From Erythrobacter sp. (lineage in GTDB: Bacteria; Pseudomonadota; Alphaproteobacteria; Sphingomonadales; Sphingomonadaceae): a stretch of 64,000 bases of DNA. The translations under genes were made by a program, and so were the position numbers. The stretch's first letter is position 1; each line of letters starts with the position of its first letter. Of the stretch, positions 1 through 64,000 are shown piece after piece. The stretch spans positions 124,001-188,000 of the forward strand of contig JAILWQ010000001.1 in NCBI GenBank assembly GCA_025698865.1. The letters are read 5' to 3'. A model generated the notes under the pieces. The model did no database searches, was not told where the DNA came from, and saw only the letters and a list, made by a program, of their open reading frames with translations.

Positions 1-1314
1 GGTCGGGAAATCGTCGCATTCGAATTGCAGCGCCGAGATGTTCACCGCCACGCCGATCTCGTCAGGCCAGCCGCACGCATCCCGGCACACCTGAGCGAGC
101 GCCCATTCACCGAGCGGCTTGATCATGTCGATGTCCTCGGCGACCGGAATGAACTCCGCCGGGGATATGGTTCCGCGCTCGGGATGATCCCACCGCATCA
201 ACGCCTCGAAGCACGCGACCTCGCGCGTTCCGGCGGAGACGATCGGCTGGTAGTGCATGGCGAGCTGGTTCGTATCGAGGACGCCGCGCAAATCCTCTTC
301 GATCTGCCGCCGACGCTTGGCGCCTTCCTTCATCTCGCTCGAATAGAAACGATACTGACCCCTGCCCTCGCCCTTGGCGGCGTAGAGGGCAAGGTCGGCC
401 GCCTTCACCACTGCGTCAGGTTCCATCCCGTCATAAGGGGCGATCGCCACTCCGATCGAGACACCGATCACCAGCCGCGATCCGTTGATCGGATAGGGTT
501 GCGAGATCATCTGGATGAGGCGCTGGCTCAATTCGCCGAGAACGCCGCGATCATCGACGTCGGGCAGGATGATGTTGAACTCGTCGCCGCCGGGCCGTCC
601 CACCTCGCCGCGATTGCCGACGATCTTGGTGATGCGTGCGGCAACCTGCTTGAGCAATTCGTCGCCGACCGGGTGGCCATAGGTGTCGTTGACCTGCTTG
701 AAGCGATCGAGATCGAGCATCGCATAGGCGCAGGACCGCCTGGAACTGCGATAGCTCGCGAGGATGTTCGCGAGCGACATGTCCATCCGCCGCCGGTTCG
801 CGAGGCCGGTCAGATCGTCATGCTGCGCCAGACGCTCCGTATTGCGTTCACGGTCGCGACTTTCGGTAATGTCGCGCGCGCTGCCCCGGTAACCCTGGAA
901 TTCGCCATGCGCGTCGAACAGGGCCTTGCCGGCGATCTCCCACAGCAGGACCTTCCCGTCGTGGCTGACATTAACCGGGAGAGGGTTGATCGTGTTGCGC
1001 GCGCCGAGCAGGAAGGCCAGCGGTCGCTGCGACCTGTCCTCTGCCGCCTCGGCCTCCGTTGCGAAAAGGGAACCGAACGGCTGGCCGATCAGGTCATGCT
1101 CCGCCCAGCCATATCTGCGGTACACCGTGTCGGAGAGGTAGGAGAGCCTGTTCTCCGCATCGGTCGCCCAGAACCACCCCTGCCCGGACGCTTCGTAACT
1201 ATCAAGCAGCTCTAGTCGCCGGCGGTCGTCGAAACCCCGTCTGGATACCGCAAAACCCGGCCCGTCCCTGTCGGCGAAACCGGTTCCGCGGGACAATAAC
1301 CGGATAAACGACAC
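1..1314 (-). CDS. PAS-GGDEF-EAL c-di-GMP signalling protein (C-terminus beyond window)
   Basis: This is a bifunctional-type cyclic-di-GMP enzyme that is cut by the left edge of the window. Read on the minus strand it has a PAS domain (about residues 40-140, ending near DITESRDRE), a GGDEF domain with an intact GGDEF motif at about residue 242 (bases 577-591), and the start of an EAL domain with the motifs FEALMRW and VAVNISALQF. No RxxD inhibitory site lies five residues before GGDEF. The reading frame stays open further upstream. I chose GTG at 1312-1314 because GGGGAG lies nine bases before it. The protein is probably cytosolic, since I see no membrane segment in the visible part. The intact GGDEF suggests cyclase activity. 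EAL activity cannot be judged because its catalytic residues lie outside the window. Confidence 0.85.
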   Translation of the reverse strand, partial: MSFIRLLSRGTGFADRDGPGFAVSRRGFDDRRRLELLDSYEASGQGWFWATDAENRLSYLSDTVYRRYGWAEHDLIGQPFGSLFATEAEAAEDRSQRPLAFLLGARNTINPLPVNVSHDGKVLLWEIAGKALFDAHGEFQGYRGSARDITESRDRERNTERLAQHDDLTGLANRRRMDMSLANILASYRSSRRSCAYAMLDLDRFKQVNDTYGHPVGDELLKQVAARITKIVGNRGEVGRPGGDEFNIILPDVDDRGVLGELSQRLIQMISQPYPINGSRLVIGVSIGVAIAPYDGMEPDAVVKAADLALYAAKGEGRGQYRFYSSEMKEGAKRRRQIEEDLRGVLDTNQLAMHYQPIVSAGTREVACFEALMRWDHPERGTISPAEFIPVAEDIDMIKPLGEWALAQVCRDACGWPDEIGVAVNISALQFECDDFPT

Positions 1315-1496
1315 TCTGGCTGGCTCCCCGCGATCATCGGGCGCGGCATTTCTTCTGCGACGCGATCCGCGCCCGGAATAGGCCGGAAAACTTGACGATT
1401 GCCTAACCGGCTGACCTCCTACCCCACGGGGCAGCTTGTCACCGCAGCATGTCCGCGCCATGATCGCAACGCGTTCGCGGCTTTCGGAGAAACGCC

Positions 1497-2816
1497 ATGC
1501 GACATATCGCGATTATCGGGTCCGGGCCGGCAGGCTATTACACTGCCGAAGCCGCGCAGAAGAAGTGGGGCGAGGAGGTCAGGGTCGATGTCTTCGACCG
1601 TCTGCCCGTCCCTTTCGGCCTGATCCGCAGCGGGGTGGCTCCGGACCACCAGTCAATCAAGGGCGTCTCGCGCCGTTACGAGCAGACCGCTCTCGGGGAC
1701 AGCGTGCGTCTGGTGGGCAATGTCGACATCGGGACCGATGTCTCGATCGCCGACCTTCAGGAGCTTTACGACGCAGTGGTCATCGCTACCGGAGCGCCGG
1801 AGGATCGCCCGATCAGCCTGCCCGGCGACAACCTTGGCAATGTCTTCGGCAGCGCGGCTTTCGTCGGATGGTACAATGGACATCCGAAATTCGCAGGGCT
1901 CGCGCCCGATCTCTCGGGCCGTCGGGCGGTCGTCATCGGCATGGGCAACGTGGCGCTCGACGTTGCGCGCATCCTGTCGAAGACACGCCGGGAGTTCGCC
2001 GGCTCCGACATCGTTCTCCACGCGCTCGATCTGCTCGATGACAGCGGGATCGAAACCGTATCGATCCTGGGCCGCCGGGGTCCGCATCAGATCATGATGA
2101 CGCCAAAGGAACTGGGCGAGCTGGTGCAGCTCGAGCGCGCTGCCCCCCAAGTCGATCCCGGCGATCTTCCGCCAGTGGAAGATGACGCCCTGCTCGAACC
2201 CGGACTGCGGAAATCGGTCAATCTGCTGCGCGACTTCGCGGCCATCCCGCAAGGTGTGCGTGACGAGAAAAGCATTACGATCGCGTTCGAATTCTTCGCC
2301 AGCCCCCTCCGCTTCATCGGCGAGGGTGGCAAGGTGACGGGCGTCGAGGTGGAACGCACTAGCATCGAGGCGGGTCGGGCGGTCGGCACGGGAGAGACCC
2401 GCATCGTTCCGGCCGACCTCGTCGTCACCTGCATCGGTTATCGATCCTCGCCGATCGAAGGCGTGCCGTTCGACGAACGGGCCGGCAAGTTCGCCAATGA
2501 CGAGGGGCGCATCCTGCCCGGCCTCTACTGCGTCGGATGGGCGAGGCGTGGTCCTTCGGGGACGATCGGCACCAACCGGCCGGACGGCTTCGCGATCGTC
2601 GACCTGATTGCCGGGGACATCGGTCCCGGCACGGGAAAACGGGGCCGTGAAGGCTTCGACGAACTGGCTAAGGACCGAGCGCTCGATATCGTCACTTTCC
2701 GCGACTGGCAGAAAATCGAGGCAGCGGAGGTCGCCGCGGCCCGAGACGGTTCGCCGCGCGAAAAGTTCATCGATATCGACAGCATGATCGCCGCGCGCGA
2801 CAGCTCGGAAAATTGA
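1497..2816 (+). CDS. Ferredoxin--NADP(+) reductase, adrenodoxin-reductase type (FprA-like)
   Basis: This is an FAD-dependent NADPH:ferredoxin oxidoreductase of the adrenodoxin reductase/FprA family, 439 residues. It moves electrons between NADPH and ferredoxins, which in turn feed P450s or Fe-S biogenesis. The N-terminus carries the dinucleotide motif GSGPAGYYTA at residues 8-17, then VPFGLIRSGVAPDH, which is typical of this family. The second nucleotide-binding site is GMGNVALDVARIL near residue 150. The C-terminal GWARRGPSGTIGTNRPDG matches the family's FAD/NADP-proximal signature. Length fits the family (about 440-460). It stands alone: the gene before it is on the other strand, and the PHA synthase gene starts 54 bases after it with its own ribosome-binding site. 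Confidence 0.9.
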   Translation: MRHIAIIGSGPAGYYTAEAAQKKWGEEVRVDVFDRLPVPFGLIRSGVAPDHQSIKGVSRRYEQTALGDSVRLVGNVDIGTDVSIADLQELYDAVVIATGAPEDRPISLPGDNLGNVFGSAAFVGWYNGHPKFAGLAPDLSGRRAVVIGMGNVALDVARILSKTRREFAGSDIVLHALDLLDDSGIETVSILGRRGPHQIMMTPKELGELVQLERAAPQVDPGDLPPVEDDALLEPGLRKSVNLLRDFAAIPQGVRDEKSITIAFEFFASPLRFIGEGGKVTGVEVERTSIEAGRAVGTGETRIVPADLVVTCIGYRSSPIEGVPFDERAGKFANDEGRILPGLYCVGWARRGPSGTIGTNRPDGFAIVDLIAGDIGPGTGKRGREGFDELAKDRALDIVTFRDWQKIEAAEVAAARDGSPREKFIDIDSMIAARDSSEN

Positions 2817-2870
2817 TCGCGTACGGCACAAAGCCGGCGGATGTTCACAAACAGGAGGAGAGGCCTGCCG

Positions 2871-4559
2871 ATGACAAAGCTACAAGACGAAGCCGCCCAG
2901 CACACCAGCGCTCTCGGCCCCCTCGTGGGCCTGACGCGCGAGGACATCTTCGGCGCCGTGGCCGTGATGTTGCGAGAGAGTGCGTCCGACCCGCAGCGCA
3001 TGATGAAGCACGGTCAGGCGCTGGGCATGGACATGGTCCGGATCATGACCGGCAAGAGCGAGATTGCTCCCGATTCCAGGGACAAGCGGTTTCAGGATCC
3101 GGCTTGGCAGTTCAATCCGTTCATGCGCGCCGGGATGCAGTATTACCTCGCCGTGCAGAAGGGCGCGCGCCAGTGGATCGAGGAGCTGGAGCTCGACGAA
3201 CTGGAAAAGGACCGCGCCCGCTTCGTCTCCAACATGATCGTCGACGCGCTTGCCCCGACCAACACGCTCGCCGGCAACCCATCGGCGCAGAAAATGGCGA
3301 TCACCAGCGGCGGCCTTTCGCTGATGAAGGGCCTCAGAAACGCCTATGACGACATGGTCCACAACAAGGGCATGGTCAGCCAGGTGGACAAAAAACCGTT
3401 CAAACTGGGCGAAAACGTGGCCACCAGCGCAGGTTCGGTGGTCCTGCGCACCGAAATGATGGAACTGATCCAGTACGCGCCGTCGACCGACGAGGTCTTC
3501 GCGGTGCCCCAGCTGACCATCCCGCCGCAGATCAACAAGATGTACATCAACGATCTCTCGCCCGAAAAATCTGTGGTGAAGTACCAGGTCGATCACGGGA
3601 TCCAGACCTTCGTCATCAGCTGGAAGAATCCCACGCGGGAACAGGGCAGCTGGGACATGGCCGACTATGTCGGCTCGTGCCGCGAGGCGATGGAAGCGGT
3701 CGCGAAGATCACCGGTTCGAAGAAGGTCAACGTCTCGGCCGGATGTTCGGGCGGGCAGACCGCCGCGATGCTGGCGAGCAAGATGGCTGCCGACGAGGAC
3801 TCGCTGCTGGGCGCGCTCACTCTGATGGTCTGCGTGCTGCATCCCAAGCAGAACGATATCGAAGCGGGGCCGCTCATTTCCAGCAACGGCCTGCAGCTCG
3901 CCCGCCGCCGCGCCGAACAGAAAGGCGTGATCAAAGGCGACGATCTGGCGCGCGGCTTCGCTTGGCTGCGCCCGAACGACCTGATCTGGAACTACGTGAT
4001 CAACAATTACCTGCTCGGACAGGACCCGCCGGCCTTCGACGTGCTGTTCTGAAACGCCGACGCGACCAATCTCTCGGCCAGCCTGATGGGCGATTTCCTG
4101 ACGATCTACGAGACGCTGGCCTTCACCCGGAAGGGCGAGGTCGAAATGGTCGATCACGGGATCGATCTTTCCAAGGTAATCAGCGACCTGTTCATCCTCG
4201 GCGGGGTCACCGATCACATCACGCCGTGGAAGGCGACCTATCGCTCGACCCAGCTCTTCGGATCGGACAGCGTGACCTACGTGCTTTCCCAGTCGGGTCA
4301 CATGCAGGCGATCCTGAATCCGCCCGGCAACCCCAAGGCGAAATATTATGTCCAGGCGGACGGCGAGGCTCCCCTGCCCCCGACGGCCGAAGAATGGCTC
4401 AAAGGTACCGAGGAAGTGGCGGGAAGCTGGTGGCCGCTCTGGATCAGCTGGGTCCAGCAACGCTCGGGCAAGAAGAAGAAAGCGCCGGCGAAACTGGGCA
4501 GCAAGGATTTCGCCCCGCTGGACCCGGCGCCCGGTCGCTACGTTATGGAACCTTGCTGA
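2871..4559 (+). pseudogene. phaC: Class II poly(3-hydroxyalkanoate) synthase, interrupted by an in-frame UGA
   Basis: PhaC polymerises (R)-3-hydroxyacyl-CoA into storage polyester. Read through, the frame encodes 562 residues, the usual length of Pseudomonas PhaC1/PhaC2. It carries the lipase-like box AGCSGG with nucleophile Cys292, catalytic Asp448 in TDHITPW and His477 in SGHMQAILNPP. FAWLRPNDLIWNY and NNYLLGQDPPAFD resemble class II (medium-chain) synthases. Codon 394, where the family has the near-invariant Trp of the FxWN motif, is TGA (4050-4052), so normal termination would remove Asp448 and His477 and inactivate the enzyme. The frame resumes without any other defect. I chose ATG 2871 over the upstream ATG 2841 because AGGAGGAGAGG precedes it. 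The cause may be a recent nonsense mutation, a base-call error or readthrough. phaZ follows 20 bases later. Confidence 0.85.
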
Positions 4560-4579
4560 GACAGCCCGAGGAAACCGCG

Positions 4580-5440
4580 ATGACTGCAACGAAGGACGAA
4601 CCGATGACCGCTACGGTCGAGATGATCGAGGCCGGGGGCCGGACGCTTCGCGTCGCCCACTGGCGGCTGAACGAGCCTTCCGACCACCCGCCCATCCTGT
4701 TCTTCAACGGCATCGGCGCGAATATCGAGGCGGTCGCGCCGCTCGCCGAACAACTGACCGAGCGCGGTTTCGTGATGTTCGACATGCCGGGCACCGGGGA
4801 GAGCCCCGAGCCCACCGTGCCCTACAACACGTTCACCATGGCATGGACCGCGGCGCAGGTGCTCGATACGCTCGGCATCGACGTGGTGGACGTAATGGGC
4901 GTGAGCTGGGGCGGTGCGATGGCGCAGCATTTCGCGCTTCAGCATTCCGGACGCACGCGGCGGCTCGTCCTGGCGGCGACGACGGCGGGAATGCTGATGA
5001 TCCCCGGCAAGCCGGCGGCGCTGTCGAAGATGGTCAATCCGCGGCGTTACATCGATCCCGCATTCATGAACGAGCATTTCATGACGCTCTATGGCGGGAT
5101 GACCAGGCGCCCCGGCAGCAAGTCCGACCATATCGGGCGCCTCAAGCCGCCGACGCCGCGCGGATATTTCTATCAGCTGATTGCCATGCTCGGCTGGACC
5201 AGCCTGCCCGCACTGCCGTTCATGAACAAGGAGGTCCTGATCATGATGGGCGGAGCCGACCAGATCGTCCCGGTGATCAACGGCCGCATCCTGAACGCCG
5301 CGATCCGCAATTCACGGCTCGAGATCTTCGAGGACGGGGGCCATCTGTTCCTGCTGACCCATGCCGACGAAAGCGTCGCGATGCTGCGCGAGTTTCTCGA
5401 CGCATCGGAAACGCAGGCGGAGCTGGCACGGGCAGCCTGA
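4580..5440 (+). CDS. phaZ: Intracellular poly(3-hydroxyalkanoate) depolymerase, Pseudomonas PhaZ type
   Basis: This is an alpha/beta-hydrolase of 286 residues that matches the intracellular medium-chain-length PHA depolymerase family (about 283 residues in Pseudomonas). It would release 3-hydroxy acids from storage granules. The oxyanion region is FFNGIGANIE, the nucleophile elbow is GVSWGGAMAQ, the acid lies in MMGGADQIVPVI and the catalytic His in EDGGHLFLLTH. It starts 20 bases after the PHA synthase stop and is almost certainly in the same transcript, reproducing the phaC1-phaZ order of pseudomonads. An alternative start is the ATG at 4604, which would drop eight residues. The gene appears intact even though the neighbouring synthase is interrupted. 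Confidence 0.85.
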   Translation: MTATKDEPMTATVEMIEAGGRTLRVAHWRLNEPSDHPPILFFNGIGANIEAVAPLAEQLTERGFVMFDMPGTGESPEPTVPYNTFTMAWTAAQVLDTLGIDVVDVMGVSWGGAMAQHFALQHSGRTRRLVLAATTAGMLMIPGKPAALSKMVNPRRYIDPAFMNEHFMTLYGGMTRRPGSKSDHIGRLKPPTPRGYFYQLIAMLGWTSLPALPFMNKEVLIMMGGADQIVPVINGRILNAAIRNSRLEIFEDGGHLFLLTHADESVAMLREFLDASETQAELARAA

Positions 5441-5520
5441 TCGAGCCGCGCGGACCTTGTATTACCATGGCTCTGAGAGGCGGAGCGCCCCCCGTTTGGT
5501 CTTAGCGAGGGAGTAGTTCG

Positions 5521-6648
5521 CTACACCCGCATCGGCATCAGGACATAGAGCGCCGGCGAGTTCTCGTCCTTGCGGATCAGCGTCGGCGCCCCGGCATCGG
5601 CTAGGTGCAGTTCGACCGTGTCGCTGTCGATCTGGCTCAGGATGTCCTTGAGATAACCCGCGTTGAACCCGATCTCGAACCCGTCGGCGCTGTATTCCGC
5701 CGCCAGCTCTTCCGCCGCCGTGCCGTTGTCGGGGCTCGTAACGGTGAGCGTGACCTTGTCGTTTTCAAGGCCCATCTTCACCGCGCGCGTCTTCTCCGTG
5801 GCGATGGTCGCCACCCGGTCGACACCGGCGAAGAAGCTCTTGGGATCGAGCTTGAGCAGCTTGTCGTTCCCGGTCGGGATGACCCGGCTGTAATCGGGGA
5901 AGGTGCCGTCGATCAGCTTGCTGGTCAGGACCACCCCGCCCTCGCCACCAAGAGTGAAGCGGATCTTGCTAGCGGACAGGTCGACCTGGACGTTGCCGTC
6001 CATCGCCTCTTCCAGCAGTTTGCGCAGTTCGGCCACGGCCTTTCGCGGAACGATCACGTCCGGCATTCCGTCCGCACCTTCCGGGCGCGGCAGGGTGAAG
6101 CGCGCGAGGCGATGCCCGTCTGTCGCAGCGGCCTTCAGCACGGGCTGATCCTCGTCCGAGACATGGAGGAAGATGCCGTTCAGATAATACCGGGTTTCCT
6201 CGGTCGAGATCGCGAACCGCGTACGATCGATCAGTTCGGCAAGCGTCTTTGCCGGAAGCTCGAAACTGGTCGGCAGGTCGCCTTCCACGATTACGGGAAA
6301 GTCGTCGCGCGGCAGGGTCGGCAGCTTGAAGCGCGCGCGGCCCGCCTTGATCTCCATGCGGTTCTCGGCGGTCTCGAGGCTGACCTGGCTGCCGTCGGGC
6401 AGCTTGCGGGCGATGTCGAAGAGGAGATGCGCCGAGACCGTGACCGCGCCCGCATCCTCGACGCTGGCGGCACTCATGTGTTCGACCACCTGCAGGTCGA
6501 GATCGGTCGCCATGACCTTGAGATCGCCGTCCCCGCTCGCCTCGATCAGCACGTTGGACAGGATCGGGATGGTGTTGCGCCGCTCCACGACCGACTGCAC
6601 ATGGCTGAGACAGCGGAGCAGGGTCGCGCGTTCGATGGTGGCCTTCAT
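5521..6648 (-). CDS. dnaN: DNA polymerase III beta sliding clamp
   Basis: This is the ring-shaped processivity clamp of the replicative polymerase, 375 residues. It starts MKATIERATLLRCLSHVQSV and ends in YVLMPMRV, the typical clamp C-terminus that forms part of the partner-binding pocket. Three tandem clamp folds of about 125 residues are expected, and the length fits. The gene is monocistronic here: it is followed after 80 bases by the convergent phaZ, and fabG lies 158 bases upstream. It is not next to dnaA or recF within this window. A promoter-like TTGCCC-16-TAAGGT lies 70 bases upstream of the start. Confidence 0.97.
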   Translation of the reverse strand: MKATIERATLLRCLSHVQSVVERRNTIPILSNVLIEASGDGDLKVMATDLDLQVVEHMSAASVEDAGAVTVSAHLLFDIARKLPDGSQVSLETAENRMEIKAGRARFKLPTLPRDDFPVIVEGDLPTSFELPAKTLAELIDRTRFAISTEETRYYLNGIFLHVSDEDQPVLKAAATDGHRLARFTLPRPEGADGMPDVIVPRKAVAELRKLLEEAMDGNVQVDLSASKIRFTLGGEGGVVLTSKLIDGTFPDYSRVIPTGNDKLLKLDPKSFFAGVDRVATIATEKTRAVKMGLENDKVTLTVTSPDNGTAAEELAAEYSADGFEIGFNAGYLKDILSQIDSDTVELHLADAGAPTLIRKDENSPALYVLMPMRV

Positions 6649-6717
6649 GGTCCTTGTCGTCCCTCTAGGGCGCGCAGAGGGCCGGAATCGCCCACCAGCG
6701 CCGGATTTTCGGATCGG

Positions 6718-6745
6718 ACCTTAGCCGTGCTGCGAGAGCGGGCAA
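6718..6745 (-). promoter_or_regulatory. Candidate sigma-70-type promoter of dnaN
   Basis: On the minus strand TTGCCC (6740-6745) is followed after 16 bases by TAAGGT (6718-6723), 70 bases before the dnaN start codon. The -10 resembles the TAAGGG seen before atpI and rpsA. The call rests on pattern matching only. Confidence 0.4.
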
Positions 6746-6806
6746 GGTTCCGGCGGAAGGTGGGCGGATTCCTTGGGGATAAGAATCGCGCAAATCGCGC
6801 GGGCGA

Positions 6807-7559
6807 TCAGCTCAGCATCGCCATCCCGCCGTTCACGTGCAGAGTCTGCCCGGTGACATAGGCCGCCTCATCGCTGGCGAGGAAGGCGACCGCCGTGCCG
6901 ATCTCGTCGCCCTCGCCCATCCGGCCCATCGGAATGCGCGAATTGATCGCGTCCTTCTGCTTGTCGTCGAGCTTCTCGGTCATCGCGGTGCGGATGAAGC
7001 CGGGGGCGACGCAGTTCACGGTGATGTTCCGGCTGGCCAGTTCCTGCGCCAAGCTCTTGCTCATTCCGGTGAGGCCGGCCTTGGCCGCGGTGTAGTTCAT
7101 CTGGCCCGGATTGCCGGTCGCGCCGACGACGCTGGTGATCGAGACGATCCGCCCGCCCCGCGCCTTCATCATCGTGCGCGCGGCGGCGCGCATGAGGCGG
7201 AAGCTCGCTTCCAGATTGATCCGGATGACCTCGTCCCATTCCTCGTCCTTCATCCGCATGGCGAGATTGTCGCGCGTGATGCCGGCATTGTTGACGAGGA
7301 TGTCCATGCCGCCGAGCGTGTCGATCGTCGCCGGGATCAGTTCTTCGACCTGCGTCGTGTTCGACAGGTCGCAGGTGATCTCGACATGGTCGTGGCCGAA
7401 TTCGGAATTGAGCTCGTCGCGAAAGGCGCGCAGTTTGTCGGCATTCGATCCCGACAGCGCCAGCCGCGCGCCCTGCGATGCGAGCGCGCGGGCGATCGAG
7501 GAGCCGATACCGCCGCTGGCGCCGGTGACGAGAGCGGTCTTTCCTTCGAGGCTGAACAT
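6807..7559 (-). CDS. fabG: 3-oxoacyl-[acyl-carrier-protein] reductase
   Basis: This is the NADPH-dependent reductase of the fatty-acid elongation cycle, converting 3-oxoacyl-ACP to 3-hydroxyacyl-ACP. It has 250 residues and is a classical short-chain dehydrogenase: cofactor motif TGASGGIG at residues 13-20, NNAG near residue 90, catalytic Ser in VSITSV and the YxxxK pair in NYTAAKAG. The C-terminus TGQTLHVNGGMAML is typical of FabG. Its start codon overlaps the fabD stop by one base (TGATG), so the two are translated together. In PHA-producing bacteria FabG-like enzymes can also touch 3-hydroxyacyl pools, but nothing here shows that. Confidence 0.95.
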   Translation of the reverse strand: MFSLEGKTALVTGASGGIGSSIARALASQGARLALSGSNADKLRAFRDELNSEFGHDHVEITCDLSNTTQVEELIPATIDTLGGMDILVNNAGITRDNLAMRMKDEEWDEVIRINLEASFRLMRAAARTMMKARGGRIVSITSVVGATGNPGQMNYTAAKAGLTGMSKSLAQELASRNITVNCVAPGFIRTAMTEKLDDKQKDAINSRIPMGRMGEGDEIGTAVAFLASDEAAYVTGQTLHVNGGMAMLS

Positions 7560-8497
7560 CAGGCGTTCCCCTTCGCAAAATTCTCGAGATCTTCCATGGT
7601 GACGAGGCTGACGGTCTGCGCCTCGCCGTCGATCCGGCCAACCATGGGCGAGAGCACCTTGCCGCCGATCTCGACGAAACGCTCGGCACCCGCCTCGCGC
7701 ATGGCCAGCACGCTTTCGCGCCAGCGGACCCGGCCGGTGATCTGGTCGACCAGCAGGTCCAGTTCCTCGTCCTTATCGGTGACCTTGGCGGCCGTGACGT
7801 TCGCGAAAAGCGGAACCGAAGGCGCGGCGGCCTCGGCATCGCCCAGCGCGTGTTTCATGCGCAGCGCCGCGGGCTGCATCAGCGAACAGTGGAACGGGGC
7901 GGATACGGGCAGCTTGATGCCGCGCTTGATCCCGTGCTCCCTCGCCATTTCGATGGCGCGGTCGATGGCTTCCATATGGCCGGAGATCACCACCTGCGTG
8001 GGGTCGTTGTCGTTGGCGACCTCGCACACCTGACCCTGCGCCGCGGCTTCGGCCAGCGCGCTCGCTTTCTCGATATCGGCACCGAGCAGCGCGGCCATCG
8101 CCCCTAGGCCGATGGGCACGGCGTCCTGCATGGCGATCCCGCGCAGGCGCAGCAGCTTCGCGGTCTGGGCGAGGCCGAACATGCCCGCGCCGCACAGTGC
8201 GCTGTATTCACCGAGCGAGTGGCCCGCCACGCAGCCGGCATTGTCCGCGAGCATAGCGCCGAATTCCTTTTCGAGGACGCGCAGGGTGGCGATCGAGTTG
8301 GCCATGATCGCGGGCTGGGCATTGCTGGTCAGCGTCAACTCGCTTTCCGGCCCTTCCCACATCACGCGGGACAGCTTCTGGTTCAGCGCATCGTCGACCT
8401 CGTCGAAGACCTCCTGCGCGTGCTTGCTGGCTTCGGCGAGGTCCTTGCCCATGCCGACCTTCTGGCTTCCCTGTCCCGGGAAGATGAACGCATTCAT
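7559..8497 (-). CDS. fabD: Malonyl-CoA:ACP transacylase
   Basis: This enzyme transfers malonyl from CoA to acyl carrier protein, the entry step for fatty-acid elongation. It has 312 residues, the usual FabD length. The visible motifs are the N-terminal FPGQGSQ (residues 5-11), the active-site GHSLGEYSALCGAG with the nucleophile Ser, and the catalytic His in SAPFHCSLM. AGGAGAGACAC precedes the ATG at 8497. It is the first gene of a fabD-fabG pair that reads away from the LD-carboxypeptidase gene 27 bases upstream, which is on the same strand and could lie in the same transcript. Confidence 0.95.
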   Translation of the reverse strand: MNAFIFPGQGSQKVGMGKDLAEASKHAQEVFDEVDDALNQKLSRVMWEGPESELTLTSNAQPAIMANSIATLRVLEKEFGAMLADNAGCVAGHSLGEYSALCGAGMFGLAQTAKLLRLRGIAMQDAVPIGLGAMAALLGADIEKASALAEAAAQGQVCEVANDNDPTQVVISGHMEAIDRAIEMAREHGIKRGIKLPVSAPFHCSLMQPAALRMKHALGDAEAAAPSVPLFANVTAAKVTDKDEELDLLVDQITGRVRWRESVLAMREAGAERFVEIGGKVLSPMVGRIDGEAQTVSLVTMEDLENFAKGNA

Positions 8498-8524
8498 GTG
8501 TCTCTCCTGTATCGCGGCTCGCGG

Positions 8525-9352
8525 TTAGGCGCGGGGTCCGCGCGCGGCAAGGCCGAAGGGGACGATCCTGTTGGCGGCGTCGTGCCCGATATCGGCCCGG
8601 CCAAGATAGGGAATGCCGCTGCGGGAGCTCCAGTCCTGCGCGATGGCCACCTCGTCGCTGCCGAAGGGACGGTTGTTTTCGGGCACGTCGCTGACCCGCC
8701 CCAGCCGGAGGCCGGCAATCCCGCCCAGATGCTGCGTCACGTGAAAGAACAGCCGGTCGACCGCATAGAGATGCTCGGCCACTTCCTCGACCATGACGAC
8801 ATGATCGGTCAGGTCGGGCGCGAATTCGGTGCCGACGAGCATCGCCAGCGTCATCAGGTTGAAGGCCGCCGCCGGGCGCGCGTCGAGATGCGGCTCCAGC
8901 CCTTCCGCGCCGCCCGTCAACCAGTCGAGCGCGCGCGCGATCGCCGCCTCTCCGCCATCATGCTTGATATCGCCGACCAGCGGCCCGTGCGCGACCCGCC
9001 CCACGCCGTGCCGATAGAGCGCGCCGAGCAGCGTCCCGGTGTCGGAGTAGCCGAGATAGCTTTTCGAACGCGCATGACCGTTCGCCCCGTCCAGAAAGCC
9101 GCGCGCGATGCGGTTGGAACCGTAGCCGCCCATCGCGAACCAGACCGCGTCCATCCCGGAATCGTTCGCGCAATCGAGCAAGGCGCCGAGCCGCGTCGCA
9201 TCGTCACCGGCGAAATGCCCGTCCTCGACGAAGCACTGTTCGTGGAAATGTAGCTCGACGTCCGGCCATCCGGCAGCGAGCGCCTGCACGGCTTCGGCGC
9301 GTTCCCGCTGCAAGGGCTTGCCCGGGGCACAGATCGCTATCCTGGTCGGCAT
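8525..9352 (-). CDS. LD-carboxypeptidase (peptidase family S66, LdcA-like)
   Basis: S66 peptidases remove the terminal D-Ala from murein tetrapeptides during cytoplasmic peptidoglycan recycling. The 275-residue protein has no signal peptide. It carries the family blocks AICAPGKPL at the N-terminus, AMGGYGSNRIARG, YLGYSDTGTL (candidate nucleophile Ser), VEEVAEHLYAVDRL (catalytic Glu) and IGHDAANRIVPFG (catalytic His). It is divergent from a MurC/Mpl-like ligase gene with only 53 bases between the start codons, so the two probably share a control region. That pairing supports a recycling role. Length is slightly short of the family average (about 300). Confidence 0.88.
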   Translation of the reverse strand: MPTRIAICAPGKPLQRERAEAVQALAAGWPDVELHFHEQCFVEDGHFAGDDATRLGALLDCANDSGMDAVWFAMGGYGSNRIARGFLDGANGHARSKSYLGYSDTGTLLGALYRHGVGRVAHGPLVGDIKHDGGEAAIARALDWLTGGAEGLEPHLDARPAAAFNLMTLAMLVGTEFAPDLTDHVVMVEEVAEHLYAVDRLFFHVTQHLGGIAGLRLGRVSDVPENNRPFGSDEVAIAQDWSSRSGIPYLGRADIGHDAANRIVPFGLAARGPRA

Positions 9353-9405
9353 GGCCCGACGCTAGCGCGCTTGCAGGCTCCGGCACAACGCAATACCGCG
9401 CGCCC

Positions 9406-10833
9406 ATGAGCGAGTTTCCCACACCCGAGGCATTGTTCGAGCGTCCCTTCTTCTTCGTCGGTATCGGCGGATCGGGAATGCTGCCCCTGGCGCAGATCCT
9501 GATCGGACGCGGGGCTAAGGTCGCCGGGTCCGACCGCAGCTTCGACCAGGGCCGCACGCCGGAGAAATTCGCCGCGATCGAAGCGCAGGGCATCGCGCTT
9601 CATCCGCAGGACGGCAGCGGCATCGTCTCGGGCGACCAGATCGTCATCGCCTCGGCCGCGATCGAAGACAGCGTGCCCGAGATCGCCCGCGCGAACGATC
9701 TCGACTGCCTGCGGATGACGCGGGCGGAGCTCAATTCGATCCTGTTCAACACCAGCGGCGCCGGGATCGGGATCGCCGGGACCAGCGGCAAGTCAACCGT
9801 CACCGCCATGCTCGGCTGGATCCTCCACCGCGCCGGCCGCGAACCGACGATCATGAACGGCGCGGTGATGAAGAACTTCGTCACCGAGACCCATCCGATC
9901 GCCAGCGCCGTCGCGGGCGGGCGGAGCCTCTATGTAAGCGAGGTTGACGAGAGCGACGGATCGATCGCACTCTACCGCCCGGCCATCGGCGTTCTCCTCA
10001 ACGTGTCGCTCGATCACAAGAGCATGGACGAATTGCGCCAGCTGTTCGGTGATTTCATCGCCCGCAGCCGGATCGCGGTGATCAATGCCGACGATGGCGA
10101 GGCGCTCGCACTGCTGCCGCGCGCCGGCGAGGCGATCACGTTCGGCATCGAGCAGGAAATGGCGCAGATCGGTGTGGTCCCGGGCAGCGTGGCCGAAGGT
10201 CCGCTGCGGCAGGCCGCAACGATCGTCGATCGGCATGACGGAAGCGAACACGCCCTGCGGCTGGAAATGCCGGGCAGGCACAACCTTGCCAACGCGCTTG
10301 CCGCCATTGCCGGTGCGGCGGCCGCCGGCATTCCGGTGGGCACAGCGGTGGAAGCGCTGACCGGCTTCGAGGGGATCGCCCGCCGCTTCGACATCGTCGG
10401 CACCAGCCACGCGGCCATTACCGTGATCGACGATTTCGGGCACAATCCCGAGAAGTGCGCTGCCACCCTGCGCACGTTGAAGGCGCATCCGGGCCGGGTG
10501 CTCGCCTTCTTCCAGCCGCATGGCTACGGGCCGCTGCGCCAGATGGGAGCCGAACTGGCCGAGACCTTCGCCCGCGAGATGGACAGGGAGGATCTCGTGA
10601 TCCTGTGCGACCCGGTCTATTTCGGGGGCACCGTCGATCGCAGCGAGGGAAGCGAGCGGATCGTCCGGCTGATCGAGGATGCCGGCGGCAATGCGGAACA
10701 TATTCCGACCCGTAAGCAGGTCGGCGACCGCTTGCTGTCGCTGGCGCGTCCGGGGGACCGGATCGTCGTGATGGGCGCCCGCGACGACACGCTGAGCGAA
10801 TTCGCCCGCGACATCTTCGCCCGGCTCGCGTGA
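9406..10833 (+). CDS. Mur ligase family protein, MurC/Mpl-like (probable murein peptide ligase)
   Basis: This is an ATP-dependent amide ligase of the Mur family, 475 residues. The N-terminal UDP-binding Rossmann motif is FFVGIGGSGMLPLA, the ATP P-loop is GIAGTSGKSTVTAM (where most Mur ligases have GTHGKTT), the SEVDESDGS block is the Mg-binding acidic loop, and MPGRHNLANALAA and DDFGHNPEKCAATL are the central and C-terminal domain signatures. MurC joins L-Ala to UDP-MurNAc, and Mpl joins recycled tripeptide. I favour the recycling role because this gene is divergent from an LD-carboxypeptidase gene and lies outside any division cluster. The sequence is not a textbook Mpl, so the substrate is inferred. 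Confidence 0.85.
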   Translation: MSEFPTPEALFERPFFFVGIGGSGMLPLAQILIGRGAKVAGSDRSFDQGRTPEKFAAIEAQGIALHPQDGSGIVSGDQIVIASAAIEDSVPEIARANDLDCLRMTRAELNSILFNTSGAGIGIAGTSGKSTVTAMLGWILHRAGREPTIMNGAVMKNFVTETHPIASAVAGGRSLYVSEVDESDGSIALYRPAIGVLLNVSLDHKSMDELRQLFGDFIARSRIAVINADDGEALALLPRAGEAITFGIEQEMAQIGVVPGSVAEGPLRQAATIVDRHDGSEHALRLEMPGRHNLANALAAIAGAAAAGIPVGTAVEALTGFEGIARRFDIVGTSHAAITVIDDFGHNPEKCAATLRTLKAHPGRVLAFFQPHGYGPLRQMGAELAETFAREMDREDLVILCDPVYFGGTVDRSEGSERIVRLIEDAGGNAEHIPTRKQVGDRLLSLARPGDRIVVMGARDDTLSEFARDIFARLA

Positions 10834-10849
10834 ACGCGGCCCGCCCCGG

Positions 10850-12589
10850 CTAGACCGGCGGCATTTCGGCCAGGAGCAGCTCTGTCTCGGCAAACTCGGA
10901 CCGGTTGCGTCCGCCCCTTTTCGCGCGATAGAGCGCGCGGTCCGCCGCAGTCATGGCTTCGCGCATGGACTGGCCGTGGCCGAGGACCCCGCCGAAGCTG
11001 ATAGTGATCGTCGGCAAGCCCACAGGCACGGTCGGGAATGCTTCGGCCTCGACCGATCGTCGCAGACGCTCCGCCCGGTCCTCGAGGTCCGCCGCATTCT
11101 CGAATGGTGCCACAATGGCGAACTCCTCGCCCCCCAGCCGGAACACGCGCGCACCGGGCCGGTCGTCCATTCCCGTTCCCAGCAGTTGGGCGACCTGCTG
11201 GAGGACCTCGTCGCCGACCTGATGTCCGTAGTCGTCGTTGATCTGCTTGAAACGGTCGATATCGCCCAGCAGCAGGGCCTGCTCGCCAAACAGGCGGGCC
11301 AAGCGATCGAAAGCGCGACGGTTGAGCAGCCCCGTCAATCCGTCGGTCAGAGCCAACTTGCCCAGCATCGAGGCCCGGCTCCGGGCGCGATCCCGCTCCC
11401 CGCGCAGGACCAGGAAGCGATCGGCGACACCGGCGGAGGTGCCCAGCGCCATGATCACGAGGCCGGCATAAAGCATATCGTCGAGCGAGAACCGGGTGGT
11501 GACCGCGCCGATCCGCACCATCACGTTGAGCAGCATGGTCAGCAGCATCCCGGCAAAAGCGATTGCGAGGAAGACGGCCGCCCGGCTCCTGCGCGCCAGA
11601 CCGACCACTACCAGCAGGAAGGCGGCGCTCGAGATCGCCAGCAGCGCGACGAAATACCAGGATGCGATCGCCAGCTTGATCCGCTCCCCGCCCAGAAGGC
11701 CGATCAGCTTGATCGCCAGCAGCGCGCCGGTCGCGAGCAGCGCATACCGCGAAAGCCAACGCGGGACGACGCGCTTCTCCAACAGTCCGACCGCGAACAG
11801 CACCGCTGCGGCCAGCGTGATCGTCAGGCTGACCGTGCTGAGGTGCCACCGCGTGGCGAGCGGCAGGTCCGGAAAGGGAACGAAAACGAGACCGGAGCTC
11901 GACAGCACGAAGGCGAACATCGAGGCAGCCATGGCGACGTGCCAGAGCATGAACCGCGCCCGTAGGACGCGGTAGAACAACAGGTCGTAGACCAGCGGCA
12001 CGATCAGCAGCCCGCACAGGAGAACATAGGCGAGCGAGCGGACATAATGCTCGCGCGCGGCCGAGGCGCGGTCCGTCAGCGTGGCGTTGCGCATGGTTGC
12101 GCTCGCACGGGGCCGCTCGGTCACGGCATCGATCTCCACCAGCGGAGCCGCAGCGGGGGGAACCGCGACCGCAAACTTGTTGCCGGCGGTCCAGTTGCGT
12201 GCCGCTGTCTGCCGATCGACTTTAACGAGGCGCCGGGATCCGTCGGCGTAGATGAAGCGCAGGAGAATGGAATCGTAGATCGCCGGATTTGTCTGCCAGA
12301 CAAGCGGCGCACCGTTCGGAAATTGCGAGCTTTTTACCGCAACATGAGTGCGCACAAAGGGCTGGTTGCCGTCGAAACGTCCGGAGCCGCAGTCGAGCGC
12401 CATCGGATCGAGCGCGAGCGCCTGCTGCGCCGAAACCGCGCCGCCCGTGCAGGTCCGCGGGCCGAGATCGAGAGCGCGCGCCGACGCCGCGCCCGCGAAG
12501 GCGAGCGCGACGGCAAACACAATCATCTGCACGAGGCGGATCGACCCCACGCGCGCTCCCCATCCGGCGTGCCACCTGACGGGCGGCAC
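10850..12589 (-). CDS. Membrane-bound diguanylate cyclase with 7TMR-DISM-like sensor region
   Basis: This 579-residue protein would make cyclic di-GMP from two GTP. An N-terminal signal or anchor helix (about residues 20-40, ending ASARA) is followed by a periplasmic domain to about residue 185. Seven or so hydrophobic helices run to about residue 385, and then comes a GGDEF domain. The domain begins at LALTDGLTGLLNRRAFDR and has the active-site variant GGEEF in RLGGEEFAIV, which is catalytically competent in known cyclases. The layout matches 7TMR-DISM receptors, although I cannot assign the extracellular fold. An alternative start is the Met at residue 22, just before the hydrophobic stretch. 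The gene ends 17 bases from the convergent Mur ligase gene. Confidence 0.85.
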   Translation of the reverse strand: MPPVRWHAGWGARVGSIRLVQMIVFAVALAFAGAASARALDLGPRTCTGGAVSAQQALALDPMALDCGSGRFDGNQPFVRTHVAVKSSQFPNGAPLVWQTNPAIYDSILLRFIYADGSRRLVKVDRQTAARNWTAGNKFAVAVPPAAAPLVEIDAVTERPRASATMRNATLTDRASAAREHYVRSLAYVLLCGLLIVPLVYDLLFYRVLRARFMLWHVAMAASMFAFVLSSSGLVFVPFPDLPLATRWHLSTVSLTITLAAAVLFAVGLLEKRVVPRWLSRYALLATGALLAIKLIGLLGGERIKLAIASWYFVALLAISSAAFLLVVVGLARRSRAAVFLAIAFAGMLLTMLLNVMVRIGAVTTRFSLDDMLYAGLVIMALGTSAGVADRFLVLRGERDRARSRASMLGKLALTDGLTGLLNRRAFDRLARLFGEQALLLGDIDRFKQINDDYGHQVGDEVLQQVAQLLGTGMDDRPGARVFRLGGEEFAIVAPFENAADLEDRAERLRRSVEAEAFPTVPVGLPTITISFGGVLGHGQSMREAMTAADRALYRAKRGGRNRSEFAETELLLAEMPPV

Positions 12590-12671
12590 CTATGGCAATG
12601 ATAAACAGCGAAATTTGTGGCCAGCTTAAGCCGGGCTGCGTACCATTACGGGACCGCGTCGTGAGAAATGG

Positions 12672-13616
12672 TTAATGCGCCTCGCCGCCGATCCTGAAGA
12701 CCTTGTGAAGCAAAAGAACGATCGCGCCGCCGAGGACCAGGCCCACCAGCGCCGAAATCGCGGCATAGGTGGTCCAGCCGAGAACTCCGGAAAGGCCCCC
12801 GGTCGTCAGCTCCACCGCATGCTGGACACCGTGCGCCCAGTCCGACGGGCCGTGCAGGCCGAGTTCGTGGAGGCCGTGGATGATGATCCCGCCGCCGACC
12901 CACAGCATGGCGATCGTCCCGATCAAGGACAGTGCCCACAGCAACCACGGCATGGACTTCAGCAGAAATCGGCCGAAACTCTGGAGAAAGTTGGACGATT
13001 TTTCGGTCAAATGCAGCCCGATATCGTCTATTTTGACGATCAGACCCACCGCGCCGTACACGAACAGGGTCACGGCGATGCCGACGATCGCGAGAACGCC
13101 GGCCCGCACGACGAAGCTCTCATCGGCAACCTCGTTCAGCGTGATGGCCATGATCTCGGCCGACAGGATGAGATCGGTGCGGATCGCGCTGCTCACCCGC
13201 TTGTTCTCGAACGCGACGGGGTCCTCGATCGGATCGTCGAGCGTCTCGCCGTGCTTGGTCCCGCTCAGCTTCTCGATCACCTTTTCCGCGCCCTCGTAGG
13301 ACAGGTAGGCCCCGCCCGCCATCAGGATGAAGACGATCGCCTGCGGCAGCAGCCAGCTGAGGATCAGCGCGCCGGGAAGCAGCAGCAGCAGCTTGTTCTT
13401 CAGGCTGCCCAGCGTGATCTTGGCGATGATCGGCAATTCGCGCGCGGGATCGAGGCCGGTGACGTAGGAGGGGGTGACCGCCGCATCGTCGATCACCACG
13501 CCGGCGGTCTTGGTCCCGGCGCGGCTGGCGGCGACGCCGATGTCGTCGACCGAGGCCGCGGCGGTCCGCGCGATGACGGACACATCGTCGAGAAGGGCGA
13601 CAAGACCACCGGGCAT
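12672..13616 (-). CDS. DUF808 family inner-membrane protein (YedI-like)
   Basis: This is an integral membrane protein of 314 residues. The opening MPGGLVALLDDVSVIARTAA and the following DDIGVAASRAGTKTAGVVIDD are the signature of the DUF808 family, whose E. coli member is YedI. Hydrophobic segments lie near residues 75-100, 165-190, 220-245 and 280-305. No biochemical function is established for the family. The upstream region to rpsF (13617-13819) is divergent and holds a probable promoter for rpsF. The downstream neighbour on the same strand is the membrane diguanylate cyclase, 82 bases away. That spacing does not require an operon. Confidence 0.85.
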   Translation of the reverse strand: MPGGLVALLDDVSVIARTAAASVDDIGVAASRAGTKTAGVVIDDAAVTPSYVTGLDPARELPIIAKITLGSLKNKLLLLLPGALILSWLLPQAIVFILMAGGAYLSYEGAEKVIEKLSGTKHGETLDDPIEDPVAFENKRVSSAIRTDLILSAEIMAITLNEVADESFVVRAGVLAIVGIAVTLFVYGAVGLIVKIDDIGLHLTEKSSNFLQSFGRFLLKSMPWLLWALSLIGTIAMLWVGGGIIIHGLHELGLHGPSDWAHGVQHAVELTTGGLSGVLGWTTYAAISALVGLVLGGAIVLLLHKVFRIGGEAH

Positions 13617-13689
13617 GCGATATCTCCTTACCGGCGAATCGCTCGCCGCCGATCCCGCCCCTGCCCCGCGCGTCCCGGCCGCTCAAGTC

Positions 13690-13717
13690 TTGCAATCCCC
13701 GCCATCCCCTCTATGAG
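13690..13717 (+). promoter_or_regulatory. Candidate promoter of rpsF-rpsR-rplI
   Basis: TTGCAA (13690-13695) and TATGAG (13712-13717) are 16 bases apart and about 100 bases before the rpsF start. The resulting leader of roughly 95 bases contains GC-rich inverted stretches (about 13755-13790) that could fold. The call rests on sequence pattern only. Confidence 0.45.
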
Positions 13718-13819
13718 CGCGCCTTCCTTCGCTTTCGGGCGGGGATTCGAAGAAGGCCGGAGGGGCCCCGTCATCCGGACGGACCAGCCAGCGATCGGCA
13801 GCAATGAAAGGACCAAGAC

Positions 13820-14185
13820 ATGGCTCTCTACGAGCATGTATTCTTGGCGCGCCAGGATCTGAGCCAGTCTCAGGTCGACGCACTGGCCGCCACCGCGACC
13901 GAGATCGTCGAAGCGAATGAAGGCAAGGTCACCAAGACGGAGACCTGGGGCCTCAAGTCGCTCGCCTACAAGATCGACCGCAACCGCAAGGCGCATTTCG
14001 TGATGCTCAACATCGAGGGCCCCGGCGCCGTCGTCGAGGAGCTCGAGCGCCAGACCCGCATCAACGAAGACGTCATCCGCTACATGACCATCCGCGTGGA
14101 CGAGCACGAGGAAGGCCCCAGCGTGATGATGCGCAAGAGCGAGCGCGACAAGAAGCGTCGTTCCGACCGTGAGGAGCGCGACTGA
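13820..14185 (+). CDS. rpsF: 30S ribosomal protein S6
   Basis: S6 is a small-subunit protein that pairs with S18 on the platform. The 121-residue product starts [14 protein letters not shown], contains [18 protein letters not shown] and ends in a charged tail, [14 protein letters not shown], finishing EERD. In E. coli the S6 C-terminus is extended with glutamates by RimK. A rimK homologue lies 4.4 kb away in this window (18570-19475). GAAAGGACC precedes the start. It heads the rpsF-rpsR-rplI operon, and its stop overlaps the rpsR start by one base. Confidence 0.97.
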
Positions 14186-14409
14186 TGGCCCGCCCGTTTT
14201 TCCGCCGCCGCAAGTCCTGCCCGTTCCAGGGCAAGGATGCGCCGACCATCGATTACAAGGACGTCCGTCTGCTCCAAGGCTTCATGTCCGAGCGTGGCAA
14301 GATCGTTCCTTCCCGCATCACCGCCGTCTCGGCGAAGAAGCAGCGCGAACTCGCCAAGGCGATCAAGCGCGCGCGCCATATCGGCCTGCTTCCCTACATC
14401 GTGAAGTAA
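14185..14409 (+). CDS. rpsR: 30S ribosomal protein S18
   Basis: S18 is the S6 partner in the small subunit, 74 residues. It has the conserved [20 protein letters not shown] and [32 protein letters not shown] region that binds 16S rRNA. The ATG shares one base with the rpsF stop codon (TGATG), which indicates coupled translation and equal output of the S6:S18 heterodimer. The rplI gene follows after 13 bases. Confidence 0.97.
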
Positions 14410-14422
14410 GAGGAGAAGACAC

Positions 14423-15106
14423 ATGGATATCATCCTCCTCGAACGGATCGGAAATCTCGGCTCGATCGGTGACGTCGTCACCGTGAAGGACGGCTACGCC
14501 CGCAACTTCCTGCTTCCGCAGAAGAAGGCCCTGCGTGCGAACGACGCCAACAAGAAGGTGTTCGAAGCCAACCGCGAGCGTCTGGAAAAGGAAAACGCCG
14601 AGCGTCGTACCGAGGCCGAGACTTCGGGCAAGGACATCGACGGCGTCGAGATCGTCATGATCCGCTCGTCGTCGAACGCCGGCCAGCTCTACGGCTCGGT
14701 CAATGTCCGTGACATCGTCAACGGCCTTGCCGAAAAGGGCCACCAGGTCGACAAGAAGCAGGTCGTCATGGGCAGCCCGATCAAGGCGATCGGCATGCAC
14801 GACGTTACCGTCGCGCTTCACCCCGAAGTGCACGTGACGGTCAAGGCGAACGTCGCCCGCTCGGAAGACGAGGCCGAACTGCAGAGCCAGGGCGTCGACG
14901 TTCTTGCGCAGATGTTCGAGGACGAACAGCGCGAGATCGAGGAAGCGGCCGAGGCCAACCGGATCGATCCGAACCTCGAGCCGGGCGAGATCCCGTCGGA
15001 CCTGCTCGAAGACGGTGTCAGCACCGAAGAGGGCACCTCGGTTCGCGAGGCGAAGATCGAGGCGACCGCGCCCGACACCACCTCGCAGGATGTCGCGGAA
15101 AGCTGA
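14423..15106 (+). CDS. rplI: 50S ribosomal protein L9 with extended acidic C-terminus
   Basis: L9 binds 23S rRNA domain V and helps keep the reading frame. The N-terminal half is canonical: [19 protein letters not shown], then [12 protein letters not shown]. The C-terminal domain ends near residue 150 ([19 protein letters not shown]). Another 75 or so residues follow, rich in Glu, Asp and Ala, where most bacteria stop near 148. A strong ribosome-binding site, AGAGGAGAAG, precedes the ATG. It is the last gene of the S6-S18-L9 operon and is followed by a clear intrinsic terminator. Confidence 0.96.
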
Positions 15107-15129
15107 TCAGCTTCTCCACGAACCAAAGC

Positions 15130-15162
15130 GGGCGCGGCAGCTTCGGCTTCCGCGCCCTTTTT
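15130..15162 (+). terminator. Intrinsic terminator of rpsF-rpsR-rplI
   Basis: The stem GGGCGCGG/CCGCGCCC (15130-15137 and 15150-15157) is extended by AGC-TTCG-GCT with a stable UUCG tetraloop and followed by TTTTT. It lies about 25 bases after the rplI stop. Confidence 0.85.
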
Positions 15163-15227
15163 GTAACCGCTAGAGTGCGCTGGCACTGTGCAGGATAAAA
15201 CGAACAGAGGGGCCGAAAGCCGGTAAC

Positions 15228-16667
15228 ATGGATTCGATCGACAGCATTCTCGACAAGGTGGAAAAGGTTTACGACGCGGCGGTCGAGCGGCTGCGCGAAG
15301 ATGTCATCGCCTTCGGCCGCGACCGGACCGTGCCCGCGCAGGAGCGACGGACCGACGGATCCTACACCTATCCCGAACTGCGCCTGCGCTTTCGTGGGGG
15401 CGACCAGCCCGAGGATCGCAGCCGCGCCTTCGGACGGCTGAACGCGCCCGGCCTCTACACCACAACTGTCACCCGCCCCCGCCTGTTCCGCGATTATCTG
15501 GCCGAGCAGCTCGAACTGATTTCCCGGAACTATGAGATCGAGGTCGAGGTCGGTTCCTCCGAGCAGGAGATACCCTTCCCCTACGTGCTCGACGGCGGGG
15601 CCGGCGCGCAGATGGCGGGTGTCGATCCCAACGAGGTCGCGCGCTATTTCCCCTCGACCGAACTCGCCGATATCGGGGACGAGCTGGCCGACGGGATCGA
15701 GCTCGACAATCCTTCGGCGCCCATCCCGCTCTCGCTGTTCGACGGGCTGCGGACCGATTTCAGTCTCGCCCGGCTCGCACACTATACCGGCACGCGGCCC
15801 GAGGATTTCCAGCGCTTCATCCTGTTCACGAACTATCATCGCTATGTCGACGAATTCGTCGACTGGGCCGGGGCGCGGATCGGCAGCGATGGCTGTTCGC
15901 ACCTCGCCGGAGCGGGCGGCCTGCACATCGCGGAGCGCACCGAAAACGCCCGCGCGCAGCTTTCCGACACCGCCTGGCGCCGGCACCAGATGCCCGCCTA
16001 TCACCTCGTCGGCGAAGGGCGCGGGGGGATCACGCTGGTCAATATCGGCGTCGGTCCCAGCAACGCCAAGACGATCTGCGACCACCTCGCCGTGCTGCGT
16101 CCCGAGGCGTGGCTGATGATCGGCCATTGCGGCGGTCTGCGGCCGAGCCAGAAGATCGGCGACTACGTCCTCGCCCACGCCTATCTGCGCGACGATCACG
16201 TGCTCGACCCGGTCCTGCCGCCCGAGATCCCCCTCCCCGCCATCGCCGAGGTGCAGCAGGCGCTGGCCGGCGCCGCCGAAGAAGTGTCGGGCGAGCACGG
16301 CAACGACCTCAAGCGCCGGATGCGCACCGGCACCGTCGTCACCACCGACGATCGCAACTGGGAGCTGCGCTACACCCAGACGGCCCGCCGCCTTTCGCTG
16401 AGCCGGGCGGTCGGGATCGACATGGAGAGCGCGACCATCGCCGCCCAGGGCTATCGCTTCCGCGTGCCTTACGGCACCCTGCTCTGCGTCAGCGACAAAC
16501 CGCTCCATGGCGAGATCAAGCTGCCGGGGCAGGCCAACAAGTTCTACGAGGAAGCGATCGCCGCGCACCTCCAGATCGGCGTCACCGCCTGCCGCCACCT
16601 GCGCGAGGAAGGCCCGCGCCTGCATTCGCGCAAGCTGCGGGCGTTCAACGAGCCGCCCTTCCGCTGA
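15228..16667 (+). CDS. amn: AMP nucleosidase
   Basis: Amn hydrolyses AMP to adenine and ribose 5-phosphate and so lowers the AMP pool. The 479-residue product has the family's two parts: an N-terminal regulatory domain (about residues 1-170, with PRLFRDYLAEQLE) and a C-terminal nucleoside-phosphorylase-like domain from about residue 260. The latter carries NIGVGPSNAKTICDHLA, GHCGGLRPSQKIGDYVLAHA and the substrate-binding GIDMESATIAAQGYRFRVPYG. Length fits E. coli Amn (484). The gene stands alone, behind the rplI terminator, with its own start 120 bases downstream of rplI. Confidence 0.93.
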   Translation: MDSIDSILDKVEKVYDAAVERLREDVIAFGRDRTVPAQERRTDGSYTYPELRLRFRGGDQPEDRSRAFGRLNAPGLYTTTVTRPRLFRDYLAEQLELISRNYEIEVEVGSSEQEIPFPYVLDGGAGAQMAGVDPNEVARYFPSTELADIGDELADGIELDNPSAPIPLSLFDGLRTDFSLARLAHYTGTRPEDFQRFILFTNYHRYVDEFVDWAGARIGSDGCSHLAGAGGLHIAERTENARAQLSDTAWRRHQMPAYHLVGEGRGGITLVNIGVGPSNAKTICDHLAVLRPEAWLMIGHCGGLRPSQKIGDYVLAHAYLRDDHVLDPVLPPEIPLPAIAEVQQALAGAAEEVSGEHGNDLKRRMRTGTVVTTDDRNWELRYTQTARRLSLSRAVGIDMESATIAAQGYRFRVPYGTLLCVSDKPLHGEIKLPGQANKFYEEAIAAHLQIGVTACRHLREEGPRLHSRKLRAFNEPPFR

Positions 16668-16732
16668 GCCGCGCGTCCATGTGCCGGGCGGTGGTTAATA
16701 CCTTTTCAAGAGGTCCCGCCTAATTCGCGCGC

Positions 16733-17065
16733 ATGGGTAGAAAAACATATTCGGCGGAGGCGAAATCCTCGCGCTCCGTCGCGGTGGGGCAGGTCGGGAT
16801 CGTCGCCGCCGCGGTGGGCTATCTGCTGCTCGGCGCACCGGCGTTCGGCCAGATCGCGCTTTACCCCCTGTCGCACGATGCGGCGCGGGATCTGCCCGTC
16901 GTGATGCTCGAGGATGGGCGCCGGCTCGTCGCCCGCACGGCGATCGCCGAGGGGTTCGTCGTGGAGGGCGCGCGTCCCGATGTCCTCGATCTTTTGCTGC
17001 GCCGCGGCATCCTCGCCCTCGGTGTCCCTGCCAGCGGCTGCGCCGGAGCGACCGATGCAGAATGA
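16733..17065 (+). CDS. Small membrane-anchored hypothetical protein upstream of chemoreceptor
   Basis: I do not recognise this 110-residue protein. It has a basic N-terminus and one hydrophobic stretch at about residues 18-38 ending in GAPAFG, which may be a membrane anchor or signal. A soluble part with VVMLEDGRRLVARTAIAEG follows. The ribosome-binding site is weak. Its 3' end overlaps the proposed start of the methyl-accepting chemotaxis gene by 11 bases, so the two are probably co-transcribed and perhaps coupled. That suggests a role as an accessory of the receptor. A non-coding alternative cannot be excluded, but the composition looks protein-like. Confidence 0.5.
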   Translation: MGRKTYSAEAKSSRSVAVGQVGIVAAAVGYLLLGAPAFGQIALYPLSHDAARDLPVVMLEDGRRLVARTAIAEGFVVEGARPDVLDLLLRRGILALGVPASGCAGATDAE

Positions 17066-18539
17066 CGAGATCGCGACCCTGCGCCGCAAGGGCGTCCGGG
17101 GGATAGCGCTGGCCGGCTGGGGCGCGACGCTGGCGATGGCTCTCCTCACCATCGGGATGGGCACGCAGGCGGTCGAGGCCGCGATCGTCAGCGCCCTGCT
17201 CAACCTGCTCCCCTCCTGGTGCGCGCTGCGGAACCGGGCGGACGGTGCCGCCCGCATGACCGTGGCGCTGATGGCGGCGCTGCAACCCGCGCTCCTGCTT
17301 TACGCGATGCGCGGCGCGGCGTGGCAGCTCGACATGCACATGTACTTTTTCGTCGCTCTCGCGGCGCTGACCATCCTGTGCGACGTGCGGGCGATCCTGC
17401 TCGCCGCGGCAGTCATCGCGGTGCATCACCTGATCCTGTCCTTTACCTCGCCCGAATGGGTCTTCTCGAATGGCGGCGGCATCGAGCGGGTTCTGGTCCA
17501 TGCTCTCGCCGTGGTTCTCCAGGCGGCGATGCTGTGTTTCATCGCGGTCACGCTCCACTCGCTGATCTCGCGCGTCGCGGAGGCGCTGCGCGCCAGCGAG
17601 AGGGCGGGCAACGAGGCGACCGAAGCCCTACGCATTGCCGAGCAAGAACGCGCCCGGCGCGGCCAGATCGAGAACGATCAGGCCGAAGCGCGGCGCCGCG
17701 AGCTTCTGCGTCTTGCCGAACGGTTCGAAATGTCGGTCAGCGATGTCGCGGAGGCGGTCGCGAACAGCGCCGAGAGGCTCGAGCAGGCAATCGTCTCGCT
17801 GGACGAGATCGCCAGCGACACAGGCACCGAAGCGGGCGAGGTCGCCACCGCCGCGACGCAGGTCTCCGAGGCGGTCAGCAGCGTGGCGGCGGGCGTCACT
17901 CAGTTCACTGCGTCCATCCGCAACATCGCCGGGACCGCCGAGCGCCAGAACCTCCTTGTCGGCGATGCGGGCGAGCGGACCCACACCGGCGGGCGGGCCA
18001 TCGGCTCTCTCTCCGACCAGTCGACGAGCATCGGCGAGGCCACGCGCGCCATCGCGGCGGTGGCCGAGAAGACCAACCTCCTCGCGCTCAACGCGGCGAT
18101 CGAGGCGGCCAATGCGGGCATTGCCGGAAAGGGGTTCGCCGTCGTCGCGCAGGAGGTGAAGGAACTGGCCGGTCAGGCAGCGCGCACCACCGGCGAAATC
18201 AACCTGATCCTCGCCGGGGTTCGCAAGGGCGCCGTCGAGGCGGAAGCCAGTTTCGACGCGATCAGCAAGGCGGTGGGCGAACTGACCCAGTCCGCCACCG
18301 CGATCCTGCGCGACGTGGACGACCAGCGAAACGCGGCGACCGATATCGAGACCAACGCCTCGAACACGGCCTCGGGCATGGACGACATGGCGCGGCGCAG
18401 CGCGCTGCTCGCCGCGAAGGCAGGGCAGACCGGGAAACTGTCGAGCGACCTTCGCGAAACGGTCGGAAAGCTGGTGCTCAACGTCCGCTCGCTACAGGAT
18501 TCGGCGACCGCCTTCACGGCGGAGATGCGCGCGGCCTAG
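17055..18539 (+). CDS. Methyl-accepting chemotaxis protein with His-rich membrane sensor region
   Basis: This is a receptor of 494 residues without a periplasmic ligand domain. The first about 175 residues form five or six hydrophobic helices. They contain His residues within or next to membrane segments (His95 in DMHMYFF, His124-His125 in VHHLILSF, His149). A coiled-coil linker (about 175-215) leads to the cytoplasmic signalling hairpin with the conserved tip AEKTNLLALNAAIEAANAG near residue 340. I see no HAMP domain. I preferred ATG 17055 over the longer frame from 16914 because GGAG precedes it by about six bases and the longer version has no coherent extra domain. The membrane histidines hint at metal or haem binding, which is inference. 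Confidence 0.85.
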   Translation: MQNDEIATLRRKGVRGIALAGWGATLAMALLTIGMGTQAVEAAIVSALLNLLPSWCALRNRADGAARMTVALMAALQPALLLYAMRGAAWQLDMHMYFFVALAALTILCDVRAILLAAAVIAVHHLILSFTSPEWVFSNGGGIERVLVHALAVVLQAAMLCFIAVTLHSLISRVAEALRASERAGNEATEALRIAEQERARRGQIENDQAEARRRELLRLAERFEMSVSDVAEAVANSAERLEQAIVSLDEIASDTGTEAGEVATAATQVSEAVSSVAAGVTQFTASIRNIAGTAERQNLLVGDAGERTHTGGRAIGSLSDQSTSIGEATRAIAAVAEKTNLLALNAAIEAANAGIAGKGFAVVAQEVKELAGQAARTTGEINLILAGVRKGAVEAEASFDAISKAVGELTQSATAILRDVDDQRNAATDIETNASNTASGMDDMARRSALLAAKAGQTGKLSSDLRETVGKLVLNVRSLQDSATAFTAEMRAA

Positions 18540-18569
18540 ACTGCCCGGCGCCGGGTTAGCGCCCCGCCT

Positions 18570-19475
18570 TCAACCCTGTCCCTTGGTCTTGGTCTTGCCG
18601 GCCTTGGCGCTCTTCTCGATGAAGTCGATGATCTGCCCGGCGATGTCCTTGCCGGTCGCCGCTTCGATCCCTTCGAGGCCGGGGGAGGAATTGACCTCCA
18701 TGATGACCGGCCCGTGATTGCTACGCAGCATGTCGACGCCGCAGACATTGAGCCCCATCCGCTTCGCCGCGCGCAGGGCGGTCGAGCGTTCTTCCGGGGT
18801 GATCTTGATCAGCTGAGCACTGCCGCCGCGATGCAGGTTGCTGCGGAAATCGTCGGGCGCGCCGGTGCGCTTCATGGCGGCGACGACCTTGCCACCGATC
18901 ACCAGCGCGCGGATGTCGGTGCCGCCGGCTTCCTTGATGAATTCCTGCACCAGGATGTTGACGTTGGCGCCGCGGAACGCCTCGATCACCGACTTGGCCG
19001 ACGACATCGTCTCCGCCAGAACCACGCCGATGCCCTGCGTGCCCTCGAGCAGCTTGATCACCACCGGCGGGCCGTTGACGGCCCGGATGATCTCCTCCGC
19101 CGCCTTGGGGTCGTTGGCATAGGCGGTGAGCGGCAGGCCGAGGCCGTGCTTGGCGAGGATCTGCATGGAGCGCAGCTTGTCGCGGCTGCGGCCGATGGCG
19201 ATGCTCTCGTTGAGTGGCCAGACGCCCTGCATCTCGAACTGGCGCAGGACGGCCAGCCCGTAATTGGTGATCGAGGCCCCGATCCGGGGGATCACCGCGT
19301 CGTAGCCGCTGAGCTGCTCGCCATTGTAGCTCAGCGTCGGGCGGTGGCTGGCGATGTTCACCGTGCAGCGGGTGGTGTTGAGGATGTCGAGCGTATGCCC
19401 CCGCTTCTCGGCGGCTTCGACGAGGCGCTTGTGCGAATAGAGGTTGGCGTTGCGCGCCAGCATGGCGATTTTCAT
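18570..19475 (-). CDS. rimK: RimK-type ATP-grasp ligase (S6 C-terminal glutamate ligase)
   Basis: RimK adds glutamates to the C-terminus of ribosomal protein S6 in E. coli. The 301-residue product has the family start [18 protein letters not shown], the ATP-grasp elements [17 protein letters not shown] and [19 protein letters not shown], and the metal-binding [17 protein letters not shown]. Length equals E. coli RimK (300). It is followed 25 bases later by the RimB-like retropepsin gene if read against transcription: the protease gene lies upstream (19501-19956) on the same strand, so the two form an operon, protease first. The probable target gene rpsF lies 4.4 kb away. Confidence 0.93.
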
Positions 19476-19500
19476 GGGCCGCTCTCCTTCGGGCCGGTTA

Positions 19501-19956
19501 TCAGGGTTTGTGCCCCTCGACCGGCTTGCGGCCGGGTGTTTGCAGCCACGAATGGCCCGAGTCGACGACGAAGCGCCTTCTAAGCGAAGAGCGACCGATC
19601 AGCATCGGAAATTTCATGTCCGAACGGTTCGCGAGGCTGATTTCCGCACGAAATTCGACATCGCCGATCCGCAGCGGGGTCTTCACGATCCGGCGGCGCT
19701 GGGTCTTGCCGTTGGAGCTGGTGATTCCCCGCCAGTCGATATGCACGGCCTCGCACACCTGGCGGACATGCTGCTCGGGAAAATCGACCGCGAAACGGAC
19801 ATATTGCTCGCCGTCGCGCTCGTATTCGTCGATCACCGTCGCGTGCAGCGAGGACGTGCGCGCGCCGGTGTCGATCTTCGCCGGAAGCGCCTGCAGGCCG
19901 AGTTCGGGAAGATGGACCAGCTCGCGCCAGCCCACCACGGGCAGGGGTTTTCGCAT
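19501..19956 (-). CDS. Retropepsin-like aspartic protease of the RimB/'ATP-dependent zinc protease' family
   Basis: This 151-residue protein has the motif [15 protein letters not shown] (about residues 24-38), the hallmark of the clan AA proteases annotated as putative ATP-dependent zinc proteases and found beside rimK. The Pseudomonas member RimB removes glutamates that RimK adds to S6. The C-terminal [17 protein letters not shown] matches the family. The frame stays open upstream to 20226, but I chose ATG 19956 because the product then starts [14 protein letters not shown] as in homologues and the longer version would run through the neighbouring YbjN gene in another frame. It sits directly before rimK, giving a writer-eraser pair. 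Confidence 0.88.
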
Positions 19957-19970
19957 TATCGCAATCGTAC

Positions 19971-20465
19971 CTATTCCTGCCCGCGTTCCTCGGCGAAGAT
20001 GATCTCCGAAGCCTCGCCAACGGTTTCGCCGAACCGGCCGATCGCATCGAGGAAGGTCTGTGCGGGAATCCCGTCGCCGGTGATGACGTCCCAGTGCAGG
20101 AAGGGATCGCCCTCCTCGTCTAGCGAGACGGCGAGGAAGCGGAACCGCTGGCTGATCGCCAGCGCATCCTCGGCCCCCATCGGGTTCTCGCGATCGAGTC
20201 CGGTCAGGAACTGGACCGATTCGCACCCGTCGTGGGTGTCGGCGTCGCAGTCGTAGAAGATGATGCTGGTGGACCAGCCGCCCATCTCGGTGATGATCTT
20301 GGGATCGCCGAGATCGTCGGTTCCAAGCGTTGCCTCGTATCCCGCGCCGTTGAGAACCTCGACCATCCCCTCCGGGTCGCTCGCGCTGACATCCTGCGCG
20401 TGAACGGGAACGGCCGTGCCAAGGACGATGGAACCGGCGGCTAGGACGAACGACTTGAACCCCAT
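19971..20465 (-). CDS. Secreted YbjN-domain protein
   Basis: This 164-residue protein has an N-terminal signal peptide (MGFKSFVLAAGSIVLGTAVPVHA, cleaved after VHA). A single YbjN-type domain follows, with GYEATLGTDDLGDPKI, FYDCDADTHDGCESVQF and LAISQRFRFLAVSLDEEGDPFL. YbjN proteins are linked to stress tolerance and motility in enterobacteria, but no reaction is known. Two Cys residues in CDADTHDGC could form a disulfide outside the cytoplasm. It lies 14 bases upstream of the RimB-like gene, on the same strand, so it may be the first gene of a three-gene unit with rimB and rimK. Confidence 0.8.
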   Translation of the reverse strand: MGFKSFVLAAGSIVLGTAVPVHAQDVSASDPEGMVEVLNGAGYEATLGTDDLGDPKIITEMGGWSTSIIFYDCDADTHDGCESVQFLTGLDRENPMGAEDALAISQRFRFLAVSLDEEGDPFLHWDVITGDGIPAQTFLDAIGRFGETVGEASEIIFAEERGQE

Positions 20466-20504
20466 GATCTTACCCCCTTTGGTGAAAACAGACCCTATGC
20501 GACC

Positions 20505-21506
20505 CTATTCGACGATCGCCATGCCGTCACCGCCTCCGGTGCCGGGGAGACGGCGCAGGACCTTGCCGCTGGCGAAATCGACTTCGGCGATCGTGTCGGA
20601 CTTCGTTTCGGCGACATAGATCCGGCGGCCATCGGGCGACCACAGCACCGTCACCTGAAAGCGGGCATCGGACTCGGCCGGGCTGGACACCGCGATCCTG
20701 CGCGCGACCGAGAAATCGGCGAGGTCGATCACGGAGAGACCGCCATCCTCGAGGTCAGACGTCACCGCAAAATCGCCCTGCGGCCGAACGGCGATGCGCA
20801 GCGGGAAATCACCGACCGCCAGTGTCTTGCGCACTTCCATGCTCTGCGGGTCGATCGCATAGGCCTCGTCGGACCCGCGCGCCGAGACGTAAAGTGTCCG
20901 CCCGTCGGGAGCGAGCGCAATGCCTTCGGGCTCGACGCCGACTTTGATCGACTGCGGGGCGCGGCGGGTGAGCAGGTCGACCCGCGTCACCGTCTTCGAA
21001 CCGAGATCGGTGGTCCAGGCGTGGCGGCCATCGGGCGCGATGACCAGCATATGCGTGCCCTCCTGCCCCGTGCCGTATTCGAAGGTCTCGGCAGCGCCGA
21101 TCGGGTCCTTGATCCAGAAGACCGATTTGCGCCCCTCCGCCGTCGCGTAGAGATCGCCGTTCGCGTGCCAGACGACGCCGTGCGGCCGGGCATTTTTGCC
21201 CAGATCGATCGACTTCACCTTTTCCAGCCCGCCAGTGCGGAAGATGTCGACGCTCGTCCCGCCATAGCAGGCGAGCGCGACATACTGGTCGTCCGGCGAC
21301 GTCGCCAGCTCGTGGGGAGTGGCGCAGCTGTCCACCCGCACCGTCTCGCGGCCCGTGGCGAGGTCGATCCGCGCGAGCGTGTCGGCGAATTTGCCCGCCA
21401 CGAACAGCGCGCCTTGCGAACCCGGCGTGGAAGCGGAATCCACCCCGCCCTGCACGCAGGCCGCCAGCGCCAGCGGGGCGGCGAGAAGAAGCGCGTGCCT
21501 CACCAT
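20505..21506 (-). CDS. YncE-like beta-propeller lipoprotein
   Basis: The 333-residue product begins with a lipoprotein signal (LLLAAPLALAAC, lipobox LAAC with the lipidated Cys at about residue 17). Repeated propeller blades follow, of the pattern ...PDGRTLYVSARGSDEAYAID, LATSPDDQYVALACYGG and SPDGRRIYVAETKSDTIAEV. Such YVTN/YncE seven-bladed propellers bind other proteins, DNA or ligands, and the role here is unknown. The start codon overlaps the end of the M2 peptidase gene by seven bases (ATGGTGA), so the two are translationally coupled. I set the start at 21506 because the signal peptide begins there; the longer open frame is out-of-frame peptidase sequence. Confidence 0.82.
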   Translation of the reverse strand: MVRHALLLAAPLALAACVQGGVDSASTPGSQGALFVAGKFADTLARIDLATGRETVRVDSCATPHELATSPDDQYVALACYGGTSVDIFRTGGLEKVKSIDLGKNARPHGVVWHANGDLYATAEGRKSVFWIKDPIGAAETFEYGTGQEGTHMLVIAPDGRHAWTTDLGSKTVTRVDLLTRRAPQSIKVGVEPEGIALAPDGRTLYVSARGSDEAYAIDPQSMEVRKTLAVGDFPLRIAVRPQGDFAVTSDLEDGGLSVIDLADFSVARRIAVSSPAESDARFQVTVLWSPDGRRIYVAETKSDTIAEVDFASGKVLRRLPGTGGGDGMAIVE

Positions 21507-23344
21507 CCCTGCTGCTTGCCCGCGTTCTGCTCTTCCAGCCAGTTCATCAGCGGCGCGAAATATTCGAGCATCGGCTTGGCGCTCATCTCGCGGGTGCCGG
21601 TGAAGGTTTCCAGCGCATCGGGCCACGGCTTGCTCGCGCCCATTTCGAGCATGGCGTTCAGCTTCTGGCCGACTTCCTTGTTGCCGTAGAACGAGCAGCG
21701 GTGCAGCGGCCCGGTCCAGCCGGCCATGTCGCAGGCGGCCTTGTAGAACTGGAATTGCAGGATCCGCGCGAGGAAATAGCGGGTGTAGGGCGTGGTCGCC
21801 GGGATGTGGTATTTCGCACCCGGATCGAAGGCGTCGGCGGGCCGCTCCACCGGCGGCACGATGCCCTGATATTCGCGCTTCAGATCGTGCCAGGCGGTGT
21901 TGTACTGTGCCGGAGTGATCGAGCCATCGAACACGCCCCAGCGCCATTTGTCGACCAGCAGGCCGAAGGGCAAGAAGGCCACCTTGTCCATCGCCTGGCG
22001 CAGCAGAAGGCCGGTATCCTTGTCCGCGCTCGGCACCTGCGCGCGGACAAGGAGGCCGATCTGGACGAGATATTCGGGCGTGATCGACAGCGCGACGAAA
22101 TCGCCGATTGCCTCGTGGAAGCCGTCATTCGCGCCGGTGAGGAAGGTCAGCGGCTGTTCGTTGTAGGCGCGCTGGTAGTAATTGTGGCCGAGTTCGTGGT
22201 GGATGGTGACGAAATCGTCGGCATTCACCTTGATGCACATCTTGATCCGGATGTCGTCCACATTGTCGACGTCCCACGCGCTCGCATGGCACACGACCTC
22301 GCGATCGGCCGGCTTAGTGAACAGGCTGCGCTGGTAGAAGGTTTCGGGCAGCGGTTCGAAGCCGAGCGAGGAATAGAAGCCCTCGCCGATCCGAACCATG
22401 TCGATCGGACCTTTGTTCTGCGCCTTCAGCAACTCGCCAATGTCGTAGCCGAGATCGCCCGAACCCTCGGGCGCCACCAGCGGGTAGATGTTGCCCCATT
22501 CCTGCGCCCACATATTGCCGAGCAGGTCGGCGCGGATCGGACCGGTCGCGGGCTGGACCTCGCTGCCGTATTTCTCGTTCAGCTTGGTGCGGACATAGGT
22601 GTGGAGCGCCTCGTAGAGCGGCCGGGTTTCCTGCCACAGCCGCTCGGTCATGGCCGTGAATTCGGCCGGGTCCATGTCGTAGCCCGAGCGCCACATCGCA
22701 CCGACATCGTCGAAGCCGAGCTCGGCCGCGCCTTCGTTGGCGATGCCGACCAAACGGGCATAGTCGTCCTTCATCGGCGCGCCGACATTGGTGTGCCAGC
22801 TCGCCCACATCTCGGCGAGTTCGGCGGGCGTGCGCTCGGGATTGCCCATCTCCGCCTCGATGTCGGAGCCGTTGATCTCCTCGCCGTTGAGCGTGCCCTT
22901 GCCCTTGCCGTACTGGCTCGAAAGGCTGGTCGAAATCTCGTTCAGCTCGGTCGCGGCGCCGGGCGTGGTCGGCGCCGGCAGGGTGAGACCGTTGCGCAGG
23001 ATGTTCAGCTTGCGCGCGACGACCGGGTCGAGACCGGCGATCTCGGCATATTTGGCGGCCTGCAACGCGTTCTCGACGCCTTTCTCCGTCAGCACGGCGT
23101 TGCTCGTCGCGGCCAGCGCGTCGGTGTCGTCGGTGATGTAGGTGTAGTTCACCCAGTTGACCCGGGCGTTCTCGACCGTCAGCGGACCCATCTCCGCCTC
23201 CACGGCGTCGACGAACTGCTTCGCGCCCGCCGGGGTCATGGGATAAGCCGCGGCCTCCGCCGTCGCGGGAGCGCGATCCTGGGCGAAAGTAGGTGCGGCG
23301 GTGGCGATCGCGATGGCGGCGAGCGAAGTCGGGAACAGTTTCAT
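21500..23344 (-). CDS. Exported M2-family metallopeptidase (angiotensin-converting-enzyme-like peptidyl-dipeptidase)
   Basis: This is a zinc dipeptidyl carboxypeptidase of about 614 residues with a signal peptide (MKLFPTSLAAIAIATAAPTFAQ). The active site is HHELGHNYYQ (HExxH) with the third zinc ligand downstream in HEAIGDFVALS, as in ACE-type enzymes. The N-terminal VNWVNYTYITDDTDA also matches M2 peptidases. Bacterial members release C-terminal dipeptides in the periplasm or medium. I chose ATG 23344 because the signal peptide starts there; the frame extends 16 codons further. It is coupled to the following beta-propeller lipoprotein gene, which may be a partner or simply co-expressed. Confidence 0.9.
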   Translation of the reverse strand: MKLFPTSLAAIAIATAAPTFAQDRAPATAEAAAYPMTPAGAKQFVDAVEAEMGPLTVENARVNWVNYTYITDDTDALAATSNAVLTEKGVENALQAAKYAEIAGLDPVVARKLNILRNGLTLPAPTTPGAATELNEISTSLSSQYGKGKGTLNGEEINGSDIEAEMGNPERTPAELAEMWASWHTNVGAPMKDDYARLVGIANEGAAELGFDDVGAMWRSGYDMDPAEFTAMTERLWQETRPLYEALHTYVRTKLNEKYGSEVQPATGPIRADLLGNMWAQEWGNIYPLVAPEGSGDLGYDIGELLKAQNKGPIDMVRIGEGFYSSLGFEPLPETFYQRSLFTKPADREVVCHASAWDVDNVDDIRIKMCIKVNADDFVTIHHELGHNYYQRAYNEQPLTFLTGANDGFHEAIGDFVALSITPEYLVQIGLLVRAQVPSADKDTGLLLRQAMDKVAFLPFGLLVDKWRWGVFDGSITPAQYNTAWHDLKREYQGIVPPVERPADAFDPGAKYHIPATTPYTRYFLARILQFQFYKAACDMAGWTGPLHRCSFYGNKEVGQKLNAMLEMGASKPWPDALETFTGTREMSAKPMLEYFAPLMNWLEEQNAGKQQGW

Positions 23345-23408
23345 GGAAGGTGTCCTGCGAATGAGTCCGGTCAATCTGATTGCCGGATGCACCTCACACG
23401 CGCCTTAA

Positions 23409-24173
23409 TCAAGTGGCCGGCCCCAGCCACTCCGCGATCGCGCGGCCGAGCTCGGGCCCGGTGACGCTGCCCATGTGCGTGCCGGGGATTTCCACATAGG
23501 TGGCGTTCGGCAGCAGACCGGCCAGGTCCTCGGCCGATCCGTTGTCCTGATCCTCATCACCGCAGACGACCAGCGTCGGCATGGTCACGTGGTCGAGCCG
23601 GGCAAGGTCGAGATCGGGCATCGTGTCCAGCAACAGGCGCGCCGCTGTCCTGTCGACGCCCTGGGACTTGAGGAACTGCACCGCAAAATACGCCGGATCG
23701 CCCTTGGGGATCGCGTCGAATTCATCGATCACCCGGCGGAAATGAGCCGCGCGCTTGTTCCAGTCGCCAAGGCCCGAGGGACCCATTCCGCCCACGACCA
23801 GCCGCCCCGGAGAGAGGGTACCGTGCGCCACCGCGTGGAGCGAGGTGCGCGCGCCCAGCGAGAATCCGCCGAGATCGTAATCCTCCAGCCCCAAATGGTC
23901 GATCAGCGCGGCGACATCGCGCACCAGCACGTTGGCGGGATAGCGCTCGGCGTCATGGGGCGCCTCGCTCTCGCCGTGCACACGGAAATCCGGCATCAGC
24001 ACCTCGTAGCCCTGCTCCGCGATCGTTTTGTGGTGGCCCCATTTGATCCAGTTCATTCCGGCGCTGGAGAACAGGCCGTGGAGAAGCACGAAGGGCCGCC
24101 CGCTGCCGTAACGGTGCAGGGCGAGCCGGGTGCCGTCGAAGCTTTCGAATGATCCTGATGTCACTTCCGTCAT
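23409..24173 (-). CDS. Alpha/beta-hydrolase
   Basis: This is a serine hydrolase of 254 residues with no signal peptide. Oxyanion-loop HGLFSSAGMNW, nucleophile elbow GGFSLGARTS, acid in VCGDEDQDNG and catalytic His in GTHMGSV are all present. The substrate is unknown. I chose ATG 24173 because GGAGA precedes it by eight bases and the hydrolase fold begins at once (SGSFESFDGTRLALHRYG). The longer frame to 24275 adds only a low-similarity leader. It is divergent from the Nramp-like transporter gene (128 bases between starts) and lies 64 bases from the M2 peptidase start on the same strand. Confidence 0.8.
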   Translation of the reverse strand: MTEVTSGSFESFDGTRLALHRYGSGRPFVLLHGLFSSAGMNWIKWGHHKTIAEQGYEVLMPDFRVHGESEAPHDAERYPANVLVRDVAALIDHLGLEDYDLGGFSLGARTSLHAVAHGTLSPGRLVVGGMGPSGLGDWNKRAAHFRRVIDEFDAIPKGDPAYFAVQFLKSQGVDRTAARLLLDTMPDLDLARLDHVTMPTLVVCGDEDQDNGSAEDLAGLLPNATYVEIPGTHMGSVTGPELGRAIAEWLGPAT

Positions 24174-24301
24174 TGTCGATTTCTCCATTCGCGCACTCGA
24201 TGGCGCAGGCAAGCGGTCGTCGCAAGCCATGGACCGGGGCGGATCGCCGTTGAGTGCGAGGGTTCGCTCTGCCAAACGTCGCCGCCGAAAAGGAGAAAAG
24301 C

Positions 24302-25561
24302 GTGTCAGATACCCAGTCCGCCCACCCGGCGGAGGCGCCCACGGGTCTTGCGCGCCTGCGCCAGCTCGGACCGGGTATCGTCGTGGCGGCGACCGGCGTC
24401 GGTGCAGGCGATCTGGTCGCGACGCTGATCGCCGGGTCGCGGTTCGGCTACGCCCTGCTGTGGGCAGCGGTGCTGGGCTGCGTGGTGAAGATCGCGCTGT
24501 CGGAAGGGTCCGCCCGCTATCACCTAGCGACTGGATCGACCATTCTCGCCGGCTGGCGGTCGCTCGGGCGGTGGACCGGCTGGTATTTCGGCATCTACGT
24601 GATCGTCTGGGGCTTCATCTACGGAGCGACCGCGATGAGCGCGACGGCCCTGCCGCTGATCGCGCTGTTTCCCGTGCTGCCGCTCTGGGCATGGGCCGTC
24701 ATCGCCGGCCTCGCGGGGTTCGTGTTCGTCTTGTTCAACCGCTACGAGACGTTCGAGACGATGATGAAAGTGCTGGTCGGCACGATGTTCGTCATCATCG
24801 TGGGCCTTGCCATACTGGTCGCTCCCGACATTCCCGATCTCGTGACCGGGCTGTGGCCCAGCCTGCCGGAGGGGTCGCTGTTCTACACGCTGGGGCTGAT
24901 CGGCGGGGTCGGCGGTACGGTCACGACCGCCGCCTATGGCTACTGGGCGCAGGTCAAGGGCTGGAACGGCGTCCCCTGGCTGCCGACCATGCGGCTCGAC
25001 AATGCGACGGCCTATATCGTCACCGGGGTCTTCGTCATCGCCATGCTGATCGTGGGTGCGGAGCTGCTCTATTCTGCCGGGATCGCCTTGCAGGACAGCG
25101 ATCGGGGCCTGCTGGGCCTGTCCGACGTGCTGGGCGACCGCTTCGGACCGGCCATCGCCACCCTGTTCCTGATCGCCTTCGCCGCGACGGCGATTTCGAG
25201 CCTGTTCGGCGTCTGGCACGGGATGAGCCTGTTCTTCGCCGACTGGTGGTACCAGATGCGCGGAGGTATCCCCGAAGGCGATCACGAGGGTTCGCCCGCC
25301 TTCCGCTTCTACCTGTGCTGGCTGACCTTCCCGCCGATGCTGCTGCTGTTCGCCGGACGTCCTTTCCTGCTGGTGATCGTCTACGGCGCGTTCGGCGCGC
25401 TGTTCATGCCGTTCCTGGCGATCACGCTCCTCCTGCTGCTCAATTCGCGGCGGGTGCCAGCCGAAGCGCGGAACGGATGGCTGGCCAACGGCGTGCTGGC
25501 CGGATCGGCGCTGCTCTTCACCGTCCTCGCCGCCCAGCAATTGTGGCAGCTTGTCGCTTGA
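24302..25561 (+). CDS. Nramp-related divalent-metal transporter family protein with non-canonical ion-binding motifs
   Basis: This is an 11-helix membrane protein of 419 residues of the Nramp fold. Canonical Mn/Fe Nramps coordinate the ion with DPGN in helix 1 and MPH(N) in helix 6. Here the helix-1 segment reads ATGVGAGDLVATLIAG and the helix-6 segment reads GGTVTTAAYGYWAQ, so both the DPGN Asp-Asn pair and the Met are replaced. It therefore belongs to a divergent branch whose cargo I cannot infer. GTG 24302 is preferred because AGGAGAAAAGC precedes it; upstream in-frame codons to 24254 lack a ribosome-binding site. Confidence 0.82.
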   Translation: MSDTQSAHPAEAPTGLARLRQLGPGIVVAATGVGAGDLVATLIAGSRFGYALLWAAVLGCVVKIALSEGSARYHLATGSTILAGWRSLGRWTGWYFGIYVIVWGFIYGATAMSATALPLIALFPVLPLWAWAVIAGLAGFVFVLFNRYETFETMMKVLVGTMFVIIVGLAILVAPDIPDLVTGLWPSLPEGSLFYTLGLIGGVGGTVTTAAYGYWAQVKGWNGVPWLPTMRLDNATAYIVTGVFVIAMLIVGAELLYSAGIALQDSDRGLLGLSDVLGDRFGPAIATLFLIAFAATAISSLFGVWHGMSLFFADWWYQMRGGIPEGDHEGSPAFRFYLCWLTFPPMLLLFAGRPFLLVIVYGAFGALFMPFLAITLLLLLNSRRVPAEARNGWLANGVLAGSALLFTVLAAQQLWQLVA

Positions 25562-25568
25562 AACGTCT

Positions 25569-26186
25569 CTAGCGGAAGAAGCAGTTGGCGCCCGCATAGA
25601 GCGAGGCGACGGTGCCGTCGGCAGCGAGGAAGCCCCCGATATCGCCGCCGTCGGAGGCTGCGTAGCGGAATTCGCGATCCAGCGAGCTGCCCTCGACCAT
25701 GGCCGCGCCGCGTTCGCGTTCGATATCGTCAAACACGGTCGTGCCCGGTTTCACCCCGTCCGCCGTGGCGAGGTCGCCTCCGCCGTCGAGGAACCAGCCG
25801 GTCAGCCTGCCGTCCTGAAAATTGAAGGTCAGCTGCCCGTACCGGCTGAACGCCATCGGCCCGGCTCCACATTCGGCATTGGCCGAACGCTCGCTCGGCT
25901 CGCCAAATTGCTGGCGGGCGATCCGCTCCACCGTCTCGCGCCGGATGCCGAAGCCGACCTCCTCGCTCGAGGTGCCACCCGCGACGCGGTAGGCGAAGCC
26001 ATCGGACAGCAGAGCCAGCCGGGCTTTCGCTCCGATCTCCTCGTGCTGAGCGGTGGCCGCGCGATCGACGGGATCGGCGCGGACATCCGCAGCTTTCGGC
26101 TCGCTGTCGCCCGAGGGTTCCGGCGCGGCGCTGCACGCGGCGAGCGCCGCCGCCAGGGACAACGCGACAGCGGTCCGCAGCGCCAT
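25569..26186 (-). CDS. Hypothetical lipoprotein coupled to asd
   Basis: This 205-residue protein has a lipoprotein signal (ALSLAAALAAC, lipobox AAC). Its globular part includes GFGIRRETVERIARQQFG and QLTFNFQDGRLTGWFLDGGG, with Cys residues in the mature part. I do not recognise a named family, and a periplasmic-facing location is likely. The ATG shares one base with the asd stop codon (TGATG), so it is co-translated with aspartate-semialdehyde dehydrogenase, although no functional link is obvious. It ends seven bases from the convergent Nramp-like gene. Confidence 0.7.
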   Translation of the reverse strand: MALRTAVALSLAAALAACSAAPEPSGDSEPKAADVRADPVDRAATAQHEEIGAKARLALLSDGFAYRVAGGTSSEEVGFGIRRETVERIARQQFGEPSERSANAECGAGPMAFSRYGQLTFNFQDGRLTGWFLDGGGDLATADGVKPGTTVFDDIERERGAAMVEGSSLDREFRYAASDGGDIGGFLAADGTVASLYAGANCFFR

Positions 26187-27211
26187 CAGCCCTTCTTCAG
26201 GCATTCGCGGCCGAGCAGCTCGGCGATCTGCACCGCGTTGAGCGCCGCGCCCTTGCGCAGATTGTCGCTGACGCACCACAGGACCAGCCCGTTCTCGACC
26301 GTCGGGTCCTCGCGCACGCGGCTGATATAGGTCGCGCTGTCGCCGGCGGCCTCGACGGGCGTGATGTATCCACCGTCCTCGCGCTTGTCGACGAGCATGC
26401 AACCCGGCGCCTCGCGCAGGATGTCCTGTGCCTGTTCGGCCGAAATCTCGTTCTCGAACTCGATGTTCACCGCTTCGGAATGGCCGACGAAGACCGGCAC
26501 CCGGACGCAGGTCGCGCTGACCTTGACCTTGGGATCGAGGATCTTCTTCGTCTCGACCACCATCTTCCATTCCTCCTTGGTCGAACCATCGTCGAGGAAG
26601 ACGTCGATATGCGGGATGACGTTGAAGGCGATCTGCTTGGTGAACTTCACCGGTTCGGTCGGATCGCCGACGAAGATGTTGCGGCTCTGCTCGAACAGTT
26701 CGTCCATCCCCGCCTTGCCCGCGCCGGAAACCGACTGGTAGGTCGAGACGACGACGCGCTTGATCTTCGCCGCATCGTGCAGCGGCTTCAGTGCCACCAC
26801 CAGCTGCGCGGTCGAGCAGTTGGGATTGGCGATGATGTTGCGCTTGGAATAATCGTGGATCGCCTCCGGATTGACCTCCGGCACGATCAGCGGAACGTCG
26901 GGTTCCATGCGGTAGAGCGAGGAATTGTCGATCACCACGCAGCCCGCCGCCGCGGCCTTGGGCGCATATTGTTTGGCCGGGCCGCTGCCTGCGGCGAACA
27001 GGGCGATGTCCCACCCGTTCCAGTCGAAATATTCGATGTTCTGACACTTGAGCATCTTGCCGGTGTCGCCGAACTCGACCTCGGACCCCTGGCTCCGGCT
27101 CGACGCGACCGCCGCCACTTCGTCGCAGGGAAAGCCGCGCTCGGCGAGGACCTGCATCACCTCGCGCCCGACATTCCCCGTCGCTCCGACCACGACTACC
27201 CGATAACCCAA
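26186..27211 (-). CDS. asd: Aspartate-semialdehyde dehydrogenase
   Basis: Asd makes aspartate semialdehyde from aspartyl phosphate for lysine/diaminopimelate, threonine and methionine. The 341-residue product starts MGYRVVVVGATGNVGREV, carries the catalytic Cys in NPNCSTAQLV at about residue 130, IDNSSLYRMEPDVPL before it, and the active-site His region in CVRVPVFVGHSEAVN. Length fits the Gram-negative type close to the Gram-positive enzyme (about 340). It heads a two-gene unit with the downstream lipoprotein gene. The APC permease gene upstream is 86 bases away on the same strand. Confidence 0.95.
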   Translation of the reverse strand: MGYRVVVVGATGNVGREVMQVLAERGFPCDEVAAVASSRSQGSEVEFGDTGKMLKCQNIEYFDWNGWDIALFAAGSGPAKQYAPKAAAAGCVVIDNSSLYRMEPDVPLIVPEVNPEAIHDYSKRNIIANPNCSTAQLVVALKPLHDAAKIKRVVVSTYQSVSGAGKAGMDELFEQSRNIFVGDPTEPVKFTKQIAFNVIPHIDVFLDDGSTKEEWKMVVETKKILDPKVKVSATCVRVPVFVGHSEAVNIEFENEISAEQAQDILREAPGCMLVDKREDGGYITPVEAAGDSATYISRVREDPTVENGLVLWCVSDNLRKGAALNAVQIAELLGRECLKKG

Positions 27212-27296
27212 TGCGCTTCTCCAGTTTCAGTGCAGGGCCGAGATAGCGACTGACCGCGCTCTCGCAAGCGCACAATGCGCAAGGCGGTGGCCCCGA

Positions 27297-28511
27297 TCAG
27301 ATCAGCCCGGCGAAATGCGCCAGCAGCACCAGCAGCGCGGCGAAGGCAAGCACCGCCCCGGGCAGCGTGATCCAGCGCCGGCCCACCCCTTCCTTGACGG
27401 CCAATGCGTTGAGCGTTCCGAATACGAGGAGGAACACCACGCTCGCCCCGCTCACCAGCCCGTCGAGCCCGCCCAGCACCGCCAGTGCCAGCGCCAGCGC
27501 CGCCAGGCTCAGCACTGCCCATTGCGGGGAGCCGGCGTCGTTGCGCCGACCGAGCGCGGCGGGAAGCGCGCCGTCTTCGGCGACTTCGCGCGCCAGCCGG
27601 GCCGAGGAAAACAGCGTCGCATTGATGGCGCTCGCCGTGGAAAGCGCGGCTGCGACCGTCACCGCGACGAGGCCCGGCGTGCCGAGAGCGGCCTGCCCTG
27701 CCTGGCTGAGCGCGACCTCGCCGTTCTCGATCACCGCCTGCGTCCCGGTCAGCATCGGCACCGCGAGAGCCACCAGCACGTAGATCGCCGCCGCGCTGCC
27801 GATGGCGAGCGGCATGATCCGGCCCATCACTTTCTTGCGATCCGCCATCTCGTCGTAATCATAGGCGACCAGTTCGAAACCCTCATAGGCCATGAAGACG
27901 CTCGCCGCGCCGATCACCACGCCGATCATGCCCGGCTGCTGCGGGATCGACAGCTTCGCCGCGTCGAACTGCGACAGGCCGAATGCGGCAAGCGCGGCGA
28001 GAATGACGAGCTTCACGACCACGATGGCGATCTCCACGCCGGCCGCCTGCCCCGCCCCGCGCAGATTGATCGCGGTCATCGCCAGAATTGCCGCGGCAGC
28101 CATGGCAGGCGGCAACCACGACGGGCCGCCCAGTGCGTGGCCGAGATAGGCCCCGAACGTGTAGGCATAGACCGCGCAGGTGAGGACATAGCCCGCCAGC
28201 AGAACCCATGCGCTCCATCTGGCGAGGCGGGTGAATTCGAGGTCCCGCAGGAAGCTGTAGATGCCCCCCGCCTCGTCCTTCTCGACGGTCAGCGCGGCAA
28301 GGCTGTGTCCGGTGGCGTAGGCGACCAGCCCGCCGAGCACGAAACTGAGCGCCGCCCAGTGGCCGGCATTGGATATGACGACTCCGAGCGTCGAGAATAT
28401 CCCGCCGCCGACCATGCCGCCCACCGCGATCGCCCAGACCGCGGCGAGGCCGAGCTGCCCCCCGCTCCCGTGCCCGCCCCCATGCCGGGCGCTGCCGCCG
28501 CCATCGCTCAT
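27297..28511 (-). CDS. APC-superfamily amino-acid permease
   Basis: This is a membrane transporter of 404 residues with about 12 hydrophobic helices. The first reads GLAAVWAIAVGGMVGGGIFSTLG, the APC substrate-binding GxGIF-like motif. YEGFELVAYDYDEM in the middle is typical of the YbaT/CAT-like branch. It would move amino acids in symport or exchange. Its start overlaps the stop of the upstream DPP-IV-like peptidase gene by four bases (ATGA), so peptide cleavage and amino-acid uptake may be produced together. The Gly/His-rich first 15 residues (MSDGGGSARHGGGHGSGG) are unusual and probably flexible. Confidence 0.85.
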   Translation of the reverse strand: MSDGGGSARHGGGHGSGGQLGLAAVWAIAVGGMVGGGIFSTLGVVISNAGHWAALSFVLGGLVAYATGHSLAALTVEKDEAGGIYSFLRDLEFTRLARWSAWVLLAGYVLTCAVYAYTFGAYLGHALGGPSWLPPAMAAAAILAMTAINLRGAGQAAGVEIAIVVVKLVILAALAAFGLSQFDAAKLSIPQQPGMIGVVIGAASVFMAYEGFELVAYDYDEMADRKKVMGRIMPLAIGSAAAIYVLVALAVPMLTGTQAVIENGEVALSQAGQAALGTPGLVAVTVAAALSTASAINATLFSSARLAREVAEDGALPAALGRRNDAGSPQWAVLSLAALALALAVLGGLDGLVSGASVVFLLVFGTLNALAVKEGVGRRWITLPGAVLAFAALLVLLAHFAGLI

Positions 28512-30739
28512 TCGGGCGGGGTCACGCCATGGCTCTCGAGGAACCGGAAGACGGTGTTGTAGCGGTGGGGCGAGATGTTCTCGCCCGACACGCGGTGGGT
28601 GTAGCCGGGATAGAGCATCATCTCGAACGGCACGTTGGCTTCCTGCATCGCAGCGATGATCTCGGTCGCGTTCTCGAACACCACGTTGTCGTCGGCCATG
28701 CCATGAATGATGAGGAGGGGATCGGAGATGTTCGCCGCATCGGGGATCGCCGAGGCGGCTTTATACGCAGCGGCATCGGCTTGCGGCGTGCCCATGTAGC
28801 GTTCGGTGTAATGGGTGTCGTAAAGCTCCCACTTCGTGACCGGCGCGCCGCTGATGCCTGCGGCGTAAAGGCCCGGATCGGCCTGAAGCTGCTTCAGCGT
28901 CATGTAGCCGCCATAGGACCAGCCATCGATCGCGATCTTGTCCGGATCGACGAAAGGCAGCGTTTTCAGATATTCCGCCCCCGCCTTCTGGTCGCGCACC
29001 TCGACCGTGCCCATCGCGCGGTAGATCGGCTGCTCGAAGGCGACGCCGCGATTGGCGCTGCCGCGATTGTCGAGTTCGAACCAGATGTAGCCCTTGTCGA
29101 CGATCGCCTGTTCAAGCGCGCCGCCCCAGCCGCGATCGACCGTCTGCGGCCCCGGCCCGCCGTAATGGGCGAAGAACACCGGATAGCGCTTGCCCGGTTC
29201 CATCTCGGGCCGGATCATCTTCCAGTGCAGTTCCGTGCCGTCCTCGGCCGGGATCGTGCCGAATTCGGGCGCGCGGTGACCGGCGAGAAACGCCGCGTAG
29301 GGATGATCGGCGTCCAGCGCGTTTTCCTCGATCCAGGCGAGGCGCTGTCCCTCCGCATCCGCGATATAGCTCTGCGGCGGCTGCGTGGGCGAGGAACGGG
29401 TGAGCAGCAGGGTCTGCGCCTTCCCGTCCATCGAAGCGGAATAGGTGTAGCCCGGCTCGGTCAGCCGTTCGACCGAGCCGGGCCGGTCGAGGTCGACGGC
29501 ATAGACATGGGTTTCGAGCACCCCGTCGCGATTGCCGGTGAACCATGCGCGGCGGCGTTGCTGGTCGACGCCGATCAGTTCCTTGACCACCCAGTCGCCC
29601 TCGGTGAGTTGAACCGGGCCTTCGCGCGTGCGCAGGTAGAGATGGCCGAAGCCATCGCTTTCCGACCACCACAGAAGCGTGCGGTCGTCGAGGAAACGAT
29701 AATTGTCCGACAGGTTGATCCAGTAATCATCGACCGCCGCGTTCTCTGTGAGGATGACGGTGCTTTCGCCGGTCGCGGGATCGACGCGCAACAGGTCGAG
29801 CACGGTCTGCGCGCGGTTCTGGCGCTGGACGAACAGCGCGCTCCCGTCGGGCGCCCAGTCGACGCGCGGGATGTAGATGTCCGTCTCCGGACCCAGATCG
29901 ACCTTCACGCGGTTGCCGCCGTCCGGATCCATCACGAACAGTTCGACAAGCGCGTTGGCACTGCCCGCGACCGGATAGCGCTGATCGAACACACGCGTGC
30001 CGGTGGCGCCGATCGCGGCGCGAGTGACCACGCCGACTTCGCTTTCATCGAAACGCTCGACCGCGATGCGGCGATCGTCGGGGCTCCACCAGTAGCCGGT
30101 AAGGCGGCCCATCTCTTCCTGCGCCACGAACTCCGCCTCGCCCCAGCGGACGGCCTCGCTCTCTTCGGCGGGCGTGATCGGGTTCGCTTCCGCGCCCACT
30201 TCCCCGACCCACAACCGCCGGTCGCGCACGAAGGAGACGTATTCGCCGGTCTCGCTGAGCGCGGGGTTGAGTTCGCTTTCCTCGGTGTCGGTCAGCCGCA
30301 CGACCTCGCCGCCCAGCCGCGCGAGGTAGAGATCGCCGTCCAGGGGCACGAGAACGCCCTCGCCGTCGCTCGCCCACTGGTAGGTGATGATGCCCTTGAG
30401 GCTGCCGACGCGGGCGCGTTCACGCTGCATCTTTTCCTCTTCGGACAGCGCGCGGCCCGAACCGAGCTTCTCGCTGTCGACCAGCATCGACCACTGCCGG
30501 CTCTCGCGGTCATAGGCCCACAGATCGTAGCGCTCGCGATCGTTTTCGCGGTTGCGCAGCAGGGTGAGATAGCGCCCATCCGGGGAAAGCTTCGCCTGTC
30601 GCGGGGTCGGCCCGTCGAGGCCGGGCGAAGCGAAGACCCGCTCGAAGGTCAGTTCGGGCGCGGCGCCGGTCACCCCCGCCTCCTGCGCGGCGAGAGGAGC
30701 GGCGAGGCAGAGGCAGGTGGAAGCAAGGAGTGCGCGCAT
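28508..30739 (-). CDS. Exported S9-family prolyl peptidase (dipeptidyl-peptidase IV type)
   Basis: This is a serine peptidase of 743 residues with a signal peptide (MRALLASTCLCLAAPLAAQ). The N-terminal about 480 residues form a DPPIV-type beta-propeller, which contains EEMGRLTGYWWSPDDRRIAVERFDE, where the paired Glu binds the substrate amino terminus. The C-terminal alpha/beta-hydrolase domain has the nucleophile in DGWSYGGYMTL, Asp in HGMADDNVVF and His in YPGYTHRVSG. It would remove X-Pro dipeptides from peptides outside the cytoplasm. The gene is translationally coupled to the APC permease gene. The rplS terminator lies in the 95-base gap on its upstream side. Confidence 0.92.
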   Translation of the reverse strand: MRALLASTCLCLAAPLAAQEAGVTGAAPELTFERVFASPGLDGPTPRQAKLSPDGRYLTLLRNRENDRERYDLWAYDRESRQWSMLVDSEKLGSGRALSEEEKMQRERARVGSLKGIITYQWASDGEGVLVPLDGDLYLARLGGEVVRLTDTEESELNPALSETGEYVSFVRDRRLWVGEVGAEANPITPAEESEAVRWGEAEFVAQEEMGRLTGYWWSPDDRRIAVERFDESEVGVVTRAAIGATGTRVFDQRYPVAGSANALVELFVMDPDGGNRVKVDLGPETDIYIPRVDWAPDGSALFVQRQNRAQTVLDLLRVDPATGESTVILTENAAVDDYWINLSDNYRFLDDRTLLWWSESDGFGHLYLRTREGPVQLTEGDWVVKELIGVDQQRRRAWFTGNRDGVLETHVYAVDLDRPGSVERLTEPGYTYSASMDGKAQTLLLTRSSPTQPPQSYIADAEGQRLAWIEENALDADHPYAAFLAGHRAPEFGTIPAEDGTELHWKMIRPEMEPGKRYPVFFAHYGGPGPQTVDRGWGGALEQAIVDKGYIWFELDNRGSANRGVAFEQPIYRAMGTVEVRDQKAGAEYLKTLPFVDPDKIAIDGWSYGGYMTLKQLQADPGLYAAGISGAPVTKWELYDTHYTERYMGTPQADAAAYKAASAIPDAANISDPLLIIHGMADDNVVFENATEIIAAMQEANVPFEMMLYPGYTHRVSGENISPHRYNTVFRFLESHGVTPPE

Positions 30740-30762
30740 GGCAAATGGTCTGTCCTGAAACG

Positions 30763-30797
30763 AAAAAGGCGCCCCGGCATAGACCGGAGCGCCCTTT
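30763..30797 (-). terminator. Intrinsic terminator of the rplS end of the ribosomal block
   Basis: On the minus strand GGGCGCTCCGG pairs with CCGGGGCGCC across a six-base loop with one G-U pair and is followed by TTTTT. It lies about 40 bases after the rplS stop. The G-U pair is only favourable in the minus-strand RNA. Confidence 0.8.
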
Positions 30798-30834
30798 TGG
30801 CAAACCTTGCCGTGTCGCTTGCGCGATCCGAAGA

Positions 30835-31203
30835 TCAGGACTTCGGCGCGTTGTCCCGGCGCTCGGCGATACGTGCCGACTTGCCGGTGCGGCCGCGCAG
30901 GTAATACAGCTTGGCGCGACGCACGATGCCGCGACGCACCACAGTGATGCTGTCGACGATCGGCGAGTACAGCGGGAAGACGCGTTCCACGCCCTCGCCG
31001 AAGCTCATCTTGCGCACGGTGAAGTTCGAACCCATGCCGCGGTTCGAACGGGCGATCACGACGCCTTCGAAGTTCTGCACACGCTCGCGGGTGCCTTCGA
31101 CGACCTTCACGCCGACGCGGACGGTGTCGCCCGCGCGGAAATCGGGGATATCCTTGCCGAGGTTTTCGATCGCTTCGGCTTCGAGTGTCTGGATCAGGTT
31201 CAT
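30835..31203 (-). CDS. rplS: 50S ribosomal protein L19
   Basis: L19 sits at the 30S-50S interface, 122 residues. Conserved blocks include [56 protein letters not shown] region and [19 protein letters not shown]. It starts three bases after the trmD stop, so it is co-transcribed and probably coupled. It is the last gene of the ffh-rpsP-rimM/trmD-rplS block and is followed by an intrinsic terminator. Confidence 0.97.
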
Positions 31204-31206
31204 CGC

Positions 31207-31941
31207 CTAATCATCCTTCATGTCACGCCGCGCGCCAGAGGCAGACTGGTCCCGAGCGCCACTGTAGCGCTCCCAAAGGTCCGGCCTGCGTAACCGTGTG
31301 TCATCCTCGCTCCTTGCCTTGCGCCAAGCAGCGATTTTCGCATGATCCCCCGATCGCAGCACTTCGGGGATCGTGCGCCCTTCCCATTCGAAAGGTCGGG
31401 TGAATTGCGGATATTCGAGGAGGCCGTTCTCGAACGATTCCTCGGCTCCGCTTTCGGGCGCGCCCATTACGCCGGGAAGCAGGCGAATGCAAGCATCGAG
31501 AATGGCAATCGCGGCGGTCTCTCCGCCCGACAGGACGATATCGCCGAGCGAGATCTGCTCGACCTGCGGCCGCGCCTCGAAAAAGCGTTCGTCGAAGCCC
31601 TCGAACCGGCCGCACACGATGGTGACGCCCGGCCCGGCGGCGATCTCGCGGATGCGCGCCTGTCCGATCGGCGCGCCCCGCGGAGTCATGGCCAGAACGG
31701 GCCGCGCATCGGCCACGCTGTCGAGCGCCGCGCCGAGCACATCCGCCTTCAGCACCATGCCCGCGCCGCCTCCCGCCGGCGTGTCGTCGACCGTGCGGTG
31801 ACGGTCGGTGGCGAAATCGCGGATCTGCACGGTCTCGCACGACCAGCTTGCGCGCTCCAGAGCGCGGCCCGCGATGGAGGTGCCGAGCGGCCCGGGGAAC
31901 ATCTCGGGATAGAGCGTCAGGATGGTGGCGGCGAACGTCAT
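31207..31941 (-). CDS. trmD: tRNA (guanine(37)-N1)-methyltransferase
   Basis: TrmD methylates G37 next to the anticodon and prevents +1 frameshifting. The 244-residue SPOUT enzyme shows [20 protein letters not shown] at the start, the trefoil-knot AdoMet site in [16 protein letters not shown] and [19 protein letters not shown], and [22 protein letters not shown] signature. In most bacteria rimM precedes it directly. Here a flavoprotein gene on the opposite strand lies between, so trmD-rplS must have its own promoter in the 59-base divergent gap or depend on readthrough across an antisense gene. Confidence 0.96.
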
Positions 31942-32000
31942 TGCGCCGCGGCGGTTAGCGAAACGGGCAACGCTTTGCCATCCCGGGCGTTCAGCGCGAC

Positions 32001-32921
32001 ATGGACGAACCGATCGACGACTGCATCATCGTGGGCGCCGGCCCCGCCGGCCTGACCGCGGCGATCTATCTGGCGCGTTACCACCTCTCGATCCGCATGT
32101 TCGATTGCGGGACCAGCCGGGCGAGCTGGATTCCGACCAGCCACAACCATGCCGGCTTTCCCGACGGCATCAACGGGCAGGACCTGCTCGACCGGATGTA
32201 CGAACAGGCGGCAAAATACGGCGCGCGGCGCGATTGCAGACGAGTGAGCGATCTGGCGAAGGACGGTGATCTCTTCATCATCCGCTGCGACGAGGAGGAA
32301 TATCGCGCGCGGACCGTCCTGCTGGCGACGGGCGTGGTCAACAACCGTCCGGAGGGTATCGAGGACGAGCTACACGACGAGGCGATGTCGCGCGGGCTCA
32401 TCCGCTACTGCCCGGTCTGCGACGGCTACGAGGTTACCGACAAGCGGGTGGCGGTGATCGGAACGAGCGACCACGGAACGGCCGAAGCGCAATTCCTGCG
32501 CGGTTTCACCGCCGACCTGACGCTGATCAGCCCCCATGGCGACCACGACCTATCGGAAGAATGCTCAAAGGCGCTAGACGAGGCGGGCATCAAGCGTGTT
32601 GCCGGCCCCTGCGGCGGCTTCGCCATCGAAGGTGAACGCATCGGTCTGGAAACGGCGGAAGGCCGGATGGAATTCGACAGCCTCTACCCCGCACTCGGCT
32701 CGCAGATCCGTTCCGGTCTGGCGGCGACATGCGGCGCCGAACTGAGCGAGAAGGGCTGCATCCTCGTCGACGATCATTGCGAGACCAGCGTGCCGGGCCT
32801 GTTCGCCGCAGGAGACGTCGTGATCGGCCTCGACCAGATCAGCCATGCCATGGGCCAGGCCGGAGTCGCGGCGACCACGATCCGCAATCACTTGGCCAAG
32901 GCGAGGCCGCTCAGGCGCTAG
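32001..32921 (+). CDS. Thioredoxin-reductase-like FAD/NAD(P)H oxidoreductase
   Basis: This 306-residue flavoprotein resembles thioredoxin reductases. It has the FAD motif [16 protein letters not shown] at residues 11-26, a redox-active-looking pair in CPVCDGYEV near residue 138, a NAD(P)H site starting [10 protein letters not shown], and the C-terminal FAD motif [22 protein letters not shown]. Classical TrxB has CATCDG, so the CPVCDG active site and partner are unusual. It lies on the opposite strand inside the rimM-trmD junction. Its stop codon and that of rimM share CTAG (32918-32921). Its substrate is unknown; a ferredoxin- or low-molecular-weight-thiol-linked role is possible. Confidence 0.85.
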
Positions 32922-33403
32922 TCGAGGAAGCCCGCCGCGACGACCAGCCGCTCGCCGCTCCATTCCGGCACTGCGTGATCGGTCAGCGGCACCATGAATT
33001 TCTTGCCGTCGGGCTTCTCGATCTCGACGATATCGGTCGCGCCGAAATTCTCGACCGCGCAGACATGGCCGATCACCTCGCCGGTTTCCGAGACGGCGGG
33101 CAGGCCGAGCAGGTCTGAATGGTAGAATTCACCGTCCGCCAGATCGGGCAGGCTGTCGCGCGGTACCGTCAGGGCGGTTCCACGCAGGTTCTCGGCACCG
33201 GTGCGGTCCGCAACCTCGGCAAAGCGTGCGATCGCCCCGCCCTTGTTGTCGCTACGAAATTTCGACAGCGTCAGCGCGCCGTCGTTGAAGCGCTCGTGCG
33301 CTTTCAGGCTGTCCAGACCATCGCCGAACAGCTTCAGGCGAACTTCGCCCGTCACGCCGTGCGCGCCGGTAATGGCGGCGAGCGTGACGGGCTGGTCCGG
33401 CAT
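32918..33403 (-). CDS. rimM: Ribosome maturation factor RimM
   Basis: RimM assists maturation of the 30S head and binds S19. The 161-residue product starts with the RimM barrel ([21 protein letters not shown]), continues with a PRC-barrel ([25 protein letters not shown]), and ends in [19 protein letters not shown] sequence. It lies nine bases downstream of rpsP on the same strand. Its normal next gene, trmD, is displaced by an opposite-strand flavoprotein gene, with which it shares a CTAG stop overlap. Confidence 0.94.
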
Positions 33404-33412
33404 CGGAGTGCC

Positions 33413-33901
33413 TTACTCGGCCTTGGCTTCGGCTTCGCCGGCGGTCTCGGCGTCTTCCGCAGCAGCGCCTTCGCCCGCAGCCGGGCCGTCCTCGACAGCC
33501 GCTTCTTCGGCCTGCGAGGGGGTGTTCGCCTCTTCCTCGGCGGCCTTGCGGGCTTCCTCGGCCTCGGCAGCCTTGGCGGCCTTCTCCTCGGCGCGTTCCT
33601 TGGCGGCTTCGCCCGGCTCGCCCTTCTTCGGGTTGTTGCGCGCCGCACGTTCCTTCACGCCGGCGGCGTCGAGGAAGCGGGCCACGCGGTCGGACGGCTG
33701 CGCGCCGACGCTCAGCCAGTGACGCGCGCGGTCTTCGTTGAGCTTCACGCGCTCGCCCGAATCCTTCGGCAGCATCGGGTTGTAGGTGCCGATCTGCTCG
33801 AGATACTTGCCGTCACGCGAGGCGCGGCTGTCGGCCACCACGATGCGGTAATAGGGACGCTTCTTCGCGCCACCGCGCGACAGGCGGATCGAAACTGACA
33901 T
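33413..33901 (-). CDS. rpsP: 30S ribosomal protein S16 with long Ala/Glu-rich tail
   Basis: S16 is an early assembly protein of the small subunit. Residues 1-85 are canonical ([49 protein letters not shown]). About 75 further residues, dominated by Ala, Glu and Lys, follow from [12 protein letters not shown] onward, so the protein is 162 residues where many bacteria have 80-90. Extended S16 tails occur in alphaproteobacteria, so this is not a frameshift. It is flanked by ffh (33 bases upstream) and rimM (nine bases downstream) in one transcript. Confidence 0.95.
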
Positions 33902-33934
33902 GCTACTTCACCTTTCCAATGTAATGGTCTGAAA

Positions 33935-35428
33935 TCACTTGTTGTTCTTGAGCAGGGCCTGAAGGTCGGCCGGGAGTGTCTTGGGATCGACGCCGGGGCT
34001 CTTGCCACCTTCCGGCCCGCCGAGACCCGGCAGACCGCCGAGCCCCCCGGCCCCGCCGGCACCGCCCATGCCGCCTCCGCCGCCGAACAGCGCGCCGAGG
34101 CCCTTCAGTCCGCCCATCTTCTTGATCTGCTTCATCGCCCGGGACATTTCCTGGTGCATCTTGAGCAGCTTGTTCACATCCTGAACCTGCGTCCCCGAAC
34201 CGGCCGCCACGCGCTTCTTGCGCTTGGCGTTGAGCAGAGCGGGGTTCTTGCGTTCCTTGGCGGTCATCGAGCCGATGATCGCATCCATGTGAACCAGAAC
34301 CTTGTCGTCCATGCCCGACTGGGCCATCGCGGCCTTGGCCTTCTTCATGCCCGGAAGCATCCCGGCGAGCATTCCCAACCCGCCCATCTGCTGCATCTGC
34401 TTCAATTGCATCCGCAGATCGTCAAGGTCGAACTGGCCCTTGGCCATTTTTTTGGCGAGGCGTTCGGCGTCTTCCGCCTTGACTGTCTCGGCAGCACGCT
34501 CGACCAGGCTGACGACGTCGCCCATGCCGAGGATGCGACCGGCGACGCGCTTGGGATCGAACGCCTCGATCGCGTCGAGCTTCTCACCCGTGCCGGCGAA
34601 CTTGATCGGCTTGCCGGTAACGTGACGCATGGACAGCGCCGCGCCGCCGCGGGCATCGCCGTCCATCCGGGTGAGGACCACGCCGGTCAGCGGCACCTCG
34701 CCGGTGAAGCTCTGCGCGACGTTCACCGCGTCCTGACCCGTCAGGCTGTCGACGACCAGCAGCACCTCGGTCGGGGTCGAGACGCCGGCGATCGCCTTCA
34801 TCTCGGCCATCAGCGCCTCGTCGACATGCAGGCGGCCCGCAGTGTCGAGCAGCAGCACGTCGGCGTTCTGAAGGCGCGCGCTTTCCATGGCGCGCCGCGC
34901 GATGTCGACCGGCTGCTGACCGGCGATGATCGGAAGCGTCGCGACCTCTGCCTGCTGCCCCAGCACGGCGAGCTGCTCCTGCGCCGCCGGACGGTTGACG
35001 TCGAGCGAGGCCATCAGCGGCTTCTTGCCGTGCTTCATGCGCAGCATCCGCGCGAGCTTGGCAGTGGTGGTGGTCTTGCCCGAACCTTGCAGGCCGACCA
35101 TCATCACGACGACCGGCGGTTTGGCCGCAAGGTTCAGGCCTTCCGGCTCGCTATCCTCGCCGCCGAGCATCGCCACCAGCTCGTCATTGACGATCTTGAC
35201 GACCTGCTGGCCCGGAGTGACGGATCTGAGGACGTCCTGACCGATCGCCTTTTCGGTGACCGCATCGACGAAGCGCCGCACGACCGGCAGGGCGACGTCG
35301 GCCTCGAGCAGGGCGATGCGCACTTCGCGCATGGCTTCGCGCACGTCCTGTTCGGACAGCGCGCCACGGCCGCGAAGCTTGTCGAACACATTGCCGAGCC
35401 GGTCGGACAGATTGTCGAACATCGCCAC
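33935..35428 (-). CDS. ffh: Signal recognition particle protein Ffh
   Basis: Ffh binds 4.5S RNA and signal sequences and delivers nascent membrane proteins to FtsY. The 497-residue protein has the N domain (MFDNLSDRLGNVFDKLRGRG), then the G domain with the P-loop GLQGSGKTTTTAKLA, DTAGRLHVDE and TRMDGDARGGAALS. The Met-rich M domain follows (DLRMQLKQMQQMGGLGMLAGMLPGM). The C-terminus ends in a Gly/Met-rich tail. AGGAGG precedes the ATG at 35428. It heads the rpsP-rimM block, and tRNA-Ala lies just upstream on the same strand. Confidence 0.96.
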   Translation of the reverse strand: MAMFDNLSDRLGNVFDKLRGRGALSEQDVREAMREVRIALLEADVALPVVRRFVDAVTEKAIGQDVLRSVTPGQQVVKIVNDELVAMLGGEDSEPEGLNLAAKPPVVVMMVGLQGSGKTTTTAKLARMLRMKHGKKPLMASLDVNRPAAQEQLAVLGQQAEVATLPIIAGQQPVDIARRAMESARLQNADVLLLDTAGRLHVDEALMAEMKAIAGVSTPTEVLLVVDSLTGQDAVNVAQSFTGEVPLTGVVLTRMDGDARGGAALSMRHVTGKPIKFAGTGEKLDAIEAFDPKRVAGRILGMGDVVSLVERAAETVKAEDAERLAKKMAKGQFDLDDLRMQLKQMQQMGGLGMLAGMLPGMKKAKAAMAQSGMDDKVLVHMDAIIGSMTAKERKNPALLNAKRKKRVAAGSGTQVQDVNKLLKMHQEMSRAMKQIKKMGGLKGLGALFGGGGGMGGAGGAGGLGGLPGLGGPEGGKSPGVDPKTLPADLQALLKNNK

Positions 35429-35460
35429 CTCCTACGCCCGGCCATCCGGGCAAAACGCGA

Positions 35461-35490
35461 AAAACGCCGGCGGACGAAAACTCGTCGGCC
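35461..35490 (-). terminator. Possible terminator between tRNA-Ala and ffh
   Basis: On the minus strand a nine-pair stem with one C-C mismatch encloses GTTT (GGCCGACGA/TCGTCCGCC) and is followed by GGCGTTTTT. It could end the tRNA transcript about 40 bases past its 3' end. The stem is imperfect. Confidence 0.4.
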
Positions 35491-35526
35491 AGCGTGCGGA
35501 GCGTATGCCCCGGCTTATGCGATGAA

Positions 35527-35602
35527 TGGTGGAGCCTAGCGGGATCGAACCGCTGACCTCAACACTGCCAGTGTTGCGCTCTCCCAGCTGAGCTAAGGCC
35601 CC
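35527..35602 (-). tRNA. tRNA-Ala (anticodon GGC)
   Basis: The 76-base cloverleaf on the minus strand begins GGGGCCTTAGCTCAGCTGGG and has an encoded CCA end. The acceptor stem pairs GGGGCCT with AGGCTCC (one G-U). The anticodon arm CAACA-CTGGCAG-TGTTG gives anticodon GGC, reading GCC codons. The T arm contains GGTTCGATCC. A promoter-like TTGCCA-17-TATCTG lies about 55 bases upstream. Confidence 0.95.
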
Positions 35603-35660
35603 GAGCCATTCATGTATCCGGATGCGATCCGGAAAGTCCCGCCCTTGGGCGAGGCCGCGC

Positions 35661-35689
35661 CAGATATGCGCGACGCCCGCCCTTGGCAA
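35661..35689 (-). promoter_or_regulatory. Candidate promoter of tRNA-Ala
   Basis: On the minus strand TTGCCA (35684-35689) and TATCTG (35661-35666) are 17 bases apart, about 55 bases before the tRNA. The gap holds a short CCGGAT/ATCCGG palindrome. The call rests on pattern only. Confidence 0.5.
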
Positions 35690-35698
35690 GACCTTTAT

Positions 35699-36022
35699 TC
35701 AATTATCGTCGGCATCGTCGTCGTCGCCCTTGCCCTTCGACACGCCGAGATCGTCGTCGCCGCCGAGATCGACATCGTTGTCGGGCGAATCGTCGTCCTC
35801 GTCGATATCGTCCAGATCGTCGTCGGCCAGATCGCTGTCGGCCTCGCCGTCCTTCTTCTTCTCTTCCTCGAACGGGATCGGCTGCTTGGACTTCAGCACG
35901 GGCTCGGGCTCCCACTCGTTACCGCATTCGATGCAAGTGACGGGGTGTTCTTCGCCGAGGTCGTAGAAGCGCGTCCCGCAGTTCGGGCAGGTCCGCTTGG
36001 TGCCCCATTCCGGTTTGACCAT
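35699..36022 (-). CDS. FYDLN acidic protein (TIGR02300 family)
   Basis: This 107-residue protein has an N-terminal zinc-ribbon-like part with four Cys (KRTCPNCGTRFYDLGEE, then CIECGNEW) that includes the FYDL signature. A tail of about 60 residues follows, made mostly of Asp, Glu, Gly and Ser. The family is widespread in alphaproteobacteria and has no established function; the ribbon suggests nucleic-acid or ribosome contact, which is inference. It is divergent from aroA. Confidence 0.88.
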   Translation of the reverse strand: MVKPEWGTKRTCPNCGTRFYDLGEEHPVTCIECGNEWEPEPVLKSKQPIPFEEEKKKDGEADSDLADDDLDDIDEDDDSPDNDVDLGGDDDLGVSKGKGDDDDADDN

Positions 36023-36225
36023 GTCTAATCCTTAAGATCGCTGGCTCCGCCCAGAGGTGGACGGAGCGGGAAATTCGCCTGTGTCAGATGGGATTCCGAT
36101 CCCCCGATGCAAGCACCGGAATCGACAGCGCCGCGCGCCTTGCCAGAAGGTATGGGCGCTGTCAAAGCGCGCATCGCATCGCGCTGTCCACGCACGGCCG
36201 CGCCCGCCGACCAGACGGAGATCTC

Positions 36226-37533
36226 GTGACCCCCCACCGCATCCTCCCCTCCGGACCGCTGACCGGGCGCATCCGCGTTCCGGGCGACAAGTCGATCAGC
36301 CACCGCGCGCTGATCTTCGGCGCGCTGGCGGTGGGGCGCAGCCGCATCTCGGGCCTGCTGGAAGGCGAGGACGTGCTGGCCACGGCTGAGGCGATGCGCC
36401 GGATGGGCGCCCGGATCGCGCGTGAGGACAAGGACTGGATCGTGGACGGCGTGGGCGTCGGCACCCTGCTCCCGCCCGATCAGGCGCTCGAAATGGGCAA
36501 TTCGGGCACTTCGACGCGGCTGCTGATAGGCTTACTTGCGAGCCACGGCATCGCGGCGACTTTCGTCGGCGACGCCAGCCTCTCGCGCCGGCCGATGGGC
36601 CGCGTGACCGAACCGCTGTCGCGCATGGGTGCGAGCTTCACGCCCGCCCCCGGCGGCACGCTGCCGCTCGCGATGGAGGGGATACAGCCCGCGGTTCCGA
36701 TCACCTATCGCCTGCCGGTCGCCAGCGCGCAGGTGAAGAGCGCGATCCTTCTCGCCGCGCTCAACACGCCGGGCACGACCACGGTGATCGAGCCGGTGCC
36801 GACCCGCGATCACACCGAGCGGATGCTGCGCGGCTTCGGCGTCGAACTCGACATCCGCGAGCAGGACGGCGAACGCCATATCTCGCTTACCGGCCCGGCG
36901 GACCTCTCGCCCCGCGACATCGCCGTGCCGGGCGACCCGTCCTCCGCCGCCTTCTTCGCCGTCGCGGCGAGCATCGTGCCGGGAAGCGACCTGATAATCG
37001 AGAATGTCGGCCTCAATCCGACGCGCGACGGGATTTTCCGCGTGCTCGACCAGATGGGCGCCTCGATCGAGCGCCTGAACCCGCGCGAGGTCGGCGGCGA
37101 GAAGGTGGCGGATCTTCGGGTTCGCCACGCGCCGCTGAAAGGTATCGAGGTCGATCCCGCCATCGCGCCGAGCATGATCGACGAGTTTCCCGTGCTCTTC
37201 GTTGCCGCCGCCATGGCCGAGGGGCGCACCCACACCACCGGCCTCGAGGAATTGCGGGTCAAGGAATCCGATCGTCTCTCCGCCATGGCAGACGCGCTCG
37301 AAGCGGTCGGCGCGAAAGTCGAACAGACCGAAGACGGATTGACCATCGACGGAACCGGCGGCGCGCCGCTCGCCGGCGGCGGCCCTGTCGCCACCCGGCT
37401 CGACCACCGCATCGCCATGAGCATGGCCGTGGCCGGGCTTCGCAGCGAAAGCGGCGTCGCGCTCGACAGCGCCGAGCCCATCGCGACGAGCTTTCCCGAT
37501 TTCCTCGAACTTCTGACGGACGCAACCACATGA
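36226..37533 (+). CDS. aroA: 3-phosphoshikimate 1-carboxyvinyltransferase (EPSP synthase, class II-like)
   Basis: This is the sixth shikimate-pathway enzyme, joining phosphoenolpyruvate to shikimate 3-phosphate. The 435-residue protein has VPGDKSISHRALIFG near the start, MGNSGTSTRLL, VASAQVKSAIL, TRDHTERML, NPTRDG and the C-terminal LEELRVKESDRLSAM. The RDHTE, SAQ and NPTR motifs are those described for class II (CP4-like) enzymes. I chose GTG 36226 because GGAGATCTC precedes it; the frame runs 46 codons further upstream without family similarity. The stop overlaps the next gene (ATGA), forming aroA-membrane protein-cmk. Confidence 0.95.
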   Translation: MTPHRILPSGPLTGRIRVPGDKSISHRALIFGALAVGRSRISGLLEGEDVLATAEAMRRMGARIAREDKDWIVDGVGVGTLLPPDQALEMGNSGTSTRLLIGLLASHGIAATFVGDASLSRRPMGRVTEPLSRMGASFTPAPGGTLPLAMEGIQPAVPITYRLPVASAQVKSAILLAALNTPGTTTVIEPVPTRDHTERMLRGFGVELDIREQDGERHISLTGPADLSPRDIAVPGDPSSAAFFAVAASIVPGSDLIIENVGLNPTRDGIFRVLDQMGASIERLNPREVGGEKVADLRVRHAPLKGIEVDPAIAPSMIDEFPVLFVAAAMAEGRTHTTGLEELRVKESDRLSAMADALEAVGAKVEQTEDGLTIDGTGGAPLAGGGPVATRLDHRIAMSMAVAGLRSESGVALDSAEPIATSFPDFLELLTDATT

Positions 37534-37799
37534 GCGAACTCGACTGGGCGAGCTGGGTCGGCTTTGCCGGCACCGCCTGCATCATCGGCGCCTACGCCTA
37601 TCTGACACTGAACGAGAAGCCGAACCCCTTCCTGCTCCACGGCACCAATCTGGCGGGCGCGGCGCTGCTGACCGTGTCGCTGGTGGTCCACACCAACTGG
37701 CCAAGCCTCGTGCTCGAAGGCTTCTGGGCGGCGATCGCGATCTACGGCCTGACCAAGGCGCTGCGGACCGGCCGCAAGGGGCAGGAGCGCGAGGCGTGA
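37530..37799 (+). CDS. Small membrane protein (CBU_0592-like) between aroA and cmk
   Basis: This 89-residue protein has three hydrophobic segments (about residues 9-27, 38-54 and 60-76) with the conserved-looking NEKPNPFLLHGTNLAGAALL between them. It resembles small CBU_0592-type membrane proteins of unknown function. It overlaps aroA by four bases (ATGA) and cmk by four bases (GTGA), so all three are translated as a unit. Confidence 0.75.
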   Translation: MSELDWASWVGFAGTACIIGAYAYLTLNEKPNPFLLHGTNLAGAALLTVSLVVHTNWPSLVLEGFWAAIAIYGLTKALRTGRKGQEREA

Positions 37800-38437
37800 T
37801 CATCGCCGTCGACGGCCCCACCGCGTCCGGCAAGGGCACGATCGCCAAGGCCCTCGCCGCGCATTTCGGCCTGCCGCATCTCGACACCGGCCTGCTCTAT
37901 CGCGCCGTCGGGCGGCAGGTTTTCCTCGACGGCGGCGATCCCGACGATGCGGGCGACGCGCTCGCCGCGTGCAGCTTTCCCGACGGCCTGCTCGCCGATC
38001 CGCATCTGCGCGACGAGGCGACGGGTGGCCTTGCCAGCCGGGTTTCTATTCATCCGGTGGTGCGCACCGCCCTGTTCGACCGCCAGCGCATATTCGCCAC
38101 GCAGGCCGGCGGCGCGGTGCTCGACGGGCGCGACATCGGCACGGTGATCGCGCCGGAAGCGGAGGTGAAGCTCTTCGTCACGGCCAGCGTCGAGGCGCGC
38201 GCCGAGCGGCGTTTTCGCGAGATGCAGGAGCGCGGATCGAACAGCACGTTGGCGGACATTGCCGGGAACCTGCGCCGCCGGGACGAGCGCGACAGCCAGC
38301 GCGCGGTCGCGCCTCTGGTGCCGGCAGACGATGCGCGGGTGATCGACACCAGCGAACTCGGCCGCGACGAGGCCATTGCTGCCGCGGTGGAGGTCGTGGA
38401 AGCCTGCCTGCGGGAGACGGGCCCGGAAGGCGCCTAG
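37796..38437 (+). CDS. cmk: Cytidylate kinase
   Basis: This enzyme phosphorylates CMP and dCMP. It has 213 residues and uses GTG as start, overlapping the previous stop. The P-loop is VDGPTASGKGTIAKALA. HLDTGLLYRAVG binds the base, and DGRDIGTVIAPEAEVKLFVTAS and RRDERDSQRAVAPL are typical cmk blocks. In many proteobacteria rpsA follows cmk directly. Here an HD-GYP gene on the opposite strand intervenes, and cmk and that gene share a CTAG stop overlap (38434-38437). Confidence 0.95.
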   Translation: MIIAVDGPTASGKGTIAKALAAHFGLPHLDTGLLYRAVGRQVFLDGGDPDDAGDALAACSFPDGLLADPHLRDEATGGLASRVSIHPVVRTALFDRQRIFATQAGGAVLDGRDIGTVIAPEAEVKLFVTASVEARAERRFREMQERGSNSTLADIAGNLRRRDERDSQRAVAPLVPADDARVIDTSELGRDEAIAAAVEVVEACLRETGPEGA

Positions 38438-39708
38438 GCCTGCATGGCCAGCGCGGCTCGCTGCCTGCGCTGAAACCCGCCCTTGAGGATGAATTCAGGC
38501 GTGCAGTCTTCGGCGGCCAGACCCCACTCTTCGGGCGAGGTGGCGGCGACGATGCCGTCATTGGCGAAATTGTCGGCGATGGTGACCTCTTCGGGCACGA
38601 TCGGCTCGCCCTCGCGGATCGCGTAGAAGGCGAGCACGCGCGGCCGGGAATTGCGGCGCCGGTTCTCCAGCACAAGGCCCACCCGATTGCTCCGCAGCCG
38701 CACCATCAGGCCGGGCGGGAATATCCCGAGGCTCTGCATGAAGGCGAACAGCAGGCGACGGTCGAACTGCCCTTCCCAGCGCCACATCGCCGCAATCGCC
38801 TCCACCGGCTGCCACGCGGCCTTGTAGGCGCGGTCCGACGTGAGGGCATCGTAGACATCGCAGATCGCGCCGAGCCGGGCCGCTTCGGAAAGCGCCTCGC
38901 CCGACAGACGGTGAGGATAGCCCTTGCCATCGACCCGCTCGTGATGGTGCAGGCACACGTCGAGCGCCAGGCGCGGCACATTCGCGGTGCGCAGCAGGAT
39001 TTCATGGCCGTGTTCGGGATGGCGGCGCACCTGGCCGAATTCGCTCTCGTCGAGCCCGCCCGGCTTGTTCAGGATAGTCTCGTCGATCCCCATCTTGCCG
39101 ATATCGTGGAGCAGGCCGGCCAGTCCGTATTCCCGCACCTGATCCTCATCGCGCCCGAGATGCCGGGCGAGATTGATCATCAGCGTGCAGACCGCGACCG
39201 AATGGAGATAGGTGTATTCGTCCTTCTTCTTCAGCCGCAGCACTTCGAGCAGGGTGCGCGGACTGCGTTCGACCGTGGCCACGACTTCGTCGACCAGAGC
39301 AGTGACCTCGGACAGGCGGACCGCACGGCCGAGGCGGACCTCCCCGAAGGTGCGCCGCATGGTGACCAGCGAGCTCTTCACCAGCCCCCTCGCCCGCTCG
39401 CGATCCGCGTCGCGGCGATTCTGGTCGTAGGAAGCCGCATCGCGGCGAACGACCGGGCGCGGCCTGGGCGGAGTTTCCCGCAGGGCCGCAGCGACATGAT
39501 CGCGCGCCGCCGGTGGGTCCGCTCGCAGCCCGACCCCGCGGCTGTCGTCGATAACCACATAGGGAATGTCGGCCTGCACGATCTTCGGCAGGTGCTCGGG
39601 TTTGACGACGAATTTCGAGAGGAAGAAGGGGTGATCCAACCAGCTGCCACCGAAGCCGCGGACATACATGCCGGGCTTCACCTCTTCGGGCGGTATCCTG
39701 TGCTCCAT
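38434..39708 (-). CDS. HD-GYP domain cyclic-di-GMP phosphodiesterase with N-terminal DUF3391
   Basis: This 424-residue protein would hydrolyse c-di-GMP. Residues 1-130 match DUF3391 (EVKPGMYVRGFGGSW...). The HD-GYP domain follows with HSVAVCTLMINLARHLG, the metal motif GLLHDIGKMGIDETILNKPG, the second site HPEHGHEIL, HHHERVDGKGYPHRL (intact GYP) and DVYDALTSDRAYK. All metal ligands appear present, so it should be active. No membrane segment is seen. It lies between cmk and rpsA on the opposite strand, and its start faces the rpsA control region. Confidence 0.92.
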   Translation of the reverse strand: MEHRIPPEEVKPGMYVRGFGGSWLDHPFFLSKFVVKPEHLPKIVQADIPYVVIDDSRGVGLRADPPAARDHVAAALRETPPRPRPVVRRDAASYDQNRRDADRERARGLVKSSLVTMRRTFGEVRLGRAVRLSEVTALVDEVVATVERSPRTLLEVLRLKKKDEYTYLHSVAVCTLMINLARHLGRDEDQVREYGLAGLLHDIGKMGIDETILNKPGGLDESEFGQVRRHPEHGHEILLRTANVPRLALDVCLHHHERVDGKGYPHRLSGEALSEAARLGAICDVYDALTSDRAYKAAWQPVEAIAAMWRWEGQFDRRLLFAFMQSLGIFPPGLMVRLRSNRVGLVLENRRRNSRPRVLAFYAIREGEPIVPEEVTIADNFANDGIVAATSPEEWGLAAEDCTPEFILKGGFQRRQRAALAMQA

Positions 39709-40023
39709 GGCGTTGCTCCGCTCGCCCTCCCGGCCCCACCGCGGGAGACGACGGACCGGCCTAGCCGGCCCACGCCTAAAACCGGGTTAACAGGGAAGCG
39801 GACGCCGCGATCCCCACTCCCGCTTGCGAGAAACGGCATTTTCGCCTAAGGGGCCGGCCGTTCTCGACACCAATGGTATCGCAGGACCTTCGCGGGCGCA
39901 TCCGGCGCGTGCGAAGTCACGGCCCTCTTGCCCCGTACGGCCCGCAATGGTGCAGGCAGACGGGTAAAGACCCCGGGCAAACCGGCGGCCGGTAGCAAAA
40001 CGATACGAAGGACCACTGAAAAC
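39709..40023. other. Divergent intergenic control region between HD-GYP gene and rpsA
   Basis: This 315-base gap has no gene I can support. It holds the candidate rpsA promoter (39824-39852), GC-rich inverted stretches such as GGACCGGCCTAGCCGGCCC near 39753-39771, and a leader of about 165 bases before rpsA. That leader is long enough for an autoregulatory structure, but I cannot define one. Confidence 0.6.
39824..39852 (+). promoter_or_regulatory. Candidate promoter of rpsA
   Basis: TTGCGA (39824-39829), a 17-base spacer and TAAGGG (39847-39852) match the layout of the atp promoter in this window. It gives a 5' leader of about 165 bases. Confidence 0.45.
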
Positions 40024-41730
40024 ATGGCAACCACAGCCAATCCCACCCGCGACGATTTCGCCGCGATGCTCGACGAGCAGCTCGGTGCTGCTGACGAAGG
40101 CGGCTTCGAAGGCCGCGTCGTCAAGGGCACCGTCACTGCCATCGAAAACGGCATGGCGCACATCGATGTCGGCCTGAAGAGCGAAGGCCGCGTCGACCTC
40201 AAGGAATTCATGCGCAACGAAGACGAGCACGGCCTCGAGGTCGGCTCCGAAGTCGAAGTGTTCGTGGACCGCATCGAGAACGCCGAAGGCGAAGCGATGC
40301 TCAGCCGCGACCGCGCCCGCCGCGAAGCCGCGTGGGACAAGCTGGAAAGCGAGTTCGGCGAAGGCAAGCGCGTCGAGGGCCGCATCTTCGGCCGGGTCAA
40401 GGGCGGCTTCACCGTCGATCTCGACGGCGCCGTGGCGTTCCTGCCCGGCAGCCAGGTCGACATCCGCCCGGTCCGCGACGTCGGCCCGCTGATGGACATG
40501 CCGCAGCCCTTCCAGATCCTCAAGATGGACCGTCGCCGCGGCAACATCGTCGTCTCGCGTCGCGCCGTGCTCGAGGAAACCCGCGCGGAACAGCGCGGCG
40601 AGCTGATCGACAAGCTGACCGAAGGCCAGGTGATCGACGGTGTCGTCAAGAACATCACCGATTACGGCGCCTTCGTCGACCTCGGCGGCATCGACGGCCT
40701 GCTGCACGTCACCGACATGAGCTACAAGCGGGTCAACCACCCGAGCGAAATGATCGAGATCGGCGCGACCGTGACCGTCCAGATCATCCGCATCAACGAG
40801 GAAACCCAGCGCATCAGCCTCGGCATGAAGCAGCTGGAAAGCGATCCGTGGGACGGCGTGAGCCAGAAGTACCCGGTCGGCGCGAAGATGACCGGTACGG
40901 TGACCAACATCACCGAATACGGCGCCTTCGTCGAGCTGGAGCCAGGCATCGAGGGCCTCGTCCACGTCTCCGAGATGAGCTGGACCAAGAAGAACGTCCA
41001 TCCGGGCAAGATCGTCTCGACCTCGCAGGAAGTCGAAGTGATGGTGCTCGAGGTCGACAGCGAGAAGCGTCGCATCTCGCTCGGCCTCAAGCAGGCTCAG
41101 CGCAATCCGTGGGAAGAGTTCGCCGAAGCGCATCCCGTCGGCAGCAAGGTCGAGGGCGAAGTCAAGAACGCCACCGAATTCGGCCTGTTCATCGGCCTGC
41201 CCGGCGACGTCGACGGCATGGTCCACATGTCGGACATCGCCTGGGGCATCTCGGGCGAGGACGCGCTGGCGCTGCACCGCAAGGGTGAGAATGTCGAAGC
41301 GATCGTGCTCGACGTCGACATCGACAAGGAGCGCATCAGCCTCGGCATGAAGCAGCTCGAGAAGGGCGCTCCCTCGGCCGACGGCACCGATGCCGGCGCG
41401 CTGCGCAAGAACCAGACCGTCACCGTCACCGTGCTCGAAGTGCGCGACGGCGGCCTTGAGGTTCAGGTCGGCGAGGATGGGGCCACCGGCTTCATCAAGC
41501 GTTCCGATCTCGGCCGCGACCGCGACGAACAGCGTCCCGACCGCTTTCAGGTCGGCAGCAAGCTCGACGCGATGGTCACCGGTTTCGATCGCTCGAAGAA
41601 GCCGAACTTCTCGATCAAGGCGCGTCAGATCGCCGAAGAGAAGGAAGCGGTGCAGCAGTTCGGTTCGTCCGACAGCGGCGCCTCGCTCGGCGACATCCTC
41701 GGCGAAGCGCTGAAGAAGAAGGAAGACTAA
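40024..41730 (+). CDS. rpsA: 30S ribosomal protein S1
   Basis: S1 holds mRNA on the 30S subunit and helps structured starts. The 568-residue protein has six OB-fold S1 repeats: the first two are divergent (VVKGTVTAIENGMAHIDVGL, RVEGRIFGRVKGGFTVDLDG). Repeats three to five have the RNA-binding pattern NITDYGAFVDLGGIDGLLHV, NITEYGAFVELEPGIEGLVH and NATEFGLFIGLPGDVDGMVH, and a last divergent repeat precedes the tail LGDILGEALKKKED. I chose ATG 40024 because the longer frame from 39928 lacks family similarity. A strong terminator follows 30 bases after the stop. Confidence 0.96.
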   Translation: MATTANPTRDDFAAMLDEQLGAADEGGFEGRVVKGTVTAIENGMAHIDVGLKSEGRVDLKEFMRNEDEHGLEVGSEVEVFVDRIENAEGEAMLSRDRARREAAWDKLESEFGEGKRVEGRIFGRVKGGFTVDLDGAVAFLPGSQVDIRPVRDVGPLMDMPQPFQILKMDRRRGNIVVSRRAVLEETRAEQRGELIDKLTEGQVIDGVVKNITDYGAFVDLGGIDGLLHVTDMSYKRVNHPSEMIEIGATVTVQIIRINEETQRISLGMKQLESDPWDGVSQKYPVGAKMTGTVTNITEYGAFVELEPGIEGLVHVSEMSWTKKNVHPGKIVSTSQEVEVMVLEVDSEKRRISLGLKQAQRNPWEEFAEAHPVGSKVEGEVKNATEFGLFIGLPGDVDGMVHMSDIAWGISGEDALALHRKGENVEAIVLDVDIDKERISLGMKQLEKGAPSADGTDAGALRKNQTVTVTVLEVRDGGLEVQVGEDGATGFIKRSDLGRDRDEQRPDRFQVGSKLDAMVTGFDRSKKPNFSIKARQIAEEKEAVQQFGSSDSGASLGDILGEALKKKED

Positions 41731-41760
41731 GCCTCTTCCGCCTTCTTGAAGGAACACGGG

Positions 41761-41796
41761 AAAGGCCCGCTTGCGATCACCGCAGGCGGGCCTTTT
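41761..41796 (+). terminator. Intrinsic terminator of rpsA
   Basis: A 15-pair stem (AAAGGCCCGCTTGCG with CGCAGGCGGGCCTTT, one G-U) around ATCAC is followed by a T run, about 30 bases after the rpsA stop. It is near-symmetric and could act in both directions. Confidence 0.8.
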
Positions 41797-41828
41797 CTCG
41801 GCCCGCCCCCTGCCCTACATTGCCGGCC

Positions 41829-42584
41829 ATGCTCCAAATCCATCAGTTCCCCTGCCTGTCCGACAATTACGGCTTCCTTCTCCACGATCCCGACAGCGGC
41901 GAGACCGCGGCGATCGACACCCCCGACGGGGCCGAATATCTGAAGCAGGCGGAGGCGAAGGGCTGGCGGATCACGCAGATCTGGAACACCCACTGGCATC
42001 CCGACCATGCCGGCGGGAACGAGGCGATCGTGAAAGCGACCGGCGCCACCACCGTGGCGCCCCGCGAGGTCGAGAAGATCGCCCCGATCGACCGCGTCGT
42101 GGGCGATGGCAACATTGTCAGCCTGGGCCAGCACGAGGCGCGCGTGATCGACGTCTCGGGCCACACGAACGGCCATATCGCCTACCATCTGCCCGATGAC
42201 GGTATCGCCTTCGTCGGGGACAGCGTGTTCGCACTCGGCTGCGGCAGGATGTTCGAAGGCGAGCCGGAGCAGTTCTGGAACAGCCTCGAACGCGTCCGGT
42301 CCCTGCCGGACGACACCACGCTCTACTGCGCGCATGAATACACGCAGGCGAATGCGAAGTTCGCGCTCCATGCCGATCCGGACAATGTCGCGCTCCAGCA
42401 ATATGCGAGCGAGGTCGACGCGATCCGCGCCGAGGGCAGGCCGACCGTTCCGACGCAGCTCTCGCGCGAACTGAAGACCAATCCGTTCCTGCGGGCCGAC
42501 GAGACCGCGCTGCGCGATCGCTGGGGCGGCGCCAGTCCGGCGGAGACCTTTGCCGCCCTGCGCGCCGCCAAGGACAATTTCTGA
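41829..42584 (+). CDS. gloB: Hydroxyacylglutathione hydrolase (glyoxalase II)
   Basis: GloB hydrolyses S-lactoylglutathione to lactate and glutathione in methylglyoxal detoxification. The 251-residue metallo-beta-lactamase-fold protein has the metal motif THWHPDHAGG (THxHxDH), GHTNGHIAYHL, FVGDSVFALGCGRMFEG and CAHEYTQANAKFAL, which bind two metals and glutathione. The C-terminus carries the GloB helical region (LKTNPFLRADE). An in-frame TTG three codons upstream is an alternative start. The quinone oxidoreductase gene starts 16 bases after its stop. Confidence 0.92.
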   Translation: MLQIHQFPCLSDNYGFLLHDPDSGETAAIDTPDGAEYLKQAEAKGWRITQIWNTHWHPDHAGGNEAIVKATGATTVAPREVEKIAPIDRVVGDGNIVSLGQHEARVIDVSGHTNGHIAYHLPDDGIAFVGDSVFALGCGRMFEGEPEQFWNSLERVRSLPDDTTLYCAHEYTQANAKFALHADPDNVALQQYASEVDAIRAEGRPTVPTQLSRELKTNPFLRADETALRDRWGGASPAETFAALRAAKDNF

Positions 42585-42600
42585 CACGGTGCGCGGGTCG

Positions 42601-43575
42601 ATGAAGGCGCTGCGGGTCGAACGCCTGAGCCCCGACCTTTCCGGCATTGCCTTGCGCGAGGTGCCGGTGCCCGATCTCGCGGATGGCGAAGTTCTCGTCC
42701 GGGTTCGCGCGGCCTCGCTCAACTATCCCGACCTGCTGATGACGCGGGGCGAATACCAGTTCAAACCCGAGCCGCCCTTCACGCTCGGCATGGAACTCGC
42801 CGGCGAGGTGGTCAAGGCTGCGCCCGGAAGCGCTTTCACGGTTGGCGACAGAGTACGCGGCGGCGCCAAGACAGGCGCGATGGCCGGGTTCGCCGCAATT
42901 CCGGCGAAAAGCCTTCGGCGCATTCCGGACGAGATCGCGTTCGGCACCGCCGCTGCCATGGGCGCGGCCTACAACACGGCTTACGTCGCACTCGTCGAGC
43001 TCGGGGGTTTGATTGCGGGCCAGACCGTGCTCGTCCACGGGGCGAGCGGCGGCGTTGGCCTCGCTGCCTGCGACCTCGCGCGGGCGCTCGGAGCGAAGGT
43101 GATCGCGGCCTCCCATCGTCAGGCCAAGATCGAGGCGCTGAAAGCGATCGACTGCGCCGACCATTACATTCTCAACACCGGCCGGTTTCGCGAGGATGTC
43201 TCCGACCTCACCGGCGGTCGCCTCTGCGACCTCGTCTTCGATCCGGTGGGCGGCGAAGTTTTCGACGAGAGCACCCGCTGCGTTGCTTTCGGGGGAAAGC
43301 TGCTGGTGGTCGGCTTCGTGGCCGGCCGGATCCCGCAGATCGCGGTCAATATTCCGCTGATCAAGGGGTTCTCGGTCGCGGGAGTCCGCGCCGGAGAATA
43401 CGCCCGCCGTTTTCCCGACCGCGCGGCGGGAATGGCCGAGGAAGTCGACCAACTTGCCGTCTCCGGAGCAATCCGCCCCCACGTTGACAGGATCATGCCA
43501 CTCGAGGACTGGCGCGCTGCGTTCGAGGCGATGGAGCGCGGCGAGATCGTCGGGAAGATCCTGCTCGAACCCTGA
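42601..43575 (+). CDS. NAD(P)H:quinone oxidoreductase family protein (zinc-independent MDR)
   Basis: This medium-chain reductase of 324 residues is of the quinone oxidoreductase/QorA type. GMELAGEV, the NADPH-binding VLVHGASGGVGLAACDLARALGAKVIA and DLVFDPVGGEVFDES are present, and the catalytic and structural zinc Cys ligands of alcohol dehydrogenases are absent. It probably reduces quinones or enoyl/acyl-CoA-like substrates; the exact substrate is unknown. I chose ATG 42601 because the earlier in-frame codons overlap gloB. It probably shares a transcript with gloB and ends at a terminator facing the atp genes. Confidence 0.85.
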   Translation: MKALRVERLSPDLSGIALREVPVPDLADGEVLVRVRAASLNYPDLLMTRGEYQFKPEPPFTLGMELAGEVVKAAPGSAFTVGDRVRGGAKTGAMAGFAAIPAKSLRRIPDEIAFGTAAAMGAAYNTAYVALVELGGLIAGQTVLVHGASGGVGLAACDLARALGAKVIAASHRQAKIEALKAIDCADHYILNTGRFREDVSDLTGGRLCDLVFDPVGGEVFDESTRCVAFGGKLLVVGFVAGRIPQIAVNIPLIKGFSVAGVRAGEYARRFPDRAAGMAEEVDQLAVSGAIRPHVDRIMPLEDWRAAFEAMERGEIVGKILLEP

Positions 43576-43579
43576 ACCG

Positions 43580-43610
43580 AAAAGGGCGGCCGTTGCGGGC
43601 CGCCCTTGTT
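43580..43610. terminator. Bidirectional terminator between the quinone oxidoreductase gene and atpF
   Basis: A perfect 10-pair stem AAGGGCGGCC/GGCCGCCCTT has a six-base loop, T-rich on both sides (TTTT on the minus strand). It separates convergent genes and would end the atpI-atpF transcript. Confidence 0.75.
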
Positions 43611-43631
43611 GATTCTCGTATCGCCGGACGT

Positions 43632-44210
43632 TCAGAGCGAGGCGATCATCTGGTCCGCCAGCGCCTTGTCCGCTTCGGCGTCGTGCTTTTCCGCGATCAG
43701 CTTGCGACTGGCCGCGGTCGCCGCCATCGCCGCGCGGTTGCGGACGTCCTGCACCGCCTCGCGTTCGGCCGCCGAGATGGTGTCCTCGGCCATGCGCTTG
43801 CGGCGTTCGATCATCGCCGCGCTGTCCTTTTCCGCCTGAGCACGGATCTTGTCCGCCTCGGTCCGGGCAGTGGCGAGCGTGGTCTCGGCATCCTTTTCCG
43901 CGGCAGCGATCCGGCGTGTGTATTCGTCACGCAGCGTCTCGGCCTCGTGACGTAGCGCCTTGGCCTCGTCGAGCTGGCCGCGGATCGCCGCGATCCGGTC
44001 GTCGAGTCCGCGGCCGATGATCCTGTGGACCTTCGCGCCGAGGAACGCGATCAGCAGCAGCAGCAGCATCGCGATCGACACCCACTGGAAGGGCGCCAGC
44101 CCGAACAGCTCGGGCTCGGAATGCACCGGCGCGCCGCCATGGCCCTCTTCGACAAAGGCCTGCGCGGCCTCGGTCGCGAAAACTTCGGGAGGAGGAGGAG
44201 TGTTAGACAT
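43632..44210 (-). CDS. atpF: F0F1 ATP synthase subunit b
   Basis: This is a peripheral-stalk subunit of the ATP synthase, 192 residues. A soluble N-terminal leader precedes one membrane helix (FQWVSIAMLLLLLIAFLGAKV, about residues 41-61), followed by a long charged coiled coil to the end. It overlaps the b' gene by eight bases and is the last gene of the F0 cluster. Alphaproteobacteria and photosynthetic bacteria have such b/b' heterodimers. The F1 genes are not in this window, so the F0 and F1 operons are separate, as is usual in this group. Confidence 0.9.
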   Translation of the reverse strand: MSNTPPPPEVFATEAAQAFVEEGHGGAPVHSEPELFGLAPFQWVSIAMLLLLLIAFLGAKVHRIIGRGLDDRIAAIRGQLDEAKALRHEAETLRDEYTRRIAAAEKDAETTLATARTEADKIRAQAEKDSAAMIERRKRMAEDTISAAEREAVQDVRNRAAMAATAASRKLIAEKHDAEADKALADQMIASL

Positions 44211-44697
44211 TGGCCAAAGCCTCCCGCACGGCCTTTTCAGCGCCGGCCTTGGTCACCTTCACGGAAGCGAGACGCTGGACGATGTCCTGCGCCGCCTCGA
44301 CAGCGACGGATTCGATCTCGTCCAGCGCACTGCGGCGCGAGGCGTCAATCCGCTGCTCCGCTTCGGCGAGCTGGACATCCAGACGCTCCTGCGCCGTCGC
44401 CAGCTTGCGGTCGTTCTCGGCGAGGGCTTCCGCCTTCGCCTGAGCCACGAGCGCGCGGGCAGCGGCCCGGTTCTCGTTCTCCCGCACGCGCCAGGCCTCT
44501 TCCTGCGTGTCGGCGGCATCCCGCGCGGTCTTCGCGGCCGCGAGATCGTCACCGATCTGCTTGTCGCGATCGGTCATGGTGCCCATGACACGCGGCACCA
44601 TGCCGCGGCCGACCACGAAGAACACGAAGCCGAAGAAGATCACCAGCCAGAAGAGCTGGCTGGCAAAGGTTTCGCCGAGTTGCGCTATCTGAGGCAT
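44203..44697 (-). CDS. atpF': F0F1 ATP synthase subunit b'
   Basis: This is the second peripheral-stalk subunit, 164 residues. It begins MPQIAQLGETFASQLFWLVI, so the membrane helix is close to the N-terminus (about residues 13-30), followed by a coiled coil rich in Ala, Glu and Arg. It is transcribed after atpE (95-base gap) and overlaps atpF by eight bases, giving matched b and b' output. Confidence 0.9.
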   Translation of the reverse strand: MPQIAQLGETFASQLFWLVIFFGFVFFVVGRGMVPRVMGTMTDRDKQIGDDLAAAKTARDAADTQEEAWRVRENENRAAARALVAQAKAEALAENDRKLATAQERLDVQLAEAEQRIDASRRSALDEIESVAVEAAQDIVQRLASVKVTKAGAEKAVREALANV

Positions 44698-44792
44698 TGA
44701 GAGGCCCTAATGCGTGAACGAAAAGAGGACCCGCCCTCCCCGCGCCGAACCAGCGGCGCGAGAGAGGGTCAGGGGTCGGCTCGATCCTGCGA

Positions 44793-45017
44793 TCAGGTAA
44801 AGATCAGCAGGACGGCGATGACGAATGCGAGCAGGCCGAGAAGTTCCGCCGCGGCGAAACCGATGAACAGACGGCCCTGCTGGCTGTCCGCCGCACCCGG
44901 GTTGCGCAGGGCGCCTTCGAGATACTTGGCAAAGACGTTACCGACGCCGAGCGAGGCAAGACCCGCACCGATAGCGGCGAGACCGGCTCCGAGCAGTTTT
45001 GCAGCTTCAGGTTCCAT
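44793..45017 (-). CDS. atpE: F0F1 ATP synthase subunit c
   Basis: This is the proteolipid that builds the rotating c-ring, 74 residues in two hydrophobic hairpin helices. Helix 1 contains GAGLAAIGAGLASLGVGNVF. The polar loop is RNPGAADSQQG. Helix 2 contains FAAAELLGLLAFVIA with the ion-carrying Glu in AAAELLG. The sequence is the proton-type c subunit; a Na+-binding signature is not evident. It follows atpB after 50 bases. Confidence 0.95.
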   Translation of the reverse strand: MEPEAAKLLGAGLAAIGAGLASLGVGNVFAKYLEGALRNPGAADSQQGRLFIGFAAAELLGLLAFVIAVLLIFT

Positions 45018-45067
45018 TATTAACTCCTTTGAAAATGCGTGATTGAACGTGAAAGACTATTGGAAAC

Positions 45068-45826
45068 TCAGTGAAGGTTTTCCGCGTCGTTGATGTAGAG
45101 CGACGTCAGCAGCGCGAAAACATAGGCCTGGATGCCGGCCACAAGGATCTCCAGCGCGGCGATCCCGATCATCAGGACGAGGCTGGGAATGCCGACCAGC
45201 AGGCCGAGGCCGAGGCCGCCATTGCCGCCATTGATGACGAAGCTCGACAGCACTTCGAGCAGCACGTGGCCGGCCATCATCGCGACGAAGAGGCGCAGGC
45301 CGAGGCTGAACGGGCGGACCATGAAGCTGATGAATTCGATCGGCGCGATCATGGGGATCATCGGCCACGGGGTGCCGGCGGGCACGAACAGGCTAAAGAA
45401 ATGCAGCCCATGCTTCCAGAACCCGACCGCTAGCACGATCGAGAAAGACAGGACCGCAAGGATACCCGTCACCGTGAAGTGGCTGGTGAAGGTGAAGGGA
45501 TGGACCCCGACGATGCCGAGCGGGACAAGGCCGAGCAGGTTCGCGAACAGGATGAACATGAACAGGCTGAACACGAAGGGAAGGTACTTGCGACCGCCCT
45601 TGCCGATATTGGCTTCCAGCATGTCGTCGATGAAGCCGGTGAAGAATTCCACCATCATCTGCCAGCGCCCCGGCACCAGCTGACGGCGCATGCCGCCCGC
45701 GACGAACACGGTCAGCACCACCGCGGCGATCAGCATCCACAGCGCGCTGTTGGTGAAGGCGATGTTGTGACCTGCAATCTCCCAGTTCCCCGTGCCGGCA
45801 AGCGGCTCGATGGTGAACTGGTGCAT
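45068..45826 (-). CDS. atpB: F0F1 ATP synthase subunit a
   Basis: This is the stator channel subunit with the proton half-channels, 252 residues. Conserved parts are GRWQMMVEFFTGFIDDM, the helix with the essential Arg in RPFSLGLRLFVAMMAGH, and the C-terminal LEILVAGIQAYVFALLTSLYIND. I chose ATG 45826 (product MHQFTIEPLAG...) because the frame upstream to 46015 runs into the atpI region without similarity. It is the second gene of atpI-atpB-atpE-atpF'-atpF. Confidence 0.95.
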   Translation of the reverse strand: MHQFTIEPLAGTGNWEIAGHNIAFTNSALWMLIAAVVLTVFVAGGMRRQLVPGRWQMMVEFFTGFIDDMLEANIGKGGRKYLPFVFSLFMFILFANLLGLVPLGIVGVHPFTFTSHFTVTGILAVLSFSIVLAVGFWKHGLHFFSLFVPAGTPWPMIPMIAPIEFISFMVRPFSLGLRLFVAMMAGHVLLEVLSSFVINGGNGGLGLGLLVGIPSLVLMIGIAALEILVAGIQAYVFALLTSLYINDAENLH

Positions 45827-45897
45827 GGGGTCGACCTTAGCCGATTGTGCCACGTTTCTGGTAATCCCTAGTCCTGTGGTCTCAACGATCGGATCCG

Positions 45898-46227
45898 CTA
45901 GCGAGGCGGACCATCCGGACGCCGGTTCGCGGAACGAATGATGTTCCTGAAGGCCACGACGATTCCGAGGAACAGCCCGACCAACAGACCCCATGGCAAG
46001 GTGCCGGCGAGCCAATCGAACAGCCAGCCGAACACCAGGCCTCCGAGAACGCCGCCGAGCAAGTCGGCCAGGACACGGTCGCCGCTGCGGTAATTCGCAT
46101 CGGCGCCCTTCACCTGCGGCTCGGTACGCTGTTTTTCGCGCTCGCTTGCGGCGTTGAGCCGCGCTTCGAGCGCGTCGATCCGCGCATCTTCGCCGATTGG
46201 TTCTCGTGCAGGTTTCTCGTCGTTCAT
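45898..46227 (-). CDS. atpI: ATP synthase protein I (AtpI/AtpZ-like)
   Basis: This 109-residue protein has a charged N-terminal coiled-coil half and two hydrophobic helices (LADLLGGVLGGLVFGWLFDWL and LLVGLFLGIVVAFRNI). AtpI aids assembly of the c-ring or Mg uptake and is not required for ATP synthase function in most species. I chose ATG 46227. It is the first gene of the F0 operon, directly after the promoter-like element at 46286-46314. Confidence 0.85.
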   Translation of the reverse strand: MNDEKPAREPIGEDARIDALEARLNAASEREKQRTEPQVKGADANYRSGDRVLADLLGGVLGGLVFGWLFDWLAGTLPWGLLVGLFLGIVVAFRNIIRSANRRPDGPPR

Positions 46228-46285
46228 GCCAGCCTCGCGAAGGAATTGCGGCACAGGCAACAAGATGCCCGCCGAGGGCGCCGCC

Positions 46286-46314
46286 CCCTTAGGCGGGGGG
46301 TATGGGCAAGTCAA
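46286..46314 (-). promoter_or_regulatory. Candidate promoter of the F0 ATP synthase operon
   Basis: On the minus strand TTGACT (46309-46314), a 17-base spacer and TAAGGG (46286-46291) lie about 60 bases before the atpI start. It is a near-ideal -35 with the same -10 as rpsA. Confidence 0.6.
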
Positions 46315-46392
46315 CAAGCCCACGCCGCTGTATTCGGGAGTTACCCCGAGAGACGAACCGCGGCCGATACGGGTGCGAAGCGCCCTCGCGGC

Positions 46393-46806
46393 TTACGGAC
46401 AGCGCGAATCGCGTGCCGGAGCGCCGGACCCGCGCGTCTGCCAGCTGCCGTTCGGCGCCTGATATTTCTCGCCCGGCTCGGTCTTGAGGATCGCCTGGCA
46501 CCCGGCGGCGAATGCGTATTCCTCGAGCGTGGCGTTCGCCGACTGCGCCTTTTCGGAATAGACCGCCCGGCGCTTGATGTTGATGTCGTTGACGATCCGG
46601 CGCAGCGCCGGCGTCTCCGCCCCGACGATGCCGAGATAGCCGTCCATCTTCTCGCCGATCTGGCCGGACGAACGCGCGGACGCGTAGGCCGGGTCGCGCT
46701 GCGCCATCGCAGGCACGGCGATGCCGCCGAGGAGAGTGGCGCCGGCGGCAAGCGCGAAGGCCGCGTTGCGGACGCCGGAGCGAGTGTGTCGAATAGAACG
46801 GTTCAT
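46393..46806 (-). CDS. ydbL: YdbL family protein (DUF1318)
   Basis: This exported protein of 137 residues has a signal peptide (FALAAGATLLGGIAVPAMAQ). The mature domain begins RDPAYASARSSGQIGEKMDGYLGIV, continues with NDINIKRRAVYSEKAQS and ends with a Cys-containing region. It matches YdbL of E. coli. ATGs at 46809 and 46806 are both possible; CAGGTGAC fits the latter better. It is the last gene of the ydbH-ynbE-ydbL set, where YdbH and YnbE form a bridge between inner and outer membranes for lipid transport and YdbL assists. It starts 13 bases after the ynbE stop. Confidence 0.85.
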   Translation of the reverse strand: MNRSIRHTRSGVRNAAFALAAGATLLGGIAVPAMAQRDPAYASARSSGQIGEKMDGYLGIVGAETPALRRIVNDINIKRRAVYSEKAQSANATLEEYAFAAGCQAILKTEPGEKYQAPNGSWQTRGSGAPARDSRCP

Positions 46807-46819
46807 CATGTCACCTGTT

Positions 46820-47041
46820 TTAGAAGATATCGGCGTTCTGGTCGATGGTGTTGCCCGCATCCTCGGCCAGACGATAAATCACCTCCTGCCGGATATTGAC
46901 GTTGAGCTCGATCACGATCGGCTCTTCCGGCGCGTTCACGGTAATGCACCCGCCGAGCGCGACCATTCCCGCGACCAGCATCGCGATGCCTGAGAGCCGG
47001 AGTGTCCATCCCTCGCCCTGGTTCTGTTTCGGAGCCGTCAT
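46820..47041 (-). CDS. ynbE: YnbE-like outer-membrane lipoprotein
   Basis: This small lipoprotein of 73 residues has a signal with lipobox (AGMVALGGC, lipid Cys at about residue 32) and a short mature part, ITVNAPEEPIVIELNVNIRQEV, typical of YnbE. In E. coli it multimerises by beta-strand stacking with the C-terminus of YdbH. It lies between ydbH (32 bases upstream) and ydbL, in the same order as in E. coli, which is strong support for all three calls. Confidence 0.88.
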   Translation of the reverse strand: MTAPKQNQGEGWTLRLSGIAMLVAGMVALGGCITVNAPEEPIVIELNVNIRQEVIYRLAEDAGNTIDQNADIF

Positions 47042-47073
47042 AGCCGTCCCTCGCTTTCCTGGTCCTGAATGGC

Positions 47074-50000
47074 CTAGTTCCTTTCGCTTGGCGTGTCCGG
47101 AACGATGTCGTCCGGTGAAATGCGGTCCTCGACCTCTTCCGCCGTCACTTCCCCGCGCAGGAAGCGCGTGCCGTCGTCGGACAGCAGGCCGAGTTCGCGC
47201 GGATCGCGCACCGCGGCGGGGTCGTAGAGCGAGCGGAGCGAGGTGATGAGCTGGTAGAAGGGCGCGCGGACGTTGATGCGGAACTGCAGGGGCAGCTTCG
47301 CCAGCCGCCGCGTGATGAAATTGGACTTCGCCCGCTCCCCCTGGCTCACTCCGTCGAAGCGCACGCGCGTCACGATCTCGCCGGTCAGCGGCCCGTCCAT
47401 AGCGAGCCGCATCTGCCGGTAATCGAGACTGCGCAGCGCATCGAAGGCGAAATTGGCGATCGGCGAGAGATCCTCGTAGGTCAGCTCCCCGACATAGGAG
47501 ACATTGCCGCCCGGCGCGCGGGAGACCAGCAGTCCCTCCTCGATCCGGCCGTCCCCGGCGGCGTTGAAGATGATCGGCACCGTTCCGTCGAAAGTGCCGG
47601 TGGCGCTCAGATTGCCGACACCCATCTGGTCGATGAAGGCGCCCGCCTCCAGCCCGACGATTTCGAAGACATAGCGCCGCTCCTCCTCGACGCCGAAATT
47701 CAGATCGACCTCGCGCAGATAGAGCTCGCCGCCCATGAAGGGCCAGCGTCCGCTGTCGAGCGAGAGATACTGCCAGTCGCGCAGGTCGAAGGCGATCTCG
47801 CCATCCACGACCTCAATACCCGGATTGATCGAGGCGACGCGCAGGGTCTGGTTCGGCGCGGTGGTGAGGCTGAGCAGGTCGGTGAAGCGCACCGTGCCGC
47901 TGGCGCCCCGAACCGGGCCGAAGGCGGCGGCGAAATCGAAGCCGTCGGTGGTGATCTCCCCCGAACTCGTGACGCCGCTTTCGCCCCAGTCGACCCGCCC
48001 GCGCCCACGGAGCACGCCGCGCGCATTGGCAACGACACCCAGCGCAAGGCGCGACAGGTCAGCGGGTTGCAGCTCGGGATCGAATTGCAGCCCGGCGATG
48101 CCCAGATCGGCATGACCGCGCCCGGTCGAAAGATCATGGCGGATATCGGCCGAGGTCACGATCCGGTCGCTCTGCGGGTGGCGCAGATCGGCGAAGGCGG
48201 TGATGAGATTGTTCTCGAGCGCAAGCGTCGCGCCGCGCGCCCTCAGCGGCTCGAACCGGTCGGGATCGGCGCGGTCGAGCAGGTCGAAGGAGCCGTCGGC
48301 CAAGGTCAGCCTGCCCCCCGCATAGCGCCAGGTTCCGCCAGCATTCCTGAGGTCGAGCGGAACCGCGTCGAGAGTGACGTCCGCATCGGCAAAGCGACCG
48401 GCGATGTCCTCGCCGAACCGCGCATCGAGATTGTCGATCACGAAGCGGCTCGCGGTCCCGGCAGGGCCGAGCGTCACATCGAGCTCGGCGGCGGTCATCA
48501 CGCCGGGATAGGCGAAGCCCACCGGCCCGCTGGCAATGCGGATCGGGGTGGACCCGAGCGTGCCGGCAAGATCGAGGGACGGCGTCCCGGCCGCGATGCG
48601 CAGATTGCCGCTGGAACTGCTCACGATGGCACTGCCGGGCGGCGGGCAAAGGGTCAACTCGCGCCGCTCGAACGAGAGCTGCGCGAGCTGGAGCCGGTCG
48701 AACCCGATCCGCGCACATTCGCTCCACAGCGAAAAGCTCCCGTTCGCGGCATAGCGACCGCTCACCGGCAGACGCAGATTGCGGGTCGCCCCGCCCGGCA
48801 GCGGGCCGCTCGCCACTACCCGACCGGCAAAGCCGAGCGCGCCGCCGCGCCCCTGCGCGATGGTCATGTCCGGAATGGCGAGCGAGGAATCGCCCGCGGA
48901 ATATTCCTCCATTGCCAGCCGGAAGACCGTCCTGCCGCCCGGATCACGCTCCATCCGGCCGGTCAGGCGCGGCAGACCCGCGCCTGCGCTGGCGATGTTG
49001 CCGCTGATTCGCGCCGGTCCTTCGCCCGAGGTACCGATATCCACCTGCGACAGGGAGATCAGCCGCGTCCCGCTGCCCCCGCGCATCTCGGCGCGCGGGA
49101 TCAGCAGGGTCAGCGCATCGCCATTGCGGCGCGCCGTCAGATCGGCCTCAATGGCGCTGCCCCGCGCCTCGCTGCGCAGCGCGGCGGCAAGCCTGCGCGC
49201 GAGCGGGGCCAGCAGCGTGCCCTCGCCCAGCCGGGAGATCGCGCCGATCGAATTGTCGAGCGCGGGACCGGGCCGCAGCGCATTGCCTTCGAGATCGGAG
49301 CGCAGCTGGACGCGCTCGAACCCGTCGCTGGCCCGCGTGCTGCCCTCCAGCGTCACCAGAGCCGCCTGAGCCTGCGGCGTGCGCACTCCGCGCGCGGCCA
49401 GCAGGTGGCGCAGGTCGAGCACCCCGTCGCGCCAGTTCGCGCGGAACGAACCGTTGAAACCGGCCGCGGCGTAATTCCCGTAGCGCGCCTCTCCGGTGTC
49501 GAGCGAAATCCGCCCACGATAGGCGTCGAGCGCGGCGTTGGTCGAGGCATCGACCTGCGCGTCCATGCGCTCCAGCGAGAGGCCCTGCCGCGCGCAGGCG
49601 ATCGAGGCGGCGCGGACCGGTCCATCGAAACTCGGTTCGCCATTCGCGGTGGTCAACGCGCCATAGGCGCTCCCGCCCCGCACGGCGCAGCCGCTCGCAT
49701 CCAGACGCGGCGCGGCGATCGCCACCGTTCCGGCGAAACCGTTGGACAGCAGCCCGCTTCCCTCGAGCTTCACCCCGAGCGGCCCCGCATCGGTTTCCAG
49801 AAGCGCACGCCCGTCGCGAATGGCGACGTCGATCTCGGGCAGACCCGGCGGCGCCCCGGTGTCGCGGAAGATCGCCGGGTCGAGCGCTCCGAAGCTCAGC
49901 GTGCCGCCGCGATAGCTGCCGTAGAGCCGCGGGCGGGTGACGATGACGCGGCCGATCTGCGGCGTGCCGAGGCGCCAGCGCAGCCGGACTTCGACCTCCT

Positions 50001-50286
50001 CGGCGGTAAAGTCGGGCGCGGCCGGGTCGCCCACCACCACATTGGCGAGCACCTGCCGATGCCCGGCAATGCGCGAAATCTCGTAGGTCGCGGGGATGCC
50101 GTAAGCCTCGAGCTGGTCCTGGATGAAATCGTTCGCAATCCGCTCGCGCGACATCCACGCCAGCAGGCCCAGCGCGATGACCAGCGCCAGGACCGCATTC
50201 GGGACCCACCAGCGTTTCTTGCGCCAGCGCGATCGCGGGCGCGAGATTGTCTCGGTGTCGCTCTGGCTTGTCTCGCCTTCGGCCAT
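47074..50286 (-). CDS. ydbH: YdbH-like intermembrane lipid-transport protein (AsmA/TamB superfamily)
   Basis: This is a large bridge protein of 1070 residues. A cytoplasmic N-terminus rich in Arg and Lys precedes one membrane helix (VPNAVLALVIALGLLAWM, about residues 25-42). A long, mostly beta-strand region follows with repeats of the FxDLRxAGG-like style, ending in a conserved C-terminal domain (GNLSATGTFDGTVPIIF, LDYRQMRLAMDGPLTGE). YdbH of E. coli is redundant with TamB and YhdP in moving phospholipid to the outer membrane. I chose ATG 50286 because the product then starts with the charged segment before the helix. The frame extends to 50565 without similarity. Confidence 0.87.
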   Translation of the reverse strand: MAEGETSQSDTETISRPRSRWRKKRWWVPNAVLALVIALGLLAWMSRERIANDFIQDQLEAYGIPATYEISRIAGHRQVLANVVVGDPAAPDFTAEEVEVRLRWRLGTPQIGRVIVTRPRLYGSYRGGTLSFGALDPAIFRDTGAPPGLPEIDVAIRDGRALLETDAGPLGVKLEGSGLLSNGFAGTVAIAAPRLDASGCAVRGGSAYGALTTANGEPSFDGPVRAASIACARQGLSLERMDAQVDASTNAALDAYRGRISLDTGEARYGNYAAAGFNGSFRANWRDGVLDLRHLLAARGVRTPQAQAALVTLEGSTRASDGFERVQLRSDLEGNALRPGPALDNSIGAISRLGEGTLLAPLARRLAAALRSEARGSAIEADLTARRNGDALTLLIPRAEMRGGSGTRLISLSQVDIGTSGEGPARISGNIASAGAGLPRLTGRMERDPGGRTVFRLAMEEYSAGDSSLAIPDMTIAQGRGGALGFAGRVVASGPLPGGATRNLRLPVSGRYAANGSFSLWSECARIGFDRLQLAQLSFERRELTLCPPPGSAIVSSSSGNLRIAAGTPSLDLAGTLGSTPIRIASGPVGFAYPGVMTAAELDVTLGPAGTASRFVIDNLDARFGEDIAGRFADADVTLDAVPLDLRNAGGTWRYAGGRLTLADGSFDLLDRADPDRFEPLRARGATLALENNLITAFADLRHPQSDRIVTSADIRHDLSTGRGHADLGIAGLQFDPELQPADLSRLALGVVANARGVLRGRGRVDWGESGVTSSGEITTDGFDFAAAFGPVRGASGTVRFTDLLSLTTAPNQTLRVASINPGIEVVDGEIAFDLRDWQYLSLDSGRWPFMGGELYLREVDLNFGVEEERRYVFEIVGLEAGAFIDQMGVGNLSATGTFDGTVPIIFNAAGDGRIEEGLLVSRAPGGNVSYVGELTYEDLSPIANFAFDALRSLDYRQMRLAMDGPLTGEIVTRVRFDGVSQGERAKSNFITRRLAKLPLQFRINVRAPFYQLITSLRSLYDPAAVRDPRELGLLSDDGTRFLRGEVTAEEVEDRISPDDIVPDTPSERN

Positions 50287-50372
50287 CGTCCTCACACAGT
50301 CGCGGGGCTCCCTTGCGCCCTGACCCCGCCGAAGGCAATGCAATTCCATCGACTTCTTGCTGGAGATAAAGG

Positions 50373-51071
50373 TTGTCGCCACCGGGCTCGAACTCCGCCG
50401 CTCATTCCGGCACCGGCCATCGCGCCCGGCTGCGTGCGCGTCTCCTTGCCGGTGGGGACGAGGCGCTGGCCGACTACGAGCTGCTCGAATTTCTCCTGTT
50501 CGCGGGGATGCGGCAGGGCGACACCAAGCCGGCGGCCAAGGCGTTGATCGCGCGGTTCGGATCACTGGCCGGAGTGCTCAACGCCGATCCCGATGCGCTG
50601 AAGCAGGTGCCCGGCGTGGGCGATGCCGGGGCGGCCGCGATCAGAAGCGTCTCGCTCGCCGCGCGGCGCATGATGCGCGGCAAGGTCATGGACCAGCCGG
50701 TCCTCGGCAGCTGGCAGGCGCTGCTCGACTATCTGGCGATCGACATGGGCGCGTTGACCCACGAACGCGTCCGCGTGCTATACCTCAACACCCGCAACCG
50801 GCTGCTGCACGATCACCTCGCCCACGAAGGCACGGTGGACGAGGCCGCGATCCACCCGCGCGAGGTGATCCGCAAGGCAATGGACTTGGGCGCGAGCGCG
50901 CTGATCCTCGTCCACAATCACCCGAGCGGAAATCCCGAGCCGAGCCGGGCCGACATCGCCATCACCCGCCGCATCGCCGATGCCGGCCAGCACCTCGGCA
51001 TCACCGTCCACGATCATGTGATCGTCGCCGGCGACGCGCATGTCTCGCTGCGGGCGAAGGGGTTGATCTAG
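50373..51071 (+). CDS. radC: RadC-family JAB/MPN protein
   Basis: This 232-residue protein has a helix-hairpin-helix region (ADYELLEFLLFAGM, VPGVGDAGAAAIRSVS) and a JAB1/MPN metalloprotease-like domain with the metal motif VHNHPSGNPEPSRADIAITRRI and an upstream Glu in HPREVIRKAM. Despite the name, the family's role in DNA repair is doubtful; it is probably a nuclease or protease. The start is TTG at 50373, supported by TGGAGATAAAGG. No ATG gives the correct N-terminus. It is divergent from ydbH. Confidence 0.9.
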   Translation: MSPPGSNSAAHSGTGHRARLRARLLAGGDEALADYELLEFLLFAGMRQGDTKPAAKALIARFGSLAGVLNADPDALKQVPGVGDAGAAAIRSVSLAARRMMRGKVMDQPVLGSWQALLDYLAIDMGALTHERVRVLYLNTRNRLLHDHLAHEGTVDEAAIHPREVIRKAMDLGASALILVHNHPSGNPEPSRADIAITRRIADAGQHLGITVHDHVIVAGDAHVSLRAKGLI

Positions 51072-51155
51072 GGCGGAGCGTGCCCGACGCCCGCCTTGTC
51101 ATTGCGCCGGTTGCGCCCTAGCGGCCCAAGGCAAACCTTTCGACACGGAGTTTCC

Positions 51156-52466
51156 ATGGTCCCCCGCTACGCCCGCCCCGAGATGACCGCCCTGTGGGAG
51201 CCGGAGGCGAAGTATCGCATCTGGTTCGAGATCGAGGCGCATGCGACGACCAAGCTCGGCGAGCTCGGCGTCGTCCCCGAAAGTGCGGGCAAGGCGCTGT
51301 GGGACTGGTGGGCGACCAACCCCGCCATAGATGTGGACGCGATCGACGCGATCGAGGCGGTGACCAAGCACGATGTCATCGCCTTCCTCACGTGGGTCGC
51401 CGAACAGGTCGGTGACGAGGCGCGTTTCATGCATCAGGGCATGACCAGTTCCGACGTGCTGGACACGACGCTGGCGGTCCAGCTCGCCCGGGCGACCGAC
51501 ATCCTGCTCGCCGACATGGACGCCCTGCTCGAGGCGCTGAAGACCCGCGCCGAGGAGCATCGCTATACCCCGACCATCGGGCGCAGCCACGGCATCCATG
51601 CCGAACCGGTGACGTTCGGGCTCAAGCTCGCCCAGGCCTATGCCGAGTTCGAGCGGTGCCGTGCGCGCCTGTGGGACGCGCGGGCGGAAATCGCCACCTG
51701 CGCTATTTCCGGCGCGGTCGGCACCTTCGCCAATGTCGATCCTGAGGTGGAGGCCTATGTCGCGGAGAAGCTGGGGCTGGTGCCCGAGCCGGTTTCCACC
51801 CAGGTCATCCCGCGCGACCGGCACGCCATGTACTTCGCGACGCTGGCGGTGGTGGCCGGTTCGATCGAGCGTCTCGCGGTCGAGATCCGTCACTTGCAGC
51901 GCACCGAGGTTCTGGAGGCGGAGGAGTTCTTCTCCAAGGGCCAGAAGGGCTCGAGCGCGATGCCGCACAAGCGCAACCCGATCCTGACCGAGAACCTGAC
52001 CGGCCAGGCGCGCATGATCCGCGCCTATGCCCTGCCCGCGCTCGAGAACGTGGCCCTGTGGCACGAGCGGGATATCTCGCATTCCAGCGTCGAGCGCTTC
52101 ATCGGCCCCGACGCGACGATCACGCTCGATTTCGCGCTCGCCCGGCTGACCGGCGTGGTCGAGAAGCTGCTGGTCTATCCCGAGCGGATGCAGGCGAACA
52201 TGGACCGGATGGGCGGACTCATCCATTCGCAGCGTGTTCTACTGGCGCTCACCCAGGCGGGAGTCAGCCGCGAGAACGCCTACGCCATCGTCCAGCGCAA
52301 CGCGATGAAGGTGTGGGAGAGCGACGGCCGGCTCCAGCTGCTCGACCTGCTCAAGCAGGACGAGGAGGTCACCGCCGCGCTCGGCGAGGACGAGCTGAAC
52401 GAGAAATTCGACCTCGGCTATCACTTCCGCCACGTCGACACGATCTTCACACGGGTGTTCGGCTAG
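51156..52466 (+). CDS. purB: Adenylosuccinate lyase
   Basis: PurB cleaves SAICAR and adenylosuccinate in purine synthesis. The 436-residue product of the fumarase/aspartase superfamily shows [37 protein letters not shown] (catalytic His) and the family signature [17 protein letters not shown] near residue 265. I chose ATG 51156, preceded by CGGAGTTTCC, over the longer frame. A short LapA-like gene follows after 72 bases. Confidence 0.96.
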
Positions 52467-52538
52467 CGAGCGGCTGGACGGCGGGGCGCGCCCGGCCTAG
52501 CACGGACGCTCAAAGGCGAATGAGAGGGTAGACACTCC

Positions 52539-52982
52539 ATGCAAATACTTCGCACGGCTTTCTGGATTCTGATCCTGGTGGCGCTCCTGGTGTTCACGGC
52601 TTTCAACTGGAAGCCGGTCGAAGTGAAATTGTGGGAGAACATGATCGTCGAGACCAAGGTCCCGGCGCTGGTGATCCTCGCTTTCCTGCTTGGGCTGCTG
52701 CCCACCTGGCTGATCCATCGCGGCACCAAGTGGCGGCTCGAACGGCGCATCGCCCAGCTCGAAAGCGCGGCCCGCACCACCGCTGCGAGCCGCGCCGCAC
52801 CCGCCGGCACTGCGGCGGATCCTGCCGTGCTGACGCGCGAGGATGCAGCGGCCGCTCCTGTCACCGAGCCGGCGCCGGTCCGCCCCGAACCCGTCGCTCC
52901 GGCGACGCCCGAGCCGCTCGACCCCGACCGCCCGGTCGACCCTGCCGACCCGGCGGGACCGGACACGACCGACCGGGTATGA
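52539..52982 (+). CDS. LapA-domain (DUF1049) membrane protein with Pro-rich tail
   Basis: This 147-residue protein has two membrane helices (about residues 6-21 and 42-60) with TAFNWKPVEVKLW between them, as in LapA/YciS, the partner of LapB in lipopolysaccharide control in E. coli. A short coiled coil follows. The last about 65 residues are Pro/Ala/Asp/Glu-rich (PEPLDPDRPVDPADPAGPD-type) and look disordered. Whether the LPS role holds here is uncertain, because no lapB lies nearby. It overlaps pyrF by four bases (ATGA), so the two are co-translated. Confidence 0.8.
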   Translation: MQILRTAFWILILVALLVFTAFNWKPVEVKLWENMIVETKVPALVILAFLLGLLPTWLIHRGTKWRLERRIAQLESAARTTAASRAAPAGTAADPAVLTREDAAAAPVTEPAPVRPEPVAPATPEPLDPDRPVDPADPAGPDTTDRV

Positions 52983-53656
52983 GCAACCCCGTCTATCTCG
53001 CGCTCGACCTTCCCCGTCTCGACGCGGCGAAGGAGCTTGCGGTCAGGGTGAAGGCGCATGTCGGCGGCATCAAGCTCGGCATGGAATTCTTCTACGCCCA
53101 CGGCACCCACGGGGTGCACGAGATCGCCCATGCGACCGGCCTGCCGATCTTTCTCGACCTGAAATTGCACGACATTCCCAACACCGTGGCGGGCGCGATG
53201 CAGGCGATCCACCTGCTCGAACCCGCGATCGTCACGGTCCATGCGGGCGGCGGGCGCGCGATGCTGGAAGACGCCAAGGCCGCGGCGGGCGAGAAGTGCA
53301 AGGTGATCGGCGTGACCATGCTCACGAGCCTCGACGCGCGCGATCTCTCCGCGACCGGGGTCGAAGGCACGCCTCACGATCACGTGATGCGGCTGACCGA
53401 ACTGGCGCACCGCTCCGGGCTCGACGGCGTGGTCTGCTCGGGCGAGGAGGTGGCGGCGGTGCACGCGCAGTGGAAGGACGGCGTCTTCGTCGTCCCCGGC
53501 CTGCGCCTCCCCGGCGGTTCGGCCGGAGACCAGAAGCGCGTCGTTACCCCCCGACAGGCGCGCGACGACGGCGCCAGCGTTCTCGTGATCGGCCGCCCGA
53601 TCAGCCGCGCCGAGGACCCGCTCGCCGCCGCGCGCGAGATCGAGGCCACGCTCTAG
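52979..53656 (+). CDS. pyrF: Orotidine 5'-phosphate decarboxylase
   Basis: This enzyme catalyses the last step of UMP synthesis. The 225-residue TIM-barrel protein has the catalytic FLDLKLHDIPNTVAGAM (Asp-Lys-Asp motif), VTVHAGGGRAML, and the phosphate-binding C-terminal VPGLRLPG and VIGRPISRAEDPLAAA. It is co-translated with the LapA-like gene before it. A SIMPL protein gene follows after 63 bases. Confidence 0.96.
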   Translation: MSNPVYLALDLPRLDAAKELAVRVKAHVGGIKLGMEFFYAHGTHGVHEIAHATGLPIFLDLKLHDIPNTVAGAMQAIHLLEPAIVTVHAGGGRAMLEDAKAAAGEKCKVIGVTMLTSLDARDLSATGVEGTPHDHVMRLTELAHRSGLDGVVCSGEEVAAVHAQWKDGVFVVPGLRLPGGSAGDQKRVVTPRQARDDGASVLVIGRPISRAEDPLAAAREIEATL

Positions 53657-53719
53657 CGCGCATTCAGCCCGGCGAAAGCGAAGCGGCGCAACAGGCGGGC
53701 AACATCAATCGTCACGGAG

Positions 53720-54520
53720 ATGCCGATCATGCGTGCTGCCTTCCTCCTGCTTGCCGCCAGCGCTGCCTTGCTTGCGCCCGCCTCGCTTTTCGCGCAGGTA
53801 GCGCAGCCGCAGGTCGAGGTGGCCGACAACCACTCGGTGCTGACCGTCAACGGCGAAGGGCGAGCCATGCGCGAGCCCGACATGGCGGTGTTCACCGCCG
53901 GAGTGACCACGCAAGGGAAGACCGCCGCCGAGGCGCTCGGCCAGAATTCGCGCGCCATGGAGCGCGTGATTGCCGAGTTGAAACGCTCAGGCATCGCCGA
54001 GCGCGATATCCAGACCAGCAACCTTTCGATCTCGCCGATCTACCGCGATCCGAATCAGGAAGCCGCCGTTCGCGCGCAGGGCGGCCAGCCCTACGTGCCG
54101 CCCTCGCCCGAAGACCAGATTCCGACGATCATCGGCTATACCGCCAACAACACGGTCTCGGTCCGCCAGCGCAGCCTGGGCGATTACGGCAAGACCATCG
54201 ACACGCTGGCAAGCGCCGGCGCGAACCAGATCAATGGCCCGGACTTCCAGATCGACGAACCCAAGCCCGCGCTCGACGAGGCGCGCCGCGACGCGGTGAA
54301 GGATGCGCGGCGCAAGGCCGAGCTGTACGCCTCCGCCGCGGGCCTCAGGATCGTGCGCGTGGTCTCGATGGCGGAGAGCGGCGGCTATTACGGCCCGCAG
54401 CCCATGGTTCGCTTCCGCGCCGAAGCGGCGATGGCCGCCCCGCCGCCGGTGGCTCCGGTCCAGCCGGGCGAGCTCGAGATGACCGCCAATGTCGCGGTCG
54501 TCTACGAACTCGCGCCCTGA
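53720..54520 (+). CDS. Exported SIMPL (DUF541) domain protein
   Basis: This 266-residue periplasmic protein has a signal peptide (AAFLLLAASAALLAPASLFAQ). The SIMPL domain follows with VNGEGRAMREPDMAVFTAGV, ALGQNSRAMERVIAELKRSG and ERDIQTSNLSISPIY, then DEARRDAVKDARRKAELYA and IVRVVSMAESGG. Such proteins include oxidative-stress-linked YggE, whose mechanism is unknown. It lies between pyrF and trpF, and the trpF start is 40 bases after its stop. Confidence 0.88.
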   Translation: MPIMRAAFLLLAASAALLAPASLFAQVAQPQVEVADNHSVLTVNGEGRAMREPDMAVFTAGVTTQGKTAAEALGQNSRAMERVIAELKRSGIAERDIQTSNLSISPIYRDPNQEAAVRAQGGQPYVPPSPEDQIPTIIGYTANNTVSVRQRSLGDYGKTIDTLASAGANQINGPDFQIDEPKPALDEARRDAVKDARRKAELYASAAGLRIVRVVSMAESGGYYGPQPMVRFRAEAAMAAPPPVAPVQPGELEMTANVAVVYELAP

Positions 54521-54560
54521 GGGTTTCGCCCGTGCAGCGCTTTGCCTAGAGGCAACCGCA

Positions 54561-55214
54561 ATGACTACGCCCTTGCCAATAGAAGTGAAGATCTGCGGGC
54601 TCTCGACGCCCGAGACCATCGACGCGGCGGTTGACGCCGGCGCCACGCATGTCGGCCTCGTCCATTACGAGAAGAGTCCGCGCCACGTCGATCTGGAGCA
54701 GGCGGCGAAGCTGCGTCGCCGCGTGCCGGAAACGGTCAAGGTCGTGCTGGTGGTCGTCGGCCTCCAGCCCGAACCGCTGACCCGTGCGTGGGAAGTGATC
54801 CGCCCTGACGTGATCCAGTTCCACGGCGGCGAGACGCCGGAATGGATGAAGCTGGTGCGCCAGCACCTGCCAGTCGAGGCGTGGCGCTCGGTCGGGCTGC
54901 GCAGCGCCGAGACGCTCGACAATTCGCGCAAGTTCATCGGCGCCGCCGACCGCCTGCTGTTCGATGCGCCGGCCAAGGCACTGCCAGGCGGCAACGGCGT
55001 GTCCTTCCGCTGGGACATCCTCGATGGGTGGGAGCCCTACATGCCGTGGATTCTCGCGGGCGGCTTGACGGCCGACAATGTGGCCGAGGCGATCCGCACG
55101 ACCGGCGCGCCGATGGTCGATGCCTCGAGCGGGCTGGAGGACGCGCCGGGCGTCAAGAACATCGGCAAGATCCGCGATTTTGTCGCCGCGATCCGGGCGA
55201 CCGCACCCGCCTGA
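54561..55214 (+). CDS. trpF: Phosphoribosylanthranilate isomerase
   Basis: TrpF isomerises N-(5'-phosphoribosyl)anthranilate in tryptophan synthesis. The 217-residue TIM barrel has [15 protein letters not shown] (catalytic Cys), [34 protein letters not shown] and [16 protein letters not shown] followed by [15 protein letters not shown]. It is the first of the trp genes here, with trpB 41 bases later. Preferred start is ATG 54561; the frame extends upstream into the SIMPL gene without similarity. Confidence 0.95.
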
Positions 55215-55255
55215 ACGCTGGACAGGGACCCGGGCTTTTGCAAAGCGGATCGGCG

Positions 55256-56473
55256 ATGAACGATCCCCTGCCCAATTCCTTTCGCCAGATGCCGGATTCG
55301 CGCGGTCATTTCGGCGAATTCGGTGGCCGCTACGTGGCCGAGACGCTGATGCCGCTGGTCCTCGACCTGGAGCGCGAATATCGCGCGGCGCAGGCCGATC
55401 CGGCCTTCAAGGCGCAGTTCGACGACCTGCTCGAACATTACGTGGGTCGCCCCAGCCCGCTCTATTTCGCCGAGCGGCTGACCGAGGCGGTCGGCGGGGC
55501 GCAAATCTGGTTCAAGCGCGACGAGCTCAATCACACCGGCGCGCACAAGATCAACAATTGCATCGGGCAGATCCTGCTCGCCATCCGCATGGGCAAGACG
55601 CGGATCATCGCGGAGACCGGCGCGGGCCAGCACGGGGTTGCCACCGCCACGGTCTGCGCGCGTTTCGGCCTGCCCTGCGTGGTGTTCATGGGCGCCGAGG
55701 ACGTGCGCCGCCAGTCGCCCAACGTATTCCGCATGAAGCTGCTCGGCGCCGAAGTCCGCCCGGTTACGAGCGGGCGCGGCACACTGAAGGACGCGATGAA
55801 CGAGGCGCTGCGCGACTGGGTCGCGAACGTGGCCGACACCTTCTACATCATCGGCACCGCTGCCGGCCCGCATCCCTATCCCGAGCTGGTGCGCGATTTC
55901 CAGAGCGTGATCGGCAAGGAAGCGCGCCAGCAGATGCAGGACCGCATCGGCCGCCTGCCCGATCTGCTCGTGGCCGCGATTGGCGGGGGCAGCAACGCGC
56001 TCGGCCTGTTCCACCCCTTCCTCGACGATGCGGACGTCAGGATGCTCGGCGTCGAGGCGGCGGGGCACGGCCTCGACGGCAACGAGCACGCCGCCAGCCT
56101 GCTCGGCGGCTTCCCCGGTGTGCTCCACGGCAACCGCACCTATCTGTTGCAGGACGAGGACGGCCAGATCACCGAGGGCCACTCGATCAGCGCAGGGCTG
56201 GACTATCCCGGCATCGGCCCCGAACACGCCTGGCTCAAAGACACCGGCCGCGTCGAATACACCGCCGTGACGGACGAGGAAGCGCTGGAAGCCTTCCAGC
56301 TCCTCTGCCGCACCGAGGGCATCATTCCCGCCCTCGAGCCGAGTCACGCCATCGCGGCGGTCGCCAAGCGGGCCAAGGAGATGGACAAGGACAGCGTAAT
56401 CCTCGCCAACCTCTGCGGCCGCGGCGACAAGGACATCTTCACCGTGGCCGAACGGCTTGGGGTGGAAATCTAA
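55256..56473 (+). CDS. trpB: Tryptophan synthase beta chain
   Basis: TrpB joins indole and serine using pyridoxal phosphate. The 405-residue product has [11 protein letters not shown], the PLP Lys in [41 protein letters not shown] and [13 protein letters not shown]. The start is ATG 55256. The stop TAA (56471-56473) is one base before the left 36-bp inverted repeat of the DUF559 cassette, so the cassette separates trpB from trpA. Confidence 0.97.
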
Positions 56474-56474
56474 A

Positions 56475-56510
56475 CCCTCTCCCCTTCAGGGGAGAGGGTT
56501 GGGAGAGGGG
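56475..56510 (+). repeat. Left arm of 36-bp inverted repeat, with internal palindrome
   Basis: This arm is the exact reverse complement of 56876-56911. Its first 24 bases form a perfect 10-pair hairpin CCCTCTCCCC/GGGGAGAGGG with loop TTCA. The last 12 bases are TTGGGAGAGGGG and end one base before the DUF559 ATG, so they act as its Shine-Dalgarno region. Confidence 0.95.
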
Positions 56511-56511
56511 C

Positions 56512-56919
56512 ATGCGAGACGCCGATCTCACGAAACGCGCGCGCGAAATGCGCAAAGCCATGCCAGAGCCGGAAACGCGGCTCTGGCTTGCGCTGCGGGC
56601 GAAGCGGTTCGACGCTATCAAGTTCCGCAGGCAGAAGGTGATACAGGATGCGGATCATCGCTACATCGTCGATTTCGCCGCCAACGATCCCAAACTGGTG
56701 ATCGAAGTCGACGGCGACACGCATCAGGGACGCGAGCTTTACGATGCGCGTCGGTCGGAATTTCTGAGAGAGCGGGGATACCGCGTCATCAGATTTTCGA
56801 ATTCGGACGTAATGGACAATCTGGAAGGGGTATTGGTGCGTTTAGCGGAAGCGATCGACGAGATGCGGGGGGCGCCCCCTCTCCCAACCCTCTCCCCTGA
56901 AGGGGAGAGGGCCATATGA
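56512..56919 (+). CDS. DUF559 (Vsr-like endonuclease fold) protein
   Basis: This 135-residue protein belongs to the DUF559 family, whose fold is that of very-short-patch-repair (PD-(D/E)xK) endonucleases. Visible blocks are KRAREMRKAMPEPETRLWLA, FDAIKFRRQKVIQ, YIVDFAANDPKLVIEVDGD (acidic active-site candidates) and ERGYRVIRFSNSDVMDNLEGV. The last residues, [14 protein letters not shown], are encoded by the right inverted repeat. The ATG follows a GGGAGAGGGG Shine-Dalgarno supplied by the left repeat. The stop overlaps the trpA start by four bases (ATGA). The nuclease role is family inference. It has no known part in tryptophan synthesis. Confidence 0.88.
   Translation: MRDADLTKRAREMRKAMPEPETRLWLALRAKRFDAIKFRRQKVIQDADHRYIVDFAANDPKLVIEVDGDTHQGRELYDARRSEFLRERGYRVIRFSNSDVMDNLEGVLVRLAEAIDEMRGAPPLPTLSPEGERAI
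56876..56911 (-). repeat. Right arm of 36-bp inverted repeat, with internal palindrome
   Basis: This arm is the exact reverse complement of 56475-56510. Its last 24 bases form the hairpin CCCTCTCCCC/GGGGAGAGGG with loop TGAA. The purine arm ends four bases before the trpA ATG and is the only plausible trpA Shine-Dalgarno, so it is paired when the hairpin forms. Confidence 0.95.
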
Positions 56920-57707
56920 ATCGCCTCTCCTCGGCTTTCGGCAAGCCCCGCCCCGCCCTCGTCTGCTTCCTCACCGCGGGTGACGGCGACACCGCGGCCA
57001 ATCTCGACGCTCTGGTCGAGGGCGGCGCGGACGTGATCGAGCTGGGAATGCCGTTCACCGATCCGATGGCGGACGGTCCGGCGATCCAGAACGCCAACAT
57101 CCGCGCGCTCGGCAAGGGCACGACCACGGCCGACGTCTTCGCCATCGCTTCCGCCTTCCGCGCGCGGCATCCCGATGTACCGCTGGTGCTGATGGGCTAC
57201 GCCAATCCGATGGTGCGGCGCGGGCCGGAGTGGTTCGCGGACCAGTGCCGCGCGGCGGGCGTCGACGGCGTGATCTGCGTCGACATCCCGCCCGAGGAGG
57301 ACGAAGCGCTCGGCCCGGCCCTGCGCGCTGCCGGGATCGCCCCGATCCGCCTCGCCACGCCGACCACCGACGAAAAGCGCCTGCCGCAGGTGATCGCGGG
57401 CAGCGAGGGCTTCCTCTACTACGTCTCGGTCGCCGGCATCACCGGCAAGCAGCAGGCCGCGCAAGGCTCGATCGAGGACGCGGTGGCGATCCTCAAATCC
57501 GCGACCGATCTGCCGGTGGCGGTCGGTTTCGGCGTGCGGACACCCGAACAGGCGGGCGCGATCGCGCGGGTCGCCGATAGCGTGGTGGTCGGCTCCGCGC
57601 TGGTCGAGCTGGTCGGCGAACACGGGGCCGACGCGCCCCGCCATGTGCGCGAACTCACCGCCAGTCTTGCGGACGCCGTGCATTCTGCGGCAAAGGGCGC
57701 CGCATGA
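56916..57707 (+). CDS. trpA: Tryptophan synthase alpha chain
   Basis: TrpA cleaves indole-3-glycerol phosphate and channels indole to TrpB. The 263-residue TIM barrel has [20 protein letters not shown], the catalytic Glu in [31 protein letters not shown] (catalytic Asp) and [13 protein letters not shown]. The start overlaps the DUF559 stop (ATGA), and the only ribosome-binding site (GGGGAGAGG) belongs to the inverted repeat. The accD start overlaps its stop by four bases. Confidence 0.96.
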
Positions 57708-58552
57708 ACTGGTTCAACCGCGTCCGCAATTCGCTGTCCTTCCTCCCCAAGCGGGCGAGCGAGAAGGATCTCTGGATCAAATGCCCGTCCTGCCAGGAGA
57801 TGATCTTCGCGCAGGAATATCACGAGAACGACGACGTCTGCCCGCGCTGCGAGCATCACGGTCGCATCGGCGCCGACCGGCGGCTCGAGCTGCTGCTGGA
57901 CGAGGGCTACTCCGTGCTCGACCAGCCCGAGGTGCGCGAGGACCCGCTCAAGTTCAAGGATACGGCGAAATACACCGACCGCCTGAAAAAGGCGCGCGCC
58001 AAGAGCCCGCACAAGGACGCCTTCGTCACCGGCTCGGGCGCGATCGACGGCCATCCGGCGGTGGTCGGCGTGCAGGACTTCACCTTCATGGGCGGCAGCA
58101 TGGGCATGGCGGTCGGCACCGCCTTCTGCGAGGGCGCCGAGGAAGCGCTGAAGCGCCGCTGTCCCTATATCGTCGTGACCGCGGCGGGCGGCGCGCGGAT
58201 GCAGGAGGGCATTCTCAGCCTGATGCAGATGCCCAAGGCGACCGTGATGACGCGGCGGCTGAAGGAAGCGGGCCTGCCCTATGTCGTGGTGCTGACCGAT
58301 CCGACCACCGGCGGCGTGACCGCGAGCTACGCCATGCTCGGCGATCTCCACATTGCCGAGCCGGGTGCGCTTATCGGCTTTGCCGGACAGCGCGTGATCA
58401 AGGACACGATCCGCGAGCAGTTGCCCGATGGGTTCCAGCGCGCCGAATACCTGCACAAGCACGGCATGGTCGACATGGTGGTCCACCGCCACGACCTGAA
58501 GGCGACGCTGGCAACGGTGCTCGACTATCTGCAACCGCGCAAGGCGGCGTAG
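57704..58552 (+). CDS. accD: Acetyl-CoA carboxylase carboxyltransferase subunit beta
   Basis: AccD forms the carboxyltransferase with AccA and makes malonyl-CoA. The 282-residue product has the N-terminal zinc ribbon with Cys pairs in KCPSCQEM and [29 protein letters not shown], and [19 protein letters not shown] plus [20 protein letters not shown] in the crotonase-like core. It overlaps trpA by four bases, and folC follows at once. Confidence 0.96.
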
Positions 58553-58556
58553 GCCC

Positions 58557-59846
58557 CTGCGCGACTTCGCCCGATCGGACAGCCCGGCCGTTCAGGCCCA
58601 GCTCGACCGGCTGGCCGCGCTCAGCGTGCCGCAGGGGCGGCTCGGCCTCGACACGATCCGGACGCTGCTGTCGCGGCTGGGCGATCCGCACCTCGCCTTG
58701 CCGCCGGTGTTCCATGTCGCCGGGACCAACGGCAAGGGCTCGGTCTGCGCTTTCTTGCGCGCCATGCTGGAAGCCGACGGCAAGCGCGTTCACGTCACCA
58801 CCAGCCCACATCTGGTGCGCTACAACGAGCGCATCCAGGTGGCGGGCGAGCTGATCGGGGACGAGCGGCTGGCCCAGTTGCTCGCCGAAGTTCTCGATGC
58901 GGGCGAGGATCTGGCGCCGAGCTTCTTCGAGGTCACCATCGCCGCCGCCTTCGCAGAATTCGCCCGCGTCCCCGCCGATGCCTGCGTGGTCGAGGTCGGC
59001 CTGGGGGGCCGCTTCGACGCGACGAATGTCCTGCCTGCCCCCGCCGCCTGCGGGATCGCGGCGCTCGGCATCGATCACGAGCGCTTCCTGCTCGCGCCCG
59101 AGGGAGGTACGCCCGAGGTTCCGCTGGCACGCATCGCCTTCGAGAAGTCGGGCATCGCCAAGCAGGGCTGCTCGCTGGTCACGCTGTCCTATCCGCCCGA
59201 GGCGGAGCTGGAGATCGAGCGCGCCGCCATGACACACGGCGCGCCGCTGGCGATGCGCGGTCGCGACTGGTCCTTGAGCGCGAGCGGCACCGCGCTCCAC
59301 TACGCCGACCGTCACGGCGAGCTCGTCCTGCCGCTGCCCAGCCTGCCTGGCGCGCATCAGGCGGAGAACGCTGCGCTCGCCGTCGCCATGCTGCGCCATC
59401 AGGACCATGTGTCGGTTTCGCGCGATGCCATGGCGCAGGGCATACGCGCGGCGCGCTGGCCCGCGCGGCTGCAACGCCTCGCTCCCGGCCCGCTCACCGG
59501 CGACCGGGTGATCTGGCTCGATGGCGGGCACAATCCCAGCGCCGGCGAAGCGCTTGCCCGGCATTTCGCGGGCGAGCGGCTGCATCTCGTCGTCGGAATG
59601 CTGGAGGCGAAGGACCCTGCCGCCCTGACGACGCCCTTGCGCGACAACATCGCCTCGATCACGGTCGTTCCAGTGCCGGGGCACGACTGGCATCCGGCGA
59701 GCGCCTTCGGACCCACTGCCCGCCCGGCCGAGAACGTGCCGCAGGCGTTGGCCGCCCTCCCCAATGACGGCCTGCCGGTGCTCGTCTCCGGCTCGCTCTA
59801 TCTGGCGGGCGAAGTGCTGCGGCTCAACAGGGAAGTGCCGACCTAG
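58557..59846 (+). CDS. folC: Folylpolyglutamate synthase/dihydrofolate synthase
   Basis: FolC adds glutamate to dihydropteroate and folates. It has the ATP P-loop VAGTNGKGSVCAFLRAM, TSPHLVRYNERIQV, VEVGLGGRFDATNV, GIDHERFL and WLDGGHNPSAGEAL. From GTG 58626 the product has 406 residues. The in-frame stretch before it (58557-58625) reads RDFARSDSPAVQAQLDRLAA, which looks like the normal FolC N-terminus. No ATG, GTG or TTG lies upstream in frame. I therefore propose CTG 58557, four bases after the accD stop, giving 429 residues. GTG 58626 is the alternative. The stop shares CTAG with the convergent AmpG-like gene. Confidence 0.82.
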   Translation: MRDFARSDSPAVQAQLDRLAALSVPQGRLGLDTIRTLLSRLGDPHLALPPVFHVAGTNGKGSVCAFLRAMLEADGKRVHVTTSPHLVRYNERIQVAGELIGDERLAQLLAEVLDAGEDLAPSFFEVTIAAAFAEFARVPADACVVEVGLGGRFDATNVLPAPAACGIAALGIDHERFLLAPEGGTPEVPLARIAFEKSGIAKQGCSLVTLSYPPEAELEIERAAMTHGAPLAMRGRDWSLSASGTALHYADRHGELVLPLPSLPGAHQAENAALAVAMLRHQDHVSVSRDAMAQGIRAARWPARLQRLAPGPLTGDRVIWLDGGHNPSAGEALARHFAGERLHLVVGMLEAKDPAALTTPLRDNIASITVVPVPGHDWHPASAFGPTARPAENVPQALAALPNDGLPVLVSGSLYLAGEVLRLNREVPT

Positions 59847-61645
59847 CCCGCATCGGGCGCGACCACCCCGCTTCTCGCTCCGGCCCGATGCTCGCGGATC
59901 CATTCGAGGATGCAGAGCACCACCGCCACGAAGCCGATCAGCATGGTGAAGATGAACACGTCGTAATAGCCGCGTTCCTCGATCATCTCGCCCAGCGCCC
60001 CGCGCCCCAGCGTGCCGACCAACAGAGTGAGCGAGGCGAGCAGCGCATACTGCACCGCGCTGTAGCCCTTGGCGACGATCGAACTGAGCCAGGCGATATA
60101 GGCGGCCCCGGCAATGCCGATGGCAAGGTTCTCGCCCCCGATCACGATCATCAGCCGCGCCAGCCGGTCGCTGCCGCCCGGAAACTGGTTGACCGCCCAG
60201 GTGAAACCGATCGCATCGCTCACCACTTGCATGGCCCCGCCGCCCCTCGCGAGGTCGGCGTAGAGAAGGTTGGTCACCGCCGCGAGGAACGCGCCGAGCG
60301 TCAGCGTGAACATCCGCCCGATCGCGGTGATCATCCAGCCGCCCAGCGCGAGGCCGAGAATGATCGCGCCGACGCCGAAGAACTTGGAAGCCACCGCCAC
60401 CTCGTCGAGCGTGTATTCGAGCTCGCCGAGATAGAAGGGATAGGCGAAGGTGCCCCAGATTGCGTCGGTGATGCGGTAGGTCAGCACCAGCGCCAGCACG
60501 AGCACGATCGACCAGCCCATCCGGCCCACGAACTCGACCAGCGGCAGCAACAGCGCGCGATAGAGCTGATCGAGGATCAGCCCGTCATGCCTGTCCGCCA
60601 CCCGGCCTTCGCGGATCACGTGCCGCCCGTCGCGCTTCAGCCGGACCAGCCATGCGGCGATGGCGGCGGGAACGACGATGGTCGCCATGATGACCAGCGG
60701 CCCCATGACCGTGGTGAATTCGGTGACGTCGGGCCGCCCTTCCTCGTTCAGGGCGAACATGCCGAGCAGGAAATTGGGGTCGATCACCCAGCTCGATCCG
60801 AAGACCGAGATCGAGGAAGTCGTCATCAGCGGAATGAAGCCGCCCAGCGCGCGGATCATGAAGATCACCATGATCACGATCGCCCAGCCCCACAGCAGGC
60901 CGACCGCGAGCAGCGCGCGGTTGCGGATGCGCGGTTCGAGCTCGCCGGCCTCGTAGAGCTCGGCCGTGCGCTCGGCGTGTTCGCTCATCGCCGCGGCCCG
61001 GTCGACATCGGCGTCGGGCGCGAACAGACCGGCGACCCCGATCGCGAGCATGATGACACCCATCACCACATAGGTCTGCGGCCAGCCGATCCGCTCGGCG
61101 ATGATGAGGCCGAGCGCCCCGCCCACCAGCGCGGCAAGGCGGAAGCCCATTTGCGTGACGGTCGAGAGGATGTCGATCGTCGCCTCCTCATCCGCCACGT
61201 CGATCCGCCAGGCGTTGATGACGATGTCCTGCGTGGCGCTGGCGAAGGCGCCGATCCCCGCGAGCAGGCTGAACCAGCCGAGCTGCGTGCCCGGATCGAG
61301 CAGGCTCATCGTCACCAGAATGACGCCGAGCAGCAATTGCATGGGCGCGATCCACTGCTTGCGCTTGCCGAGCTTGCGCAGCGCCGGAATGTCCACCCGG
61401 TCGACCAGCGGCGACCAGAGGAACTGGAAGGCATAGGCAAGCCCGATGAGCGAGAAGACGCCCATCGTCTCGAGGTCGACCTCCGCCTCGGTCAGCCAGG
61501 CGTAGAGCGTGCCTAGGAACAGCGCGAAGGGCAGTCCGCTGGCAAAGCCGAACACGGCCATGAATGCCGTCTTGCGGTTGCGCAGGGCCAGTCCGAGAGC
61601 ACGCCATTTCGATGGTTTTCCTGTCGCCGCTCCCGCTTCGGCCAT
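59843..61645 (-). CDS. AmpG-like muropeptide MFS permease
   Basis: This major-facilitator transporter of 600 residues is longer than E. coli AmpG (491). The N-terminal half shows FGFASGLPFALFLGTLYAWL and the AmpG pattern LAYAFQFLWSPLVDRVDIP and ASATQDIVINAWRID. The C-terminal half has ALGGWMITAIGRM and IGGENLAIGIAGAAYIAWLS. About 14 helices are predicted by eye, with a long loop near residues 215-250. It would import GlcNAc-anhydro-muropeptides for recycling; LD-carboxypeptidase and a MurC/Mpl-like ligase are also in the window. The divergent Rieske gene starts 71 bases away. Confidence 0.87.
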   Translation of the reverse strand: MAEAGAATGKPSKWRALGLALRNRKTAFMAVFGFASGLPFALFLGTLYAWLTEAEVDLETMGVFSLIGLAYAFQFLWSPLVDRVDIPALRKLGKRKQWIAPMQLLLGVILVTMSLLDPGTQLGWFSLLAGIGAFASATQDIVINAWRIDVADEEATIDILSTVTQMGFRLAALVGGALGLIIAERIGWPQTYVVMGVIMLAIGVAGLFAPDADVDRAAAMSEHAERTAELYEAGELEPRIRNRALLAVGLLWGWAIVIMVIFMIRALGGFIPLMTTSSISVFGSSWVIDPNFLLGMFALNEEGRPDVTEFTTVMGPLVIMATIVVPAAIAAWLVRLKRDGRHVIREGRVADRHDGLILDQLYRALLLPLVEFVGRMGWSIVLVLALVLTYRITDAIWGTFAYPFYLGELEYTLDEVAVASKFFGVGAIILGLALGGWMITAIGRMFTLTLGAFLAAVTNLLYADLARGGGAMQVVSDAIGFTWAVNQFPGGSDRLARLMIVIGGENLAIGIAGAAYIAWLSSIVAKGYSAVQYALLASLTLLVGTLGRGALGEMIEERGYYDVFIFTMLIGFVAVVLCILEWIREHRAGARSGVVAPDAG

Positions 61646-61716
61646 ACGCTAACGTCCTTCCAATTCCGGTAATTTTTTGCGACCCTAGCGCGTCTGGGAT
61701 GAAAGGAACAGGAACG

Positions 61717-62877
61717 ATGGCCGCGCAAGACACACTCGCCGCATCGCGCCGCCCGACCGACGGTCAGCTCGCCCTCGCGCGGCAGGTCGGCGACGGGGGG
61801 ACGCGTTCGGAGGCCGCGATCCGCTCCGTTCCCTCCTCGGTCTACACCGACCCTTCCTATTGCCAGCGCGAGCGCAGCGCGATCTTCGACCGGATGCCGC
61901 AGATCCTGTGCCCTTCCGCACTCATTCCCGATCCGGGCATGGCGGTGCCGCACGACAGCACCGGCCGCCCGCTCCTGATCGCGCGCGACGGACAGGGGCA
62001 GGTGCGCGTGTTCCTCAATGTCTGCCGCCATCGCGGCACGCGGCTGGTCGAGGGCAGCGAGGTCCAGTGCGGCAAGCGGCTGGTCTGCCCCTATCACGCT
62101 TGGACCTACTCGACCGACGGGCGGCTGCTCGCCCTGCCCCGGCCAGAGAGCTTTCCGGGTCTCGACAAGGGCGATTACGGGCTCGTCGAACTGCCCAGCC
62201 TCGAAAGCGGCGGACTGATCTGGTTCTCTCCTGCCGAAGATCCCGACTGGAGCGACGCGAAAACCATCGGCGCAGACATGGACGCCTTCGGGACGCGCGA
62301 TCATGTCCTGTTCCGCCGCAAGACCCACACGGTGCGCGGCAACTGGAAGCTGATCATGGATGCCTTCCTCGAAAGCTACCACGTCACCCGGCTCCACGCG
62401 AAGACGATCGGTCCGTTCTTCAAGGACGGAGTGACCAGCGGCGACCAGATCGGCCCGCATTCGCGCAGCGCCGTCGGCCGGCTGGAGCAGATGGACGGCG
62501 TCGACCTCACCGACATGGCCGCACTGCGCCGGGTGATCACTTTCGCCTACCAGATGCTGCCGGGCGCGCTCATCATTCCCAGCCCCGATTACATCAACCT
62601 GATGACGATGATGCCGCAGGCGCACGACCTCACGCTGGTCGAGGATTTCATGCTCATCCCCGAGGCCCCGGCAACCGACAAGGCGCGCGACCACTGGGAA
62701 CGCAGCTGGGCGCTGCTCGATGGCGGGGTTTTCGCGAGCGAGGATTTCCGCGCCGCAGAACTGGGCCAGAACGGCCTTGCCAGCGGCGCGATCGCAGAAC
62801 TCACGGTCGGAACCCTCGAAGCCGGCGTGCACCGTTATCACGAGATCGTGGAAGAGGCGTTGCGCGCGGCAAACTGA
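61717..62877 (+). CDS. Rieske-type aromatic ring-hydroxylating oxygenase alpha-subunit-like protein
   Basis: This 386-residue protein has a Rieske [2Fe-2S] site (NVCRHRGTRLVEG and LVCPYHAWTYS) near residues 110-140 and a SRPBCC catalytic domain. The catalytic domain has the mononuclear-iron motif NWKLIMDAFLESYHVTRLH, where the two His and a later Asp are expected ligands. Such enzymes hydroxylate or demethylate aromatic, steroid or quaternary-amine substrates; the substrate here is unknown. It needs a reductase, and none lies adjacent. I chose ATG 61717 with the GGAACAGGAACG leader; ATG 61699 is possible. Confidence 0.87.
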   Translation: MAAQDTLAASRRPTDGQLALARQVGDGGTRSEAAIRSVPSSVYTDPSYCQRERSAIFDRMPQILCPSALIPDPGMAVPHDSTGRPLLIARDGQGQVRVFLNVCRHRGTRLVEGSEVQCGKRLVCPYHAWTYSTDGRLLALPRPESFPGLDKGDYGLVELPSLESGGLIWFSPAEDPDWSDAKTIGADMDAFGTRDHVLFRRKTHTVRGNWKLIMDAFLESYHVTRLHAKTIGPFFKDGVTSGDQIGPHSRSAVGRLEQMDGVDLTDMAALRRVITFAYQMLPGALIIPSPDYINLMTMMPQAHDLTLVEDFMLIPEAPATDKARDHWERSWALLDGGVFASEDFRAAELGQNGLASGAIAELTVGTLEAGVHRYHEIVEEALRAAN

Positions 62878-62895
62878 CGGCCTACCCGGCGCGCC

Positions 62896-63654
62896 ATGGC
62901 CGACAGACTTCCCGATACAGGCGATCGCATCGCCAAGCTCCTCGCCCGCGCGGGCGTCGCCAGCCGCCGCGAGGTCGAGCGCATGATCGCGGACGGGCGC
63001 GTCGCGATCGAGGGCAAGGTGCTCGACACGCCCGCGGTCAAGCTCGCCGATCTGCGCGGGGTGACGGTGGACGGCAACCCAGTTGCCCGGCCCGAAGCGG
63101 CGCGGCTGTTCCGCTTCCACAAGCCCGCCGGGCTGCTGACGGCGGAGCGCGATCCCAAGGGGCGGCCGACCATCTACACCGCGCTGCGCAACGCCCTGCC
63201 CAAGGGGACGCCGCGCCTGATGCCGATCGGGCGGCTCGACTGGAGCACCGAAGGGCTGCTGCTGCTGACCAATGACGGCGAGCTGAAGCGCGCGATGGAG
63301 CTTCCCTCCAGCGGCGTGCCGCGCAGCTACCGCGCGCGCGCCTTCGGCGAGATCACGCAGGCCCAGCTCGACGAACTGATCGAGGGCGTCACCATCGACG
63401 GCGTGAACTACGGACGGATCGAGGCCGATCTCGAACGCGGCGGCGGCGGACGCAACCACTGGATCGAGATGAGCCTGACCGAAGGCAAGAACCGCGAGGT
63501 CCGCCGCGTGCTCGAACATCTCGGGCTCGAGGTGAACCGCCTGATCCGCACCGCGTACGGCCCCTTCCCCCTCGCCGACCTGCCGCGCGGACAGGCGCAG
63601 GAAGTCCGAAGCGGCGATCTCGAACGCTTCCGCAAGGGGCTCGACAGGCGATGA
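62896..63654 (+). CDS. RNA pseudouridine synthase, RsuA/RluB family
   Basis: This enzyme isomerises uridine in rRNA, probably 23S (RluB/RluF branch). The 252-residue protein has an N-terminal S4 RNA-binding domain (IAKLLARAGVASRREVERMI), then FHKPAGLLTAERDPKGRPTI and the catalytic Asp in GRLDWSTEGLLLLTNDGEL, followed by EGKNREVRRVLEHLGLEVNRL. Its stop overlaps rsmD by four bases (ATGA), which supports an rRNA-modification operon. RluB and RsuA cannot be separated with certainty by eye. Confidence 0.9.
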   Translation: MADRLPDTGDRIAKLLARAGVASRREVERMIADGRVAIEGKVLDTPAVKLADLRGVTVDGNPVARPEAARLFRFHKPAGLLTAERDPKGRPTIYTALRNALPKGTPRLMPIGRLDWSTEGLLLLTNDGELKRAMELPSSGVPRSYRARAFGEITQAQLDELIEGVTIDGVNYGRIEADLERGGGGRNHWIEMSLTEGKNREVRRVLEHLGLEVNRLIRTAYGPFPLADLPRGQAQEVRSGDLERFRKGLDRR

Positions 63655-64000
63655 GAATCGTCGCGGGCGAATGGCGCGGCCGCAAACTGGTCGCACCCAA
63701 GGGCGAGAGCACCCGTCCGACGGCAGACCGGACGCGCGAGACGCTGTTCAGCATGCTCGCCAGCCGTCTGGGATCGTTCGAGGAACTGGCCGTGGCGGAT
63801 CTCTTCGCCGGGTCCGGCGCGCTGGGTCTGGAAGCATTGTCGCGCGGGGCGGCGAAGTGCCTGTTCGTCGAGCAGGAAAGCGGCGCGCTCGACAGCATTC
63901 GCGAGAACATCGCATCGCTGAAGGCTCGCGACCGGGCGACGGTGCAGTCGGGATCGGTGATGAGCATGGGTCCGGCCAGCCGGCCGCTCGACCTGATCCT
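63651..64000 (+). CDS. rsmD: 16S rRNA (guanine(966)-N2)-methyltransferase, 5' part only
   Basis: RsmD methylates G966 of 16S rRNA. The visible 116 residues contain MRIVAGEWRGRKLVAP, STRPTADRTRETLFSML and the AdoMet motif VADLFAGSGALGLEALSRGA followed by LFVEQ. The NPPY catalytic motif lies beyond the window. It is co-translated with the pseudouridine synthase gene (ATGA overlap). Confidence 0.9.
   Translation, partial: MRIVAGEWRGRKLVAPKGESTRPTADRTRETLFSMLASRLGSFEELAVADLFAGSGALGLEALSRGAAKCLFVEQESGALDSIRENIASLKARDRATVQSGSVMSMGPASRPLDLI

Follow-up and report, generated by a model that had tools for sequence, protein, structure and literature searches.

The trpB-trpA locus

The window, by which we mean the whole stretch of 64,000 nt analysed here (Erythrobacter sp., assembly GCA_025698865.1, contig JAILWQ010000001.1, positions 124,001 to 188,000, forward strand), carries trpB at 55256..56473 (+ strand; PF00291, E 1.4e-44, supported by its reading frame) and trpA at 56916..57707 (+ strand; PF00290, E 2.3e-83). 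Between these two genes lies a DUF559 gene bounded by two palindromic arms. The left arm (56475..56510, + strand), assigned from sequence, self-complementarity and fold, consisted of a 24-nt palindrome (56475-56498) followed by a 12-nt inward tail (56499-56510). The right arm (56876..56911, - strand) was its exact reverse complement, with the tail at 56876-56887 and the palindrome at 56888-56911, so that both tails pointed at the DUF559 gene. An earlier note on this DNA had described perfect 36-bp inverted repeats placed tightly between trpB and trpA, and both descriptions proved accurate: 56475-56510 and 56876-56911 were 36 nt each and 100% complementary, one base separated the trpB TAA (56471-56473) from the left arm, and four bases separated the right arm from the trpA start at 56916. 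The 10-pair stem that it had assigned to each arm was likewise found within the 36 bases of the arm itself. Extended by one base at either end, the left arm folded as single-stranded DNA into an 11-bp stem with a 4-nt loop (-12.4 kcal/mol, z -3.4). Assuming equal base use, about 7e-15 such arm pairs would be expected by chance within 500 bases of each other in 64 kb. The left arm also included a canonical G-quadruplex motif, by sequence only, with four G runs (GGGG-AGA-GGG-TT-GGG-AGA-GGGG; 56489..56510, + strand).

The open reading frame between the arms (56512..56919, + strand; 135 codons plus stop) was assigned to DUF559, as the earlier note had proposed, by a match to PF04480 with E 1.1e-33 and 115.8 bits (curated cut-off 20.6). 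Starting from the ATG at 56512, it read through the whole right arm, which encodes the C-terminal end of the protein, and its TGA, ending at 56919, overlapped the trpA ATG. The 24-nt palindrome had no further copy in the 64-kb window at up to 3 mismatches, and in the window genome it was present only as the pair at the trp locus; no arm doublets were found in that genome. Three DUF559 matches were found there: the trp cassette with both arms, a second with one arm upstream, and a third, weak match without arms. Two other identities were tried for the locus and rejected: no match to a known RNA reached its gathering score, and the best PADLOC match to an anti-phage defence system had only E 0.002 and 15.5 bits.

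Association of DUF559 genes with inverted palindromic arms

The survey of DUF559 genes took one genome from each of 59 genera of the family, and 53 of these genomes held a match. From a total of 133 matches, 113 were analysed, namely all 98 of at least 65 bits and 15 of the 35 weaker ones. For each locus, the 300 bases upstream were aligned to the reverse complement of the 300 bases downstream, and a score of at least 16 was taken as an arm pair. Counted in this way, as the earlier note had suggested, 79 of the 98 strong matches were bounded by an inverted palindromic arm pair, compared with none of the 15 weak matches and none of 223 control windows from neighbouring sequence. Around trpA, 1 of 69 control windows scored as a pair. 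When flanks from different genomes were paired, 7% of 1468 combinations reached the threshold, because arm types are shared between genomes. Five of the 19 strong matches without an arm pair belonged to a decayed clade described below. Among ten further loci, one within the family scored 37, one match of 62.6 bits scored 20, and eight weak matches had no pair.

Outside the family, an arm pair was found at 11 of 18 strong DUF559 loci and in 1 of 36 control windows. Of 14 plasmid-borne DUF559 genes chosen from the matches, seven had an arm pair, including both from Deinococcus; two cyanobacterial plasmid loci had pair scores of 10 and 13, with palindromes nearby. The arrangement was therefore not confined to alphaproteobacteria, as the earlier note had framed it. 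These results indicated that the association of DUF559 with inverted arms is real and general, and not a local oddity. Armed DUF559 genes were also seen inside other operons, between transhydrogenase genes on a Sphingomonas plasmid and between paaD and paaZ on a Deinococcus plasmid.

Solo arms, doublets and the question of a separate transposase

The window type of palindrome was found in 37 of the 59 family genomes. An arm type with the pattern GGGGAGGGGGACC-N-GGTGGAGGGG had 573 matches in 30 of the 59, and the reversed pattern had no match in these genomes. We typed 126 arms from among the matches listed for this pattern. Neighbouring pairs within 600 bp were overwhelmingly convergent (39 convergent, 5 divergent, 1 same-strand), and 31 of the convergent pairs, from related genomes, were REPIN-like doublets whose starts lay 52-87 bp apart. 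Lone palindromes, which the earlier note had proposed to look for, were thus present in related genomes as gene-less arms and doublets at scattered places. Eight convergent pairs among the 126 listed arms were more than 100 bp apart; seven of them enclosed a DUF559 match and the eighth an internally deleted DUF559 copy. The number of arms per genome correlated with the number of strong DUF559 genes (rho 0.70, or 0.50 after two arms were subtracted for each gene), a correlation not drawn from independent samples because the genomes share ancestry.

The arms could in principle be moved by a RAYT or another transposase, with DUF559 as cargo or bystander. RAYT units have the same architecture, as the available part of PMC2817692 describes it, and a Y1_Tnp match was present in 12 of the 59 genomes, its presence being weakly related to arm number (rho 0.34). 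Yet among the 23 arm-rich genomes (at least 10 counted arms), Y1_Tnp was matched in only 8 and strong DUF559 in all 23; the 15 arm-rich genomes without a Y1_Tnp match led us to reject RAYT as the general mover of the arms. Moreover, arms of the G/C-run kind were found at none of 13 Y1_Tnp loci, one of which scored 17 with a different repeat. All eight gene-wide arm pairs enclosed DUF559 or its remnant, as described above, and the DUF559 clade that had lost its catalytic residues was without arms. We therefore regard a passenger role for DUF559 as improbable. In two genomes, Y1 transposase genes were near an inverted repeat of GGGGACGCAATACTAAA or GGGACACAATAC type, unlike the DUF559 arms.

Structure of the arms and co-variation with the nuclease

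Arms differed between loci and matched within a locus. For the 79 armed loci, the best match of the left arm was its own right arm in 58, and protein distance correlated with arm distance (rho 0.39; none of 1000 permutations was as high). This co-variation suggests that the palindromes may serve as recognition ends of the nuclease. The DUF559 reading frame ran through the right arm in 66 of the 79 loci, and a canonical G-quadruplex motif, as a pattern of letters, occurred in 28 of the 79 left arms, compared with 1.5 on average after shuffling.

Many arms carried a second hairpin, whose sequence differed between the two arms of the same locus. In two arm classes, with 27 and 22 distinct inner sequences, the ends of this hairpin paired over at least 3 uninterrupted bases in 17 and 18 of them, respectively, compared with about 3% of shuffles, so that stems were kept while sequences changed. 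When G-T pairs were allowed in the first class, 39 of 44 second hairpins had a stem of 4 or more pairs, and in 25 of the 39 the stem was capped by a C-(GNA)-G triloop. The triloop figures cover this class; the outer ends of the second class do not pair, and only 2 of its 25 sequences entered the count. GNA and GNNA loops are described in the available part of PMC4686876 as forming extraordinarily stable DNA mini-hairpins. From the conserved stems and the stable triloops together, we infer that single-stranded DNA would be the acting form of the arms. In some arms, another variable hairpin around a TCACGTG-like loop replaced half of the palindrome.

Fold and catalytic core of the DUF559 protein

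The window protein was modelled from nine sequences with a pLDDT of 87.8. A fold search with this model returned 3hrl, a DUF559 structure, as the best match (E 1.5e-6), followed by the catalytic domain of the homing endonuclease I-Bth0305I (E 3e-3); Vsr was not among the 50 fold matches listed. A conserved D, an E-x-D and an H were each present in at least 103 of 105 non-decayed alignment rows. The earlier note had assigned the protein to the Vsr/PD-(D/E)xK fold, and the PD-(D/E)xK fold with its acidic core was borne out, while the likeness to Vsr found no counterpart among those 50 matches. Near the core, the window protein also had four extra residues between two strands, which were absent from eight aligned relatives at the trp locus.

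A decayed clade of 20 DUF559 rows had lost most of the conserved core, retaining the E in 5 of 20 and the H in 1 of 20, and none of its 20 members had an arm pair. This armless clade has perhaps been domesticated. Its members were often found once per genome among the loci analysed. As to activity, a methyltransferase mutant of Caulobacter needs the DUF559 protein VsrA for its SOS response, according to the available part of PMC12907096, so a DUF559 member can damage DNA in vivo.

Age and history of the trp copy

The earlier note had raised the question of whether trpB-trpA is interrupted in close relatives. In a survey of the order, covering the best 80 of 496 trpB-trpA loci, DUF559 was between the two genes in 8 of the 80, and the gap was at most 3 bases in 28 of the 80. 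In the genus, at least 8 of 60 genomes had DUF559 at this junction. Of the relatives found, the closest shared 93% identity in trpB and trpA; it had no cassette and held 519 bp of other sequence. All 16 trp-junction DUF559 proteins in the tree formed one clade, and all 16 members of that clade lay between trpB and trpA, which is why we call the window copy old; it is shared by distant genera. Within the clade, DUF559 distance followed TrpB distance (rho 0.57; none of 2000 permutations was as high), and in 8 of the 16 loci the DUF559 stop and the trpA start overlapped as ATGA, just as the trpB stop and the trpA start do where nothing lies between them. The trp copy would have entered early in the order and would since have been inherited mostly vertically, with many losses. 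The window copy has kept perfect arms and conserved catalytic residues.

Two other accounts of the trp copy were weighed against these data. A homing endonuclease specific to the trpB-trpA junction, which it would have entered by transfer time and again, would fit the position of all 16 clade members, the patchy presence (8 of the best 80 of 496 loci) and a homing endonuclease as the second-best fold match. But the agreement of DUF559 distance with TrpB distance is as in vertical descent, and the same arm type is found with other lineages at other places, which makes this account the most improbable of those we considered. Alternatively, DUF559 could be a host gene for a mismatch-nicking repair enzyme, and the arms regulatory mRNA hairpins or terminators, here in the trp operon. 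The requirement for VsrA in the SOS response of the Caulobacter methyltransferase mutant speaks for such a role, as do the age of the trp cassette and the ATGA overlap in half of its loci, as if tuned to the operon. Left unexplained by it, however, are arms at unrelated junctions, convergent gene-less doublets, the co-variation of arms with the nuclease, and dispersed and deleted copies; moreover, the cassette is missing at trp in most relatives, DUF559 being found in 8 of the best 80 of 496 loci. We consider a host repair gene unlikely, on a par with the passenger role. The reading we prefer for the window is a single, old copy of a nuclease unit with palindromic bounds, about 0.45 kb long and made up of an arm, the DUF559 gene and the inverted arm, which explains the locus best.

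The junction itself was variable. In one relative, the trp-locus DUF559 was followed by a truncated trpA copy matching the first 84 residues, other sequence and then a full trpA, and in two relatives repeats of CGTCATTGCGAG type filled the trpB-trpA gap in place of the cassette. In the genus, the junctions at trpB-trpA and at aceF were occupied by many unrelated short sequences of 0.2-0.8 kb that varied by species; these junctions look like turnover hot spots.

Dispersed copies and mobility

One genome held three DUF559 copies at unrelated places, the others being 98% and 86% identical to the first and all having the same arms; similarity stopped sharply a few tens of bases outside them. The same genome also held one internally deleted copy and solo arms. 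In the genus of the window, a second DUF559 lineage was found between two genes in 6 genomes and one gene further along in 4 others, with 62-79% identity and, in two genomes, full matching arms. We take the genes at these junctions to be aceF, a thioesterase gene and the next gene, names that were assigned by eye. The earlier note had considered the unit mobile. For the DUF559 family, the dispersed copies and the occupation of two neighbouring junctions agreed with this; the trp copy's own mobility was unsupported, since it is an old resident common to distant genera and its palindrome has no further copy in the genome. No base-exact empty site or target duplication was found at trpB-trpA, one dispersed copy, the aceF junction or the Sphingobium megaplasmids, where relatives held other sequence each time. 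E. coli was set aside in the search for empty sites, since its strains that lack ycjD have the eef genes at that place.

Comparison with known systems

The comparison with REP sequences and RAYT transposases drawn in the earlier note was well founded and extends more widely than it proposed, given the 79 of 98 strong family loci bounded by inverted palindromes. As described in the available parts of PMC2817692, PMC3116915 and PMC3733652, a REPtron, the unit of REP and RAYT, likewise has two inverted palindromes with asymmetric tails on either side of a gene whose product processes DNA; single palindromes and inverted doublets (REPINs) occur elsewhere, and enzyme lineages have their own palindrome types. 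The differences lie in the enzyme and in the arms. The enzyme here is of the PD-(D/E)xK type (PF04480), whereas RAYT units have an HUH Y1 transposase (PF01797), and Y1_Tnp had no match in the window genome. The GTAG-type tag of REPtrons is absent from the window arms; DUF559 arms instead have CCCTC/GAGGG-type runs, often with the second variable hairpin, and the reading frame usually continues through the right arm (66 of 79). Because the enzyme belongs to another superfamily, the DUF559 units are REP-like by analogy and not members of REP/RAYT.

With homing-endonuclease-like and Vsr-like nucleases, the window protein shares the fold of 3hrl and I-Bth0305I, but the DUF559 gene is bounded by inverted palindromic arms, and neither an intron nor an intein was seen at the loci read. 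Orphan repeats such as box C of E. coli and the alphaproteobacterial CGTC repeats are also short GC-rich palindromes between genes. The CGTC repeats reportedly lack a dedicated transposase, according to the available part of PMC3733652. They were rejected as the arms, the CGTC-type word searched for being near none of the 113 family DUF559 loci.

The DUF559 protein of E. coli, YcjD, lies between sapF and fabI. Repeats downstream of ycjD aligned in register with the window arm, and a 37-base query made from them matched in 5375 of 5426 genomes, at a median of 17 places per matching genome. This repeat resembles box C in size and number and may be box C. The size and copy number of box C are given in the available part of PMC2267715. 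No inverted arm pair was found around E. coli ycjD, where the elements were only downstream and pair scores were 10 and 9; a different long palindrome was found to the left. YcjD has been tied to Vsr through a profile search (available part of PMC1189080). Lying beside a box-C-like repeat, YcjD may be a relative of the system and possibly the mover of box C.

Discussion

Together, our results argue for a REP/REPIN-like system, unrelated to RAYTs, in which the driving enzyme is probably a PD-(D/E)xK nuclease that acts on the hairpins at the ends, a mechanism suggested by patterns in the DNA. Where the DNA is single-stranded, as in the lagging-strand template, the arms would form hairpins, and the DUF559 protein, as a homing-endonuclease-like PD-(D/E)xK enzyme, would recognise and nick them. 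Repair or reinsertion would then copy the piece between the arms, arms included and whether or not it holds the gene, into further gene junctions; the route may be excision followed by reinsertion, or repair of a homing-like kind. The relation of the doublets to this enzyme would resemble that of REPINs to RAYTs, in that they would be carried along as non-autonomous passengers.

Few kinds of non-coding sequence are as common in bacterial genomes as palindromic repeats. To our knowledge, a mobiliser has been assigned only to the GTAG-type repeats, namely RAYT. In the open-licence literature searched, we found none that connects DUF559 with palindromic repeats, and an earlier description elsewhere is possible. 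We tentatively propose, at somewhat below even odds, that a large class of orphan palindromic repeats has its missing movers in the DUF559 nucleases. This would be a second system of the REP/REPIN type, of independent evolutionary origin, in which a homing-endonuclease-like PD-(D/E)xK enzyme reads single-stranded DNA hairpins, and it would account for the G/C-run arms of alphaproteobacteria and Deinococcus, possibly of cyanobacteria, and for box C of E. coli with YcjD. If this is true, DUF559, which is still annotated as of unknown function, would gain a role as a binder and spreader of repeats, there would be a candidate mover for several orphan repeat families, and REP-type biology would have two separate origins in unrelated enzymes.
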